Of a stretch of DNA of 64,000 nt, positions 1 through 64,000 are shown one piece after another. A program made the position numbers and the translations under genes. The stretch covers positions 310,001 through 374,000 of the forward strand of contig MCGT01000016.1 in NCBI GenBank assembly GCA_002104935.1, written 5' to 3'. Under the pieces are notes generated by a model. It searched no databases, was not told where the DNA came from, and worked only from the letters and a program-made list of their open reading frames with translations. Source of the DNA: Hesseltinella vesiculosa. Taxonomy: Eukaryota > Mucoromycota > Mucoromycetes > Mucorales > Cunninghamellaceae. Within the stretch, counting starts at the first letter, position 1. Each line of letters starts with the position of its first letter.

Positions 1-86
1 TTTTTTAATAACTTTGTTTTTTTTTTAAATTAAAGCAAAGACGTAAAGGTGCTGTTGTTACAAAAAGGAAGATCCTGGAAAAAAGG

Positions 87-1121
87 TTATTGGTACGGGC
101 GGGGGTCATCCAAGCAATCTGCCACTGTCGTCATTTTGTAGCCTCGAGTGCGTAGTTGTCCGACCAACCAAGGAATCAATTCAGGCCCAGTTTGGTAGTG
201 CACGTCATGCATCAATGCAATATGTGACCCGGTAGGCAGAGGGGTAGGTTTGGAAACTTCGGGCTTGCTACTAATGGCTGCTGGCGTTACCTGGGCTTTT
301 GGATCCTCGTCTTTAAATGCTTGCACAAACACGCGCTCATTGACTGTTGCATTATGATTGATATAATCCTTGGAGTCTAGATCCCACAGTACCATTCTAT
401 ATGCCGTTTTATAAAACGTCAGTCCTTCACTTCGAGGGGAGGGGGGGGGACAGGGTGGTGTTTGTTCTTATTTACTCATAACCCAGATTTCCCAACGTGG
501 CTTGAGTTGCGTCGTCATAAGCACCATTTGGGGGGCGCATGTCTAAATGAAGGAAAAAAAGGGGAGGCAGTCAATCCCCGGGCTTCTTATTTCTTGAAAA
601 AGGCAATATTTTTTTACACCGCGGTCGCTCTTGGATGGCCTCATAGATCAGGTCGGACATCATATTCATTTCGTCTATGATTTCGTCTTCGGTCAGGTCG
701 GTCAGGATTTGATGGGTAAAAGTGTGGCTGGCAACTTGATGGCCACTCGAATGCATAAACCTCACATGATCCATGTACGTTTTTTCACCGTCTGAAGTTA
801 GGGTGCTGTCAGTCGCCACGTCTCTTCAGGGAAAATAAAAAGAAGAAAAAGCGAGGGTCAGATCAGGGTGCTCCTGTCTTAATGGGTCTTGGATACTCAC
901 ACCCAGTTTTTTCCGTTGATAAAAAAAGTGGCGTGGACATTTTGTTCGTTGAGATATTTGATCAAGTCCCAAGTTTGGTTATATGGGCCATCATCGACAG
1001 TGATGGCAAACGTTCCAGGTACAGTGCAGGTAGAATGGATGGTGGCTGGTGCTCGCCGGTACAAGGGCGAGGCATTGGACAGGACTACCAGCAAAGCGAA
1101 GGCGTATAACAGCAAATGCAT
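87..1121 (-). CDS. Chitin deacetylase (NodB-type polysaccharide deacetylase), 4 exons
   Basis: Predicted metal-dependent deacetylase of the carbohydrate esterase 4 family, removing acetyl groups from chitin in the cell wall. Exons read 1121-901, 823-618, 542-476 and 396-87, all in phase, giving about 267 aa. The start at 1121 is chosen because it opens a hydrophobic signal peptide (MHLLLYAFALLVVLSNA); a longer upstream frame is only low-complexity sequence. The NodB motifs appear in order: TVDDGPYNQT (motif 1, catalytic Asp plus metal Asp), SHTFTHQ (motif 2, metal His), MRPPNGAYDD (motif 3), WDLDSKDY (motif 4) and IALMHDVHYQT (motif 5). No chitin-binding module or C-terminal anchor is seen. 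Family is certain; chitin as substrate is inferred from fungal relatives. Confidence 0.93.
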
Positions 1122-1836
1122 CGAGGACGGTCGCGTGGAAAAAAAAACCAAGGCAAAAAAGAGAGAGAGGAAAAATGGAATGAAAAACGGAAATCGAATA
1201 AAATACAATAAAAAGGAGTTGCTTTTCATTTTTGGCTCACGTCCCCATGCTCTTCCTTTGCCCTCGCTCCCTTTTTTTTTTTTTTTCTTGCATTTTGTTG
1301 TTGTGTATCGAAAGGTACAGGGCAGTCTTGAGGATTATAAAACAAATGTAAATCCCCACGGTCACATTCTTCTTCACTTCTTTTTCCTAATGAAACAATG
1401 CTAGCCTTCAGGGCGACGCAGGGCAAATCCGTCTGTGCATTTTTGCCCTACATCATCAAAGAAAAAGGCATTTCCTTTTTTGGCCAAGGCAGCAAAAATA
1501 AACTGTCTCGGGGGGGGGGGCGTTGCATCGAATGTTGCACAATAAGTTTAAAGAGGATCATCCAAGAAATGTAGTAACTAATAAATAGACACTTTGTCTG
1601 GACTTTCGATCTATCCACAGCAATCCGTCTTGCAAGGAAATGTAAAAAAAGGAGAACAGCCCCCCTATTTTATTTTATGCCGCTCGCCCGAGATCAAAAA
1701 AAAAAAAAATCCAGCTCACCCAAAAAATGTCAAACGACCATGTCAGATGAAGGTCCCACATGACCTATCTTTGTTTTGTGTGATCTGATGCCACAGAATT
1801 CAGAAATCCTTTTTCTTTTTTGCGTTTTCTCTCAAG
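1122..1836. other. Intergenic; no gene seen
   Basis: Upstream region of the chitin deacetylase. It holds A/T homopolymers and a run of ten G around 1510. Open frames here are short and of low complexity. Confidence 0.5.
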
Positions 1837-2253
1837 TTATTTGTATAATATGGGCTCTGTAGTATCGCTCATTCGCGATGTGATTCGCTCTGTTTTCCAC
1901 CTGGTAGAAACCGTCATCACCAGCGTCTTCAGGTCTGTTCCTTTGCTCTGCCGAAGAAAGGGGTCGATTGACCACTCTTCATTGTTTATAGCCTGATTCA
2001 CACCATCGTCAATGCTCTTGTTCAGGGAGCTTTTGGGATTGGCCGAGGTTTGCGTCATGTCCTGACGTGTGGAAGAAGATGACAAGAAACCTTTTTTTGA
2101 TAGGCAAACCTATCCAGCCAATAAAACGGCGCTGATGGCGGCATATGCCGATCCCCAGTGAATGTATTTGGATGAAACTGGAGGAGAGGTGCAAACGTGC
2201 TTCCATACAGACCGTCCTTTTACAGGGCAATGAGAGGCTTGTTTGTTGAGTTC
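1837..2253 (-). CDS. Possible small gene with one membrane segment (uncertain)
   Basis: Two stretches look protein-like on the minus strand. One follows an acceptor at 2254 and includes HWGSAYAAISAVLLAG, which resembles a membrane helix. The other (about 2046-1837) is polar and ends with a stop after ILYK. They can be joined in phase by a short intron with a weak GTTTTA donor and a CAG acceptor at about 2047. No convincing first exon with an ATG was found, and no family was recognised. It may equally be chance coding potential. Confidence 0.25.
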
Positions 2254-2314
2254 CTATATGAAGAAGAAACCCGTTTAAGTGGGGGGGTGTTGAAGCAAGC
2301 CCGTTTACCCTTTT

Positions 2315-2346
<32 letters not shown>

Positions 2347-2528
2347 GCGAGCCGGCTTCCCGGTTCTTTTTTTCGACTTTTTCTTTTCTCTTCAACTTCT
2401 GCTGATCACTCTTGCCATTCGTTGTCTTTCAACCAGATCTATATCCTATTTTATTCTTATTGTCCTCATTGCTTACCCCCATCTCCATTCTTTTACCCGA
2501 CTCCCTCTGACTTCATCCTATTTGCTTC

Positions 2529-5500
2529 ATGAGCTTCTCCCGTCAAAGCGCAGGTAGGAGAAAAAAAAATAACATGGACTTCTTGGAAGGCTTCTCACTC
2601 TATTTCATATTTATTTATTTGTTTTCTTATTCTTATCATAGATAAGTACGACAGAGATATGTAAGTTAAGCATGAAGCTTATCACCCTGCCGACTCCTAG
2701 TAGTTCTTTCATCACTATCATTAGCCATAGCTGCTGATCTTTTTTTTTTTTGACTTTAGACAAGATGAACTGAGCGATGCATCGTCCTTGCATGAAATAA
2801 GAAACAACAAACGAGCCTCCGCTGCTTCGCAAGACTCGCAACATGGCTTTGTCCGGTTTCGAGAAAACAGCATTGTCAATGATTATGCCAGCTTGCACTT
2901 ACCCGACGAGACTGACATTGCCAGGTTTTGCATTGAGTCAAATTACGGCTACAGCTTTGGGCCAATACCAGTTAATCAGCCAAGCCAACGGTTGCTTGGA
3001 CGACACAACGAAGACCGAAATATGGATTTCGTACGCCGCATCCGTCATGGCCTGGACGAACTAGAGGAAGAACAGCAAGAAGCGCTCGATGCCAGAGAAA
3101 CAGCTGCTCGTCGGTTCTCGCAGCCAGACATCGGGATCGCTGACAAGCATCGGTTGAAATACGAATTCTGGCCAACCCGAGCCTTCTCTCCTATTCAGTC
3201 ATCCGCAGCAACCGCATTGGCCACCTCTTTAGCTTCCGCCGCCTCTTCCTCAATGGCCACACCCCTGCCAGAAGCTCCACCGCTTGATCACCGACATCCC
3301 TCCTCTATCTCACCGCCCTCTTCTTGTCCTCCTGTGTCTCTTCCACTTTCAAAACCTTCATCTCCTCCAAACACCACCAACGCTTCCCTACCTCCACCAC
3401 CACCCTCTACAATGTCACCGTCATTTCAGCTGCCCTTGACGCCCTTGAATTCGCATCGGAGTAACAGCGCTACCAGCCTCTCCTTCTTAAAGCGGCATAT
3501 ACCATCTTTTCTGTTTTTCCAAGGACCTGTGGCCATGGCACCACCTCATCCGCCTCAGGAATACCCGACCGTTGTCTCGCCTACGAAGTCTCTCGAACCC
3601 TGCGTCTCGCCATTGTCCATGGAGTCAAACACAAATGGCCACTCGTCCTGCAATGCCTCCGCCTTCAACTTCAACATTGCACCCTCAGCTACATACGCAA
3701 ATAGTGGAACAGACTCACCTGCATTGCCTTCTCACCCCATGAACAAAGCCAAGCGTGTATCCTCTTCTTCATCTCTTGTCACCCAGGCTCAGCAAACCAC
3801 CTCCTCCTCTGCTGCTGCCAACATCCATGCGCTCCTCTCCCACAGTCAGCAAAAACCAGCCTCACCACACTCCTCACAACAATCACCGTCCGATCATCCA
3901 GATGACTCGCATCACCCATCCGCCCTACCTACAAGCCAGAGTGCCTCCAATGTCCAAAGTGCCTCGAATGTTCACCATGGCCCGTCCTGCCCCACGTCAT
4001 CTGCATCCCGTTACATGCGAGCCTTGCATGTGCCCACCCGCTTTTTGCCTCAGCAGCAAGGTATCTTAACGACGGATGAACACGGACATCTCCTGCTGTT
4101 CAATGATGCTGCCTGCCTGTGCCTCGGCATCGATGCCTCTTCCATCGGCCAATCCATCTTCACCAAATTCGACATCAGCTCACGCTGTATGGCGGAGGAC
4201 ATTCTGCATTATCGAAAGCAGCGCCGACAAAGACCTTATCATGCTCCGCCAAACCCTACCGGAATGGTGCTCATGTGTGGCGTCATTGTAAAGCCACAGT
4301 AGAATATATTAAACCCCACCAGGGGGGTAACAATGCAGCTTCAAACACTCACATTCATTCTCTCAGCTGACCATTCTCAAAAACCATGGCAAGACCTCTT
4401 CGGCTTCCTTTTGGCTGAAAGAGAAGTGGAACCAAGAGCAAGGGCGTTTCATCTATCTTTGGATTTTCGAGGAAATTTATCAAAGCCAATTGATTGTCGA
4501 GATGGACAAGGTAAAACAAGCAATGGATAGAAAAAGAGAAAGAAAAAAGAAAAAAAAGGAAATAATCGGCCGGCTGCCGACAACCGATGAACCTAACCAA
4601 TCCACTTTTTTATATTATAATCTTTATCTTCATCATCAAGGGCATTATCATGGACACCGACTCGTCGACGTTGCATGAATTATACGACTACAAGGACAAG
4701 AACGAAGTCAAAGGCCGATCGATCAAGAAGCTTCTACCCTCTCTAGAACTAGGAGACTACGACCAGCTATCCAACATGCACACCAAGTTTTATGCCAGCA
4801 AGAGCAAGTCTGGCCGATTTTTTCCATCAATGATCACTGTGCGTGGTAACAAGCTCGTGGTGACCTCTCTACCCACGATCTCAGGACTCCTCACCGTCTA
4901 CCGCAGTGGCCTGGTCCAGAGCATGAGTCCTGTGCCAGCAAAATACCTGTTTGGATACAACACGAGTGATATTGCAGATTCTATGCACATTGACCAGCTG
5001 GTGCCGCAATTCATGGTGCTCATCCACCTGTTAGAGAAGCACCACATGCTACAACAAGCTCGCATGGTCACCCCCCAGGAATGCGCCCAGGTCCTAGCCG
5101 CTGAAGGTGGTCTCCATCACCACATTTTGGCCATGCATCGCGACGGCAATTCCTTCCATGTTCAACTTCATATCCGCCTGGTCGAAAGCGATGGTCAAGA
5201 TCTCTATAGCGCATGGATCATGTTCAACCGCATCTCTTCATCCACCCCTTCTGCATCCCCTTCCACATCCACCAGCGCTGGCAAGCCCACTGCTGCCTTT
5301 ACGGCTGCTCCGCCATTCCACGATTACCATCCCTCTCTCTTCAACAATGTGTCCTCCATCTCTACACCTATCACCCAATCATCCTTGCCCACCAAGCTCA
5401 CTTCCCAGCAACCGAGCGAGCCATCAAAACCATCGAGTCATACCAACCCTCAAATGCCAGTTACATCGTCACGGAAGCCGAAACGTCGCTTCCAAACAAC

Positions 5501-6910
5501 TTCATCCCCACACACCGAAAGTCCATCCACCACTACACAGACACCGCCTCTCCTTCACCCACCTGTAGACGTTCAAGAGTCAGGGCAGTCCAATACAGTG
5601 CCTCGACAAAGCACCAGCCGGGCGGCTTCCTCAGAAGAACTTCGACCGTCTAGCGACGTCCATGCAGCCTCAACTCCCATCACCGTCAAACGCAGTTATA
5701 GCGAGCGCCGCCCTGCACCTGGAAGCCCTGCCACGCCTAGTCGCTTCCAATGCTTTGGCTCCGTTCAAAAAGAAAAGGCACTCTTCCCGCTGCTCAAGTC
5801 TGACCCATCCGATGACAACCTACCACCGCCCATCGACTTTCCCGACCTTGACGACTATGTTGTCATCGACACCCTTGGCGAAGGTGCGTACGGAACAGCC
5901 CGCCTTGTCCACCTCAAAGCAGATCCTTCCCAGGTATAGATATATAAAGAAAATAGGAAGCGTGTTGACTTTATTTTTTTTATTCACATCTCGTGCAGGA
6001 ATTTGTGATCAAAGCAATTGCAAAATCAAGAATCATCATTGACTCTTGGATTCGCGATCGGCGCTATGGCTCACTTCCCTTGGAAATACACATCCTTCTT
6101 AAACTGCAACAGTACCCGCAAAGCAACTGTCCACAACTAGGTAAAATGAAACAAGCTGGGATGACAATCCTATTGCTGGTCATTGACTTGGATCTGTTCT
6201 TTTGCAAGTACGCTTCCTGGAGGACGATGAAAACTATTACACGGTGACCAAGGTTCATGGCGATGGCATGGATTTATTTGATTATATTGAACTGAACGAA
6301 GACATGACCGAGGGCCAGGTGCGCCAGATCTTCCGTCAAGTGGTGGTTGCCGTCCATCATCTACACAAGCACCGAATCGTACACCGTGACATCAAGGATA
6401 GGTAAGCGGCCAAATGGCGGAGGTGGACACCACTTGGCTCACTTTTTATTAACTGCAGCAACATCCTTTTGGACGAACGAGGCATTGTGCAAGTGATCGA
6501 TTTCGGGAGCGCGGCTTACTACCGAGAAGGCCGGCTGTTTGAAACATTCAGCGGCACGTTGGATTATTGTGCACCGGAAATCCTCCATGGCTGTTCGTAC
6601 GCTGGACCGCCTCAAGACATGTGGAGCCTTGGCATCCTGCTCTATACCTTGATCTATCGCGAAACGCCCTTTTACTCTGTTGATGATATCATGGAACGAA
6701 ATCTTCAGCTACCATTCATCCCCTACCCAGGTAAGCTGACCCAATGAAATGGAACTCGCTACTCACTTGTTTTTAAAATAACCAGACTTAGAGGTTGGCC
6801 CAGTTGATTTGCTGAACAATCTCCTCAGTCGCGATGTTCAAGACCGGCCCACCATTGAAGAAGTCATGCAAGACCCATGGCTATTCTGTGGGCACCCACC
6901 ACGAGCCTAG
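2529..6910 (+). CDS. PSK1: PAS-domain serine/threonine kinase (PAS kinase), 9 exons
   Basis: Nutrient-sensing kinase of the PASK/yeast Psk1-Psk2 family, which in yeast links nutrient state to sugar storage and translation. Exons: 2529-2553, 2642-2660 (19-nt micro-exon), 2760-4287, 4367-4510, 4641-5933, 5999-6140, 6209-6401, 6459-6730, 6786-6910; the sum is 1247 codons including stop. A Ser/Pro-rich disordered N-terminus leads to a PAS domain near residues 448-580 (GILTTDEHGHLLLFND, then FWLKEKWNQEQG) and a second PAS-like segment near 650 (SGLLTVYRSGL). The kinase domain starts near 976 with GEGAYG, VIK lysine, HRDIKDSN, DFG and CAPE, so it should be active. The two tiny first exons are chosen because their splice sites and phases fit exactly; they are the least certain part. 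Decayed copies of this gene lie downstream. Confidence 0.93.
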
Positions 6911-7028
6911 ATGCTTTTTTGTTACTACCAACGCAATAAAGCAAAGGTTGATCATACCATTTTTTTTTTCAACAGGACTTCAGCCTCGACTTTTGTCTTT
7001 CTGGAACACTCTTCTTGCTGCACACCTT

Positions 7029-7051
7029 ATTTGTTTGTTTGTTTGTTTGTT
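7029..7051. repeat. TTTG microsatellite
   Basis: Five tandem TTTG units in the 3' flank of the PAS kinase gene. The related flank copies at 10.8 and 14.3 kb carry shorter TTTG runs. Confidence 0.8.
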
Positions 7052-7407
7052 TGACACGGACAAAAGTCACTTCTCCCGCTTGGTCATTTTTTTCTTATTG
7101 TCTTTGCTTGATGTCGTTTCCCTCAAGCCCTTCACAGTGCACAGGTTAAATGAAATTGACAGGACAATACCAGCTCAGCAACAAGCCCACAATGCTGCAG
7201 ATGCCGCCAATTTTTTTTTCTTCCACCTGTAGGCGTTGGCTGTCCTTCGTGTGACCTTGCATAATATACATATACACATCTTTTATTTATAGTTTACATG
7301 GGAAAGGTGTCAAGCCCATCTGGATGAGGATATGCGGGAGTGAAAAGATATTCATTGCTTTGCTTTTTATTTCTTTTTTTTTTCTTTTTGTGCCAATTTT
7401 TTGAAAT

Positions 7408-8097
7408 ATGTATAGCGTCACCATATCAAATAATGAGTCAACAAGCAAACTACTCACGTATGTTCTTTATGTGCTTATTGCAATCGACTTTGTGATAGCG
7501 CTTTTGATTGGCCTTTACACGTCATGCGATTACCAAAGTCCAATACTGTCGCCTTTAGGCTGTTATGAACCAACTCTGTCTACAGGGGCCACAAGCTACT
7601 TCAAGCCTGGCTATCCAATGCTTAATGCTGATGCTCTTATATGGACATACGATGATTACAATGGAGTCACCAACTACACTACGCGCTTCTGCAATCTCAC
7701 GAACGTGGAAGGCTTCCTCCATGGGTTTGTGGGTGTCTACAGCGAAGGTCACGTTTGGTTCATGCTTCAGAACAATTCGTATACAATCAAAGATATTTCA
7801 TCGTTCCCACAGAATGTATCTGGGTGCAGCTATGATGTATCCAGTTCCTATGATCTAGCTATATTATCTAACAACTTGATCCACCCACAACTGGCAACAT
7901 CCTATCGCTGCCGCAATTGCCTCTCCAGAGAAGTGCTTTGGTACAAAAGCTCCATTGTCGCCGTCGTCATCGCCGTCCTGTCTTTAACAACAGCCATGAT
8001 TGGCATCGAATTGTCCATCCTTACATTTATTTATAAGCGTATGAAAAACAGAATAGACCACTATGAAAAAGTGTCCAAGATCACTCAGGAAGTCTAA
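7408..8097 (+). CDS. Two-TM membrane protein with cysteine-rich ectodomain (copy A)
   Basis: Intronless 229-aa ORF of unrecognised family. A short N-terminus precedes a TM segment near residues 18-38 (VLIAIDFVIALLIGLY). A roughly 135-residue domain follows with CDY, GCYEP, RFCNLT, SGCSYD and YRCRNCLS cysteines and several N-glycosylation sequons (NYT, NLT, NNS, NVS). A second TM segment near 190-212 (VVIAVLSLTTAMIGIELSIL) ends in a basic tail (YKRMKNR). Sequons and cysteines suggest the loop is lumenal or extracellular. A close paralogue lies at 14656-15339, and both are followed by the same type of small secreted protein. That conserved pairing suggests linked roles, but no function is known to me. 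Confidence 0.8.
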   Translation: MYSVTISNNESTSKLLTYVLYVLIAIDFVIALLIGLYTSCDYQSPILSPLGCYEPTLSTGATSYFKPGYPMLNADALIWTYDDYNGVTNYTTRFCNLTNVEGFLHGFVGVYSEGHVWFMLQNNSYTIKDISSFPQNVSGCSYDVSSSYDLAILSNNLIHPQLATSYRCRNCLSREVLWYKSSIVAVVIAVLSLTTAMIGIELSILTFIYKRMKNRIDHYEKVSKITQEV

Positions 8098-8866
8098 ATA
8101 AACGATTTTTGAAGCTATCTGTATTCGCCAGCGGTTTACACATTTCACTTCGATCAAAGCGTATCATGTAATACCCCTGGGAATCAACAAGGAGCAAAAA
8201 TGCGGGGTACTCGTGTAACAACCGCATGAATAGGGGTGATCTGTAAGGAGAGTTTTCAAAATGCGGTTGTGGGCTTAGCCAAAGCTCAACAAAATCCAAT
8301 TGCGTCATGTTTCGTCTGGAGGCTATCTCCTCCTCGACAGTAGAAAGTTCTCAATGCGAACGACTTTTGGAATTGTTTGTCCACGCCTGCCAATAAAAAA
8401 GCACACGCAACCTTGTTAACCAGAAGCATTCTGCAGGAGCTTAAAAAAAATTTTTTTTCCATCGCGCAGGAACAGTTCAAGATTTTGATATGACATTACA
8501 TGCGATTTTACTCGGTGCGATTTGATAATGAGCATCGCAGTCACTAGATCTCCAGACAGCAGATATGAAGGGTTTATTACACTAAAGTATTGTGATGGTG
8601 TAGGCTTGGGCGATGTCTTGGATCTCGGGGCGGAGGCAGGGACAAATTTCCAGAAAAAGGACAGCTCCGCTATGTTGTTGGGCACTTCACAATTCTACCG
8701 TACTACCATTTGCATCTCCGCTAACAAGTTTTGGGCGTTTCTAGCCATCAGCTTGGGCTTAGCGCAGGAGCTGTGATCGTTCTGGAATATCCAGATCCTT
8801 CAATCTTGTAAAAGGTTAACCGAAGCACCCTTCATCCCATCGTAACTTGTTTTCGTGGGGTAAATG
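8098..8866. other. Intergenic between membrane and secreted genes, itself duplicated
   Basis: No gene seen. Stretches such as CATGTAATACCCCT and AATGCGGGG...CTCGTGTAAC recur at 15360-16260 between the second pair, so the duplication spans the whole two-gene block and not only the ORFs. Confidence 0.6.
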
Positions 8867-8875
8867 TATAAAATA
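8867..8875 (+). promoter_or_regulatory. TATA box of the secreted-protein gene (copy A)
   Basis: TATAAAATA lies 72 bp upstream of the ATG at 8939, followed by TGGTCTCCC and a pyrimidine tract. The same arrangement precedes the paralogue at 16270. Confidence 0.65.
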
Positions 8876-8938
8876 TGGTCTCCCTTTTTTTTTTTTTTTG
8901 CCCTTCGTCCTCTCAACTTTTGACATTAAAATCTTTAG

Positions 8939-9394
8939 ATGAAGCTTCCATCAATTTTCCTCGGTGTTCTGCTGTTTATCCTAGAAGTGTGCTCAATGAC
9001 AATGAGTCCAGGTGACAAGTTATGTGTGACCAACAAACATTTATACGATGGAGATTTTGAACAGGTCTTTGACCTCCGTGGCCATTATATGTCGGGCAGT
9101 AGGCAGCTACCATTCTCCTACTATGAACAAAGGGTTGTTGGCTCCCCTGATTCCCACTGTAGACCATATCCTGATGGCCGCGATTTCTGGTGCGTTTTAT
9201 TTAAAGTCGAAGAAAATGGTATGAATTCCAAATGGAGTGCTACTTTTCATGGAAATGTGGTTCAAGACGATGGCTTGAAGTGCCCGACATTTGATGGGGA
9301 AAGAGTAAATGCTACAACGATCTGTTTTATAAATGCTGGTTCGTGTCCAGAAAGAGCTTGCAGAGGCGACACGTGCGCTTTCATGCCTAGTTAG
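8939..9394 (+). CDS. Small secreted eight-cysteine protein (copy A)
   Basis: Intronless 151-aa protein of unrecognised family. A signal peptide is clear (MKLPSIFLGVLLFILEVCS). The mature part has eight cysteines whose pattern is shared with the paralogue at 16363-16815: KLC, SHC, DFWC, a middle KC, an IC, and a C-terminal group of three (SC, AC, TC). The block SHCRPYPDGRDFWC is almost identical in both, as is the YYE..VV/IV region. No TM segment or GPI signal is evident. It could be an effector-like or surface-bound secreted protein, possibly working with the adjacent membrane protein; both ideas are inference. Confidence 0.8.
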   Translation: MKLPSIFLGVLLFILEVCSMTMSPGDKLCVTNKHLYDGDFEQVFDLRGHYMSGSRQLPFSYYEQRVVGSPDSHCRPYPDGRDFWCVLFKVEENGMNSKWSATFHGNVVQDDGLKCPTFDGERVNATTICFINAGSCPERACRGDTCAFMPS

Positions 9395-9482
9395 TAGCTA
9401 TTAGTACTTTCCAATCTGCTGCCGGCAATAAAAATCTGTTTTGTATACTCTTCCAGCAATTTCGCCTTCCATTCCAGTCTAG

Positions 9483-9562
9483 ACAACCCTTGGAGACTCC
9501 TCCTCCTTCTTCCTTTCCTCCTCCTCCTCCTTCTTCCTTTCCTCCTCCTCCTCCTCCTTCAG
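9483..9562. repeat. Polypyrimidine (CCT/CTT) tract
   Basis: Tandem CCT and CTT triplets with the block CCTTCTTCCTTTCCTCCTC present twice, just downstream of the secreted-protein gene. Confidence 0.85.
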
Positions 9563-9574
9563 CAGTCAGCGTTC

Positions 9575-9800
9575 TTGGAATAGGAGATCCATGTCCAAAT
9601 TTGGAGTGTTACCTCTTTCAATCCAGAGTTTCGTTCAGAGTGTTTTCAAAAAGATGTCGTGCTACTTGAGAGAGTGTGAAGGTTGCCCTGTCAACTTCTG
9701 ATCACCTCCGTTATACATATCCGATTCTCCAGTTTAAAAAATGAAAAATTGGCCATTTACACTAGGAGACCCCAGGCAATCTTATCGAAAACCATAGTGC
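9575..9800. repeat. Dispersed intergenic repeat, copy 1 (partial)
   Basis: Contains GTGAAGGTTGCCC, a CGATTCTCCAG-type block and AAAATGAAAAATTGGCCATT, then GGAGACCCCAGGCAA. These blocks occur in the same order in the copy at 10.06-10.45 kb. No coding potential. Confidence 0.6.
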
Positions 9801-9821
9801 AGTATGAGGAACGCCTCCCTG

Positions 9822-9940
9822 CAACTAGAAGTCATGCCATGCCTAGCTTCCAAAACTTTGGCTCCGTTCAAAAAGAGCAGGCAACTTTCCCGGTGATCAA
9901 ACCTGACCAAACGACGACAACCTACTGGGCCACCTTCTTC
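9822..9940 (+). pseudogene. PAS kinase relic, fragment 1
   Basis: The translation contains FQNFGSVQKEQATFPVIKPD, which aligns with FQCFGSVQKEKALFPLLKSD just before the kinase domain of the intact PAS kinase (near 5745-5810). The upstream PGSPATPSR-like sequence is partly kept. The similarity breaks off soon after, with no kinase domain following in frame, so this is a decayed duplicate and not a functional gene. Confidence 0.75.
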
Positions 9941-10059
9941 AAATACAACATTGATCAAGGTGGTCACGAATTGACACATCTTCTTGAAATCAGGGTTTCG
10001 GGCTTTAGACATTTTGATTGCTTTGGAAAAGGTTGGACCTAAGCGGTGCACTGGCCAGG

Positions 10060-10450
10060 AATGGAAGGTGTTGTGCGGAAGTTTAATTGGACCACCAAAA
10101 CTTTTCTCCAATTTGAAAAAAAAAAAGCAAATGCTACGCAGCACTTTTGAGTGACTGAATCCGTGCCAGATTTGGTTTGGGAATGCATATGCATGAATTA
10201 TGAAGGGTCTCAAAAAAACAGGTCGATTGGTGAAGGTTGCCCAGCCAACTTTTGGCCACTTTCATTTTTAAACCTCCGATCATCCAGCTAAAAAAAAATG
10301 AAAAATCGGCCATTTTCGCCAGGGGACCCCAAGACAATGTGAAAAAAAAACAGTGCAAAATCGTTCCAACTCGATTCAGCCCAAATTTTGCATACTAGTT
10401 GTACAAAATGATGAGAATTGATCTTGGTTGCAATTTCAAGTCTTTCAGGC
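10060..10450. repeat. Dispersed intergenic repeat, copy 2 (best copy)
   Basis: Carries the fullest version of a repeat seen elsewhere in the window: a block around GGTTGCCCAGCCAACTTTTG, then CTCCGATCATCCAGCT, then TGAAAAATCGGCCATTTTCG, GGGGACCCCAAG, and a tail with CAAATTTTGCAT. Related copies lie near 9.6, 16.9, 31.2, 37.8 and 48.3 kb. No ORF worth reporting. The class is unknown; it could be a SINE-like or MITE-like element. Confidence 0.6.
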
Positions 10451-10486
10451 TGCGGAGGGAAGTGACATAGGGTTGTCTGGCAATTA

Positions 10487-11080
10487 AGCCCTGCCACACC
10501 CAGCCGATTCCAATGCTTTGGCTCTGTTCAAAAAGAATACATAGCCCACTGTCCCACTACTCAAATCTGACTAATCTGATGACAATCTACTATGTTGTTA
10601 TCTATACCCTCGACGAAGGTGCGTACGGAACTGTCCGCCTTCCTTCTGCATCTCAAAACAGATACTTCCCTGGCAAAAAAAAAAAAAAAAAAGTCGAAGA
10701 GGTGGCTAAAAAAGGCAAAAAAAACCCCTAGGTTTTCTAAATGGCTCACTCCCTTTGGACATACCACGCCTTTTTTTTAACAGGGCTTCAGCCTCGGCTC
10801 CTGTCTTTCTGGAACACTCTTCTTGCTTGCTGCACAACATTTTTGTTTGTTTTTTTTAGGATGCATAAAAGTTACTTCTCCAGCTTCAACTTTTTTTTTC
10901 CTTAATGCCTGGAATGACATTGCGTGTTGCTGTTTTCCTAAGCCCTTCACTGGATGCAGGCCAAATGGAATTGATAGAACAATACCTGCTCAGCAACAAG
11001 CCCGCGATGCTGTCGGTTTTTTCTTACACTTGTAGGCGTTGGTCTGTACTTGTGTGACCCTGTGTGATCTACATGTTCAC
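10487..11080 (+). pseudogene. PAS kinase relic, fragment 2 plus 3' flank
   Basis: Starts with sequence matching PATPSRFQCFGSVQKE and continues in broken frames into a copy of YVVIDTLGEGAYGTARL (here reading TLDEGAYGTVRL, so the first Gly of the ATP loop is changed). Frameshifts and stops interrupt it, and the rest of the kinase is missing. From about 10735 it resumes with sequence matching the 3' flank of the intact gene (CTTCAGCCTCG, CTGGAACACTCTTCTTGC, CAGCTCAGCAACAAGCCC type blocks). The kinase core was therefore deleted between the two parts. Confidence 0.8.
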
Positions 11081-11315
11081 GCCTTTTTTATCGTTTGTTT
11101 GGGGACTGCTCTCTCCGTGACACCAAGCGATTGCCAAGGATGGATCCGGCACTCCCTCACCTTTTTTGATCGTTGTTTGAGCAAGGAGAAGCTCTAGTCC
11201 CTGCACCTCTTTTTTTTTTCAAGAAAAATAAATGAAGGTGCTTTTTTTTTAATTTTTTTTTTCTTTTTTGCGTGCAATCAAATTTATTTTGCCTGTGAAT
11301 TGAAATAAACGACGA

Positions 11316-12038
11316 GGAGGTTCAGAAAATTCACGGATACGAATGTTACACTCAGCCTGGGATTGTCCAATAAAATCATTTTCTGTTTTTGGCAAAAAAA
11401 AAAGGGGGAAGTGAAAAGCCAACTTGCTTTTTTTAACACCTTTCTCTTTCTCTTCGCTATTTCTTAACATGACATCACACAGCGTTACGCGCCTGGATAA
11501 TACCTCCATTGAACGCTTTATTGCAAGTAACTGATCAAGTGCCCATCGCTCGCTGCCGTGATTGCAAATGTAAACGACCTCTAGTGCATTTTGAGGGACG
11601 CAGATGCTGGTACCGCACTTGCATCCGCTGCCGAAACAGTGCCACCCGCCAACGATCTCCCCCTTCTGAAGCAATGATTAACTGGGATGAGCTAGATGAA
11701 TTTTATGGCCAGTTCCGTCACAACCCTGCTCTGCCTATCAATGTGCATCTTCCTGACAACCTTGTCGGCTTGCCAGTTGGCGACATTGTGCGTCATTTCA
11801 TTGTGCATCTCTATGAAACGTCTGGCTTCACGTTCTATTTGAAGCTTAAAAATGACCCTTCAAGACGCTCAGCTATCGCCTTTTACGCTTCCTGTACAAG
11901 CTCAAGCGAGTATTGACAACAAGTTCCAGGTAAATGGGAAGGAAATTGGAAAAAAAAGAAATCCAAAAACAGAAAAATGATTTTATTGGACAGTCCCAGG
12001 CTGAGTGTAACTTCGTATCCGTGAATTTTCTGAACCTC
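11316..12038. mobile_element. TIR element 1, MULE-like relic
   Basis: The two ends form an inverted repeat of about 77 bp: GAGGTTCAGAAAATTCACGG at 11317 is matched in reverse complement by the end at 12038, and both arms run inward through a CCAATAAAATCATTTT block. A zinc-ribbon gene relic lies inside. Element 2 (22479-24502) has a related gene and the same AATAAAATCATT motif in its arms. No target-site duplication was identified by eye. The MULE assignment rests on the zinc-ribbon and SWIM genes typical of such fungal elements. Confidence 0.7.
11469..11916 (+). pseudogene. Zinc-ribbon protein relic inside TIR element 1
   Basis: An ATG at 11469 opens MTSHSVTRLDNTSIERF, closely matching the N-terminus of the element-2 gene (MTSRNIGRLVNSTIERF). 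It hits a stop at about 11532, while the related sequence continues in another frame from 11509: ARCRDCKCKRPL and then GRRCWYRTCIRCRN, a four-cysteine ribbon, followed by AMINWDELDEFYGQF. It continues to GFTFYLKLKND and ends at 11916. The frame break and the absence of the SWIM part or any catalytic domain mark it as a defective transposon gene. Confidence 0.75.
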
Positions 12039-12127
12039 TTCAACGAGCTTTTGTAAGCTTTTTTTTTTTTTACCGATGTTTTTGGTAATCGTCTGATTGA
12101 TATTATTTTTTTAAATACAGCAGGGCA

Positions 12128-12936
12128 ATGTCTGGCATTCTGGTATTGCAAAAACGCCATAGATATGATGGTATTCCTGCCACCTACATTCCCCCTGTTG
12201 TACTGAAGTCCATGCGGGATGAAACGATTGAAAAGTTTGGCTTCCAGAAACGCATGAGCCCAGGCACAATTGATCACGTGATGAACACTCTGACGGTAAA
12301 TCAAAAAAACGAACGAGTCGCTTTTTTTTTTTGCAATGCGAGTAAAGAAACTGATAGATTTGTTTAACGTGTGGAAGGAATTTCGAGATGACGTCATCAA
12401 CACACTTGACGCAGAATATCGACTTCTCTCTCTTGCTAAGAGCGTCAGTGGCCCGGAACGGAACGTGATCCGAGCTGTAGCTTCCTTGTAAAGAAAAATC
12501 ACCCATGTGCTAATTGACTGTTTTGACGCTTGTTGTTACATTTTATACTTGTAGGTTATCTGAAATGAAGGACGTTGATGTCAAATGCATTTCTGAAAGC
12601 CATCTTATCTCCTCTTTCATCCATCCCTTCATGAAAAGCCTCTTCGCAATCGAAGAACCCAACAAGATAGCGCACTGGTAAGAACAATCGATACGTTCCT
12701 TGTTATGTTCTGTTACTGAGATTGTATAATTTGTTCTTTCATACAGCTCAAATATATTACAAGAAGGATCTGACTTAGGCAAGCGACCTGATTATGTAGT
12801 GGACGTGACCGAAAGGTACCAATTCTCATTCGTAAGCTGCATTGGTGAAGTCAAGGCAGATTTTACCTCTGACGCTTTGGCAACCATGGACTTTTACCGG
12901 CTGGCGTTGTTTGCCAAGGAGATGTTAGAAAAATAA
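12128..12936 (+). CDS. PD-(D/E)XK nuclease-like protein, C-terminus probably truncated
   Basis: Exons 12128-12295, 12348-12487, 12555-12677 and 12747-12936 join in phase to 206 aa. The last exon has GKRPDYVVD, then SCIGEVKAD about 15 residues later: a PD...ExK arrangement as in restriction-like nuclease folds. The ORF stops after FAKEMLEK, but translating past the TAA in the same frame gives SFQTIGVMKIKNLLGVTIFF, which looks like a further beta strand of the fold. The stop is therefore probably a nonsense mutation. Family assignment is by motif only. Related proteins are multi-copy in Mucoromycota and often linked to mobile DNA (general knowledge). Confidence 0.55.
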
Positions 12937-13059
12937 GACCTGGACAAAAGCATGTCGTTTCAAACCATTGGTGTGATGAAAATAAAGAATTTGCTGGGAG
13001 TTACAATTTTTTTCAACCATTCTATTATTTAGGTCAGCAAACGTTTTTTTTTCTGCATT

Positions 13060-14170
13060 TGTATGCAAGGCGGTATTCTTACCACGATCATTCATGCATT
13101 TACTTGCCCTTATAAATTTTTACATCGCTCTGATCACTCAAAAGTGTTGTGTAGCGTCAGACAAAAAAGCGTCTTGCAGCCTGAAATGCTGCTATTTTTT
13201 ATTGGTCCGCAGCAATTTACAATGGCCGATTTCTCTTTGTTTTCTTTTCTTCCCTTTGATCATCTTGAAAAAGTCCATGGTGCAGCAGCCACAATAAGAA
13301 GTTTTCCTGATGGTGTTACCAACGCCGCATTACATCTTCTTCTAGGTCCTACAAGAAACAGATGAAGGCATACGAATTCGCCAAGGGCTCGATCTTTTCG
13401 CAGTTCCTGCTGCTTTCCATATTATTTTTATTAGATCCCATTGCTCTTTTGTCCCATCCCCTGGCCAGATCGTTGGCTGCCATGGCAGCACACTTTCCTG
13501 CCGCTGCCAAGACCTTACTGCCTCATCATCTTGGTCCATCAAGAAACTAACGAAGGTATGCAACTACACCATGGCATATATTATTATTATTATTATTGCA
13601 ACGAGTCTTTTACTTTTTTTATTTGTTTAGATCTATTGCTCTTTTGTCACACCTGGTAGTTGTCATGACAAGATAATTTCCTGATGGTGGTGCTGCCGGG
13701 TTCCTAATGCCTATTGAAGTCCTTGGTGCTTAATGATGCGAACGGGTTTGAATGCAGTACGCTCTGATGACGGCGTTGCGTAGGATCTGTTGGCTAAACT
13801 TGTAGCCCAGGCGCTTCATTCAGCATGACTAAGCGGCAGCTCCTGAAAGTAGTGGCACGAACAAAGAACACTTCATCCTTGGTAAATTATGCTTGGTAAG
13901 ATGTTGGCTCATGATTGGGGGTTGCATTTCAAATCGTTAGACATCTGCAAGGGCTGGATCAAAGCACTGTGCCCTTGACATCATTACAAGAGCCTCTCCT
14001 GCTACTACGTTGCTGTAAGAGAACATTGAAAGATGCTGATGTCTAGTATAGCCTTCATTTTAATAAATAAACGAGGGTATAACTGAGCGAAGTAAAAAAA
14101 AAAAAAACTTAGCAGGGGAAGCTCAGACTCACCACCAACATTCAACGCAAGGTCGGAAAAAAACGAAGGA
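13060..14170. other. Intergenic with a diverged local duplication
   Basis: No gene seen. Two diverged units (about 13285-13450 and 13470-13660) share, in order, TTTCCTG, a cat-rich block with CTTGGTCC/CTAGGTCC plus AAGAAAC, GAAGGCATAC or GAAGGTATGC, and AGATC(C)CATTGCTCTTTTGTC or AGATCTATTGCTCTTTTGTC. An ATT microsatellite lies near 13581-13600. Confidence 0.5.
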
Positions 14171-14214
14171 TTTTCTAGATTCGTGATCGACGTTTTCTGT
14201 CACTTCCCATGGAC

Positions 14215-14540
14215 AAAAGCATGCTTTTTTTTTCTCTCTGCAGGGCTTCAGCCGCAACTTCTTCCTTTTCTGGAACACTCTTCTTGCTTGATGCACCTAT
14301 TTTTTGTTTGTTTGACATGGATTAAGTTACTTCTTCCGCTTCAACTTTTTTTTTCTTACTGTCTGAAAATACAATTGTTTGATGCTGTTTTGCTCAAGCC
14401 CATCACTGGGCGCAGGTCAAATGAAAGTGACCTACCAGCTCAGCAACAAGCCCACGTTGACACCAATAAGTTTTCTTCCACTTGTACGTGTTGACAGTGT
14501 TTTGTGTGACCTTTTGTGATCTACATATCCACATTATTAT
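14215..14540 (+). repeat. Third copy of the PAS kinase 3' flank
   Basis: CAGGGCTTCAGCC, CTGGAACACTCTTCTTGC and CCAGCTCAGCAACAAGCCCA occur in the same order as downstream of the intact kinase (6974-7260) and in relic 2. It sits directly upstream of membrane-protein copy B, exactly as the original flank precedes copy A. Confidence 0.75.
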
Positions 14541-14655
14541 TTATCGTTTGCATGGGAAAGCTGTAGATCCCTTGTGGATTGGGATTGTGGATGGTAAAAA
14601 TGTGCTTCAAAGAACTTGTTGCTCTTTCATTTTTTTTTTTGTCTATGTCTGCAAC

Positions 14656-15339
14656 ATGTACAGCATCACCATATCTAACAGCGAATCGACCAGTAAGCTC
14701 CTCACCAAAGTTCTTTATGTGCTTATTGCGATCGACTTTGTAATCGCTCTTTTTATTGGCCTGTACACATCATGCGATTACCAGAGCCTAACGCAGTCAG
14801 CTTTTGGCTGTTATGAAGCCACCTTGGTTGCTGGAGCCACGAGCTACTTCAAGCCGAGTTACTCCATGCTTAACGCCGATGCCATTAACTGGACATTAGA
14901 CAATTTCAATAACGTGACCGAATACACTACTCGCTTCTGCAATCTCACGACCGTGGAGGGTTTCGTTCATGGATTTGTGGGTGTCTATTACGAAGGCCGT
15001 ATCTGTTTCATGCTTCATAACAATTCATACCCTGTCAAAGATCCTTCATCGTTCCCACAGAATACCTCTGGGTGCAGCTATGATGTATGGAGCTCTTATG
15101 ACCTTTCTTTTATTGCTAATAACTTTACCCACCCACAATTGGCAACATCCTATCGCTGCCGCAATTGCCTCTCCTCCGACGTGGTTTGGTCCAAAAGCGC
15201 CATTGTTGCCCTCGTCATTTCTGTTCTGTCATTGACGACAGCCATGATTGGCATTGAAGTTTCCATCCTAACATTTATCTATAAACGTATGAAAAACAGA
15301 ATAGACCGCTATGAAAAAGTGACCATCATCACTCCCTAA
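14656..15339 (+). CDS. Two-TM membrane protein with cysteine-rich ectodomain (copy B)
   Basis: Intronless, 227 aa, paralogue of the gene at 7408. The start MYSITISNSEST matches MYSVTISNNEST of copy A; a longer open frame upstream (from 14482) is 5' flank. TM segments (VLIAIDFVIALFIGLY and LVISVLSLTTAMIGIEVSIL) and all ectodomain cysteines are conserved, as are the sequon positions NLT and NNS. Divergence is concentrated in the ectodomain (for example NFNNVTEYT against DYNGVTNYT). The C-terminus ends ITP instead of SKITQEV. Both copies remain open, so both are probably under selection. Confidence 0.8.
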   Translation: MYSITISNSESTSKLLTKVLYVLIAIDFVIALFIGLYTSCDYQSLTQSAFGCYEATLVAGATSYFKPSYSMLNADAINWTLDNFNNVTEYTTRFCNLTTVEGFVHGFVGVYYEGRICFMLHNNSYPVKDPSSFPQNTSGCSYDVWSSYDLSFIANNFTHPQLATSYRCRNCLSSDVVWSKSAIVALVISVLSLTTAMIGIEVSILTFIYKRMKNRIDRYEKVTIITP

Positions 15340-16269
15340 GTCTAAATAAACGAACCGGATCTTGCTACATCTTTATTCTCCACAGCATGCCCCTGTTTGA
15401 AACTTTCCATGTGGGTCGACATGGCCATCATTTCACTTCAATCGCAGTGTATCTGGGAGTGAGGGAAGACGGACCTGTCGTCCATGTAATACCCCTATGA
15501 ACTACCTTGGAAGTCAGAAGATAATAAAATGCGGGGATCTCGTGTAACCATCTCCCGACGTCATCCGTCCACACAGAAAAAGGGGTGAGAATTTTTTTTT
15601 AATCTTGATCTGCAAGGAGAGATTTCAACGGGCTTAGCCAAAGCTGAACAAAGTCTCTCTCTAAGCCAAAAGAGAGTTCTCAATGCATAAGGCTTCTTGA
15701 GAACACTCATCTGCCCACCCTGTCAAGAAATAAACACAGCCTCCTATTCTGCATTATTGCACCATTGAAAATGCCAAAAGCGTTCTGAAGGAGCTTGAAA
15801 TGTTTTTTTTTCCTCACATCGAAGCAGCTCAAGACTTTGTTATGAAATTTCAGTCGATGTACTTTGGTAATTAGTGTCGCCGTCATTAATTCTCCAGACA
15901 ACAAATAGGATGATACAGACGATGACGTTGTCTAGGATCTCGGAGGGAGGGGGGTGGCCACGCAAGTCAAATAACAGGGGCGGATTTCCAGAAAGATGAC
16001 AGTTCCTCCTTGTTGAGCAGTTACTCCTCGTGAAAGGATATTTTCGCTCATGCTTACGGCCTAAGAATACGAGGGGTCGAGGTGAAATAAATGCGGAAAA
16101 AGAATGGACGTTATACCTAGGCTAAAATGAGCGCGGCTTAAAAAACATGCTTGCGTGCTGGATGTCTTGTTTAGACCAGCAGCGAGGGGGCATTGTACAT
16201 CCCTCAATTGCGTAAAAAGTTAGCCAAATCCTTTACATCTCTTCGTAGCTCGTTTTTGTGGAGTAAATG

Positions 16270-16277
16270 TATAAAAG
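16270..16277 (+). promoter_or_regulatory. TATA box of the secreted-protein gene (copy B)
   Basis: TATAAAAG, 93 bp upstream of the ATG at 16363, in the same context (GTAAATGTATAAAA, then TGGTCTCCC and a pyrimidine tract) as in copy A. Confidence 0.65.
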
Positions 16278-16362
16278 ATGGTCTCCCCATTGCCTTTTTT
16301 TTTTTGTCCTTTACCCTCCCTTCTCTCCCCTCTCAACTTTTTGACCAATTGAAGGTTTTAGC

Positions 16363-16815
16363 ATGTCATTTCAAGTGATTTTCCTCGTCGTGCTATTATA
16401 TGCCATAACAGGGTACTCATCCACCATCTCATTGGGAAAGAAGGATGACAAGATGTGCATGACCATCAACCATTTAAGCAACGGAAGCTTTGAACAAACA
16501 TTTAACTTCCAAGGTGAATATTTGTCGGGCAACCAGAAGTTACCATTCAATTATTATGAACACAGAATCGTTGACGGGCTTGGTTCCCACTGCAGGCCAT
16601 ATCCTGATGGTCAAGATTTCTGGTGCGTTCAAATTACTCGCAAACAAATGACTGCCGACATCATTTGGCGTGCTACTTACCATTCCAATATGCTTCAAGA
16701 CGACAGCTTGGACTGTCAGTCTCAAGGGGAACGTGTAAATGGTACATCAGTTTGTTTTCAAGGTGATGCGTGTCCAGCATTTCCTTGCAATAACTGCCTT
16801 GTCATGCCTGAATAA
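16363..16815 (+). CDS. Small secreted eight-cysteine protein (copy B)
   Basis: Intronless, 150 aa, paralogue of 8939-9394. The signal peptide is MSFQVIFLVVLLYAITGYSS. All eight mature cysteines are kept (MC, SHC, DFWC, DC, VC, AC, PC, NC). The best conserved block is SHCRPYPDGQDFWC; the N-terminal part (FEQTF, YLSGNQKLPF.YYE) also aligns well, while the segment after DFWC has diverged strongly. The gene again follows its membrane-protein partner by about 1 kb on the same strand. Confidence 0.8.
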   Translation: MSFQVIFLVVLLYAITGYSSTISLGKKDDKMCMTINHLSNGSFEQTFNFQGEYLSGNQKLPFNYYEHRIVDGLGSHCRPYPDGQDFWCVQITRKQMTADIIWRATYHSNMLQDDSLDCQSQGERVNGTSVCFQGDACPAFPCNNCLVMPE

Positions 16816-16859
16816 TTTTCAGGTTACTGCGAAAATAAAAAAATAAGAAAAAAAAAAGC

Positions 16860-17035
16860 TAAGTCTACACAGCAATTTTGAGTGATTGGATCGATGCGAG
16901 AATCTTTATGAGGGTGCAAATGCATGAATGATGACATCACCGAAAGAAATAGGTCAAGTGGTGAAGGTCACCCAGTCACCTTTTGACCACTTTCCTTTTG
17001 GCACTTCCTATTCTCCAATGTTGCGCGGTGTCTTG
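16860..17035. repeat. Dispersed intergenic repeat, copy 3
   Basis: Begins CAATTTTGAGTGATTGGATC, then TGCAAATGCATGAATGATGA, then GGTCAAGTGGTGAAGGTCACC and CCTATTCTCCAATG. Order and spacing match the copy at 10.06 kb (TTTTGAGTGACTGAATCC, TGCATATGCATGAATTATGA, GGTCGATTGGTGAAGGTTGCC). Confidence 0.65.
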
Positions 17036-17186
17036 ATGGTTGAATGAATAAAAGGTCGAAAAGGGAAGTAAGGAAAAAAAAAGGAAGAGAGGTGCGCTTC
17101 CCAATTTTTAATACCAGGTTCCAAAAGATGCATCTGGGGTGAGGTGAGCCAAAAGAGAAGCTTAAAAGCTCATCGGAAGTCATCGG

Positions 17187-17305
17187 TGATTGGCTGGCGC
17201 TTGGATGCTCATCCAAAGCTCATCCAAAGCTCATCCAAAGCTCATCCAAAGCTCATCCAAAGCTCATCCAAAACTCATCCAAATTCACCAGTGATTGGCT
17301 GGCGT
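17187..17305. repeat. Minisatellite of 11-bp units (GCTCATCCAAA)
   Basis: Six consecutive units, mostly perfect, from 17207, followed by a decayed unit. The array is bracketed by two copies of GTGATTGGCTGGCG (17187 and 17291), so a larger duplication contains it. Confidence 0.9.
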
Positions 17306-17907
17306 CTGGATTCTCATGCAAAGTTCACTTTGTCACATGTGGGATCTGACAAAATACCAGGGCAGATCGCACAGTTGTTTTACAGATTTTTCAGTGAGGA
17401 TAAATTTTTCAGCAGGCAAAAGTTAGGTAACGATATCGCAAGCGGAGCGTTCGACATCGTTCGACTTGCCTTTTTCACTTTTGGTCGCATCCTTCGCGTC
17501 TTTTTTGAAATAACAGTATGTCATCGCTGGTGTGGTCAGGGAAAAAAAGGAGGTCGACGAAAAAAAAAAAAACGAACCTTGGCGCATTTCCTGAAATGGC
17601 CTCCTTAGTTTCTGAAGCTACGTAGGCTAAACCCCTTCTACTTTTTTTCCTTCGTCCATTGTCACCCTTCACGAGTGACAGCCTATCTTACTTTTGTAGT
17701 TTTTTTTTTTTGGGCCGTTTGTCACATGGTGTGCGAGTCGATCTCTTTCAGCTGGTGTCGGGGATATGAAAGGGGTGGTATCGATTTGTTTATTAGCACT
17801 AAAATTAGGATGCAAGGGCATAAACTTCAAAGGATTGGGCAGTATTATGAGTGGTATCATTATCAAGCAACGTGAAATAAAAAAAAAGGTGGAGCGCAGC
17901 TTTACGA

Positions 17908-18897
17908 TTAGACCATGGCGGTCGTGTATGCTTTGATTTTGCATATGAGACCTTGCACTTCGCCTCGACAACGACGAAAGGCGAGGTGGAATTCATCTGT
18001 TGTAGAACCCGATTTTTGAATGGACAGAGATAGATCAAGAACATTGGATTGAAGCTGCTTGAGCCAATGCTGCTGATAGGTATGGAGCTGCTGGTTGGCC
18101 AGTGAGAGCGAATGATAATGACTGGTTCGCTCGGTGGATTGGCATTGCAGAGTGGTGATTACTAAGCGAATGAGCTGCTTGTGATGCTTGTTCATGACAA
18201 CCACCCGGTGCTGCACGTAAATCAGGCTTTGTTGCAATGATCCAGCTTCTCGATGCAGGCGTTGCTCCAAATGGGCAAGGGATTGTTGAAGAACGAAGTG
18301 GTGTCTTTCCCATTGTTCCTTTTTGGCCACTGCACGATCTCTTTCTTTACCCAGTGTTTGCTCTTGCTTACGCAAGGCTTCCAGCTGTAATCGAGAATGC
18401 ATGGCTTCATCTTTGAGTTTTTTCACCTGCGATTCCATGCTGACCGACGTGGATTTTGTTGTTTTTAGCGTTTTTTCTTTACTTTCCAGTATGCTCATAA
18501 GGTCCTTGATCTGCTGTCGGTGTTGATGATTTGAGTCGATAAAGTAAGAATTCTGCCTTTCATATTGCTCTTTGGCTTGTTTGGTTGACTTGACCTAAGG
18601 ACATTTTTTTTTTTTTTGAGTAAGGAGGGGAAATGGGGCGCGTGAATTTCTTTTGTTCCCTCCTCTTTTTTTTTTTCGCTTTACATGAGATCGAGTGGTC
18701 TCCAGTTCCTTCTGTATTCTTTCCCATTTTTCATGCAGGTGCTCGATCACTTTTGTGGAGCGAGAGGATTGCAATTGGATGGCTGGCAGAGAGGGTGGGA
18801 TTGAGGGAATTTGCTGGGCAGCGCTCTGGGCAGAAGCCAGAAACTGTGAAATGATGAGGCTGTTGCTGTGGGGTATATTCTCTTGAATGTGAAGCAT
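17908..18897 (-). CDS. Coiled-coil protein of unknown function, 2 exons
   Basis: Exons 18897-18685 and 18594-17908 join in phase 0 to 299 aa. After an N-terminal disordered stretch rich in Ser/Pro (AQQIPSIPPSLPAIQLQSS), most of the protein is heptad-rich and charged (STKVIEHLHEKWERIQKELE; KEQYERQN; SILESKEKTLK; KLKDEAMHSRLQLEALRKQE; QQSLAHLEQRLHREAGSLQQ), indicating a long coiled coil. No catalytic motif was found. The start MLHIQENIPHSN is preferred because the upstream open frame is hydrophobic low-complexity sequence. It could be a cytoskeletal or trafficking scaffold, but nothing in the sequence decides this. Confidence 0.75.
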
Positions 18898-19228
18898 ACG
18901 GAAGTCAAGAACAAAAGAAAAGAGAAAAAAAGGCAAGACAATGGAAGTGAGAAACAAAAGAGCGAACGTCAAAAATAGTGTCTGCAGCAACGACGTCCTT
19001 CCAGGGGCTGCCCTTGCAACTACTTGATGAAGGTGGAAAAAAAAAGGAGCGGGCATGAGAGCAGTGAGCAAGCACGTTCTCACTGGGTGAGAAAGAAGGG
19101 ACAAAACCATCGCAAAGGGGGACTCAAGGAAAGAGAAGCATAAAAGAGATAGGAGGCTCGCTCCACTCTTCAGAAAATGGCACGGAGAGGAGAGGGGGTA
19201 ATCCTTGAGCCAACTTTACATGTGCTAG

Positions 19229-21180
19229 GATCAAGGGAAAAAAATCTGCCAGGATGGCGACTGTCAAGAGCAAAAAGAAAACGAGAGTCAACCATTTGAA
19301 TGTATTCCCCTGCAAGCACATTAAATTGGTTTAATTCCTTGTTCATCTATCTTCTTTGCTCAGTTTGAGCGTATTTGGAAAAGCAGTGAACCTCAGGATC
19401 GTACGACTTACAATATCGCCGATGGGTATCGGCCATCGCCGTTTTTTTCACATTTGTTGTGAACGTTTTGTAAGCCAACATCTGCAAAGCACGCTTGTTT
19501 TTTTTTTAATTGCTCATGGGAACCGACATGATAGCACACTTCAGAACCTTGTTGGCGTCAACATGTGTTACCAGTGGCTATAAACGGCAACTTTTTGCTT
19601 CTATTTTTTCATATAGAAGGTTGTTAAGTCAATTTTAATGTTCATTGAAATGGGGGGGGGAAGGAGAGGACGAGGTGGAGTAGTGTATGACAGTTTGTAC
19701 AAAAAAAAAAAAACCACACGTTGCAAAAGACACAGCCATTCAGATTTGAACCTTTTCGGGGGCCGAGTCTGGTTGCCTGCTTTGGCTGTTTTCTGTTAAC
19801 ACGCTGCCTGCTTGTATGGTGTCATTGGAGGCAGGATCGACGTGGCCTCCCTTTTCAAGATCCTTTTCCGAGTCGGAACTGGTCTTGGGCTTCATGCCAT
19901 CGAGTTTATCATCAAATTCTCACTCGAGATTCTTGTAACCAAACCACTTGTAAATCAGGGCCGAGATCACCCAGGTCAAAATGAAGGCGCCGACGATCAC
20001 AATACCGATCCATTCAAAGCTGTCGGCCAAGGTGTACCAGAATTGCCACCAGCCATTGTCCAATTCCAGTTGCTCCCCTATCAGCGCAAAGAGCTCGATC
20101 AGGGCAACGGCAACGGCGACTGTGATGCTGATCATGGTGATGGTCATGTTGTAATATAGCTTGCGCACCGGATTGACGTAGGCCCAGGTGTAGGTGAACA
20201 ACATCAAAATCCCGTCTAAGGAATCTATCAGGGCCATGCCTAATTTAAAAAGGAGTTATTTTTCGCGTGTACATGAGTGTCACTCCCTTACCAGAGGTAA
20301 AGAGCAAAGGTAGCAAGATGATCAGCCACATGTTCATGCCCTTTGCGCCTTGCACAGCAGTGATGCCCAAAAGGATGATTTCAGTGGAGGTATCGAACCC
20401 CAGGCCAAAGAGGAGACCAAGTGGATACATTTTCCAAGAGGCATTGACAAATTTGAACACCGGATAGAAGAATCTCCCTAGGATGCCGCCGCGGGTGGCA
20501 AGGAACTCTTCAATGTCCAGTTCAGAGTAGACGCCTTCCTTCTTGAGGCGACGCAACGTCTGCACCACTCCCACCAGGACAATGATATTCAGGATTGCAA
20601 TCAAGGTCAAAAACGCGATGGAAACGGATGTCCCGATGATGCCGCCAATCTTTGAGAAATCATCAATGCCGCCGGCCACAGCGTTGGCTGTGGCTGCCAC
20701 AATCACCGACATAACAAAGACAATGGTGGAATGGCCCAACGAGAAGAACAAGCCGACGCACACCGGGTGCTGGTTGTTGTTCAACAGCTTTCTAGTCACG
20801 TTGTCGATGTATGTATGAACTTCGACAAAAGAAAAAAAAGAGCGTGTAAGCCAAAGCACCATTACCCGCCATCGAAGGATAAAGACGATGCCCAATGATA
20901 GACACGATCCATACCAAAATATTTACAAGCGCAAGACAGGCCAGTAGGAGCAAGACTTTGGGTAGTATCTTGCGTGGGTCAGTCAGTACTGGAGAGATCT
21001 TTGTAAATAAAGGAATGTTCTGACAGATGCCTTGAAGCCAATGGCTGCAAGCAATTGTGTAAGTTTGACATATCGAAGAGAAAGGTATGCTGGAGAGTGA
21101 ACCAATTCTATACAAGGTATATACTGGGCTTGTAGGAGAATGGAAAAAGAGAATGAAAAAAAAAAGTGGAGGCAAGCGAT
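19229..21180. repeat. Direct duplication unit A (transporter pseudogene copy)
   Basis: Nearly the whole interval matches 24822-26900. Shared blocks include CCATTTGAATGT, CCTGCAAGCAC, ATATCGCCGATGGG, TCATGGGAACCGACATGA, CAGAACCTTGTTGGCGTCAA and the 3' UTR block GGAGAGGACGAGGTGGAGTA. Unit B has about 70 extra bases near 25060. Confidence 0.85.
19740..21071 (-). pseudogene. NiCoT nickel/cobalt transporter, dead copy
   Basis: Paralogue of 25379-26764 with at least three lesions. First, near the N-terminus, after HSFIYK, an insertion shifts the frame into a TGA. Second, after GALAYT the sequence coding LGLRHAVDADHISA, with intron 1, is replaced by a short T-rich stretch and the frame is shifted; this removes the HAVDADH signature that binds the metal. 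Third, at 19922-19920 a CGA arginine codon of the intact copy is TGA, cutting off the cytoplasmic C-tail, whose sequence is still readable downstream. The central exon (20895-20292) remains open and nearly identical. The gene cannot encode a working transporter. Confidence 0.9.
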
Positions 21181-21599
21181 AAGACTGGGAGCTAAAAGAA
21201 AAGCACAGTCAGCCCTTCCAACTTTTTCCAACTCTTTCTCGCTTACGCTTTTTTTTACCCAACATGTCCCATCATAATCTGTTAACCAGGGCTTTACCGC
21301 AAGAATACATACCTGGTGGTGACAAAATGAGTCGAATGGTGCTCAAACACCAGTGTGGCATGCGCCCTAGCTAAAACGTGAACGGTGTATAGAATGCCTT
21401 GCTCTTTCGTGCGTATTAGCGTCAGGAAGAAAGAAATATGCAAGCTGAGGGAGATCCACTGTGCGGAGACTTGATCTAGAATTAGACAAGTGCACGAGTA
21501 AACTCCGCACCTAGTCGTATTGCTTAAATCCTTTTTTTCTTCTTCATTCGAATTTTCGAAGTAAAAATAAACATAGGAAAGATTCTAATTGAATTACTT

Positions 21600-22084
21600 G
21601 CTGTGTTTATTATCCCAAAGTTTACAACCAGGATGTTATCGATCTAATCACCAAGGAGTTGCTTGGTGCCCCAAAGGATACGTACACTCTCGCTGATGGC
21701 GATTGGAATACTGCAAGATGTGATGTTCTCTATACATCGAATCTACCTTCGTCATTCCCACCAGTGCTGATCGAAGTTCAGAACACTATCAATGATCTGT
21801 TCCTCCAACGTTTGGTTTCCTATTCGTTGAACGTCGTCAAAACTTACCACGCTCTCCCTGTGGTATTGGTGCTAGGCACCAAAAAAAATTCTCCAGCCAG
21901 CCTACTGTTGGATTTCAACAAGGAGTCCGAATTGAGCAGTTTTGGGTCAGGATCAAATACCATGTTCGACGCGATCTCTGTAGCTGCCATCCCCCATTGG
22001 CGCAGCCTGCACCACTCCATTAATTGTATTCAAAAAAGTGTTAAAACAAGAACAAGGGGACAATTTAAAATAATAAATCGAGGC
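21600..22084 (+). pseudogene. PD-(D/E)XK-like nuclease fragment
   Basis: An open stretch reads QDVIDLITKELLGAPKD, DGDWNTARCDVLY, then PPVLIEVQNTINDLFLQRLV and ALPVVLVLG. The order Asp...(V/I)E-x-Q with the following helix resembles restriction-like nuclease folds. No ATG-initiated start fits; the frame can be extended upstream to about 21610 without a start. It ends in unrelated sequence next to a tandem array. Read as a gene fragment; function unknown. Confidence 0.45.
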
Positions 22085-22165
22085 TGACGCGCCACGTCGC
22101 GGAACGCCGTGAAACCAATTAACTTGACCCCACTCAATAATTTTTTTAAAGCCAAATCTTCTCTT

Positions 22166-22442
22166 AAGTGCCGTAAGTGTCGAAAGCGTAAGTGCCGTAA
22201 GTGTCGAAAGTGTAAGTGCCGTAAGTGTCGAAAGCGTAAGTGCCGTAAGTCGAAAGCGTAAGTGCCGTAAGTGCCGTAAGTGTCGAAAGTGTAAGTGCCG
22301 TAAGTGTCGAAAGTGTAAGTGCCGTAAGTGTCGAAAGCGTAAGTGCCGTAAGTGTCGAAAGCGTAAGTGCCGTAAGTGTCGAAAGTGTCGAAAGCGTAAG
22401 TGCCGTAAGTGCCGTAAGTGTCGTAAGTGTCGTAAGTGTCAT
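22166..22442 (+). repeat. Tandem array of GTAAGTGCC/GTAAGTGTC/GAAAGC units
   Basis: Built mainly from two 9-mers (GTAAGTGCC, GTAAGTGTC) and a 6-mer (GAAAGC or GAAAGT), forming units of about 24 bp. I count 23 copies of GTAAGT, the consensus 5' splice site, on the plus strand. The minus frame reads as low-complexity Tyr/Gly/Thr and is not a gene. The array lies just outside the left arm of TIR element 2. Confidence 0.9.
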
Positions 22443-22478
22443 TACTGTCAAACTTTGGCCAATAAGATTTTGTATTTG

Positions 22479-24502
22479 GAAAATACATTTAAAAAGAGTA
22501 GGCACAAGACAGAATTCACGGGAATTCATGTTACGCAGAGCCAAAAATCACCCAATAAAATCATTCTCCTCTTTTTAGTAATTTCATCTATCCTCACCTC
22601 CCCGGGTTTCTTATCAACCAATGCCCATTTATCCATTTATCCTCACCTCTTCAATTCTTCTTTTGTCATCTGGCTATGAATCGTAAACAAAAAGCCAAAA
22701 AAAAAAAAACAAAAAAAAAAGCGATTTCCCCTTTTCTTTTTTTTATGAACAACTACATTTGCATGGTATACCTTGAGCTACCGTTCCAGGTACGTGGCGT
22801 ATTGTTCGCTCTCCTTGAGCGTCGAACTTCTTCTAAATAGCGATCAATGTCATCAGACGCCAAAGCTTCATCGAATGGAGAGACTTGATCGCTTGGCAGG
22901 TGCTGTCGCATTTGACGAGACAATCTTTCGAAGTATGTGTCCTCGCTACGCTTGCGCTCATTGATCCGATCTTGCTCCTGCTGGATTTGCCTTTGACGTT
23001 CTCTTGATTCACGCATTGAAGTTTCGAGTCTCTCAACTAACTCTTCGTTGCTGGGCTGCCTTGGCTCGACACGTCGGCGCGTTCGTGGAACTGGGCTTGT
23101 CGATTCACCACCATCGTCATCAGTATCATCTATCACAATAACGTTGCTCGCTGGTGAGCTCGGGTGTGGTCGCCTATGTAGTTGAGGAGACTGGTGTAAC
23201 AAGGTGCTAGGAGAGACAGTGATGGAAGAAGGGACGTAAGGCCGACGACGCGGTGGTATGACAAGGACATCATCATCGACGTTTGGAGATCTCAAAGGAA
23301 GGGGCGGCTGGTTGGGAGATGTGCGAGGCGAAACAGAGATTCGATGAGTCGGAGGACTTGGAATGGCTCGGAAGTCGACTGGTGGCGACCTTGGTCGAGA
23401 AACCTCAAGATCTGCGGCTGGATTAACTAAAATATCAAGGTTGCCGATTTCAATGAACATAAATCGAGGGGCACTGTCATGCTGGAAATAAAAAGAAGCG
23501 CTTGAGTTTTTTTTTTTTTTAAGGGTATTTCTTACGGGAATGAGCTTAACATAAGGCGCGGAATGGTTTCTGGTAATGACATATCTTCTAGGAGTTAAGT
23601 GTCCCTGAGAATTTCCTAGATGACGGCTACGGTGCACGAGATGCTTGCACAGAAGGAAGCGGCTATGTATAAAGTAAGGGCAGCCGCATACCCAGCTAGC
23701 AGGGTCCGTTTGGTAAAGGGCATATCGATTGTTTTGCACCGGCCTTGACATCAAGTCCTTCCATTCATTTCGAAATTGGCCCTCCCATTCTGGAAGTACT
23801 TGGCGTGTAGCAATCTTCTGATTGAATGGGAAGGTGCATGTTGACAGGTAGAGTTCTGTTTTCGCTGAATTGGGAGTAAAAATCAGAAAAGTCGTCCCAG
23901 TCAAGCATAGCTTCAGGAGGAGGAGTACGCTGATCGGTAGCCTTGTTTCGACAGCGGATGCAAGTACGATACCAGCACCTACGGCCTTCAAACTCGATCA
24001 AGGCTCGCTTACTTTTGCAATCAGAACAATGAGCAAGTGGTGCTGCTGCAGAGGTTGACTGAATCAAGCGTGGATGAGGTTCAGTTAGAGGAAAGTTGTT
24101 GTTTCCATCTGTATTTTCATGTCGAATGAATCTTTCAATTGTAGAGTTAACTAAGCGTCCAATGTTGCGAGAAGTCATTTAAAGAACTGCTTGTTTAAAA
24201 TTATTGGGAAGAAAAAAGAGTAAACGATTCAGCTAGTTTGAAAGTATTGGGAAGAAAAAAAGTAAACGATTCAGCTTGTTTCAAAAAAAAAGTAAAAGAT
24301 TCAAAGCCAGATGACAAAAGAAGAATTGAAGAGGTGAGGATAAATGGATAAATGGGCATTGGTTGATAAGAAACCCGGGGAGGTGAGGATAGATGAAATT
24401 ACTAAAAAGAGGAGAATGATTTTATTGGGTGATTTTTGGCTCTGCGTAACATGAATTCCCGTGTATTCTGTCTTGTGCCTACTCTTTTTAATACATTTTC
24501 CG
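22479..24502. mobile_element. TIR element 2 (about 2 kb) carrying a SWIM zinc-finger gene
   Basis: The left arm (22479-22683) and right arm (24298-24502) are inverted copies of about 205 bp: outer ends share GAAAATACATTT-type sequence, then GAGTAGGCACAAGACAGAAT, TTACGCAGAGCCAAAAATCA and, at the inner ends, GCCAGATGACAAAAGAA. Only a few substitutions and small indels separate them, so insertion is fairly recent. The single gene inside lacks a transposase core, so the element is non-autonomous. No target-site duplication was visible at the ends I chose. Confidence 0.85.
22753..24178 (-). CDS. Zinc-ribbon plus SWIM zinc-finger protein of TIR element 2, internally broken
   Basis: The ATG at 24178 opens MTSRNIGRLVNSTIERF, then SDCKSKRALIEFEGRRC and WYRTCIRCRN (four-cysteine ribbon) and MLDWDDFSDFYSQF. 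Near 23850 this frame gives way to a second overlapping frame with RQVLPEWEGQFRNEWKDLM, then SWVCGCPYFIHSRF and LLCKHLVHRSRHLGN: a SWIM finger (CxC...CxH). One in-phase intron (23535-23482) follows, then a long Pro/Arg-rich region and an acidic/basic coiled coil to QM and stop. In MULE elements SWIM lies just after the catalytic domain, so the frame switch looks like the scar of a deleted transposase core. Whether any product is made is unclear. Confidence 0.7.
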
Positions 24503-24821
24503 CATCCTACTTTTCAATCCATTTCGCACGTCTTTGCGCTGCCTTGACAACCGAAAGACCTTCGTCTTTCCAGACAGCGATGAACTGGTCAACTGTCTGT
24601 GGGCTGTACTTAGTGCACGTCAACATGCTCTTCAGAACCTTCCAGCTTTGGCTTGTACAATTCGCTCATAAATGTAGTCTCGATTTAGTTCTCATCTTTA
24701 ACCTCGGCATCAGTAAAATAACCATCCTCCTGATATGTTTCCCGGCGATAGAGTGTCTTGAGAGCCACATCTCCCATATCCCCTTCGTATTCTAGGCCGT
24801 AACGTACGTAGTCGCCAGAAG
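24503..24821. other. Degenerate coding-like sequence beside TIR element 2
   Basis: On the minus strand, short pieces look protein-like (YSPQTVDQFIAVWKDEGL, VVKAAQRRAKWIEK; DYVRYGLEYEGDMGDVALK) but lie in different frames with stops between. This may be an old gene or gene copy disrupted around the insertion. No family recognised. Confidence 0.35.
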
Positions 24822-26900
24822 GGATCAAGAGAAAAAAAGTTTGCCAGAATGGCGACCGTAAAGAACAATGAGAAACGAGGGAGTCAAACCATTTGAATGT
24901 TTTCCCCTGCAAGCACGTCAAATCGTTTGATTCCTTGTCAATACATCTTTTTAGCTTAGCTTGTGTACATTTGGATAAACAGTAAAACTGAGGATAGCAC
25001 GGCTTACAATATCGCCGATGGGCATCGGTAATCACCATTTTTTTTTTCATTTTTTGTTGCGAATCTTTTGCAGAATTGAGGCACTCTTCCCTTGCTTGTT
25101 GCCTGCATGCTACATCTGCAGAGCACGCTTGTTTTTTTTTTTTAATTGCTCATGGGAACCGACATGAAAGCACACTTCAGAACCTTGTTGGCGTCAACAT
25201 GTGTTACCAGTGGCTATAAACGGCAACTTTTTGCTTCTATTTTTTCATAAAGAAGGTTGTCAAGTCAATTTTAATGTTCATTGAAATGGGGGGGGGAAGG
25301 AGAGGACGAGGTGGAGTAGTGTATGACAGTTTGTACAAAAAAAAAAAAAAAACCACACGTTGCAAAAGACACAGCCATTCAGATTTGAACCTTTTCGGGG
25401 GCCGAGTCTGGTTGCCTGCTTTGGCTGTTTTCTGTTAACACGCTGCCTACTTGTATGGTGTCATCGGAGGCAGGATCGACGTGGCCTCCCTTTTCAAGAT
25501 CCTTTTCCGAGTCGGAACTGGCTTTGGACTTCATGCCATCGAGTTTATCATCAAATTCTCGCTCGAGATTCTTGTAACCAAACCACTTGTAAATCAGGGC
25601 CGAGATCACCCAGGTCAAAATGAAGGCGCCGACGATCACAATACCGATCCATTCAAAGCTATCGGCCAAGGTGTACCAGAATTGCCACCAGCCATTGTCT
25701 AATTCCAGTTGCTCCCCTATCAGCGCAAAGAGCTCGATCAGGGCAACGGCAACGGCGACTGTGATGCTGATCATGGTGATGGTCATGTTGTAATAGAGCT
25801 TGCGCACTGGATTGACGTAAGCCCAGGTGTAGGTGAACAACATCAAAATTCCGTCTAAGGAATCTATCAGGGCCATGCCTAATTTAAAAAGGAGTTATTT
25901 TTCGCGTGTACATGAGTGTCACTCCCTTACCAGAGGTAAAGAGCAAAGGTAGCAAGATGATCAGCCACATGTTCATGCCCTTTGCGCCTTGCACAGCAGT
26001 GATGCCCAAAAGGATGATTTCAGTGGAGGTATCGAACCCCAGGCCAAAGAGGAGACCAAGTGGATACATTTTCCAAGAGGCATTGACAAATTTGAACACC
26101 GGATAGAAGAATCTCCCTAGGATACCGCCGCGGGTGGCAAGGAAGTCTTCAATGTCCAGTTCAGAGTAGACGCCTTCCTTCTTGAGGCGACGCAACGTCC
26201 GTACCACTCCCACCAGGACAATGATGTTCAAAACCGCAATCAAGGTCAAAAACGCGATGGAAACGGATGTCCCGATGATGCCGCCAATCTTTGAGAAATC
26301 ATCAATGCCGCCGGCCACAGCGTTGGCTGTGGCTGCCACAATCACCGACATAACAAAGACAATGGTGGAATGGCCCAACGAGAAGAACAAGCCGACGCAC
26401 ACCGGGTGCTGGTTGTTGTTCAACAGCTTTCTAGTTACATTATCAATGGCTGAAATATGATCTTTGAAAAAAGCGTGAGCGCAGCTGTCAACAATAGTCG
26501 TTCTTCCTTACCAGCATCAACAGCATGTCGCAGACCTAGAGTGTAAGCCAAAGCACCGGTACCCACCATCGATGGATAGGGACGGTAGACAATGATGGCC
26601 ACGACCCACACCAAGACATTTACAATGGCAAGACACGCCAGTAGGAGCAAGACTTTCGGTCGAATCTTACGTGGGTCTGGGCCAAAGAAGATCTTGTAAA
26701 TAAAAGAGTGTTCGGACAGATGCTTTAAAGCCAATGGCTGTAAACGATGGTATAAGTTGGACATGTCGAATACAATGGTATGCTGGAGAAAGGATCAAGG
26801 TCAATGCAAGGATATATTATTGTGGGAGAGTGAAAAAAGAAAAAGTCGAGGGAGCGAAAAAAAATAAGAGAGCTGACGAAAAAGACTATCAGCTGCCTGC
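24822..26900. repeat. Direct duplication unit B (functional transporter copy)
   Basis: Partner of 19229-21180; same orientation, homologous across gene and both flanks. The 3.6 kb between the units holds TIR element 2, the GTAAGT array and a nuclease-like fragment. Confidence 0.85.
25379..26764 (-). CDS. NiCoT-family nickel/cobalt transporter (intact copy)
   Basis: Membrane permease for Ni2+ or Co2+; in fungi this family supplies nickel, for example to urease. Exons 26764-26512, 26461-25931 and 25878-25379 join in phase to 427 aa. The signature is RHAVDADH in the second membrane helix (HX4DH), split by intron 1 between Ala and Asp. Other family features are SLGHSTIVFV, LGLLFGLGFDTSTEI and multiple TM helices (VLLLLACLAIVNVLVWVV; MWLIILLPLLFTSGMALID). 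The C-tail is hydrophilic and acidic. Start chosen at MSNLYHRLQPL, the first ATG of the open first exon. Ni2+ against Co2+ preference cannot be told from sequence. Confidence 0.93.
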
Positions 26901-26969
26901 TCCGCTTTTGTTTTCTATCTTGCCCGGACTCACCGCTTCTTTGATTTCTATTGAAAAGCTTCACCATCC

Positions 26970-28900
26970 ACCCGACCCATTGCCTTTTTTATGATTCTGT
27001 AACAGATCTGCTGTTTGAAACGTTTAGGAAAAACAAATGATATCAAGACACGAAGGACATCGGTCAAGGGGTAAATAACGAAAAGGCTTTCGTGTGTCAG
27101 TTCTTTCATAAGTGGTACAAATCAGTCAGTTCATGACGCAGAAAATGAATCTCTGGATTTATTTTTTTTTTCAGAATGATGAACAGCAGCCATCCATTGA
27201 CGAACACCTAAAGATTTCCTCATTTGGGATGCAACCGAAAAAAAACCCTCAAGCATGCCCCGTGACAATGACACCCTGTTCTTTTCTCTGGAGGCTATTT
27301 TAAAAAAAAAAACAAGTGGACGACCCAGGACAACGGTAAACCAGCATTGAAGCAGCATTGGTAACAGCTTTGATGTGGTTTTCAATGGCGACATCTCCAA
27401 AAAAGGAAACGTCGCAGAAACAACAAATAAAAAATGCCCCAGCAAGGTCCCCCATCCCTGGTATCGCCGATTTGCACGCTTTAATCTTAAAAAAAAATTA
27501 AAAGGACATAGGACTAGAACCTCTGATTCTCGGTTTCCGTCAGGAGATGGTTTATCGGCCATGGTTCGCGCGGATCGCATCGTCTCGATGGACGGAGTGC
27601 AAATGTTTCACCAGCTGGCTCAACTGTTGAACAATTGAAAACCGTTGCTGTTTGGTACAGCGCAGGCCGATGGTTCCAAAACTGCAGAACAGGGACCATG
27701 GTCATATTAAATCCTATTTTCTGGTCATCCAAAACAAGAGCATGTCCAGTCATATCCTTTATGATTTAAAATTGTGGCAATGGTATGTCATTTTTTTTTA
27801 AAATAATAGGAGGCAGGTTAGGTCAGTGCTTCCACCTCTTTCTCAGTGCAGAGCCTTGGGCCTTTAGGTTTAAAAAAAAAGCACAGACAACTCCTTCCGT
27901 TTCCTATTTTGTGGCGATGGTTTTGCTTTTGGGTTTGAATCACAAAAAAAGTGCTTTAGACTTGGGAAATTTTTTGATCCTCAGGTCGCGTGGGAACCAT
28001 CAAAGAAATTCTCTCACACTCACTGTCAAAATTTAAGATGGGGGGGTGGCAAAATGACAATAAATAAGGAGTAACAAAAACAAATACCAAGAATACCAGG
28101 CTTGGGGAAAGAAATCGTCAAGAAAGCAAGTAGCTTGTATGGTTTTCTTCACCAATCATGAACAAAGCTTGCAGATCTGTGCTTTTGGTTCGTTGTGTAA
28201 CATAACGGAGTGTTAATACACCCTACAGGTGAAGTTCATGCATTTCAGGTTTTGACAAATCAATTTGTTTTTGATCATACCGTAATAGGGCACATCACCA
28301 GTACACCACGCCATCCTTTGTGCTAAGCTAGCAATTTGTGCAACCTTTTCTTTCTCAAAGTAAGAACCCTCCTACTTGAGCCATGCTATCGGGATTGGAA
28401 CACCTCAGCGTCGGTCTTTTATTTTCGAGGTCTCCGGTAAAAAAGTGATCACTGCTGAAAGATATTCAGGGTGGACGTTTTACTTGACCACACTTGTTCG
28501 CTACAAAGATCAAAGAGGTTGTACATGGCTTGCTTTCATATTTTACTTTCTTGAATATTTCTTTATATGGCACTCGGTGGGAAAGAAGAGCAAAAATATA
28601 GCAAATTTGGTAAAATGGGGGGGGGCAAAAAAAAAAAACGAGCGGCAAAAAAAAAGACAATTGAGGGGGTCATGGGGCCTTATTGTTTCCAGATGTCACT
28701 CAAAACTCACAGGAACTTTGTCAAAAACTCTTTTCTGAACGTTTGTGTCCACCTGCTTCTCATTGGATGGACCTCGGAAAAAGACTTTGTTTGACAAGTG
28801 CCTTCAGCTGTGTGTGAGCATTCGTTTTCCACATTTATAAAAATGACCACTCTTTTTCATTCTTTCACTCCTTTCTTTTCCCTCGTTTTTTTGTTCATTT
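26970..28900. other. Intergenic, no gene seen
   Basis: About 1.9 kb of low-GC sequence with many poly-A/T runs. Open frames are short, overlap each other and show no motif, intron structure or recognised family. Confidence 0.5.
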
Positions 28901-28917
28901 TTTTTTTTCATCTGACG

Positions 28918-29870
28918 ATGCAAGTCTCTGAACCGATGTTTGTCCTTGCTCCACCTCTAGGCACATTTGATCACTCTACTCAACTATACTCAAATACATT
29001 GTCAGATCACGACAGCTCTCTTTTACTTGACAAACGCATGTCCTCATCTACTATGTTCATGAGAAAGTAAAGGGTTTCCACCTAACCTGTTGTCTTCATC
29101 TTATTTTTGCTCATCCTTTTTTTTTTAAAAAAAAAAAAAAATCGTAGAGCCCCACAAACCAAAGCTGAACGACGGGCAGAACACAATGCCATTGAAAGAG
29201 CCCGAAGGGAGACCTTGAATGGAAAATTCCAGAAGTTGGCTGAGGCCCTTCCAAACCTTCAGAATTACCGTCGACCCTCCAAAGGTCAGATTGTGGAAAA
29301 GGCTCTGGACTGGGTCCGTCAAAGCATACATCGCGAAGACAAGTACCACTATCAACTCCTTCAATTGCAGCGTGAAAACAAACGCTTGCTCATGCAACTC
29401 AACCTTCAACAGCAGCAACACACCCTCTCCCAGCCAATATCTTCGCAGTCATCCGATGGCCATCCCACACCTCCTCCTGGACCATTGCCTTCGGCTCCCA
29501 GTGCCTCCCTGCCCACGCCCATGTTACTAAATTCAAGTTCTTACTCGCCCATGGCTCCTTCACCTTATTCCCTTGGTTCTGGATCTCGTCGTGGCTCATG
29601 CTTTGAAGAAGACGATATTATTGATTATCCCTGTAAGATATTTTTAGTGGAAGGTAGAAGCAGGATGCCTTACCCATTTTTTTAGTTCCTATCTTACCGA
29701 TGACAGCTCCAAGCTCCATTGCCACAGAAGGAATGTATGCCCCCCAAGATATGTACCTGCACACCAGCCATTTAGCTAGTCGATCTATGCAATGGCAAGA
29801 AATGAAGCCTGAGCCCACCATGATCCATCCCACTGAGATCCATCCCACCGAGATTCCTCCCTCCATGTAA
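28918..29870 (+). CDS. bHLH transcription factor, 3 exons
   Basis: Exons 28918-29066, 29148-29632 and 29686-29870 join in phase (818 nt plus split codons; 272 aa). The basic helix-loop-helix domain runs from KAERRAEHNAIERARRETLN through KFQKLAEALPNLQNYRRPSK to IVEKALDWVR. The basic region has the H..E..R pattern (EHNAIERARR) expected for E-box (CANNTG, probably CACGTG) binding. A leucine-containing coiled coil follows (YHYQLLQLQRENKRLLMQLN), so it is bHLH with a zipper-like extension. The C-terminus is Ser/Pro-rich with repeats (IHPTEIHPTEIPPS). Start at MQVSEPMFVL is preferred over an upstream ATG at 28843 that would add only hydrophobic low-complexity sequence. Target genes unknown. Confidence 0.9.
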
Positions 29871-29874
29871 CTTT

Positions 29875-30902
29875 TTTTTTTTTTTTTTTTTACCTCTACC
29901 GCATAAAGATATAGTTTTGTAGTATCTAGTTCACCCAAATTCCCCATGAAAAAAGAAACTAAATGGCGTGACTCCCACGCAAATCCCCCCAAGCCAACCA
30001 AAAAGAGGACGCGGAGGAAATTTGGGAGGATAAGACCACTCAACAAAGGCAAGATCCAAACACTGCAGAAATGACCGATGGAAACTTCAAAAAAGGGAAT
30101 TCAAAAGTGGAGAACCTTTGCTCCATCGGCCGGGGGTTAAGCAAGGAAATGAAACCTGAAACACGCCCAATGATCAAAAATTCCAGTAAAAAAAAAATAC
30201 TTGATCTTTTCATTATTTACCCTCACGTTCCTGTTATGTTTTAGGAAAATAGGAACGATCATCAACAAAATGAAAATAAACAAATAAACAACGAACCACA
30301 TGAACTCTGACAAGCTGGTATTTTTACGCATGCCGCCAAGGAATGGCTCGTTTTTTTTTTTTTTTTTTTTTACAGCAGAATGCCGCGGAGATGGGACCAG
30401 CATCAGGTTCGTGTCACCATTTATTTTCAGCACGAAGTTCAGTTTAGGTTGGTTTACCATCATGTTCATGTGACTTGGTCGATCAATCGCTGCCTCTCGA
30501 TCTCAAAGCACCAGAAACATTTACCAATATCCATATGCTACGGGAGAAGGTGTCAATCAGCTCCCTCCTGATGAACATCGGTCCAAAAACAGAACCAATG
30601 AATGAAAACTTTTGCCAGCACCGTAAAATAATGGGTCGATGTTGATGAGTCAGCAGGCATTTTTGGCATGCTTTCCTTTTTTATTCAACAAAAAATACCA
30701 GCATCAAGGCTATTTGGGTAAGCAGCCTCCATTGATAAGGATTTTTTGAAAAATGATAAAAAAAAAAAAAAAAAAAAAAAAAGGCAGCTTTGTGAGATGC
30801 GATAATGACGGCTTAACCATGATGAGCATGCAAAGCACGTTCCTCACCGACTCTCTGGGATAGGCAAAAGCACCAATCAACAATTGGAAAATAAAAAATA
30901 CC

Positions 30903-30933
<31 letters not shown>

Positions 30934-32011
30934 ATTGGACGAAACAAGCTCCATGGTTTTTCTCTCATCACAAAAATAAGCTAGAAAATCGGTGGAGACT
31001 CTTTTTTTTGGCGGATCAGAAATGGCCAAGGTGTACTGTATCCTCAGGGAATCCGGAAAATCAAAACCCCGTCGTAGATCGGGCTCAAGCGAATGGATCC
31101 AAGTCCGATTTTGTGTGGTGACTGACAATGGCATGCACTAGCAATGGTGAAAAAACCACATCGATTGAACAAAGTTGCCCAGCCAAAGTTTGACGAACTG
31201 TGATTTCCAACCTCCGACCTCCCAGCTAAAAAAACACCAGCAAAAACGAGAAAAACGACAAATCAGCGCTTTTTTTCCAGTGAGTCTGGCGATCAGCTTC
31301 AAACTAGGCAGGTCGAAGGTAGATGATCATAGATGGCGAGGGCTCACCTTGGTCAAACTCCTGGCCTTGAAGCAAGGCACTGTGACTCAGGCTGGGACCT
31401 GCGAGCATTCCATTTTAAATCTTGCCTGATTGACATGATATTTGGCATAGTCATAGTCAATGATGAGCAATGGGTATGGCAGCATTTTTGCAGTGGTTTC
31501 GATACTTGTGTTGAAAATAACTGATAACCACTCACTTTCCATGGACTCTCGCTCTGACGGTGGGATGGGAGATCACTCAATGCTGAAGCTGCTTACCTAC
31601 AATTGGGGTAAAACTACAGTACAAAGGGAAAAACGGAGACGTCTCCTTTTTATCTTCTTCACCTCTTCCGGGTGTCATGGATATAATTTTCGAGACCCCT
31701 TCTTCGCTGTTACAAACGCTATTTGGTCGCTTCAGCAGAAATTGAACACACATTTATAGTCGTTGACGTAGAAAGACTGTCGACAAGCAAAACGCAATCG
31801 ATGATGCAGGAACGAACCCCTTGTGGTATATCTAGGCTACCATCTATTTATTGACACTGCAAAAGTGAGCACTGCAAGAGAAAAATGCGGGGACGGAACA
31901 ACTCAAGCTCAGCAGTGGCTTGCCATTTCGTCCAGCCAATTTTTTTGTTTGTTTTCTTTTTTTTTTTTTTGGCTGGTTTCTTTGCTTCTTCTGCCTTTAC
32001 TCTCATCGATT
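29875..32011. other. Intergenic with a dispersed repeat copy, no gene seen
   Basis: Long A/T homopolymers (for example near 29870, 30350, 30760 and 30920). The segment 31150-31330 matches the dispersed repeat (GTTGCCCAGCCAAAGTTTG, then CAACCTCCGACCTCCCAGCT, AAATCAGCGC, a truncated right half). No supported gene. Confidence 0.55.
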
Positions 32012-32668
32012 ATGTTGAACTTGTATAAAAGCCGATTGTGGCAATCATCAAAAGCAGCAGGCTCATTATTAACGCAATCATGGACGGCACAGCCTCAACA
32101 GCAAACGATGCGCACCGGCGTGCTGGCCATGTTACAGCAAACTCGGCTCGCCTCCAACTTTTCTCCACGACGCACCAAATACCGTAAAGCACACAAAGGC
32201 AAAATCCCCTTGCCCATTGGTGGTTCGACCAAGGGCACGACGGTTGAGTTTGGTGACTACGGCTTGCGATTGAAGGAAGGTGCACGTCTGACGTCTCGCC
32301 AATTGACCGCTGTCCACCACACGCTTCGCCGTAAAATCAAGACCGTCAAGGGCTCTCGCATGTGGATGCGTGTGTTCCCCGATGTGCCTGTTACCAGCAA
32401 GGGTAACGAAGTGCGTATGGGTAAAGGTAAAGGTACTTTTGATTACTGGGCTTGCCGTGTGCCCATCAACCGTATCATCTTTGAAATCGGTGGTATGCGC
32501 AAGGAAATCGCCAAGGAAGCCTTCCGTTTGGTGAGCAACAAGCTGCCTGTCAAGACTGAAATGGTTGAACGTGGCACCAAGCCCATCGTTGGTGCTGGCT
32601 ACGTCGCCCCTGCCAAACCCACCGCAACTACCCCCGCTCAACCTTCTCCCTCCACTCCTGCTCAATAA
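32012..32668 (+). CDS. MRPL16: Mitochondrial large-subunit ribosomal protein uL16m
   Basis: Intronless, 218 aa. It binds the peptidyl-transferase region of the mitochondrial large subunit. The core is typical of uL16: RRTKYRKAHKGKI, FGDYGLRLKEGARLTSRQL, RRKIKTVKGSRMWMRVFPDV, VTSKGNEVRMGKGKGTFDYW and IIFEIGGMRKEIAKEAFRL. The N-terminus (MLNLYKSRLWQSSKAAGSLL) is basic and Ser-rich, fitting a mitochondrial presequence, which supports the ATG at 32012; the open frame extends upstream only in T-rich sequence. The C-terminus has an unusual Pro/Thr/Ala tail (PAKPTATTPAQ). Organellar location is inferred from the presequence and fungal homologues. Confidence 0.95.
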   Translation: MLNLYKSRLWQSSKAAGSLLTQSWTAQPQQQTMRTGVLAMLQQTRLASNFSPRRTKYRKAHKGKIPLPIGGSTKGTTVEFGDYGLRLKEGARLTSRQLTAVHHTLRRKIKTVKGSRMWMRVFPDVPVTSKGNEVRMGKGKGTFDYWACRVPINRIIFEIGGMRKEIAKEAFRLVSNKLPVKTEMVERGTKPIVGAGYVAPAKPTATTPAQPSPSTPAQ

Positions 32669-33091
32669 CCACCTCTTCCCCGCCAAAGAACTCCTCGGCA
32701 CAAAACCTTGCATCAACCTTTCTTCTTTAAACACATGCACATACACCTTTTAGACCATCGCTGTCAATATTCCTATTTTTTGCTTGTACAGACTAGACGC
32801 GCCAATAAAAAAAATCTAAATGACAACAATTGTCTAAGGTTAGACAAAAATAGCCTTTTTTTTTTTCTAATTGGCATCAAAATGTGAGATGAGCGGAGAC
32901 CTTTTTTTCTTTCTTTCTTTCTTTTGCTTGTCCGCTTCTTTTTCATCATCTTTCTTTTCCACTCCATTCCGAACTCTTCATTTGCATCAAGGCAAGCTAA
33001 AATGATTAGTAAAAAAAAAAAAAACAAAAAAACAAAAAACAAAATGAAATGGGATACCGCGCGGAAAGCGTTGACTAACAAGATAGAATAG

Positions 33092-35000
33092 ATGTCACGC
33101 TTTGGTTTCGTACGCCCATCCAAGTATCGCCATGTGTTTGGCACTTGCGCCAAGCGAGATAGTTGTTACGACAACTTGCGTGTTAGTTCAAACGCCTGGG
33201 ATACCAACATGATCGATGTCAATCCCGTAAGGAAAAGCCAAAAGAATAAATAGGAGTGATGGCCAACAAACTCATCGTTTCCTTTCCTTTTTTATAGCTC
33301 TTCCTTTCTGTCAACTGGCAAATTGGGGGCGGTGGTGCTTTTGCTGTGATCCCATTGTCTACTGTTGGTAAGTAAACAGGATGCACTCAGCGTCAATGAA
33401 GCTTCATTTTCTTTTTATTGACAGGCAAGCTCCCTGAAAACTACCCATTGTACCATGGCCATACGGGCCCTGTGCTGGATACCTCCTTCAATCCCTTCAA
33501 CGACTATGTGATTGCTTCCGGTTCCGAAGACAGTAGCGTGATGATCTGGAATATCCCCGAGCAATACGATGAAGATTTGGAAAAGGTCACTCCCGTGTCC
33601 AAGCTGACTGGCCATCAAAGGTAGAGAGAAAGCTGCTGCCAGGGCAAAACGGAAATCCGAAGGGCTCACCTTTTTTATTTTTATTTTGTTCCACCGTCGA
33701 AAATAGAAAAGTAGGTCACGTGTCGTTCCACCCTGCTGCTGAAAACGTCTTGGCCTCCGCAAGCACAGATTTGACGATCAAGCTGTGGGATATCGAAAAG
33801 GGTCAAGAACGACAAGAAATCACCGGCCATACCGAAATCATCCAATCATTTGCCTGGAACTACAACGGGTCCCTCATTGCCACCACCTGCCGTGACAAGA
33901 AGTTGCGCATCTTCGATGTGCGTAGCAACAAGATCGTGCAAGAAGGGAGCGGTCATCAAGGCATCAAGGGCTCGCGTGTCGTCTGGCTGGGCGACTCTGA
34001 TCGTATTGCCACCACCGGTTTCTCGCGCATGAGTGACCGCCAGCTCAACCTCTGGGACACCTCCAACTTGGAAAAGCCTATGAAATCCGAATTCTTGGAC
34101 ACCTCGTCTGGTGTCATCATGCCTTTCTACGACATCGATACCAAGATGTTGTACCTCGCTGGCAAAGGGTAAACAAGACAAAAAGGAAAGCACCAAAAGC
34201 TGACTCCTCTTTTTGCTACTTTTTCAGTGATGGCATGGTTCGCTACTATGAATACGAAAACGACGAGCTGTACTTCCTGTCAGAGTACAAATCCAGCGAC
34301 CCTCAACGAGGCAAGTGCATGTCCCTTGTATTTCAAACTTGCTTGGTCTAACCCACTTTTTTTTTTGTAGGCATGGCCTTTTTGCCTAAGCGTGCTGTGA
34401 ACGTGAGCGAATGTGAAGTGGCTCGCGCTTACAAGTTGGGCTCCAACATTGTTGAGCCTGTGTCGTTCAAGGTGCCTCGCAAGGTAATAGTAAAAAAAAA
34501 AAAAAATGGAAGAGAGAGGCTCATTTTTTTTCTCGCTTGCCATCGACATAGTCGGATGCTTTCCAATCGGACATCTTCCCCCCTGCCATCAGCGATGAAC
34601 CTGCATTGACTGCGGACGAATGGTTCGAAGGCAAAGACGCCAACCCCAAGACGATTGATTTGTCTGCTGGCTTCTCGGTCAAGGAAAAGAAGGATTTCAA
34701 GCCTACGCAACAAGCTGAACCTGCCCAAGAATCCAAGGCTGCCGAGCCCAAAAACGACAAGGAAGTAAGTGCTGAGCGTAGCCTTAAAAGAGAGCGAGTC
34801 AGCCCAACAAGGAGTCACTCATTTGATGATGATAGTACCAATCTGCCTACCACGAATCACGAAAGGAAAACGAAGATCTGAAGAATGCCTTGACCCAACG
34901 CGACATCAAGATCCGTGTGCTTGAAACCGAACTGGAAAGTCTCAAAACCGAGCTGGCCAAGTTGCGTCTAGCCTCCGAAGTGAATGGCCAGGACGAATAA
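33092..35000 (+). CDS. CRN1: Coronin (actin-binding WD40 protein), 8 exons
   Basis: Regulates actin filaments and Arp2/3 at sites of endocytosis and tip growth. Exons: 33092-33226, 33298-33367, 33425-33620, 33707-34168, 34228-34310, 34371-34483, 34552-34764, 34836-35000, all in phase. The N-terminus SRFGFVRPSKYRHVFG is the coronin signature. A seven-bladed WD40 propeller follows (HTGPVLDTSFNPFNDYVIAS; VSFHPAAENVLASASTDLTI; ITGHTEIIQSFAWNYNGSLI), then RGMAFLPKRAVNVSECEVAR and YKLGSNIVEPVSFKVPRK, a Lys/Glu-rich linker, and a C-terminal coiled coil (LKNALTQRDIKIRVLETELE) for oligomerisation. Intron 5 (34311-34370) begins with GC instead of GT; any GT alternative breaks the frame. Confidence 0.97.
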
Positions 35001-35213
35001 GATGCACCCCATCTCCCATATCCTACACTTTGAGTACTTAATCCCCCCTCCTCCCCCTCTCCTTTATCCATTTCCTTATTTCAGTCTGCCACATCTGACG
35101 CGATTATTTGTTTGCTGTTGTACAAGTTGTAAAGTGTTTTTTTTAAAAGTCTATCAAGGGATTTCCTTGGTTTGATGTTACAGTGATGGGGATGATGTTA
35201 CAACGGTCACCCT

Positions 35214-36679
35214 TTAATAATCTAGATTTCAAAAAGAAAAAAAAATGAACACCAAGCACGAAAAAACGCAATCGGTACTTGCCAGCAGCCCAGCCATTCT
35301 CTTTCAAAAAATCCTCGATTGCTTCACGCAAAGAAAGGTTGGGAATCAGGTCTTTTTCGGTGCAAGGTTTGTGGGTGATGGGATCAAAATGACCGTTATG
35401 CTGGAAATGGTCTACGAGTGACTGGCGTTCATAAGTGATACCGTCTAGATCAAAAAAGAACAATCAACTTTTTTTTTTCGAGGCCAAGGACGTGTTGCTG
35501 TGTGAAATTTACCTGGCGTAAAGACGGGGTCATGCATGATGTTGAATGAAATCTTGTCCAAATAGGCATCTGGGATTTCACGGCGCATCAAATTTTCTTT
35601 CGAGTGCTCAAACACAGCCTGAATGGCAGACAAGCGCTCATTCTATCCCACAAGTAGGGATGCTCGTCAATCCCTGCCCATCCTCCGTTTTCGTTTTCTT
35701 ACCGTGTTGTAGTCGATTTCATCTAGGGTTTCCTCGTCTCCGTTTGCTTCGGCTTTCCATTCTTGGCGTTCCTTTTCAACGAGCTGTTTGACATAACGCA
35801 GCAATTCACTTTCACGTTCCAGACGGACCACTTCGGCATCATCCCATTTGCGCTTTCGAGCCACCAGAAGTGCTTGCAAAATGTCGTTCACATATTTGAC
35901 TCGTTGACTGCTCGCCAGTTCATAAGCTAAATGAGACAGATGAGAACCAACCGTTCACTTCGTTCTGTCATTTGCGTTTTCACCTACCTATTTTCAATTT
36001 GGCCAGAGCTGACGTAGAAGTTCAAAGAGGGGATGAGTGATTGGCTCCATGCCACATTTCATAAAGGGGTACCTTCTGTGTGTTGTCTTTTTTCGATAAG
36101 AGCCTGGCCAAGCTGGAAAAAAGGAAAACCCCGTGAGAAACTTTGTGTACCCAAGCTTTCATTCAACCATGTACCAGGTAATATGCTTTCACTACATTTT
36201 CCCGAAACGATCTGGTGTGAGTCTCTGAGAATGAGCACTGTGCTTGTGTCTTGGTGTTACCTGTAGATTTATCTAATTCAATGGCCTTTCGGCTGTCATT
36301 AATGACATGGTCATACTTTTCAAGCTGTGAATGAATAATTGAGCAAAAGAAATGTATTTGTCATGCTGTCCATTTTCTTTTCACCTTTGAATAGCAGAGA
36401 GCTCGATTGGTATAGTAGATGCGCTCAGTAGAGTCCTTGATCTAATCAAGAGATGGAGAAAAAGCAGAGTCAATCAGGTAGCCATCACGTCTCCATTGAC
36501 TTACAATGGCTGTTGAATATTCCTTGATGGCATCCTCGTAGCGATGCTCAGAAAAAAGCCTATTTCCTGCAAACCAGAAGCGATTGTCAAGCTGTACCTG
36601 GAATGTCCATTTTTATAAGAGAGTGTCATAAACGGATCTTACCTTGAGCCTTGTGCCTTTCGGCATCAGTATTCACCAT
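35214..36679 (-). CDS. STUB1: CHIP-type TPR/U-box E3 ubiquitin ligase, 11 exons
   Basis: Co-chaperone ubiquitin ligase that binds Hsp70/Hsp90 tails through TPRs and ubiquitinates clients. Exons: 36679-36643, 36566-36505, 36441-36385, 36324-36261, 36191-36175 (17 nt), 36112-36073, 36008-35988 (21 nt), 35926-35703, 35642-35513, 35444-35283, 35221-35214 (8 nt); 273 aa. Three TPRs are seen (GNRLFSEHRYEDAIKEYSTA; IYYTNRALCYSKLEKYDHVI; AYYLLGQALIEKRQ), then a charged coiled coil (RKRKWDDAEVVRLERESELL) and a U-box (FNIMHDPVFTPDGITYERQS; DPITHKPC). The terminus ENGWAADY matches the conserved ENGW..DY end of CHIP, which confirms the final GC-AG intron (35282-35222). The family is missing from S. cerevisiae. 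Confidence 0.95.
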
Positions 36680-36699
36680 GGTTATAATTCAGGCACAAA

Positions 36700-38220
36700 A
36701 AAAAAAAAAGAAAAAGGGCGAAACGGGAGTGTCAGCTGCTCATGCTCTTTTTTAATTCAGTATGAAGCGCTGACAGGAGGTTTTTAATTTTGTTTTATAA
36801 TGTCATCATTTCCACTCTTCACCAAATCGGGCTCCATAGGGTGCATTCGACCATGCCTGTGTCGTCTGGAAGGGCCGTTGTGCGCCATCGGCAAAACGGC
36901 GGGCTTCAGCAAAGTGAGCAAGTGGGCGGGACAGATTTGATCACAGTGTAAGTCGGGGAGACCAGGGGAACCATTTCAAGAAGCAATACATGCTCCCAGT
37001 TGAACATCATGGCGCACTACGCCGGAATCAAATGTAGGGCAGGCACGACACAAGCCAATGGAGACAAGGAGTGGGCAAACTTTTCGATGGACTGGTCTCA
37101 GCATCGATCCCAGCTAACTACAAGGAGCCAGCTTCTCTGTGTAAATTTTCGAAAAAATGAAAGTTAAAATACCGTGCACATTGAATGGACACAGGATCCG
37201 TCTTTGCTCGCTATGCAGTCAGAACAGATAGAAAAAAGGCATGGTGACTTTTTATTTTTCAAGCTTGGAGCCAAATATTTGGCAGGTCACAGTGTGGTAC
37301 CAGATAGTCAAAAGGCGAAAGGCTGTGTCCATTAGCATAGGTAAATTTGAGACGAACTTATGGATGTCATCTACGTCACGACACTTCAAATGGCCTTGGA
37401 TCAAGATATTTCAATTTCCGCCTCCTCCACTCAAAAGCCGTTGGCAACGTGTTTATGATGGGGAAGCGCAGTCAGGACGATCCTGATAAACGTGCGGGCC
37501 AGTCTTGTCTTATGTTGCTTCTAGCCTGGCACCACCTTGGTGACAAGGTCTATGCCTGTGATAAACATCATTGGCTCTCAAGGACCATGTCTGTGCAAAA
37601 CTGGGTGCTCATCGGCGGGGGTGGGATTTTCAATGCTTTCTCCACACATCGCCTGATGGACCCCTGGTCATCTTGGAAATAAAAGTACCTGCTGTCCAGC
37701 CCTTTTGAACGAAAGGGTCCATGAGAGCTATAAATCATGAATGAAAGTGATGCAGAAAAAAACCAGGCAAATCGGTGTTGGTCCCCCAGCCAACAACTTG
37801 GTATCAGTCAAAAAATAAAAATAATTCAGTCGCCGACAGTGCAGCAAAACTGCCCAATGGCTAGCCCAAATCCAGTCGTCTCAGCCGATGTCTCTTGACA
37901 GACTAGAAGCATAGGCTCAAGGAGAACCCATTTTAGAACTGCTGTCGCCCTTTTTCCAGGACGGAAAAAAAACATTGTGTGCACGAGGAACAATGGATTG
38001 AGCAGGCTTGGACCCATTTTTGGTGCTGGACCCATCCAGCAGGAAAGAAAAAAGGCAAGTTGATTCGTGACACTGTCCACCTTTCCTGTGTCTTGATTGG
38101 CGCTTTCAGTCGTGCCTTGAAACCCCCAATGCGTTTATTTTGGTCCCTTTTTCTTTCTTTTTTTCCTTTTTCCCCAATCTTCACTTCAACAAACTCATCA
38201 TTCAACACTGATCATCCCGC
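36700..38220. other. Intergenic, no gene seen
   Basis: Bidirectional upstream region between CHIP (-) and epsin (+). A partial, weak match to the dispersed repeat lies around 37740-37870 (CCCCCAGCCAACAACTTGG block). Open frames here have no family features. Confidence 0.5.
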
Positions 38221-38226
38221 GTCACT

Positions 38227-40583
38227 ATGGCTGGAAAAGGTGTTGTCCGAAGTTTGTAAGTTTTACATTCACTGCTACCTCGCCTTGACCATCCATTGCT
38301 GCAACCTACTTTTCTATACTTTTTTCAATGGGCATCCCCCTCTTTTAATCAACACCCCACCCTTATTTCATTTATTTTTTTTAGAAAAAATTACGCCAAA
38401 GGATTCAGCGATGTGCAAATCAAAGTACGCAAAGCAACGTCCAACGATCCATGGGGCCCCAGCGGCACTCTGATGAATGAAATCGCCCAACTCACCTACA
38501 ACAAGTAAGCGGCCCTGACCAGCCTTCAAAAAGAGAAAGCTTTTTCTGATAGTCGTCTTTGCTGGTTTTGACTAGGCATGAATTTATTGAAGTCATGGAT
38601 ATGATTGACAAACGATTGAATGATAAAGGAAAGAACTGGCGCCATGTTTTCAAGGTAGCGAGAGGTTGTACTAAAAAAAGAAGGAGGTCATCGAAGAAAC
38701 TTTTTATAACAAAGCGCTTGACAATGAATTAGGCTCTGCTACTTTTGGATTACTGTCTTCATGTGGGGTCGGAAAACGTGGTTGTTTATGCAAAAGAAAA
38801 CAGCTATGTTGTCAAGACGCTTCGAGACTTTCAACATGTCGACGAAACTGGCAAAGACGTTGGCTCCAATGGTAAAAAAAAAAAAAAAAAAAAAAAAGGT
38901 TCTTCCAATTTCGGTCTAGGTAGCACAGACTCAAGATTTTTGTACATTTTCAGTGCGACAGAAAGCCAAAGACATCGTCAACCTGTTACAGGACGATCTC
39001 AGGCTACAAGAAGAACGCCGCCAACGAAAAAGAATGCGTGAACGTATGGCCGGGGTGGGTGACTGTATGAATGAGATGTCGCTCGAAACCCGCCCAGATC
39101 GAGGTCGTGATGACGACGACGATGAATTCCGACGTGCCTTGGAAGAAAGTAAACGACTTGCGGAAGAAGAAGAGAAAAAACGTCGGCAAGGGTAAGCGCC
39201 TTGGAAAAAAAAAATCAAAGGACAGGCTCAAATAATGATTTAAAAGGGAAACCGACGAGCTGAACAAGGCATTGCAATTGAGTGAACAAGAAGTCAAGCA
39301 AAATCAGCCACCACCCAATAATTTCGATGCCATTTTTGCCTCACAACCTACCGCAGAACAACCGCAACAACCATTACAAATTGGCTGGACCCAAGATGCC
39401 GCTTTTTTCCAACCTCCCAGCAATACCAACAATCCTTATATGCAATCAGCGCAAACCTTGGTGCCTATGCAACCCACGGGCTTCCAACATCCTCAACCTG
39501 CCGGCTTCTCCTCTTCCCCTTTTACCCAAGATGCTCAACAAACTGTATTTACTCAGCCTTCGGCTTCATCCTTTGATGCTTTTGGTTCTACCATGATGCC
39601 TCCATCTAACTCGCCCTTTGCTGCCTTCGCCACACCCGCTACGTCCTCACCTTTCTCAGCCAATACCTCCGCGTTCCAACCAGATGCTTCGTTTGCCAAC
39701 GTATCGCAAACGCCTTTTGGAGCCTCCTTTGACCAAACACTGGTGCAAAGTGCGTTCAGCAGCAACTCGCCTTTCCAACAACAATCACCGGCCATGGCTG
39801 GCTCACGTAATCCCTTTAGTCAGTCATCACCTCAGCCTGCGCCCGCCGTTCCTGTACAACAGCCCTCAACCTTTGAACTTTTTGCGGCTTCCCTCGAAGC
39901 CAACAAACACACTCTTCAACAGGCGAACAATGCCAAGCCGGCCTCGTCTCCAATGTTTACAACTGCCTCCATGCCAAGCGCATCATCCACCTCCCCCGCC
40001 GTGGCCAAGAAGGATCTGGTAAAGTTGTGTAAAAAAAAAAAAAAATGGATTGCCACTCACTTTCTTTTGATCAGTCTAATGTGGATGACGCCCGCTATGC
40101 CAAATTGAATTCTCTTTTGGCAAACCGAGCGTACGCAGAAAAACGAAAAACAGAAAAAAAGAAAAAATGGAACAAATACTTATCATGATATGGATGATTT
40201 CCGTTGATTTTATTCTTTTGTAGTGATGATGGCCTTGATACCTATGGTAACACAGGAACGCTTCGTATTCCGGTGTAAGTGCATAAACCCAACATATTTT
40301 AGAAGCGTATCTCACACTTTCCTTTTTCTGCCTATCAGCGGGTCTGGATTTGCCAATTCTATGAAAAGTCAAGATTCAAATCTGATGGCCAATGCGGCTG
40401 ATAACAAGCAGCGAACTGGGTTTGATGAGGTAGATGAAAAAAAAAGGGGGGGTTGGTTTATCGATAGATGGATCTAACCTTAATTCGATGCATGAAACTT
40501 AGGCCTTTGGATTGCCAAATTCTTCAGCCACTCAAAATCCTTTCCAACAGCCATCGTCGCCTTTTGCAACCACATTGACTTGA
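38227..40583 (+). CDS. ENT1: Epsin (ENTH-domain endocytic adaptor), 10 exons
   Basis: Clathrin adaptor that binds PI(4,5)P2 and ubiquitinated cargo at endocytic sites. Exons: 38227-38255, 38385-38504, 38576-38654, 38733-38871, 38954-39191, 39247-40018, 40075-40130, 40224-40274, 40339-40429, 40503-40583. ENTH domain: KNYAKGFSDVQIKVRKATSN, DPWGPSGTLMNEIAQLTY, WRHVFKALLLLDYCLHVGSE, then VVYAKENSYVVKTLRDFQHV and VRQKAKDIVNLLQDD. Two ubiquitin-interacting motifs follow (DDEFRRALEESKRLAEEE; ELNKALQLSEQE). The tail is Gln/Pro-rich with NPF motifs for EH-domain partners (SRNPFSQ; TQNPFQQ). Assignment is certain; whether it is the sole epsin is unknown. Confidence 0.96.
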
Positions 40584-40952
40584 TAGTGATAATGATTTAA
40601 AAATAAAGCTTTTTGTATGGCGTTATTTTTTAGATTGGGTGATCGGCATGGGATGACAAAGAAAAACAAATCATTGGCTTTGCCCCATCGATTTCTCCAC
40701 AAATAGAAACCGCAAAGACAAAATGAGTGATTGGGCCTATCAATTGTCGCGATCATCGCAGGCTCTTCCAGATAGGGTGATTAGTTGAAGCTCCGACTGT
40801 TCTTCTGTTTTTCCATTGAGGTCTCACCAATAAAATAAAACGGCCAGCTTTTTTTTTTTTCGCTCTTTTTTCCGCAATTTTTTTTTCTCTCGCTTCAGCA
40901 ACTTTTTTTTTTTTCCTTGTTTTATTGCTTACACAGTCCTTGTGAAAAGGTC

Positions 40953-42149
40953 ATGTCATTTACTGTCTTTCCTAGAAACAACAAGTATGGGCGATCAAAC
41001 TGGTCTCGCCATGTTCAATTAAACAAGCCAGTAACATCGCTGGAAGATCAAGCTGAAGGTGATAAGCCTGGCCTGGATGAACGCCGGTCACTACAAATCA
41101 CATTGGATCCTGGTCTTGTCGAGCAATTACAACAAGCCCAGCCTAGTCACCGTGCCCATCAGCTCAAGTCAGCATTGAAGCATCGTGGTCGTGGCGCCTT
41201 ATCAGCGCCTGTGTCGCCTACCGGCGGTAATTCACCCAGAAGCAAGTGTGTGAAATTTGACCCTCTGCATTTGGAGCAAGTCTGTGTCTTTGACGGCTCA
41301 CACTCGCCTCGTGAAGTCCTTCGATACCAACCCAAGTCTGTGTTCTCAGTCCACTATTCCCAATGGCCAGCCATTCGATACCCTTTTCTACAACAACACA
41401 AGGACAACGTTCGGCTAAAACGGTCCGTTCGGCTCGTTGACAGCGGCATGTGTCTCCGCGGCTCCGTCCTTGTTCGTAACCTTGGGTTTGAAAAACAAGT
41501 ATTTGTTCGCTACACAATCGATGGCTGGCAAACCGTCAAGAGCGTCCAAGCCAACTATGAACATGGTCGCGATGCCCTGGATGTCTTTTCTTTTGAAATC
41601 GACCTCACACCTTCGCCTCCTTCCTCCCCCTTGCAAGAAGCTCAACAAGATCTACCTACCCCTGCCGTTGCTGACCATGGCCAGGTGCGCGCCACTCTTG
41701 ACATGGCCGTCCAGTACCGCGTCCTTGACACCACCACGCCCGAACCTCGCTGGGTCGAATACTGGGACAACAATGGCAATCGCAATTACCAAATCCAAAT
41801 CGTTGAGGACATCGTCCATCCTGAACCACCCACGAACACCTTACCACCACTGGATGACTTGACCCTTGCCAGTCCTCCTCATCTGGACCCACTCCTTGAT
41901 GGTCCCATTTCACATTCCTCACCCTCCTCACTCAATCGCCGCGCCTCCTCTTCCTCTTCCCACCGTTATGACTTTAAGCAATCCTTGCAACAAAAATCCA
42001 AATCTGTCCCTTCATCTCCTGTTGGCGACTATTTTTCTGCTCCCATGGCTGACACGTCTTATAACGATTTGATTGCAAAATATTGCTTCTTTGGCTCTTC
42101 AACCTCTGCCAACCCTGATACCTCCATCTCCCCCGTGCCCATTGTTTAG
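40953..42149 (+). CDS. Glycogen-targeting PP1 regulatory subunit (CBM21)
   Basis: Recruits protein phosphatase 1 to glycogen or glycogen synthase, as yeast Gac1/Pig1 and animal PPP1R3 do. Single exon, 398 aa. The PP1-docking RVxF-type motif is SKCVKFD near residue 106. The CBM21 domain spans about residues 160-305: LRGSVLVRNLGFEKQVFVRY, IDGWQTVKSVQANYE, DVFSFEIDL, DMAVQYRVL and YWDNNGNRNYQIQI. A Ser/Pro-rich C-terminus (SSLNRRASSSSSHRYDF) is likely phosphorylated. Start MSFTVFPRNNK is the first ATG of the open frame. With the PAS kinase at 2.5-6.9 kb this is the second protein here tied to storage-sugar control, though they are far apart. Confidence 0.92.
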   Translation: MSFTVFPRNNKYGRSNWSRHVQLNKPVTSLEDQAEGDKPGLDERRSLQITLDPGLVEQLQQAQPSHRAHQLKSALKHRGRGALSAPVSPTGGNSPRSKCVKFDPLHLEQVCVFDGSHSPREVLRYQPKSVFSVHYSQWPAIRYPFLQQHKDNVRLKRSVRLVDSGMCLRGSVLVRNLGFEKQVFVRYTIDGWQTVKSVQANYEHGRDALDVFSFEIDLTPSPPSSPLQEAQQDLPTPAVADHGQVRATLDMAVQYRVLDTTTPEPRWVEYWDNNGNRNYQIQIVEDIVHPEPPTNTLPPLDDLTLASPPHLDPLLDGPISHSSPSSLNRRASSSSSHRYDFKQSLQQKSKSVPSSPVGDYFSAPMADTSYNDLIAKYCFFGSSTSANPDTSISPVPIV

Positions 42150-42820
42150 CCTTCCCAATCTCCCTTTTCCCTATTCAATGGAGGATCTCACAAAAATTCT
42201 TTGTACATATCATTATCATCAAAACCCTTGCATTCCTCAATCAATAAAACATTCGCATCTCCATTTGGACCTTATCTCGAACATTCGTATCCTTTTTGCT
42301 CAGATGGGTGAAGTTTTCCTTTTTTTACCCGCGCTTTTTGCTTCTCATGCACAATTTACCCTATTTGTAGATGGCGTGATTCCCTGGAATATTTCCAGCT
42401 GTCTTGGTTTTCTTTTTTGCTGTACGCACAAAAACGTGAGAATTTCTTGGGAAATGGTCGGCGTAAAATTCGATGTCCATGGCACAACAGCGTCTGTGAT
42501 GAAGGCCAATCATCCTTACGTCCTAAGTTTCTCGGCAATAAAAATAATAAAGTGGACTGATCAAAAATTGAAACATTTGCTTGTTGTGCCTTCTTTCGAA
42601 CCCTGATGACCCCCAGCTGACAAATGAATTGGTTCTTCATTTCAACCACCGATCGGCAAAATGTTTTTACTGACTTTTGGTCATGGATGGACAAGACAGC
42701 TCCAGCCTGGTCCGTGCATTGTTGCTCGTGTCACTCACCCATGGTTTACAAAAAAAAAAACCGTTTTATTTTAGTGTACACTTGCGAAAAGTAAAAAAAA
42801 AAAAAAAAGAAAAAAAAAGT
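42150..42820. other. Convergent 3' region, no gene seen
   Basis: Between convergent PP1-subunit and V-ATPase genes. AATAAA-like signals occur at 42244 and 42538. Poly-A runs precede the V-ATPase stop. Weak resemblance to the dispersed repeat near 42600-42670. Confidence 0.5.
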
Positions 42821-45800
42821 CTATGAACTCGCTTCATCCTTGGCTAGAGATGTGGTAAAGTCAAATGGTTCAAAGGCATAACCATCTGCAGAATAGAATT
42901 TGCCATCGAATTCCACCCAATGCAGACGCAGCGTGTGTAAAAACGCAGACAGGCCTTCCATGCCAATCAAAATAAAACAAGTCAGCGTGAACCATGCAGC
43001 AAATCCAACCACCAAACCAACGGCACCCATGACACCAGTGTAATTGAACCAAATCTTCAAGGTCATGTCCCAGAGCACACTTGACAGCTCTACCGGAAGA
43101 AAAAAAAAGAGGGCGGAGGAAAGGTAAGTCGCCGTCGTGTTAAGATGAGTAGCATTACGAGCATGGGCAAGCGACAAGGCCCAGAGCCGAAGGTAGGAAG
43201 CGGTATTTGAAATGCAGTTGAGACAGAATTCAATGGTGTGGATTGTCTGGTGGATCATTTCTTCGCCAAAATCAAACTACAACAAAGAAATAAGACACAT
43301 CTCACGATACCAGGAATTTCCTGCATTACCTCCTCCTCCTCTGGATCATCAACAGCACCTGAGGCATGATTTGTATGCACATCCACTTCCATGCCGTCCT
43401 CGTCCTCGTCGCCATGCAATTCAGGATCGTTGGCGAAATGGTCGTCATCGGCCACCGAGGTATACTGATGCATCGAATGTTGTTTCTTCAGGTAGTACGG
43501 TTTGGCAAACCACATCCATGGCACGCACACCACAGCAATCAGGAGCAGTAGCACCTGCACTACACCTTGACCAGCATACAGTTGCTCTCCGGGCAAGATG
43601 GTGCCAGGTGACAAAAACATGTAGATCAGCATGTTCAGCAAGTTGGGAGGAGCATTGCGCACGTATTCACCAGCAGCATCCCGCTCGTACCAATCCACAC
43701 TCCACTTGTACATAATGCAAAACACCAAGTAACCAAAGATGCTTTCCATGAATAGAATCTGAGGCACAAATTCCAGCCAAATAAACATTCGCTTTCTGAA
43801 ATGCAGGTGGTTCACCACTTGTAGACAAATGGCAAATGTCATCTGCGGCCGTCCCAGAAAAAAAAAAAAGTCAGATTCTTCCGTTTGCCTCCTTATATCT
43901 TCCCCGCTACATACATGCAACACCCCCAAGATGATGGCTTGCTTCATTTTATATGGGTTCGTAAACAGCAGATAATTTTCGGCCCCATGCCATGCCTGGT
44001 CAAACAAAATAAGAAGGGATCAGTGGTGAATGGAGCTGCCTTGCTAGCTGGACGATAGGCTTACAGGATCCAGGCCGATGGGATATGTATTTCCGTTAGG
44101 AATACCCTCGATCGTGTCCGTGCTGTTGAACTCTGTCGGCCAGTCGAAACCGGATGTAAAAGAAGACAGTGACAACGAAAAGATGTCGTTATACAGAACA
44201 CCAGTGAAAATCGAGAAAGCGCCCATCATCAACATCATATATCTACCACCAAAGAACATGCTGAAGATCTAAATCAATGACAGTGTTGGTAAGCGTCTTC
44301 GTTTTGCTCCTTTTTTTTCCCCTTACCTCACCAGTGTTGGAGGCTAACTTCTTCTCGTTCATGACCAAGTACAACGCAGCCAGAAACATGAGCAGACCAT
44401 GCCCAATATCACCAAACATGACAGCGAACAAAAATGGGAACGAAATCAGTGTAAAGATACCTGGGTTCACTTCACGGTACCGAGCCACCCCGTAAGCATC
44501 TATAATGGCCTGGAAGCCTTCGGTGAATTTGTTGGTGCGCTGATACGTTGGTGGTTTCTTGTTGGTGCGCAGCTCCGTCACCACAGCCGACAGGCTTGTT
44601 CCTGAAGCATCCTAAAAGGCGGTGAGTTCATAAATGGCCACGCTTGTCTTTTTTTTTTCTCGCTCTCTTCTTACCGTGGCATCCTTTAACGTTTGTTGAA
44701 TCAAGGGTATATCAAACGAAGGGCACCAACCTTCAGCAATCAAGCACTTACGGCCAGCATCATAATTGAACAAGTTCATAGTGTGGTAGATGGCTTTTTC
44801 TTTTCTAGTGATTGTCAGCCAAGCATTCAAATGCTCAGCAATGGCGGCCAGCTCAGCCCGTCGCGTTTGATTCGTTGTTCCTAGCACCTGTCCAGAAAAA
44901 GCAAGAAGAGAGGAGGATGAGCTGCTATTTCATTTCCGTCCGATATTTTTTATATGTCTTGCGTTGTTCATGTCTTCGATACGTGAGCTGACTTGCAGCA
45001 GAGAGTCGCGGCGCTTTTCCTCGGATTCGTCCACGGCATACAAAGTCGCACCAAGGCTCTCTGATATGCGGCGGACCTTGTTCAGGATCTCTCGACCATG
45101 GGCAAACACAGCAAACACATCCTTGTCGACTTGGTCATCGCTTTCCACATCCACAATAGGCTCATCGATCTCGGATGTGCTCATGAGCAAGTTGCCGCGC
45201 AGCGATCGCCAAAGCACTCGCTCCAACGTGCGACGACGTGTCCTATCAATCACACCCGTCACAAAGCCAATGGACAGGTGCCGCAATTCAAAGTTCGCAT
45301 TCTCTTCATCGTCGTCCAGCAATGGGATACTGTCATCCAAAAAGTCTTGTCCAGCAAAAGGTTCTGTTTGAGATTTGGCCTGCACGACAAAAAAAAAAAA
45401 AATAAAAAAATTCAGCAATCCTCGAGCGATGTTCCCCCTGTCGCTTGCTTCTCTTGGACCCTTACCTCGTCAAAGAATCCTGCAGTTTCACGCAGGACAT
45501 GACGCAGTTCGGTCAAATGAAGGTAGTGCTTCTGAAGTCGTTCATACGATGCTGTTAATTCCAAAAGTCGATGTTCATGCTCGCGAAGCACTTCCTGCAG
45601 ATTGTCGATTTCTAGGGTGGACCGTGCTCGAGCACCAAAGCTGACAGTGGATCGAAACGGAATGTCAGCACGCTGAATTTGCTGACGAAAGTAACCTGAA
45701 TCATCGAACCATGGACGTAGAGAGATGAGTGCCGTGCCAGCAAAACTTGGCTCTTCCTTCTATTTTAAGCTTACTGCACTGTCGTTCCATTTCATCCAAA

Positions 45801-46059
45801 CGGCGGATTTCATTCACAAACGAGCGCTGAAAAGCATTGACTTCAGGATTCAACTGTCATTGTATAAAAATCAACAGGTGATGAGCCGGGAAAAGGGGGG
45901 AATGTCTCTTTTATTTCACAAGGGTGCTTGACTTACGTCTCGAAACTGGACCTTTCCCAGATCGCCCAATGATGCTATACACGGCTGTGATACTTCCATT
46001 GGAATGTACAGCTGGATTAAGGACATCTCTTCCGAACGGAAGAGTGCTTGAGGTGGCAT
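42821..46059 (-). CDS. VPH1: V-type H+-ATPase V0 subunit a, 11 exons
   Basis: Membrane subunit of the proton pump of vacuoles and endomembranes. Exons: 46059-45937, 45853-45775, 45695-45466, 45379-44963, 44887-44675, 44611-44327, 44268-44065, 43995-43915, 43842-43330, 43276-43159, 43089-42821; 843 aa, the usual length. N-terminal cytosolic half: [49 protein letters not shown]. Membrane half: [58 protein letters not shown], and [20 protein letters not shown], which holds the Arg essential for proton transfer. Intron 4 (44962-44888) starts with GC; no GT exists nearby that keeps the frame. Whether it serves vacuole (Vph1-like) or Golgi (Stv1-like) is not decided by sequence. Confidence 0.97.
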
Positions 46060-46724
46060 GGCATACAGTCGATTATTAAGATGAAAAAAAAAAGGAGAAA
46101 CGCAGAAAAAAAAGTGCCACTTCACTCCTTTCTTCATTTACGGGCCCGATCGTTTTAGCACTTTGCGGCCAGACCCTTTTTATTGCGTTCTTCATTTAAT
46201 GTGTTACTGCACTAGTCTGTGACCAGCTGTAGCAATAGAAGCATCACTTTTGCTCATTAGCCTTTCCACGGCATTTCCAACCTATGCTCTAGCGAGACAA
46301 GCTGGAGTCTGCATGAAAAATTGGATGTGTCATTTTGGTACGCCTCTTTTCCTACCCCTTGAAACCAGCCCTGCAGCTTGCCTTTTCCCAGAACGCGTGC
46401 TATTGTTTCCAACTTCATGGAATGCCTTAACTGCAAAGATCCTCTAGATTTCACCCATCTTTCCCTCCTCTAAACTCTCTGCCCGTCAATGATACGCCAA
46501 GCTTGCTCTGCGTCCAATGCACACCCGATGGAACCAAAGCCTGTTTGGTACTGCTTTACCGCTCCAACTCAACACCGGTCATTTGAGAAGTCTGTGTCTT
46601 AAAATTATTCATTGACCATGTCCCAACCTCTGGCAAATTTTGAAGCCAATGGATGCAGGCCAGTTTTTCGATGATTTATACACCTCATGTATGTCGGCTT
46701 TGAATCCTTTGGCAGTGCTTTCTC
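46060..46724. other. V-ATPase upstream region, no gene seen
   Basis: Presumed promoter of the minus-strand V-ATPase gene. No supported ORF. Confidence 0.5.
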
Positions 46725-47939
46725 GGGAAAATTAAAAATGAAGCATTGTCATCCCAACAAAACGCTGTGATGAAGTAAATTATGTGGCAGGGTGCAGCGA
46801 AAAAAAAAGTTAGACTAGCGCCTTAGCCCAACGGTCTCCGGTTTGCAAAGAAGAGAAAAAATCAGCTCTTTTCGTAGACTTTGCAAAAAAAAATCCCCCA
46901 CAATGTCTCAAAAGTGAAAAAACTAAACCGAGGGTGACATGTAAAATATACAGACTTGCAGAAAAAAACTGGAGAAGCAAACATGTTCTCAGAAAAAACC
47001 TGGAAGGTTAAAATGCTGTCCAACAAAAAAAACAAACTATTCAAAGTCACTTTGAACAAGCTAGGGCACGCTGTTTTACTGTACGAGCAGGTTGCGCTCA
47101 TTTCCAAAAAAAAAAAAAAAATTGGCGATTTTGCCTGCAGACTCCACAGGGTGCAGTGTGTCCAGGCTCGAAAAAACATCCATATTAAGACATATCTAAA
47201 AAAGCGTCAATTTTAAAGAAATACTTTCCTTCAAAGGGAATTTAAATAATTGTGAGCGATATATTTTTCTTTATATGGGTGGTGGATTTTTTGAAAAAAT
47301 ACGTTCCTTTTCAAGGCAATTGACCCTTTTATGGCACGTATTTTTTCAAAAAATCCACCACCCATATAAAGAAAAATATATCGCTCACAATTATTTAAAT
47401 TCCCTTTGAAGGAAAGTATTTCTTTAAAATTGACGCTTTTTTAGATATGTCTTAATATGGATGTTTTTTCGAGCCTGGACTCACTGCAACCTGGTTTTGG
47501 ACCCCGACGTGTCCTGTGGAGTCTGTAGGCAAAATCGCCAATTTTTTTTTTTTTTTTGGAAATGAGCGCAACCTGCTCGTACAGTAAAACAGCGTGCCCT
47601 AGCTTGTTCAAAGTGATTTTGAATAGTTTGTTTTTTTTGTTGGACAGTATTTTAACCTTCCAGGTTTTTTCTGCGAACACGTTTGCTTCTCCAGTTTTTT
47701 TCAGCAAGTCTGTGCATTTTACATGTCACCATCGGTTTAGTTTTTATCACTTTTGAGACATTGTGGGGGATTTTTATTGCAAAGTCTACGAAAAGAGCTG
47801 ATTTTCTCTCCTCTTTGCAAACCAGAGACCGTTTAGGCTATGGCGCTAGTCTTACTTTTTTTTTCGCTGCGCCCTGCCACATAATTTACTTCATCACAGC
47901 GTTTTGTTGGGATGGCAGTGCTTCATTTTTAATTTTCCC
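46725..47939. repeat. Near-perfect 1.2-kb palindrome (foldback element)
   Basis: Arms of roughly 590-600 bp run from GGGAAAATTAAAAATGAAGC at 46725 to its reverse complement ending at 47939. They meet around a 31-base loop (47305-47335) beside ACGTATTTTTTCAAAAAATC. Differences between arms are few (scattered substitutions and small indels, about 24 bp net). Inside, poly-A in one arm pairs with poly-T in the other. Mirror-image ORFs (46956-47216 on + and 47441-47707 on -) are products of the symmetry. Likely a foldback/MITE-type element with no coding capacity of its own. Confidence 0.9.
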
Positions 47940-50705
47940 ATGGTCATAGAAACGTCCGTTCCTGAGTTTCTTCTTCTTCAACGCCATTTTCCTGCTATCA
48001 TGGCAGCTGCTTTTTTTTTTTTTTCATTCGCTGTCCTTGCCTTCATCTGACACCATACAAGTATGTGATGGAATAGATGTGACGCCTGGCAAACTCTTCC
48101 CTTTTCTTTGCCGTCGCTTCTTTCTCACCCACCCCTGGCTGCTGATGCTTCTTTTTTATTTTCCTTTCGATCGAAAAAAAAGAGATACTAGCCAAACTTA
48201 GCGTAAGCTGTGGAATTCTCGCATGCAATTGCAACCAAGGTTATTTCTTATCAAAATTCAATTGTGTGCAAAATTTGGAGTGGAACAGTTGAGATTTGGA
48301 TTTACGATTTTTCAGCATGTCGGATGACCTGGCATCCCCTTGGCAAATCTGGCGGAATATGGTCATTTTTTGGCTGGTGATTCGGACTTGGAAAATCTAA
48401 ACCGTTCAAAGTTAGCTTGGAGACCTAAAGCAAATGCTCTGATATTTTCAGAATCATCTTTACAGTATTCGTGTGTTTGCATAACCAAATTTCACAACGG
48501 TTCACCTATCTCAAAAGTTCTGTGCAGCATTTGAGTTTTTTTTTTCAAAACTGAAAAAAAAAAATCGTCCGCCAAAATTAAAATGCCGATGTTTCCTGAA
48601 AAAAAAAAAAACTTTTTTGGTACTGTATTCCTGTGAGAAGAAATATAGCCCAAAGATCGACCAGAGTCAGACAACTTTTTGATCAAAAGGTTAAAATTGG
48701 CACAGTAGCAAATCAATCGACGTGATGCTTCGTCAGCTAATCACGAGGCTCAATAAATACATGAACTCGATCACCCTCCCCCCATTACTTTCTTTCACGC
48801 CTAAATACTGTAACTGCACGTGAGAACATTCGACGCTGTTCTGTTTCAAAATTCACTTCCTTAGTGAGATCAAAGTTAGAGTTTTTGATGCCATTATTAT
48901 ATGCGGATAGGCGTGAAACTCTTGCACGGAAAGAGAACGACACACATACAAAAAAAAAAAAAAGAGAGAGAACGACAGGTGACTTTTGTGACAACATCGA
49001 ATGGCGAATACTTGATCACAAATAATCATGGATGGTGCTTCTAGAAAAAGGGGACGGCGCAATTTGAGACCGTTTTTCCACAAGCCTGAGGCTTTAGCCG
49101 TGAACTTGGACGCATCTAGACAAATCTTGTTCAAAATAGCTCCAACCATTTGCACTAAAAGGAAAAAAAAAAGAGAAAAGGACAAAGCGACATAGAAACG
49201 TGCGTATGCCTCTACTCTTTACTGGATAAATGAAAACTTTCCTCTGACATTGCACAAAATCAAAATCACTGGAGTTGTCTGAGGGAAATGCTTTCGTTTT
49301 GTGCTTTCTTGATTTGGTCAATCGAATGCGCCGGTAACATAGCTATTTAGATAAATTGTTGAATGAGAGCCGACCAAGGAGGACGAAGCTCACAACGAGG
49401 ACCGTCTCACCAAGAAGAAAAAAGATGACTTGAAATCCTTCCTCTCTCATTTTTATGCCCCTCCCAACAAAAAAAAAAAAAAGATGCGAAAAAAAAAAAA
49501 CCAGGAAAGGCCAGGCTAATGGCTTAAGCGAATAAAAATGCCTCTCGCTGTCTGACGGGTTGAATGGCTGAACAGGTTACAGCTGACTTTGCGAAATGGA
49601 GACGGTGCCTTCCCCACAGTGATCCTTCCGCTTCCGTCAAGACCGTTTTTCAATCAGCGCTGCAGGAAATAGAATAGAAAAACGTGTGTGAGCCTCCAAT
49701 GTTAAACTGCTGCGTTGTTCTCACCGAAATCAAGTAACACATGATTTTCAATGCCATTTGCATGCACGTTTTTATTGTTCTTTGCCGATTACTCGAGTGG
49801 TCATTTCTCGCCACTTTCTGATTTATTAAAATTCCATTTGCTTGTTCACCAGCGATCGCATTCCCCTCTCCGGCCACGTCACCAAGAATCCAAAAACGTT
49901 GTTTTTTTTCAAAAATAGCTTTTTTTTGACGTAATTGATTTTGTGTGACATGAGATAAAAAAAATATCCATCATTCTCCACTCGAAATGGCCCGCGATGA
50001 TTATCAGCATCTATTACCCTCTTGATAACCGCAAGTATCTTCTATATTTCTTTGGCGGTGCTATTGATCTGTTTTCTGGTTAAAAACCGCGCTCGCGCTT
50101 TTCTAAATGCAGTAAAATGCCATGTGTGACGAGTAGAATATGGGGATGATTGTGTGCAACCAGCCTTGGTTTATGAGAGGCAGCAGAGAAAATTTTCATC
50201 TCGGAAGTGCCCCATGCGCTCACGATGGTACCATTGGGTTGGTGCCTTTTTTTCCATATTTTGTTGGGTTGCAACAAACTAGAATACACTGGGATTGGAT
50301 TTTTTTTTTCATTTTCACTGGTCCAAAAGTGGATGTTGAAAAATTAATTTAAAAAAAGAGTTTTCTACCCTGGTTGCCTTTTTTAATGCTGAGGGAAACA
50401 CTCTTAAATAATGGGACACAAGGATGAGCCATTGTAAACCTGGGAGTATTAAATGCATGTCAAGAGAAAGAGCTCCAGCTTTGACTGTGGCTTTAAATGT
50501 GAAAATCCTCGAATGAAATTGCTGTCAATAAAGTTTTTGCTCACTTCATGTGACTAGAGATTTCTCATTGGGGCGATGTTGGACCTGCCTGCCATGTTAA
50601 GGTTTGGCTAAAATTGACCCTTTTTTTTTCAATGGGCATTGATGTGGCCCGTCACCCCAGTCGATTTCTATCTCTTTTCTCTCTTCCTTTTTGATTTAAA
50701 GATCC
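47940..50705. other. Intergenic, no gene seen
   Basis: About 2.8 kb without supported genes. A reverse-orientation copy of the dispersed repeat lies at 48225-48420 (TGCAACCAAGGTTATT, GCAAAATTTGGAGTGGAA, GGTCATTTTTTGGCTGGTGA). Poly-A/T runs are frequent. The last few hundred bases are the upstream region of the seven-TM gene. Confidence 0.55.
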
Positions 50706-52621
50706 ATGGACGACGGGGCGACGGAAAATGCTTTTTGGCGTCCTTGCCCAAATGGCGTCTGCTATTGCGATTACCGCCTTACCATCAGAGGCTGCACAAC
50801 GACGGACGAGTTGCGCATTTTGACTATAGTGGCTGCCGCTTGGTCGGGCGCTTGTATTGCAGCAGGTACAGAAGAAATGAATGCACAAGACAGAATTTAA
50901 TAATTTATTTTTTCCAATGATCGCAGTGCTTACCTGGCTCTATCATCGGGTAGCCATCCGAGGTCAGCTAGTGTTTGAGATGCACGGCTGGTTTCCTCGT
51001 CCAAAGCCTATTGAATCCTTGATGTTTTTCGCCTTGTTCTTCAACATCGGTATGAATGACAAATGAAATTTTAAGATGCAATGCTCACGTTTTTGTCTCT
51101 GTTCACCTCAGCTCGTCTGATTCATAGCTGTATTCTTCTTACAGATCAAGCTCCATGGCCTGTGTTTCGACTTATCGTTTATGACCTCGGGTGGCAATGC
51201 GGGTTTGCGGCTTTCTCATGTTATTTCTTTGGTGTAGCCCATACTTTGGCGGCTGTAAGTCCAGTGCAAGAAAAAAAAAAAAACTCGAGGCTTATTTTCT
51301 GCTAAACGTATAGAGCAGCAAAACCATTTACAATGCTTGGATCCGTAACCCAGAGCGGGTCGATGTGCTTTGTGTGGTGTTTATTACGATTCCCTTTATT
51401 CTGCCTACGATATTTAACATCTTGACGGGTGTGAATGCATCGCAAGGAAATAACGACTCCGCCATCTTTTTTACCAAGGTCAACTACTACATCTGGATGT
51501 GCCTAGCCATCTTTTTGGGCATCTTTGTGTTCTTTGCAGGCGTCCGTCTTGTTAAACTCTTGACCTCACACATGGTCACAAAGGCAAATCAGCGAGTTAA
51601 TATTATGAAAATCAAAGCCGGTGCTACCAAGGTAAGTTGCACTTTCAGTGGCCATCATATTTAATTTGTGGTTGACTTTTTTTTTTTTTTTTTTTTTTTA
51701 AAAATTGCCACAGGTGAAATTGACTGTCTTTTTCGGCTGCGTCTGTATTTGGGGGTTAGCTTTCTTTTCAGGGCTTTTTGCAACTGCTCGGTACGGCATC
51801 ATCACCAACAACGTCTATGTTGGCCTCGTCTCCGGCGTGATCAATTTCATTGGTATAGCCGCCACCACTTTGATCCTCACTGTCCTTGTTGTCGAGTATG
51901 TAGCACCCTGACACTGAAAGAGAAAAAAAATCCCAAAATGGGTAACTCAATTTTTATTTTTAGGCCTGGTTTTGTTAATTCTCTCAGCAGCTGGAGTTTG
52001 GGCTCATCATCTGAAGCTCGCTCTCACCCGTCTCAATACATGATGAGCAACATGGGCACCACGACACTGGAAAACTCGTACCACACCATGTCTATGAAGA
52101 AGCACACCAAGGCTGAGGCCACTACAGACACGTTTGACGAGGACACAACACTAGCCACTGGGATCACTACCTCGGACACGGACAGCAGGCATAACTTGAT
52201 GCAGCCCTCGAATCCTTCGTTAAGAAATTATGCTGATCAGAACAATTATGAAGGCTCTCGCCAACAGCAAGCACAGTCTCCTGTGTCACCTCGCTCTCCC
52301 ATCGCACAACAATTCAGCAGCCATGGTATGGCATCCTTTGACGAAAGCTACCAGTCAGCTACCTCTAAATCATCGTTTGAGCGGCCCAAAATTGCCACCT
52401 CCCCGAGAATGAACCATTCACCTCGCTTGGGTGGCATTGATCGTTCGCCAAGACTCATGCCTGTACGACCTGGATCGCCAAGCTTGGGCCAAGTAGAAGA
52501 GGATCGATTGCACTACAACCATGCAATCGGTCAGCTGCGATTACCTGCCAATTACGTGTCTCCCGAAGACCGACGTCGCCAAGAGCTCGATCCACTTGGT
52601 CAAAATCATAGCCGGTATTAA
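50706..52621 (+). CDS. Seven-TM receptor-like protein (copy A), 6 exons
   Basis: Exons: 50706-50865, 50927-51049, 51112-51254, 51314-51631, 51714-51895, 51964-52621, in phase; 494 aa. A short N-terminus with CPNGVCYCDYRLTIRGC precedes seven hydrophobic segments: ILTIVAAAWSGACIAA, IESLMFFALFFNIARLIHSC, GWQCGFAAFSCYFFGVAHTL, VLCVVFITIPFILPTIFNIL, YYIWMCLAIFLGIFVFFAGV, LTVFFGCVCIWGLAFFSGLF and GLVSGVINFIGIAATTLILT. A long Ser-rich, Pro-rich cytoplasmic tail follows (QSPVSPRSP; SPRMNHSPRLGGIDRSPRLM), rich in SP sites. Topology fits a G-protein-coupled receptor, but no named class was recognised; a paralogue follows at 53324. Confidence 0.85.
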
Positions 52622-53323
52622 TTTTTATCACTGCAACCTAACCATCTATTCTCTACGCCTTCTTTTTAATGTAAATACATCTTAAATCATACTCTGATAG
52701 AACCAGCCGACCACTAGTAATAAAAAAAAAAAAAGAAAAAAAAAGATAGCCTATTGCTTGTGGGGGATTCTTCGGTGCTTATGAGCTTTCGCTGCACGTG
52801 TCTTGCTAGGTGCAAAATGATCTTCGCATTTTTTTCGTTGCGATGGTTACTGTGCATGTCCAAAATTTGCTTCCGCCAAGCATCCCGTCCTCAATGGGAA
52901 ATTAAAAAAAAAAAAAAAAAAAAGTGCGCGCCCATCCGATCTATGGTTTAGGCAAGCCCAAAGATGGGGTAAATTAAGTTTTATTTTCAAAGGTTCGCAG
53001 ATATAGATGGCAAATCTTGTGAGATTAACAAAAAAAAAGTGTTGTCCGTGTGCTAGAACAATGGATGAACCGATTGAAAAACGTGTCTCTGATTGTCCTA
53101 CGCAGTTGATATCTGCGTGGGGTTACTGTCTTTTTCCAAAAGTCAGTCAATTAAATCGTGGAGTTGCTCTCGATTTAGAAACCTTGGCGAAATGGCCGAT
53201 GTCCGACGTGAAAAAAGGAAATTGCCATCAAAAAAGTGTGAAAACTCAAAATTTTGAATTAAATTCTAAGCCTGACCATGCATTTCTTCTTCTCCTCTTT
53301 CGTTCTCTGATATATATGCATGT
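52622..53323. other. Spacer between tandem seven-TM genes
   Basis: No gene seen. Holds poly-A runs near 52720 and 52905. Confidence 0.5.
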
Positions 53324-54994
53324 ATGGACAACCCTAATACGCTTTACGAGGACAATTTCTGGAGGTTCTGTGACAATCAGCAGGAATGTCATTGTGACTA
53401 TCGATTGACGATATACGGCTGTATAGAGCAGAATCCTTTTTTTTATATGAATTTGATTGGCATTGCCTGGGCTGGCCTCGTCGTAATTGCCTGTCAGTAG
53501 CTCAATTTCTATTTTTTTTATGAGACCGATCACTCACGCGCGTTTTTTTTTTCATATCCTCAACAGGCATTATCTTTATGATATGGCGTATCATTGTACA
53601 AAAACAAGTCATCTTTTCATTCGAGGAAGGCTGGCCACGGCCCAAACCCATTGAGTGCATGTGTCTCTGCGGGCTGCTTTTTAATTTTGGTAAACGGAAA
53701 CAAAAAAAAAAAAAAAAGACAGGACGGCCACTGATCTACCCTACCCTGACGCTCATATCCCAATTAGTCCGCATCGTCCATGCATGTGTCTTACTCACAA
53801 AAGCTGGACCATCACCAGCACTACGTTTATGCAAGTGGCAATGAATGGTTTTTTTTTTTTTTTGGCTGACCTATTCGAAATAGTTCTCTTTGATTTGTGC
53901 TGGGTTTTTGCCTTTTGGGCGTTCACATGTTACGTCTTTGGCGTGGCTCAAACATTGCTGATGGTGATGATTCTAAAATTAGGTGTATGTATGGGGTACT
54001 CATGTCTATTTCTTTTTTCCTACACCAGAGCAATCGTACGCTTTACGATTTGTGGTTGAAGACATCCCCAAAGTTTGTTGACAAACTTGGCCTGTTTACC
54101 ACTCTTTTCCCTGTATTGTTCCTGAATATAGGCTCCATTGGTTCAGGGATCTATGCTGCTAGTGGCAATGGGTACATGGCCAATGTTTTCATGAGAGTTG
54201 GCTACTTGACAGCTGCCATTTACACACTCATCCTCGGCATTTTTACCATTTTCATTGGCCGACGATTGCTGGTGTTACTCAACAGCCCAAAGATACTGAA
54301 AACGCACCACATCCGAGTCAAGTCAAGCAAATTACGCAGCAACGCCATCAAGGTATGATGGACAGTGAAATATGAAAGCAGGTCCTCATCACGCTTTCTG
54401 TCCATAGGTGAAAGCTACGGTGGTGATTGCAGCATTTGCGCTTTGGGCAATGGGTATGATTGCAACACTGTTCGCTTGTGTGCGTGCGCCCATCATCAGC
54501 AATTATATTTTGGCCATGTTTTGCTCGGCGTTTGTCAGTTTCATTGGTCCAGGTTTTTCAAGTCTCATTCTACTTGCTTTTGTTTTATAGTAAGCTCAAT
54601 GAAAGAAAAATCCGAGCGTGTTTAACAAACCTACTTCTTTAGCCCTCGCTTGATCACTGGCATGGCCATTTTATCGATTAGTAATGAACGCATTGATTAC
54701 CCTCGAGTTGAATTCGGACCTGCTCAGAAAAAGCCTGCGACCCTGGAAGCATTCCCCAAGGATAGCCGATTCCGAGACATGGGAGACGATGATATCTTTT
54801 CCACGTCCGCCAACTTTTTGGTGCCAATGTCGCCAGTCAATTGCACCCACCCAGATCCCAGCGAGGAGAACTACAAATCGACCGTGTCAAACGAGTCTCA
54901 GACCATGTTCACGCACTTCTCCCACTGGCAAGGTGTCGATGCCCAGACACTGATCGAGCCGTCGCCTTTCAAGTCTACTCAACATCGCTCTTGA
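53324..54994 (+). CDS. Seven-TM receptor-like protein (copy B), 7 exons
   Basis: Exons: 53324-53492, 53567-53689, 53768-53824, 53884-53963, 54029-54352, 54408-54589, 54643-54994; about 428 aa. Exon 2 (123 nt) and exon 6 (182 nt) have exactly the lengths and phases of the matching exons of copy A. The N-terminal ECHCDYRLTIYGC and the FEEGWPRPKPIEC loop align with CYCDYRLTIRGC and FEMHGWFPRPKPIES. One exon of copy A is split here by an extra intron (53825-53883) with a weak GTTTAT donor. The cytoplasmic tail is shorter and unrelated in sequence (YPRVEFGPAQKKPATLEAFP). Function unknown. Confidence 0.82.
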
Positions 54995-55181
54995 CTGTGC
55001 GTCACCCATCTCATACTTGTATCCACTCTGTATCTATTTGCTTGTAAATTAGCCACATATCTGCATGAAAAAATTATAATGAAAAATGCTGTGATTGCAA
55101 TCCGAGTTTCTTTACTGCGACACTGGTGAGCGCCGAAAAAAGAAAAAAAGGCGAGATCAAAGAGAAATCAAAAAAAAAAAT

Positions 55182-55899
55182 CTAAGCAGACTTTTCTTCG
55201 GCACGGACCTTTCTGCGTTCACGCATGGCCTTGTTCTTGGCACGGAGAGCAGCGGCTTGTTCAGCAAGGTTCTTGGCACGGATTTGTTCAGCCTTGGCCT
55301 TGTGGATGTATTCCATCAAGACACGCTTGTTCTTGAAACCGTTACCCTTGGACTTCAAGTAAAGGTTGTGGTACAAGTGCTTGTCGATCTTGCCAGCTTC
55401 ACGGTACTTGCGGAGGAGACGACGGAGCACACGCATGCGGCGCATCCAGAGGGTTTGGCGAGACATACGAGCGTTGGCAGTACCCTTGCGCTTACCGTGA
55501 CCCATGTGGCGACCAAGACGCTTGGCAGCCAAACGTTCACGGAAGCGTTGGCGGGAAGCACCAATTTCAGGCTTGCGAATGATCAAACCATCCTTGACCA
55601 ACTTGCGGATGTTAGCACCTGTATATTATTTTAAAGAAAAAGTGAGCTCACATTGATCATGTGTCAGTGTGTTCAAATCGTGCTTACGGGAGTTGGCGTT
55701 GGAGATTTCGGTGACTTCATTGGGATCAAGCCAGATCTTGCGTTGACCACAGCTGAGGACGGAAGCAGCCAAGCGTTTTTGAATGCTCAAGTTGACCCTG
55801 TCAAATGAAAAATAGCACGATGAGTTGCTGCCGTTCAGGAAAATGATGAAACTCAAGGATGGGTGAAGTGGACTCGAGGTGGCTGGAACACACTTACAT
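55182..55899 (-). CDS. RPL19: 60S ribosomal protein eL19, 3 exons
   Basis: Core protein of the large cytosolic ribosomal subunit that makes a bridge to the small subunit. Exons 55899-55898, 55797-55688 and 55618-55182 give 182 aa. The start codon is split: AT lies in the first exon before GTAAGT, and G is the first base of exon 2. The sequence is highly conserved: [80 protein letters not shown], followed by a long basic helix ([20 protein letters not shown]). A 5' intron so near the start is typical of fungal ribosomal-protein genes. Confidence 0.97.
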
Positions 55900-56089
55900 G
55901 GTGAAATTGGAGATGTAAAAAAAGAGGAAGAAAAAAAGAAGAGACAAGCGTCCTTTGGCAGCTTAAAAAAAAATTTTGGGCGGGAGCTGAGTTGAGATCC
56001 TCTGTTGACAGGGCAAAGCCACGGTTTATTGGGTTGGGTATATTGTCATGTTGAGCTTCGTTCTACGTTATCAAGGCCCCGATGCCAAT

Positions 56090-56773
56090 CTAATCCTCTT
56101 CGCCATAATACTCTACAGAGTTACGTTCAGTTTCGTGAATTTTTACTCGATACAGCTCAGTGTTGGTAGCATTGGCTTGCTTGTGTTCCTTCAGGGCCGC
56201 ATCCAATTGTTTCCAAGCATACACAGCAAGGTTCTCCACCGTGCTACAGATCAAAATTAAAAACCTCTATCAAATTCCACGTCCAACCAGCCCATACTTC
56301 AACTTTACCTTGGCGTGTCTTTGAAATATCCCACGTCAAGATCCTTCAGGGACAGGCAAATAAGTGTTAGTTCACAAGCCTTAAGGAGTGTCCGAATCCG
56401 TGCTCCTTTCTACTCACCAAATTTTTATGGTCCAATGGGTCCACTAGACACGTTTGAATGTAGTTTTTCAAGTCGACCATGTTCATGACCATACCAGTGG
56501 TTTTGCTAATGGAGCCTTTGACGGTAATTTCAACTAGCAAGCACAAACAAAAAGCATGAGTCAGAGCTTTCAGGGCAATACTGGTATAATCAAGTGGATC
56601 AGGCGGAAAATAGGAAGCCAAAAAGGTAACCTACATTTGTAATTGTGACCATGGAAGTTGGGATTATTGCATTTGCCGTAGAGCACGGCGTTTTCCTGAT
56701 CATTTAGAAAAGGGCTATGGAGTCGATGGGCTGCCGATATATGAGCTGTTCTTGTAATATAGCTGGTCACCAT
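56090..56773 (-). CDS. PTS: 6-pyruvoyl-tetrahydropterin synthase, 4 exons
   Basis: Converts dihydroneopterin triphosphate to 6-pyruvoyl-tetrahydropterin in tetrahydrobiopterin synthesis. Exons 56773-56635, 56533-56418, 56343-56309 and 56243-56090; 147 aa, the normal size. Zinc ligands are the His of AAHRLHS and two of NFHGHNY; the catalytic Cys is in [33 protein letters not shown] and [14 protein letters not shown] are family blocks, and the C-terminus carries [15 protein letters not shown]. The ATG at 56773 is chosen; the open frame extends a few codons upstream only through a TTG. The pathway is present in Mucoromycota and absent from budding yeast (general knowledge). Confidence 0.95.
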
Positions 56774-56915
56774 TGGAGTAGACAAAATGACGGTCTGTGT
56801 AAGGACGTGAAGAAGGGAAAAGAAGAAGGAAGGAAACGAATCGCTGCCGGGTTATTTTTCTGCCAACCTGCGCCGCAACACCGACTCCCCCAAGATCTGG
56901 GTACCGTGAGAAAGT

Positions 56916-57738
56916 TTATTGAGAAGCGCAGAACTCGCCAACAATTTTAACCAGTTGCTCCTCTTGGTTGTACCAGAAATGGTCGACACCCTGCACAACT
57001 TGGTGTTGGATATCGTCCACGGATGCTAGCCATGAGTGGTAAGAGCTGTCGGAAGTAAACTGGTCCTGGTCACCATGCACAATCAGCACCCGGGCTGGTG
57101 TCGAAGTCAATAATTCTTGAACCTGCGATTTGAAATAGCTTGCCTTTGTCGCTGCCAATGCCCACCTTACACTGAGTGGGTAACTAATTAGGATATAAGC
57201 CGAAGGTATAGACACTCGGATACTAGATGCAACCATGCTGCCATAGGAGTACCCCTGAAAGAAAGTGTGAGCTTGTTCCAGTAAAAAAAAAATTCCAATG
57301 CTGCGTACACAGATAAAAAGCTTGTCAATTTTTGGGTACCTTGTAGAATTGGCCAATACGCTGTCTACGACAGCTTGGTAATCGTGTTGCTCAGGTATCC
57401 CTGTCCAACTGGTTCGTCCACTTGACCTCCCGGATCCTCTACAGTAGAAAAGAGTAAACCAGAATAAGACATGACCCAATGCAAGTTCAGCTTTGCAAAC
57501 ATCATTACCTAAAATTGAAGCTGACAGTGACGTAGTTTTGCGCAGTGAACCATCGGTGAAGAGCCATCACGACATTGTTTTGCATGTTCCCACCCAAGGG
57601 GCCATAGGGATGTGCTATAATAATGGCTTTCGTTTCTGTAGTTGTATTCTCATGCTCTTGAGATGAAGGCCCCTGGTAACTCATGCGAACTTCGATAGTC
57701 GCACCATCCGAGTCGGTAAAAGCTGTGATTGTGGACAT
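56916..57738 (-). CDS. Alpha/beta hydrolase, 3 exons
   Basis: Exons 57738-57509, 57438-57309 and 57254-56916 give 232 aa. The fold shows IIIAHPYGPLGGNMQNNVV (oxyanion HPYG/HPxG region), FNFRGSGRSSG, the nucleophile elbow GYSYGS (serine in GxSxG), the acid in VLIVHGDQDQFT and a catalytic His in GVDHFW. This set is typical of small esterase/lipase-like hydrolases often annotated simply as AB-hydrolase or KANL3/Tex30-like. No signal peptide, so probably cytosolic. Substrate unknown. It is divergent from PTPS only in having its own 5' flank; both genes read on the minus strand. Confidence 0.88.
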
Positions 57739-58063
57739 GCCAACCGTTTGGGGAAAGAAAGAAAAATGACTGGCGGTGGAAAAAAAAATTGATCTTCCTC
57801 TTTCTGCGCTTCAAACTGCAGCGTGCTGAACATCGACACGCTTTGGCCAAACTTATACCAGCAAGTTGCACATACGTTATTAAACTCTGTATTTTAATCG
57901 TATATTCTTGAAACCAAAAAGAGCATATCCGTTGCATTGGCTAGCGCAAAGGACATGGCATATTTATGCATGGGTACAAAACCGCCGGATTTTAAAACCA
58001 TGCATGGACAAACAAAAAAATGGGCTTTTCTTCCTTATTTTTTAAACCTTCAGCACTCGCGCA

Positions 58064-59086
58064 ATGAACATCACACAACTAAGGCCTACTGATCTCTTGT
58101 TGGCCAAAACCAAACCTGCCCTTGTAGCTGTGAGTCCTACTGTCAGCATTGAGTCGGCCTTGGCTATCATGAATGCGAATCGATTCACGTCGCTGCCAAT
58201 TTTTTCCCACAATAGCGCAAACGTTATCAGCATTGTTAATCTGTTTGATATCCTTCTTTATCTTGTGGGAAAGCAATCCACTGTGGAAAAGTCGAAGTTA
58301 CCCACGTCTGATCCTATTGAAAACGTGCTTGGCCTTGACTCTGACCGGGAAAGCTACCGAATGTTCAAGACCGACCGACACGACAAGCTCTTGGACGTAA
58401 GCTTCTTTACCCCATGAACCCGTGACGTGCTTATATTTAGTATTCGTATAGACACTTCGCTACTTTGCAAATGGGGGACATCGATCGCTGGTGGTGAATG
58501 AGGTGGATGAAACAAAAGACCCTTGGTTGCTATCGCAAACAGACATCATCAATCACATCGTACGCGACCCTGGCTGCGTGAAATCGCTGTTGGACATTGA
58601 AGCTTCGGTCCAGGCGTCGGGTTTGCTCACATCTCGCCGTCCCATTTCTGCTGTCTCAGGTCAACAAATCAAAACCATTGATGTGTATCGAAAAATGGCA
58701 GATGAACATCTTAGCGGCATTCCCATACTAGACGATCAAGATCGGTTCATCGGTGACCTGTGCTTGGAAGACATCCCGGCTGCCGATCTCGAGAAGGTGC
58801 AGCTTCTTAATCTGCCAGCTATGGAATTTTTGCAGGCAAGGCACAAAAACATCAAGCGTAGGAGAATGGGCTTGCTCATTTTTTCTCCGTATATTTGCAG
58901 AAAGCAATTCATCGCCAGCCAAATGTTGCTCAAAAGGATACCAGCGTACATGCAATTATGGAGAGCATGATCAAGAACGACACACACAGGGTGTGGATTG
59001 TGGAGAACAACAAGGTCGTAGGCGTTGTATCCATGTCTGACATTATCGCATGCTTGTGCTCCAAGTACCCAGCCTCGCTGTTTTAG
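58064..59086 (+). CDS. CBS-domain protein (Sds23/SNF4-like), 3 exons
   Basis: Exons 58064-58396, 58452-58835 and 58901-59086 give 300 aa. Four CBS-type repeats are visible: SPTVSIESALAIMNANRFTS with LPIF and VISIVNLFDILLYL; LRYFANGGHRSLVVN with QTDIINHIV; IDVYRKMADEHLSGIPILDD with IGDLCLEDI; and VHAIMESMIKNDTHRVWIVE with VVGVVSMSDIIACL. Paired CBS domains usually bind adenine nucleotides. Architecture fits the AMPK-gamma/Sds23 group; the exact orthology is not decided. Intron 2 (58836-58900) starts with GC right after a CAG codon; the next GT would shift the frame. Confidence 0.88.
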
Positions 59087-59339
59087 CATTCAAATTTCAC
59101 GTAATAAAGAAATACGCCTTGGTCATGGAGTACCGTCCTCTAACTCTCAAAGCTCGAGGCACGCTTTTTGGTTTGGTTCGATCCAATGTCAAAATTCTTA
59201 CTGCCATATTTAAAAAAAAAAATTGTATCACAATATGTGTACATCTTGTTTAACTCTTACTTTTTTAAGACTGCATTAGGTTGCTGCTGACAATTCACGG
59301 TATGAACAGCTAACTTCATCTTCGTTCCATGGCTTTTCG

Positions 59340-59915
59340 TCAAAGAAAAACTGCCAGTGGTATCTCCAGAGTACCCACAAAATTGTGGCTTTGACATTTA
59401 ATACTCTGTTGGAGTGTCTTGCTGGTTGCATGATCCAGGTTCGGATGACTGCACCAGCTGGGGGGACGGCCTAACTCCTCTCTTTGCCATACATAGCGCC
59501 ACAGGGTCAACTTCTTTGGGCAGGTCCATAGGTGCAGTGTGTCATCCTTTTCTGTATTACACACCTTGCAGAGTCGCTTTTTATCCTCTGGGTCCATCCA
59601 CCCTTGGCGGATTCGGGTTGGGAGGCAGTCCTGCAATGTTCTCCACCATAGTTGCATTCTAGGGCCTAGGTCTATGTCCTTCCATATGCGTAGCCAGTCT
59701 TTCCGTCCTACCAGGGAGTGCACCTTGGTATCCGGGTGACAGATTTTTTCTTCCAGTAAGCGTCGAACCATTTTGGGTTTTAAAGACGATATGGGTGTCC
59801 ACTTCTTATTTATCCATAGGGCAATCTCCCTATTGGGCTTGGTGCTCCATCCTGGGGCTTGTCTTAATGGTTGTAGCAAGAGGTTCAAGGTAGGGTGAGT
59901 TCGTTTGAGCGACAT
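59340..59915 (-). mobile_element. LINE-type retrotransposon 3' fragment (zf-RVT domain)
   Basis: A 191-aa open stretch holds GRKDWLRIWKDIDLGPRMQL, LWWRTLQDCLPTRI and CKVCNTEKDDTLHLWTCPKK: the zinc-binding domain (CxxC...HxxxxC) found C-terminal to reverse transcriptase in non-LTR elements. The polymerase domain is absent upstream, as expected for a 5'-truncated copy. The rest (TLEIPLAVFL and stop) is at the 3' end. It lies about 0.5 kb beyond the end of the Fanzor gene. Confidence 0.8.
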
Positions 59916-60108
59916 ATTACACTTTATCCAAAAATGAATGTCGGAATACCAAAATAACGAAGTCGTGAAATAACAAAATCAAAAAAAAGTCGCATTGTCG
60001 TGCATCAATTGTGGTGATGAGCACCAAGAGAGAAAAAAAACCGAAGAGTGGAGCTATAATATTTAAGGCATAAGTGTCAGTCTGAAGCAACTAAACCTTA
60101 TACTTGAG

Positions 60109-60330
60109 ATGGATGTGGTACTCACGAAGGCGAAAGGGAGCATACAGTATCAACCAAAAGAAACACCGCTAAGAATAAATAAAAATCGAACGGTGAGTGA
60201 CGAAAGTGATGCTTGGCTATTCCACGAGAGTGAAGCTTACAATACAAGAGGGAAAGGCAGAGCCGTGTACAAAGGGAAGGAAATGTTAGTTCATACTCTT
60301 CGATATGGTTTGAAAATTTACCCTAAATAA
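60109..60330 (+). CDS. Small ORF next to the Fanzor gene, 73 aa
   Basis: ATG at 60109 to TAA at 60330, with a TATAATATTTAA block about 50 bp upstream. The product is hydrophilic and not low-complexity: MDVVLTKAKGSIQYQPKETP, SDESDAWLFHESEAYNT, GKGRAVYKGKEMLVHT. No family recognised. It reads toward the Fanzor stop codon and ends 110 bp from it, so it may belong to the same mobile element, be an independent small gene, or be a relic. Confidence 0.4.
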   Translation: MDVVLTKAKGSIQYQPKETPLRINKNRTVSDESDAWLFHESEAYNTRGKGRAVYKGKEMLVHTLRYGLKIYPK

Positions 60331-60440
60331 AAAGGTAAGGAATCTGCCTTGTCTATTCTCATCTTTCTTACCAAGGACAGACAAAGACGCCTTTGTCGTC
60401 TACATTTGAAAGGTGTAAAATTGAAATCTTCGGGATTTCA

Positions 60441-63400
60441 TCAATGGTTCATTGACTTGGTGAAAACTTCGGGACGAGGTTGCTTCTCTTGTTCCAAATA
60501 TCCCAGGTGCAGAATGTTTTTGGCTGCCGACTTGTCCCGGTTCCAATGGCGTTGGCAAATGTAGCATGTCTTTACAGACCAGAGGGAAACCACGGAATCG
60601 GTCAAAGGGTCAAGAACTCGCGCAAGCGACAGAGATTGCGTGTGGCAGGCACAGCATACCTAAAACCAAGACACTTGTTATGAGCAGCTATTCTTCCCGC
60701 CACCCCAGTTCAGTCTTACTTGACTTGTAAAGCTTTCATTGACCACGCAGACAAGCAGCCGTCCTTCCAACTCGGCTTGCTTGAGTTTTGGCATAATTGA
60801 CATGCGCGTTTTTTTCCCCTTCAGTGTGAAGCCGAACACACCAGAGCCCATCATGACCAGGGGTATTCTTGAAAAGGGTATTTTTTTACTGAATAAAAAA
60901 ATAAAGATTGACGTCAATCTCCGTTATCCCCCCCCTCTCTCTTTTTTACCATTCATACTTACAGTACGTCATGTTCTTTATATTTTTTGCCACCAAACGC
61001 AAAGATGTTCACCATCTCATCCAGGACTTTTTGCTTAGAGACATAGGCCAAAAAGCGCGCATTGGTAAAGGATGAGCCATAAAATTGGTAAAGCACAGGC
61101 AGGGTCTCGCACAGCGACTGGCAATACGATGTCCATCTGGTCGATGACACCGTTTTTTTCGTTGGCAGGCTGTTGAGTGCAATGTTCATCCCAGACTCGG
61201 TGGTTGACAGCTGGCGGTGGTATCGACGTTTTTTATACCCGGATTTGGCGTAAAATTCGTTGTTTGTGAATCGAAGACAATTTTTTTCGGAATCCACTGC
61301 TGTGAAGGGCACCGTGTGCCCTGGGTCAACACCATAGGACCAAAATTCCACCATGTCGTTGTCATCCAAGTCACTCATGACGAGATCAGGCAGGCGTTCT
61401 CGGCTTTTCCGTTCGCACAGGAATTCCAGGGTATGGCCATCGGTTCGTACAAGGTTCCTGAATGCTATTTTGTTCCCTTCAGGGGGCACATCCACATCAT
61501 ACGACCCCAGAGATTCTCGGCTAGGGAAACAAAAAGATTACCACGATGCCCGCTTTTTTTTTTTCTATTCACCTGCCCAAGCTTACCACTGCTCCAGTCG
61601 GACCTTTTTGAAATCCAACGAACTCCAAAATACCAGGAACTTCTTCTTGATCTTTTGATAGTCAGAAAGAACCGGCTGTCTGGGTCGTCCTCGTCTGGAT
61701 GGTTCGTCGTTAGGGCCGTCCATTGCCACAGGATTGCCGACGAACAAATAATCTTCGTATCGAGGTTGTGCACCTGCTTGGTCGAAAATCCGGGCCAGAC
61801 ACTGGGCATCCAGAGTCACAAACTTGCGCGTGAATCGAAGAGCAGGCAGCAGGGTATACATTTTTGTGACATGCATTGTTGAAGCTGTTGTCGTTCTGAA
61901 GCATACTGACGTGTCGATCATATACCGTCCATTCAGGAATTGGCGTGACAACGAGAGTTGTTCACGGGTTCTTGTTACCAATGTTGTCATTCCACTGCGA
62001 AGATAATCGCCAAGCTTTGGGCCAAATCTGACAGGCATCGTCGGATGGTTGACCATTTTGAAAAACGCACGGACAAGGCGGTTTTGCTGCCGGCGGCCCA
62101 GATCATTGAATTGGTCCAAACGCGTAAGCAGCTCCCAGCAGCTCTTGTTGTCAGTATAGTCGACGATTGTTTCTTCGCTCACTACACCAGTGGCTGCATT
62201 ATTGTAGGCTTCCATTTCAGTTATTTTTATTTTTTGGAGGAGGAAGAGATGAGTCCTATTTCCTTTGACACAATTGAGCCTCTTTTTACGCCCTTACCAA
62301 GGAATACATACACGACGGGCAAGTATAAGTTAAACTTGGCTGTTAGATTTTCCAAATTCACAGGCGTCGGCCCTAGGGTCACATTGGAAATCACTGACGC
62401 CACAGCATCTTGCCAGGAAGCATGTGCATACGTAGGAGTTGCTGGTTCGCTGTCAGTCCCGCAGAGAGTGTCGTAGGCAAATGACACCAATTTCTTCAAT
62501 GATTTTTTAGTTGGCTTTTCCTGTTAAGAGGCAAAGATGGAGAGTTGTTTAGTTCCTGTCTTCTTTTCCCTCGCAACTTACATTGGCTGGAATCAAAGAT
62601 CGGAGTTTGAACGCCAAGAAGGTTCGGCAGCGAGGTTCAAATGATTCAGCCAGGCCATTCTTGACCGCTGTGGCTAGGGTCTTGGCCATATGAGCGTATG
62701 TTTGGGAATAGCCAGGTAACGGTTGAACTGTTGGGAGATCCGCGGTTTCGAATGATTGGACATATGCGTGAAAAATGGATTCTGTGTCTTGGGGGAGGTT
62801 CGGATTTTGATTCGTGATGTGACCACCAAGCAGCAACTGCATAACGCCATAAATGTAATCTTGCGAGCCAAAATGGAGAGGGATTGGCTCAGAACCTTCC
62901 AACAGTGTCAGAGCATGATGTTGGGTAAAAAGCATGGCTTTGATCGACAGATCCCGCACATGGTCGACAACGACGTTCACTTCTTGCATCACATTTGCTT
63001 TGGCACGCATTCGCTGCCGTCTGGAATGGCCATAGCATCGCAGGGCATGCTTCAGAGAACAGCGACGGACAAAAGGGGTGTGGTTTGGACCAATGATGTT
63101 GCCCAGAACATCGTCCACATTGGTTTTATGGGCATGGCAGAGGTGGCTGGCAGCATTTCCGTGGTGCTCGCACGCATCATTGCTTCCGTCCGGGAGAATG
63201 CAGTGTGAGCATCGGGGAACGTTGGGATTGGCCCGGGCGGCGTCCAATTGCCGTTGGCCTGCTCTTCTCCCTTGTCTGTTCTGCTGTCTCACAACTGCTT
63301 GGGTTGGTGCCCCATAATGTCCTAGCAGCAAAAAAAAAAAAAACCAGTCAGATATTTCGTTTGACCAATGCTTGTCATGTCAACTTACTGTTGAATGGGC

Positions 63401-63607
63401 AGAGCCGGGAACGACCATCCACATGATCTGTCCTTCCGCATCTGGCACAGGGTGTTCTGCCTGAATGTATTGAAACAAAGCATTCTGTTAGCTGTCCTTG
63501 TTCTGGAGCAAGATCTCACCTTGTCGCTCTTGTTCTTCCTCTCTTTCAATTTTGCGCCGTTTTAGACCCTCCAAATAGGCTCTTTGTTGTAGAATGGTTT
63601 GGGACAT
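60441..63607 (-). CDS. Fanzor (eukaryotic TnpB-like, RuvC nuclease), 8 exons, apparently complete
   Basis: Predicted RNA-guided DNA endonuclease of the TnpB/Cas12 lineage. Exons: 63607-63520, 63460-63389, 63321-62582, 62520-62298, 62193-61587, 61520-60963, 60888-60720, 60659-60441; all phases close, giving 891 aa without a stop. The N-terminus has a zinc knuckle (CARCGRTDHVDGRSRLCP) and a second Cys/His cluster (PRCSHC...CEHH...HLCHAH). RuvC-I is YGVDPGHTVPFTAV (Asp). The C-terminal RuvC/TNB block reads PLVMMGSGVFGFTLKG, then LLVCVVNESFTSQVCCAC, TCYICQRHWNRDKSAAKNI: zinc ribbon of two CxxC pairs and the RuvC-III Asp in NRD. The Glu in VVNE sits where Fanzors carry their displaced catalytic Glu. 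The exon-5 acceptor has an equally in-frame alternative 12 bases upstream. Confidence 0.9.
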
Positions 63608-63673
63608 TGCATAACTACAAGAATAAGGTGAACAAAGTCGAAAGGTAAATGCGTGAAGGAGAAAAAAAAAAGT

Positions 63674-63727
<54 letters not shown>
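63674..63727. repeat. (GA)n microsatellite
   Basis: About 26 GA units, about 65 bp upstream of the Fanzor start codon on its 5' side; on the Fanzor strand it is (TC)n, a pyrimidine tract in the presumed promoter. Confidence 0.95.
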
Positions 63728-63734
<7 letters not shown>

Positions 63735-64000
63735 GAAAACAAACAAAAAAATAAGGCGGAGATGAAAATGGGACGCGCGACTGCAGCTCTGATTGCTCAC
63801 TCAAAAACGTATCTTCTCTCTTTTAGGGCTCTTCGTTTAACCTCATTGATAAACGAAAGTGATTGAGACATTTATTTTACAAGAGATCGGCTGAAGGAAA
63901 GCAAGAACTAAAAATAAGAAAGAGGGAGTGGGTAAACGAGCCTGAAATAATCAAGTAATAAAAACCCTGGGCTTTTCAGGCTTCCATCTTCTTCCTTGGC
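63728..64000. other. Window edge, no gene seen
   Basis: Upstream of the Fanzor gene. No inverted copy of the 59.9-60.4 kb flank was noticed by eye, so the 5' end of any Fanzor-bearing element is not defined. Confidence 0.4.

Follow-up and report, generated by a model that had tools for sequence, protein, structure and literature searches.

SPu-1 of Spizellomyces punctatus, the element that encodes SpuFz1, is described as carrying a Fanzor1 as its sole gene between terminal inverted repeats, with putative TA duplications and many similar copies (PMC3627910, PMC10432273), and the element reported here from Hesseltinella vesiculosa shares all of these features, its gene being a probable Fanzor1. 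SPu-1 also has gene-less ghosts of ~550 nt, for which the counterpart here measures 575 bp, and no transposase with matching ends is reported from the SpuFz1 host (PMC10432273). SPu-1, as described there, and our element are alike in that no transposase has been found between the same repeats. PUl-4 and other Fanzor1-only elements have Mariner-type inverted repeats and TA duplications, as here, in a different host (PMC3627910), and a Fanzor1 from the same order (Mucorales), PpFz1 of Parasitella parasitica, is reported to have a RuvC insertion domain (PMC11423790).

The window, that is, the whole stretch of DNA analyzed, comprises 64,000 nucleotides of H. vesiculosa contig MCGT01000016.1 (C8; positions 310,001 to 374,000). 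At its far end lies a discrete, young, non-autonomous mariner-type element with a Fanzor as its only gene. The element is ~4.27 kb long, is read on the minus strand, and runs in window terms from 59920 to 64186, reaching the window's last base at 64000 and 186 bases beyond (C8:369920-374186). An earlier, sequence-only reading of this DNA had set the limits at 60441-63607, which take in only the coding part. We consider it likely that this Fanzor1-like nuclease is the sole gene of a young non-autonomous Tc1/mariner-type transposon that is moved in trans by a resident DDE_3 transposase and retained by RNA-guided cutting.

The element is bounded by 24-bp imperfect inverted repeats, the right one at 59920-59943 (-) and the left one outside the window, which match ungapped at 17 of 24 positions, a level equalled by 2 of 20,000 random pairs. 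Next to the right end (59918-59919 in the window), all 12 loci examined, which represent 11 sites, have a TA; next to the left end, 9 of 11 have one, for which the chance is ~2e-11 given the window's TA frequency. The left-junction exceptions are the window copy, which reads AA (64187-64188, outside the window), and L014, which reads TT. Empty alleles were not observed. At the left end, the first three bases differ among copies, which prompted consideration of IS200/IS607-like movement without target duplication; this was dropped, as TA is found on both sides.

A search of the genome (27.05 Mb) returned 34 matching places, 17 of them at 97-100% identity, which supplies the copy count that the sequence-only reading had proposed as a check. 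When aligned with their flanks, the copies have common sharp ends as far as each extends, and the flanks are unlike. With left and right halves at contig ends paired, the insertions number ~11 and at most 16. Six copies are complete, with the same two ends and differing flanks, and are 0.50-1.01% apart. Introns are present wherever copies cover them, so movement occurred at the DNA level and retrocopies are ruled out. A telomeric location was also considered, 12 of the 17 near-identical places lying no more than 800 bases from a contig end; orientation and cut points vary, which makes assembly breaks the simpler reason.

Common ends, TA duplications, ~11 insertions, and little divergence among complete copies bear out one of two earlier suggestions, that of a recent active element. 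The other was a gene kept by the host, in which case the protein would serve a cell function and the element copies would be debris. Such retention would agree with four intact loci having seven introns and with a ratio of amino-acid-changing to silent changes below 1 among shared changes, but it sits poorly with ~11 nearly identical insertions that have the same ends in differing flanks, and with six complete copies that are about equidistant. Because the gene sits in a multi-copy transposon, host domestication is not needed and is ruled out as the main reading, and we regard it as very improbable.

Shorter derivatives and neighboring features were also noted. A gene-less ghost of 575 bp (C1:188050-188624) retains 86 bases of the element's left end and roughly its final 330; the ghost has TT at its left junction and TA at its right. 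A fragment at C50:93785-93995 (L053) consists only of the first 211 bases of the element and is >99% identical. Within the 5' non-coding part lies a (GA)n simple repeat (63674-63734). An open frame on the minus strand (59340-59978), which we take to resemble the zinc-binding end of a reverse transcriptase, borders the right end of the element and extends into it.

The Fanzor gene is read on the minus strand from 63607 to 60441 as eight exons that join in phase and are stop-free, as had been proposed. Its structure was compared with those of P0001 (DM01DRAFT_1370827), a public H. vesiculosa gene model from another copy of the window Fanzor family, and P0002, a sister protein from the same fungus. 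Exon 1 (63520-63607) is followed by an intron whose position is common to P0001 and P0002, and exons 2 (63389-63460), 3 (62582-63321), and 4 (62298-62520) were joined in phase and compared with both models. Exon 2 contains a CxxCGxxxH..SxxCPxN pattern, presumably zinc-knuckle-like. Exon 5 is 61587-62208 as the earlier frame joins it; at other loci it starts 12 bases earlier, at an acceptor absent from the window copy. Exon 6 (60963-61520) carries the first RuvC aspartate (GVDPGH), placed by the join and by motif comparison with P0002. Exon 7 (60720-60888) carries GSGVFG and the glutamate of VVNESFTSQ and has 60888 or 60867 as its first base, P0001 taking the acceptor at 60888. Exon 8 (60441-60659) holds the zinc ribbon, NRD, and the stop, as placed by the join and the TNB profile match. 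The choice of exon-7 acceptor sets the length of the product at 889 or 896 aa, in place of the 891 first given, and VDPG, GSGVFG, VVNESFTSQVC, CYIC, and NRDKSAAKN are all found in the translation.

Comparison with P0001 and P0002 supports the intron-rich structure. Placed on locus L016, P0001 has introns 1-4, 6, and 7 in common with the window set, and its five extra introns or altered sites relative to that set are a different site for intron 5 and four additional introns. P0002, aligned to its own locus (L054), shows breaks at seven of seven homologous intron places and one annotated break without a counterpart. The positions of the seven introns are backed by these comparisons; the intron-4 acceptor AG, however, is gone from the window copy. 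In the P0001 model itself, part of the RuvC region is missing, and of the 11 introns several seem to have been imposed by a break in the reading frame of that copy.

The AG of the intron-4 acceptor is kept in 14 of 15 covering loci, and the window copy is the sole loss, so that "complete", the earlier description of this Fanzor, is not supported for this copy. The acceptor that lets the window frame join lies 12 bases further in, in phase and without a pyrimidine tract. Its use removes four codons, three of whose residues (EME) are also present in P0002. The window copy is probably impaired, and probably splices badly, through loss of one splice acceptor. Apart from this site, splice sites are all GT or AG wherever they are covered. 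Nine loci span the coding region, and five are open to the stop: the window copy, L011, L013, L014, and L015, the last four having open frames and all splice sites. The frame is broken in the other four (L010, L012, L016, and L017), and a premature stop at codon 76 is common to two loci. L015 and L016, which are contig ends of C45 and C23 with a ~4.3 kb overlap over the same right junction, have the same right flank and look like a single site at two contig ends. Across 4301 aligned positions, 14 substitutions and 31 gap positions separate the two, either as unmerged alleles or as poor contig ends, and this mismatch at one apparent site means that some broken frames may be assembly errors.

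Substitutions were sorted across 16 loci, with L015 set aside, giving 73 coding changes against an expected silent share of 0.296. Changes present in at least two loci are silent in 20 cases and not in 18 (ratio ~0.38, P 0.0025), singleton changes are silent in 13 and not in 22 (ratio ~0.71, P 0.21), and shared and singleton changes taken together give a ratio of ~0.51 (P 0.0034). Variable sites number 73 of 2682 in coding sequence, 17 of 498 in introns, 37 of 580 before the gene, and 19 of 523 after it. The pattern fits a protein that was under selection during spread and whose copies, once inserted, drift or gather sequencing errors. These counts bear on whether the Fanzor is now a dead passenger, that is, whether the element multiplied recently with a protein that no longer cuts DNA, its spread needing only the ends and a foreign transposase. 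The missing acceptor in the window copy, the broken frames in four of nine full-length loci, the premature stop common to two loci, and an unconvincing omega-RNA fold (below) would agree with such a passenger. Working against it are the RuvC/TNB D, E, and D residues kept in both the window family and P0002, the four intact loci, and the bias of shared changes to silent ones, and we judge it quite unlikely.

Assignment of the protein to the TnpB/Fanzor superfamily is made with good confidence from profile and motif matches. The C-terminus matches Pfam Cas12f1-like_TNB (PF07282) at 29.5 bits (cut-off 26.3), in agreement with the earlier placement in the Fanzor family and by the profile check suggested there, and P0002 scores 30.3 bits against the same cut-off. 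The RuvC D, E, and D, as the motifs VDPG, VVNE, and NRD, are invariant between the window family and P0002, and a third family in the genome (family C, below) echoes them as VDPG, TNEY, and DRD. Only the last part of the bacterial guided_TnpB model matches (P0001 27.6 bits and P0002 26.9 bits, cut-off 100). SpuFz1 was the only Fanzor returned by sequence searches of the PDB, and its match is weak (E 0.26; profile E 0.36, where an unrelated protein scores 0.24), the alignment being confined to two regions, that of the first aspartate and the end with NRD...RPEVF. A family-C piece searched against the PDB returned no Fanzor. The structure predicted for P0002 from a two-row alignment has a mean pLDDT of 35.5. 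Among the candidates scored in the protein collection (at least 7995, at least 7993, and 2654), the only relatives found were P0001 and P0002 from the same fungus, and two peptide patterns run against viral contigs gave 27 pattern matches, none confirmed. The literature searched returned no paper on both Fanzor and Hesseltinella. Within the superfamily, the protein is assigned to Fanzor1 with moderate confidence, the one pointer to this clade from sequence being the weak SpuFz1 match with its C-terminal RPEVF.

A candidate omega-RNA core lies 3' of the gene, in a non-coding stretch of 145 bases (59978-60122, -) that is kept in diverged and gene-less copies. Five diverged copies, among them the C1 ghost, are 81-92% identical to it. 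These copies came from a search that used the same 3' region as query, and the coding sequence remaining in two of them is identical at 59 of 73 and 84 of 98 positions. The last 60 bases before the right end are less conserved in the diverged copies (48-79%), and it is the corresponding region that forms the RNA scaffold of SpuFz1. Single-strand folding of three right-end stretches gave results no better than shuffles (z ~+1.3), alignment folding gave a weak signal (z -1.46, with 14 of 200 shuffles as good), and Rfam returned no match up to E 0.5 over 59400-64000. The omega-RNA is thus a prediction here, as is the guide, which would be the first 15 bases past the right TA (59903-59917, -), modeled on the 14-15 nt guide beyond the right end that is described for SpuFz1 (PMC10432273). 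Because the predicted structure is uninformative and the omega-RNA folding unconvincing, we infer RNA-guided cutting by the window family from its family membership.

No transposase was recognized inside the element. DDE_3 matches in the genome number 164, and none of the places listed from them lies inside an element copy when compared by eye. The terminal-repeat motif TACASTNNNTCCANNAANNNNNGTCG, with one mismatch allowed, occurs at 123 genome places versus 1 for a reversed control, and one DDE_3 transposon (L034) has, between copies of this repeat at C4:430392 and C4:432125, a 434-aa frame that matches DDE_3 at E 9.4e-27. When the genome was scanned with the two ends of the element itself, allowing as many as 3 mismatches, 35 and 15 places were recovered; outside the window Fanzor family, no listed DDE_3 match was seen by eye near these places, bar known mariner repeats. 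A resident DDE_3 transposon with related inverted repeats is a plausible source of transposase in trans, and since such transposases have related and not identical ends of their own, we infer, and do not observe, mobilization in trans. A further DDE_3 match (C8:374731-374985, in L009) lies ~545 bases past the left end of the window element, outside it.

In the mechanism we propose, a resident Tc1/mariner (DDE_3) transposase would recognize the related repeats and cut and paste the element in trans. The Fanzor protein would bind an RNA that is transcribed from the right end and extends into the flank. It would cut next to a motif with TA as its last bases, at the emptied donor site or at the sister site, and repair of the cut would copy the element back. 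The Fanzor might instead act directly in transposition, by target choice or end cleavage, and so help to move mariner-like ends and not just retain them. It is the only recognized gene in the element, comparison by eye with the listed DDE_3 places turned up no transposase bounded by exactly these ends, and silent changes are in excess among shared substitutions, all of which could be read in this way. The TA duplications and the likeness of the repeats to those of the DDE_3 element, however, point to a mariner transposase, the 575-bp ghost exists without the gene, and RuvC nucleases of the Fanzor kind are not known to transpose DNA, which together make a direct role unlikely.

At four of 11 left junctions (L016, L017, L021, and L025), the bases preceding the element are a mariner-type repeat end with its TA, in four different versions. 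Among 11 insertions, ~0.0005 to 0.0024 would be expected next to a terminal inverted repeat, based on ~1.1 million TA sites (estimated from the window frequency) and an assumed 50 to 250 repeat-adjacent sites. The mariner is on the left side in all four abutting cases, which at n=4 is not significant. Either insertion is steered to mariner ends or mariners insert beside Fanzor elements. Mariner copies L031, L034, L041, L044, and L045 lie end to end with a single TA shared, forming arrays. A more speculative extension, which we hold to be improbable, is a single transposition guild made up of Fanzor elements and resident mariners. Integration would then be steered to mariner-terminal TAs, only with the mariner on the element's left, which would keep the right-flank guide unmatched to mariner repeats; copies in the opposite orientation would arm the Fanzor against all mariners and be lost. 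If so, guide content would act as a selective filter on transposon insertion.

Other Fanzor-type genes are present in the genome. Family B, represented by P0002 (DM01DRAFT_1408636), has a protein 54% identical to that of the window family (family A), occurs in several copies, and has a related right inverted repeat. Its introns lie at the seven homologous positions but differ in sequence and length. In the two family B copies that were read, the left end looks unlike that of the window family and does not show the same inverted repeat, as if the element were one-ended or differently bounded. Family B loci include L054 and L055, with more copies on C12, C15, C41, and C2. L056 (C5:121285-124356) is a third Fanzor-like gene (family C), 27-47% identical, that has NEY, CPMC, CQHC, and DRD motifs, its VDPG being preceded by a long acidic stretch. 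With E values of 0.001 or less, the genome yields a further 46 TNB matches (for example C78:707246-707443 and C5:596849-597052), and 42 of these exceed the cut-off. By coordinates none falls within family A or B, in which intron 7 interrupts the domain. When the 46 were compared with 70 typed repeat places, five had a repeat in the right orientation at 416-423 bases downstream, against none in the wrong orientation, so that ends of this class seem to be common to several Fanzor genes here. High numbers of TNB loci are not unheard of, since 42 Fanzor loci are reported in S. punctatus (PMC10432273).

One genome holds near-identical copies with several intact frames, DDE_3 transposons with related ends, a ghost, and many other TNB loci, a setting of gene and transposon in a single fungus that makes both mobilization in trans and retention by RNA-guided cutting directly testable. 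As described in the sources cited above, SPu-1 is ~2.1 kb with one single-frame gene of 633 aa, whereas the element here is 4.27 kb with seven introns and about 890-900 aa. SPu-1 copies are ~92% identical to their consensus, whereas the six complete copies here are ~99% identical. Unlike what is described for SPu-1, the repeats here resemble those of resident DDE_3 transposons, and the repeats of PUl-4 are reported to be identical to those of a confirmed Mariner family (PMC3627910), whereas only related repeats were found here. As a system, on the published descriptions of those elements, the window element agrees with SPu-1 and with the Mariner elements of PMC3627910 that carry Fanzor1 only.
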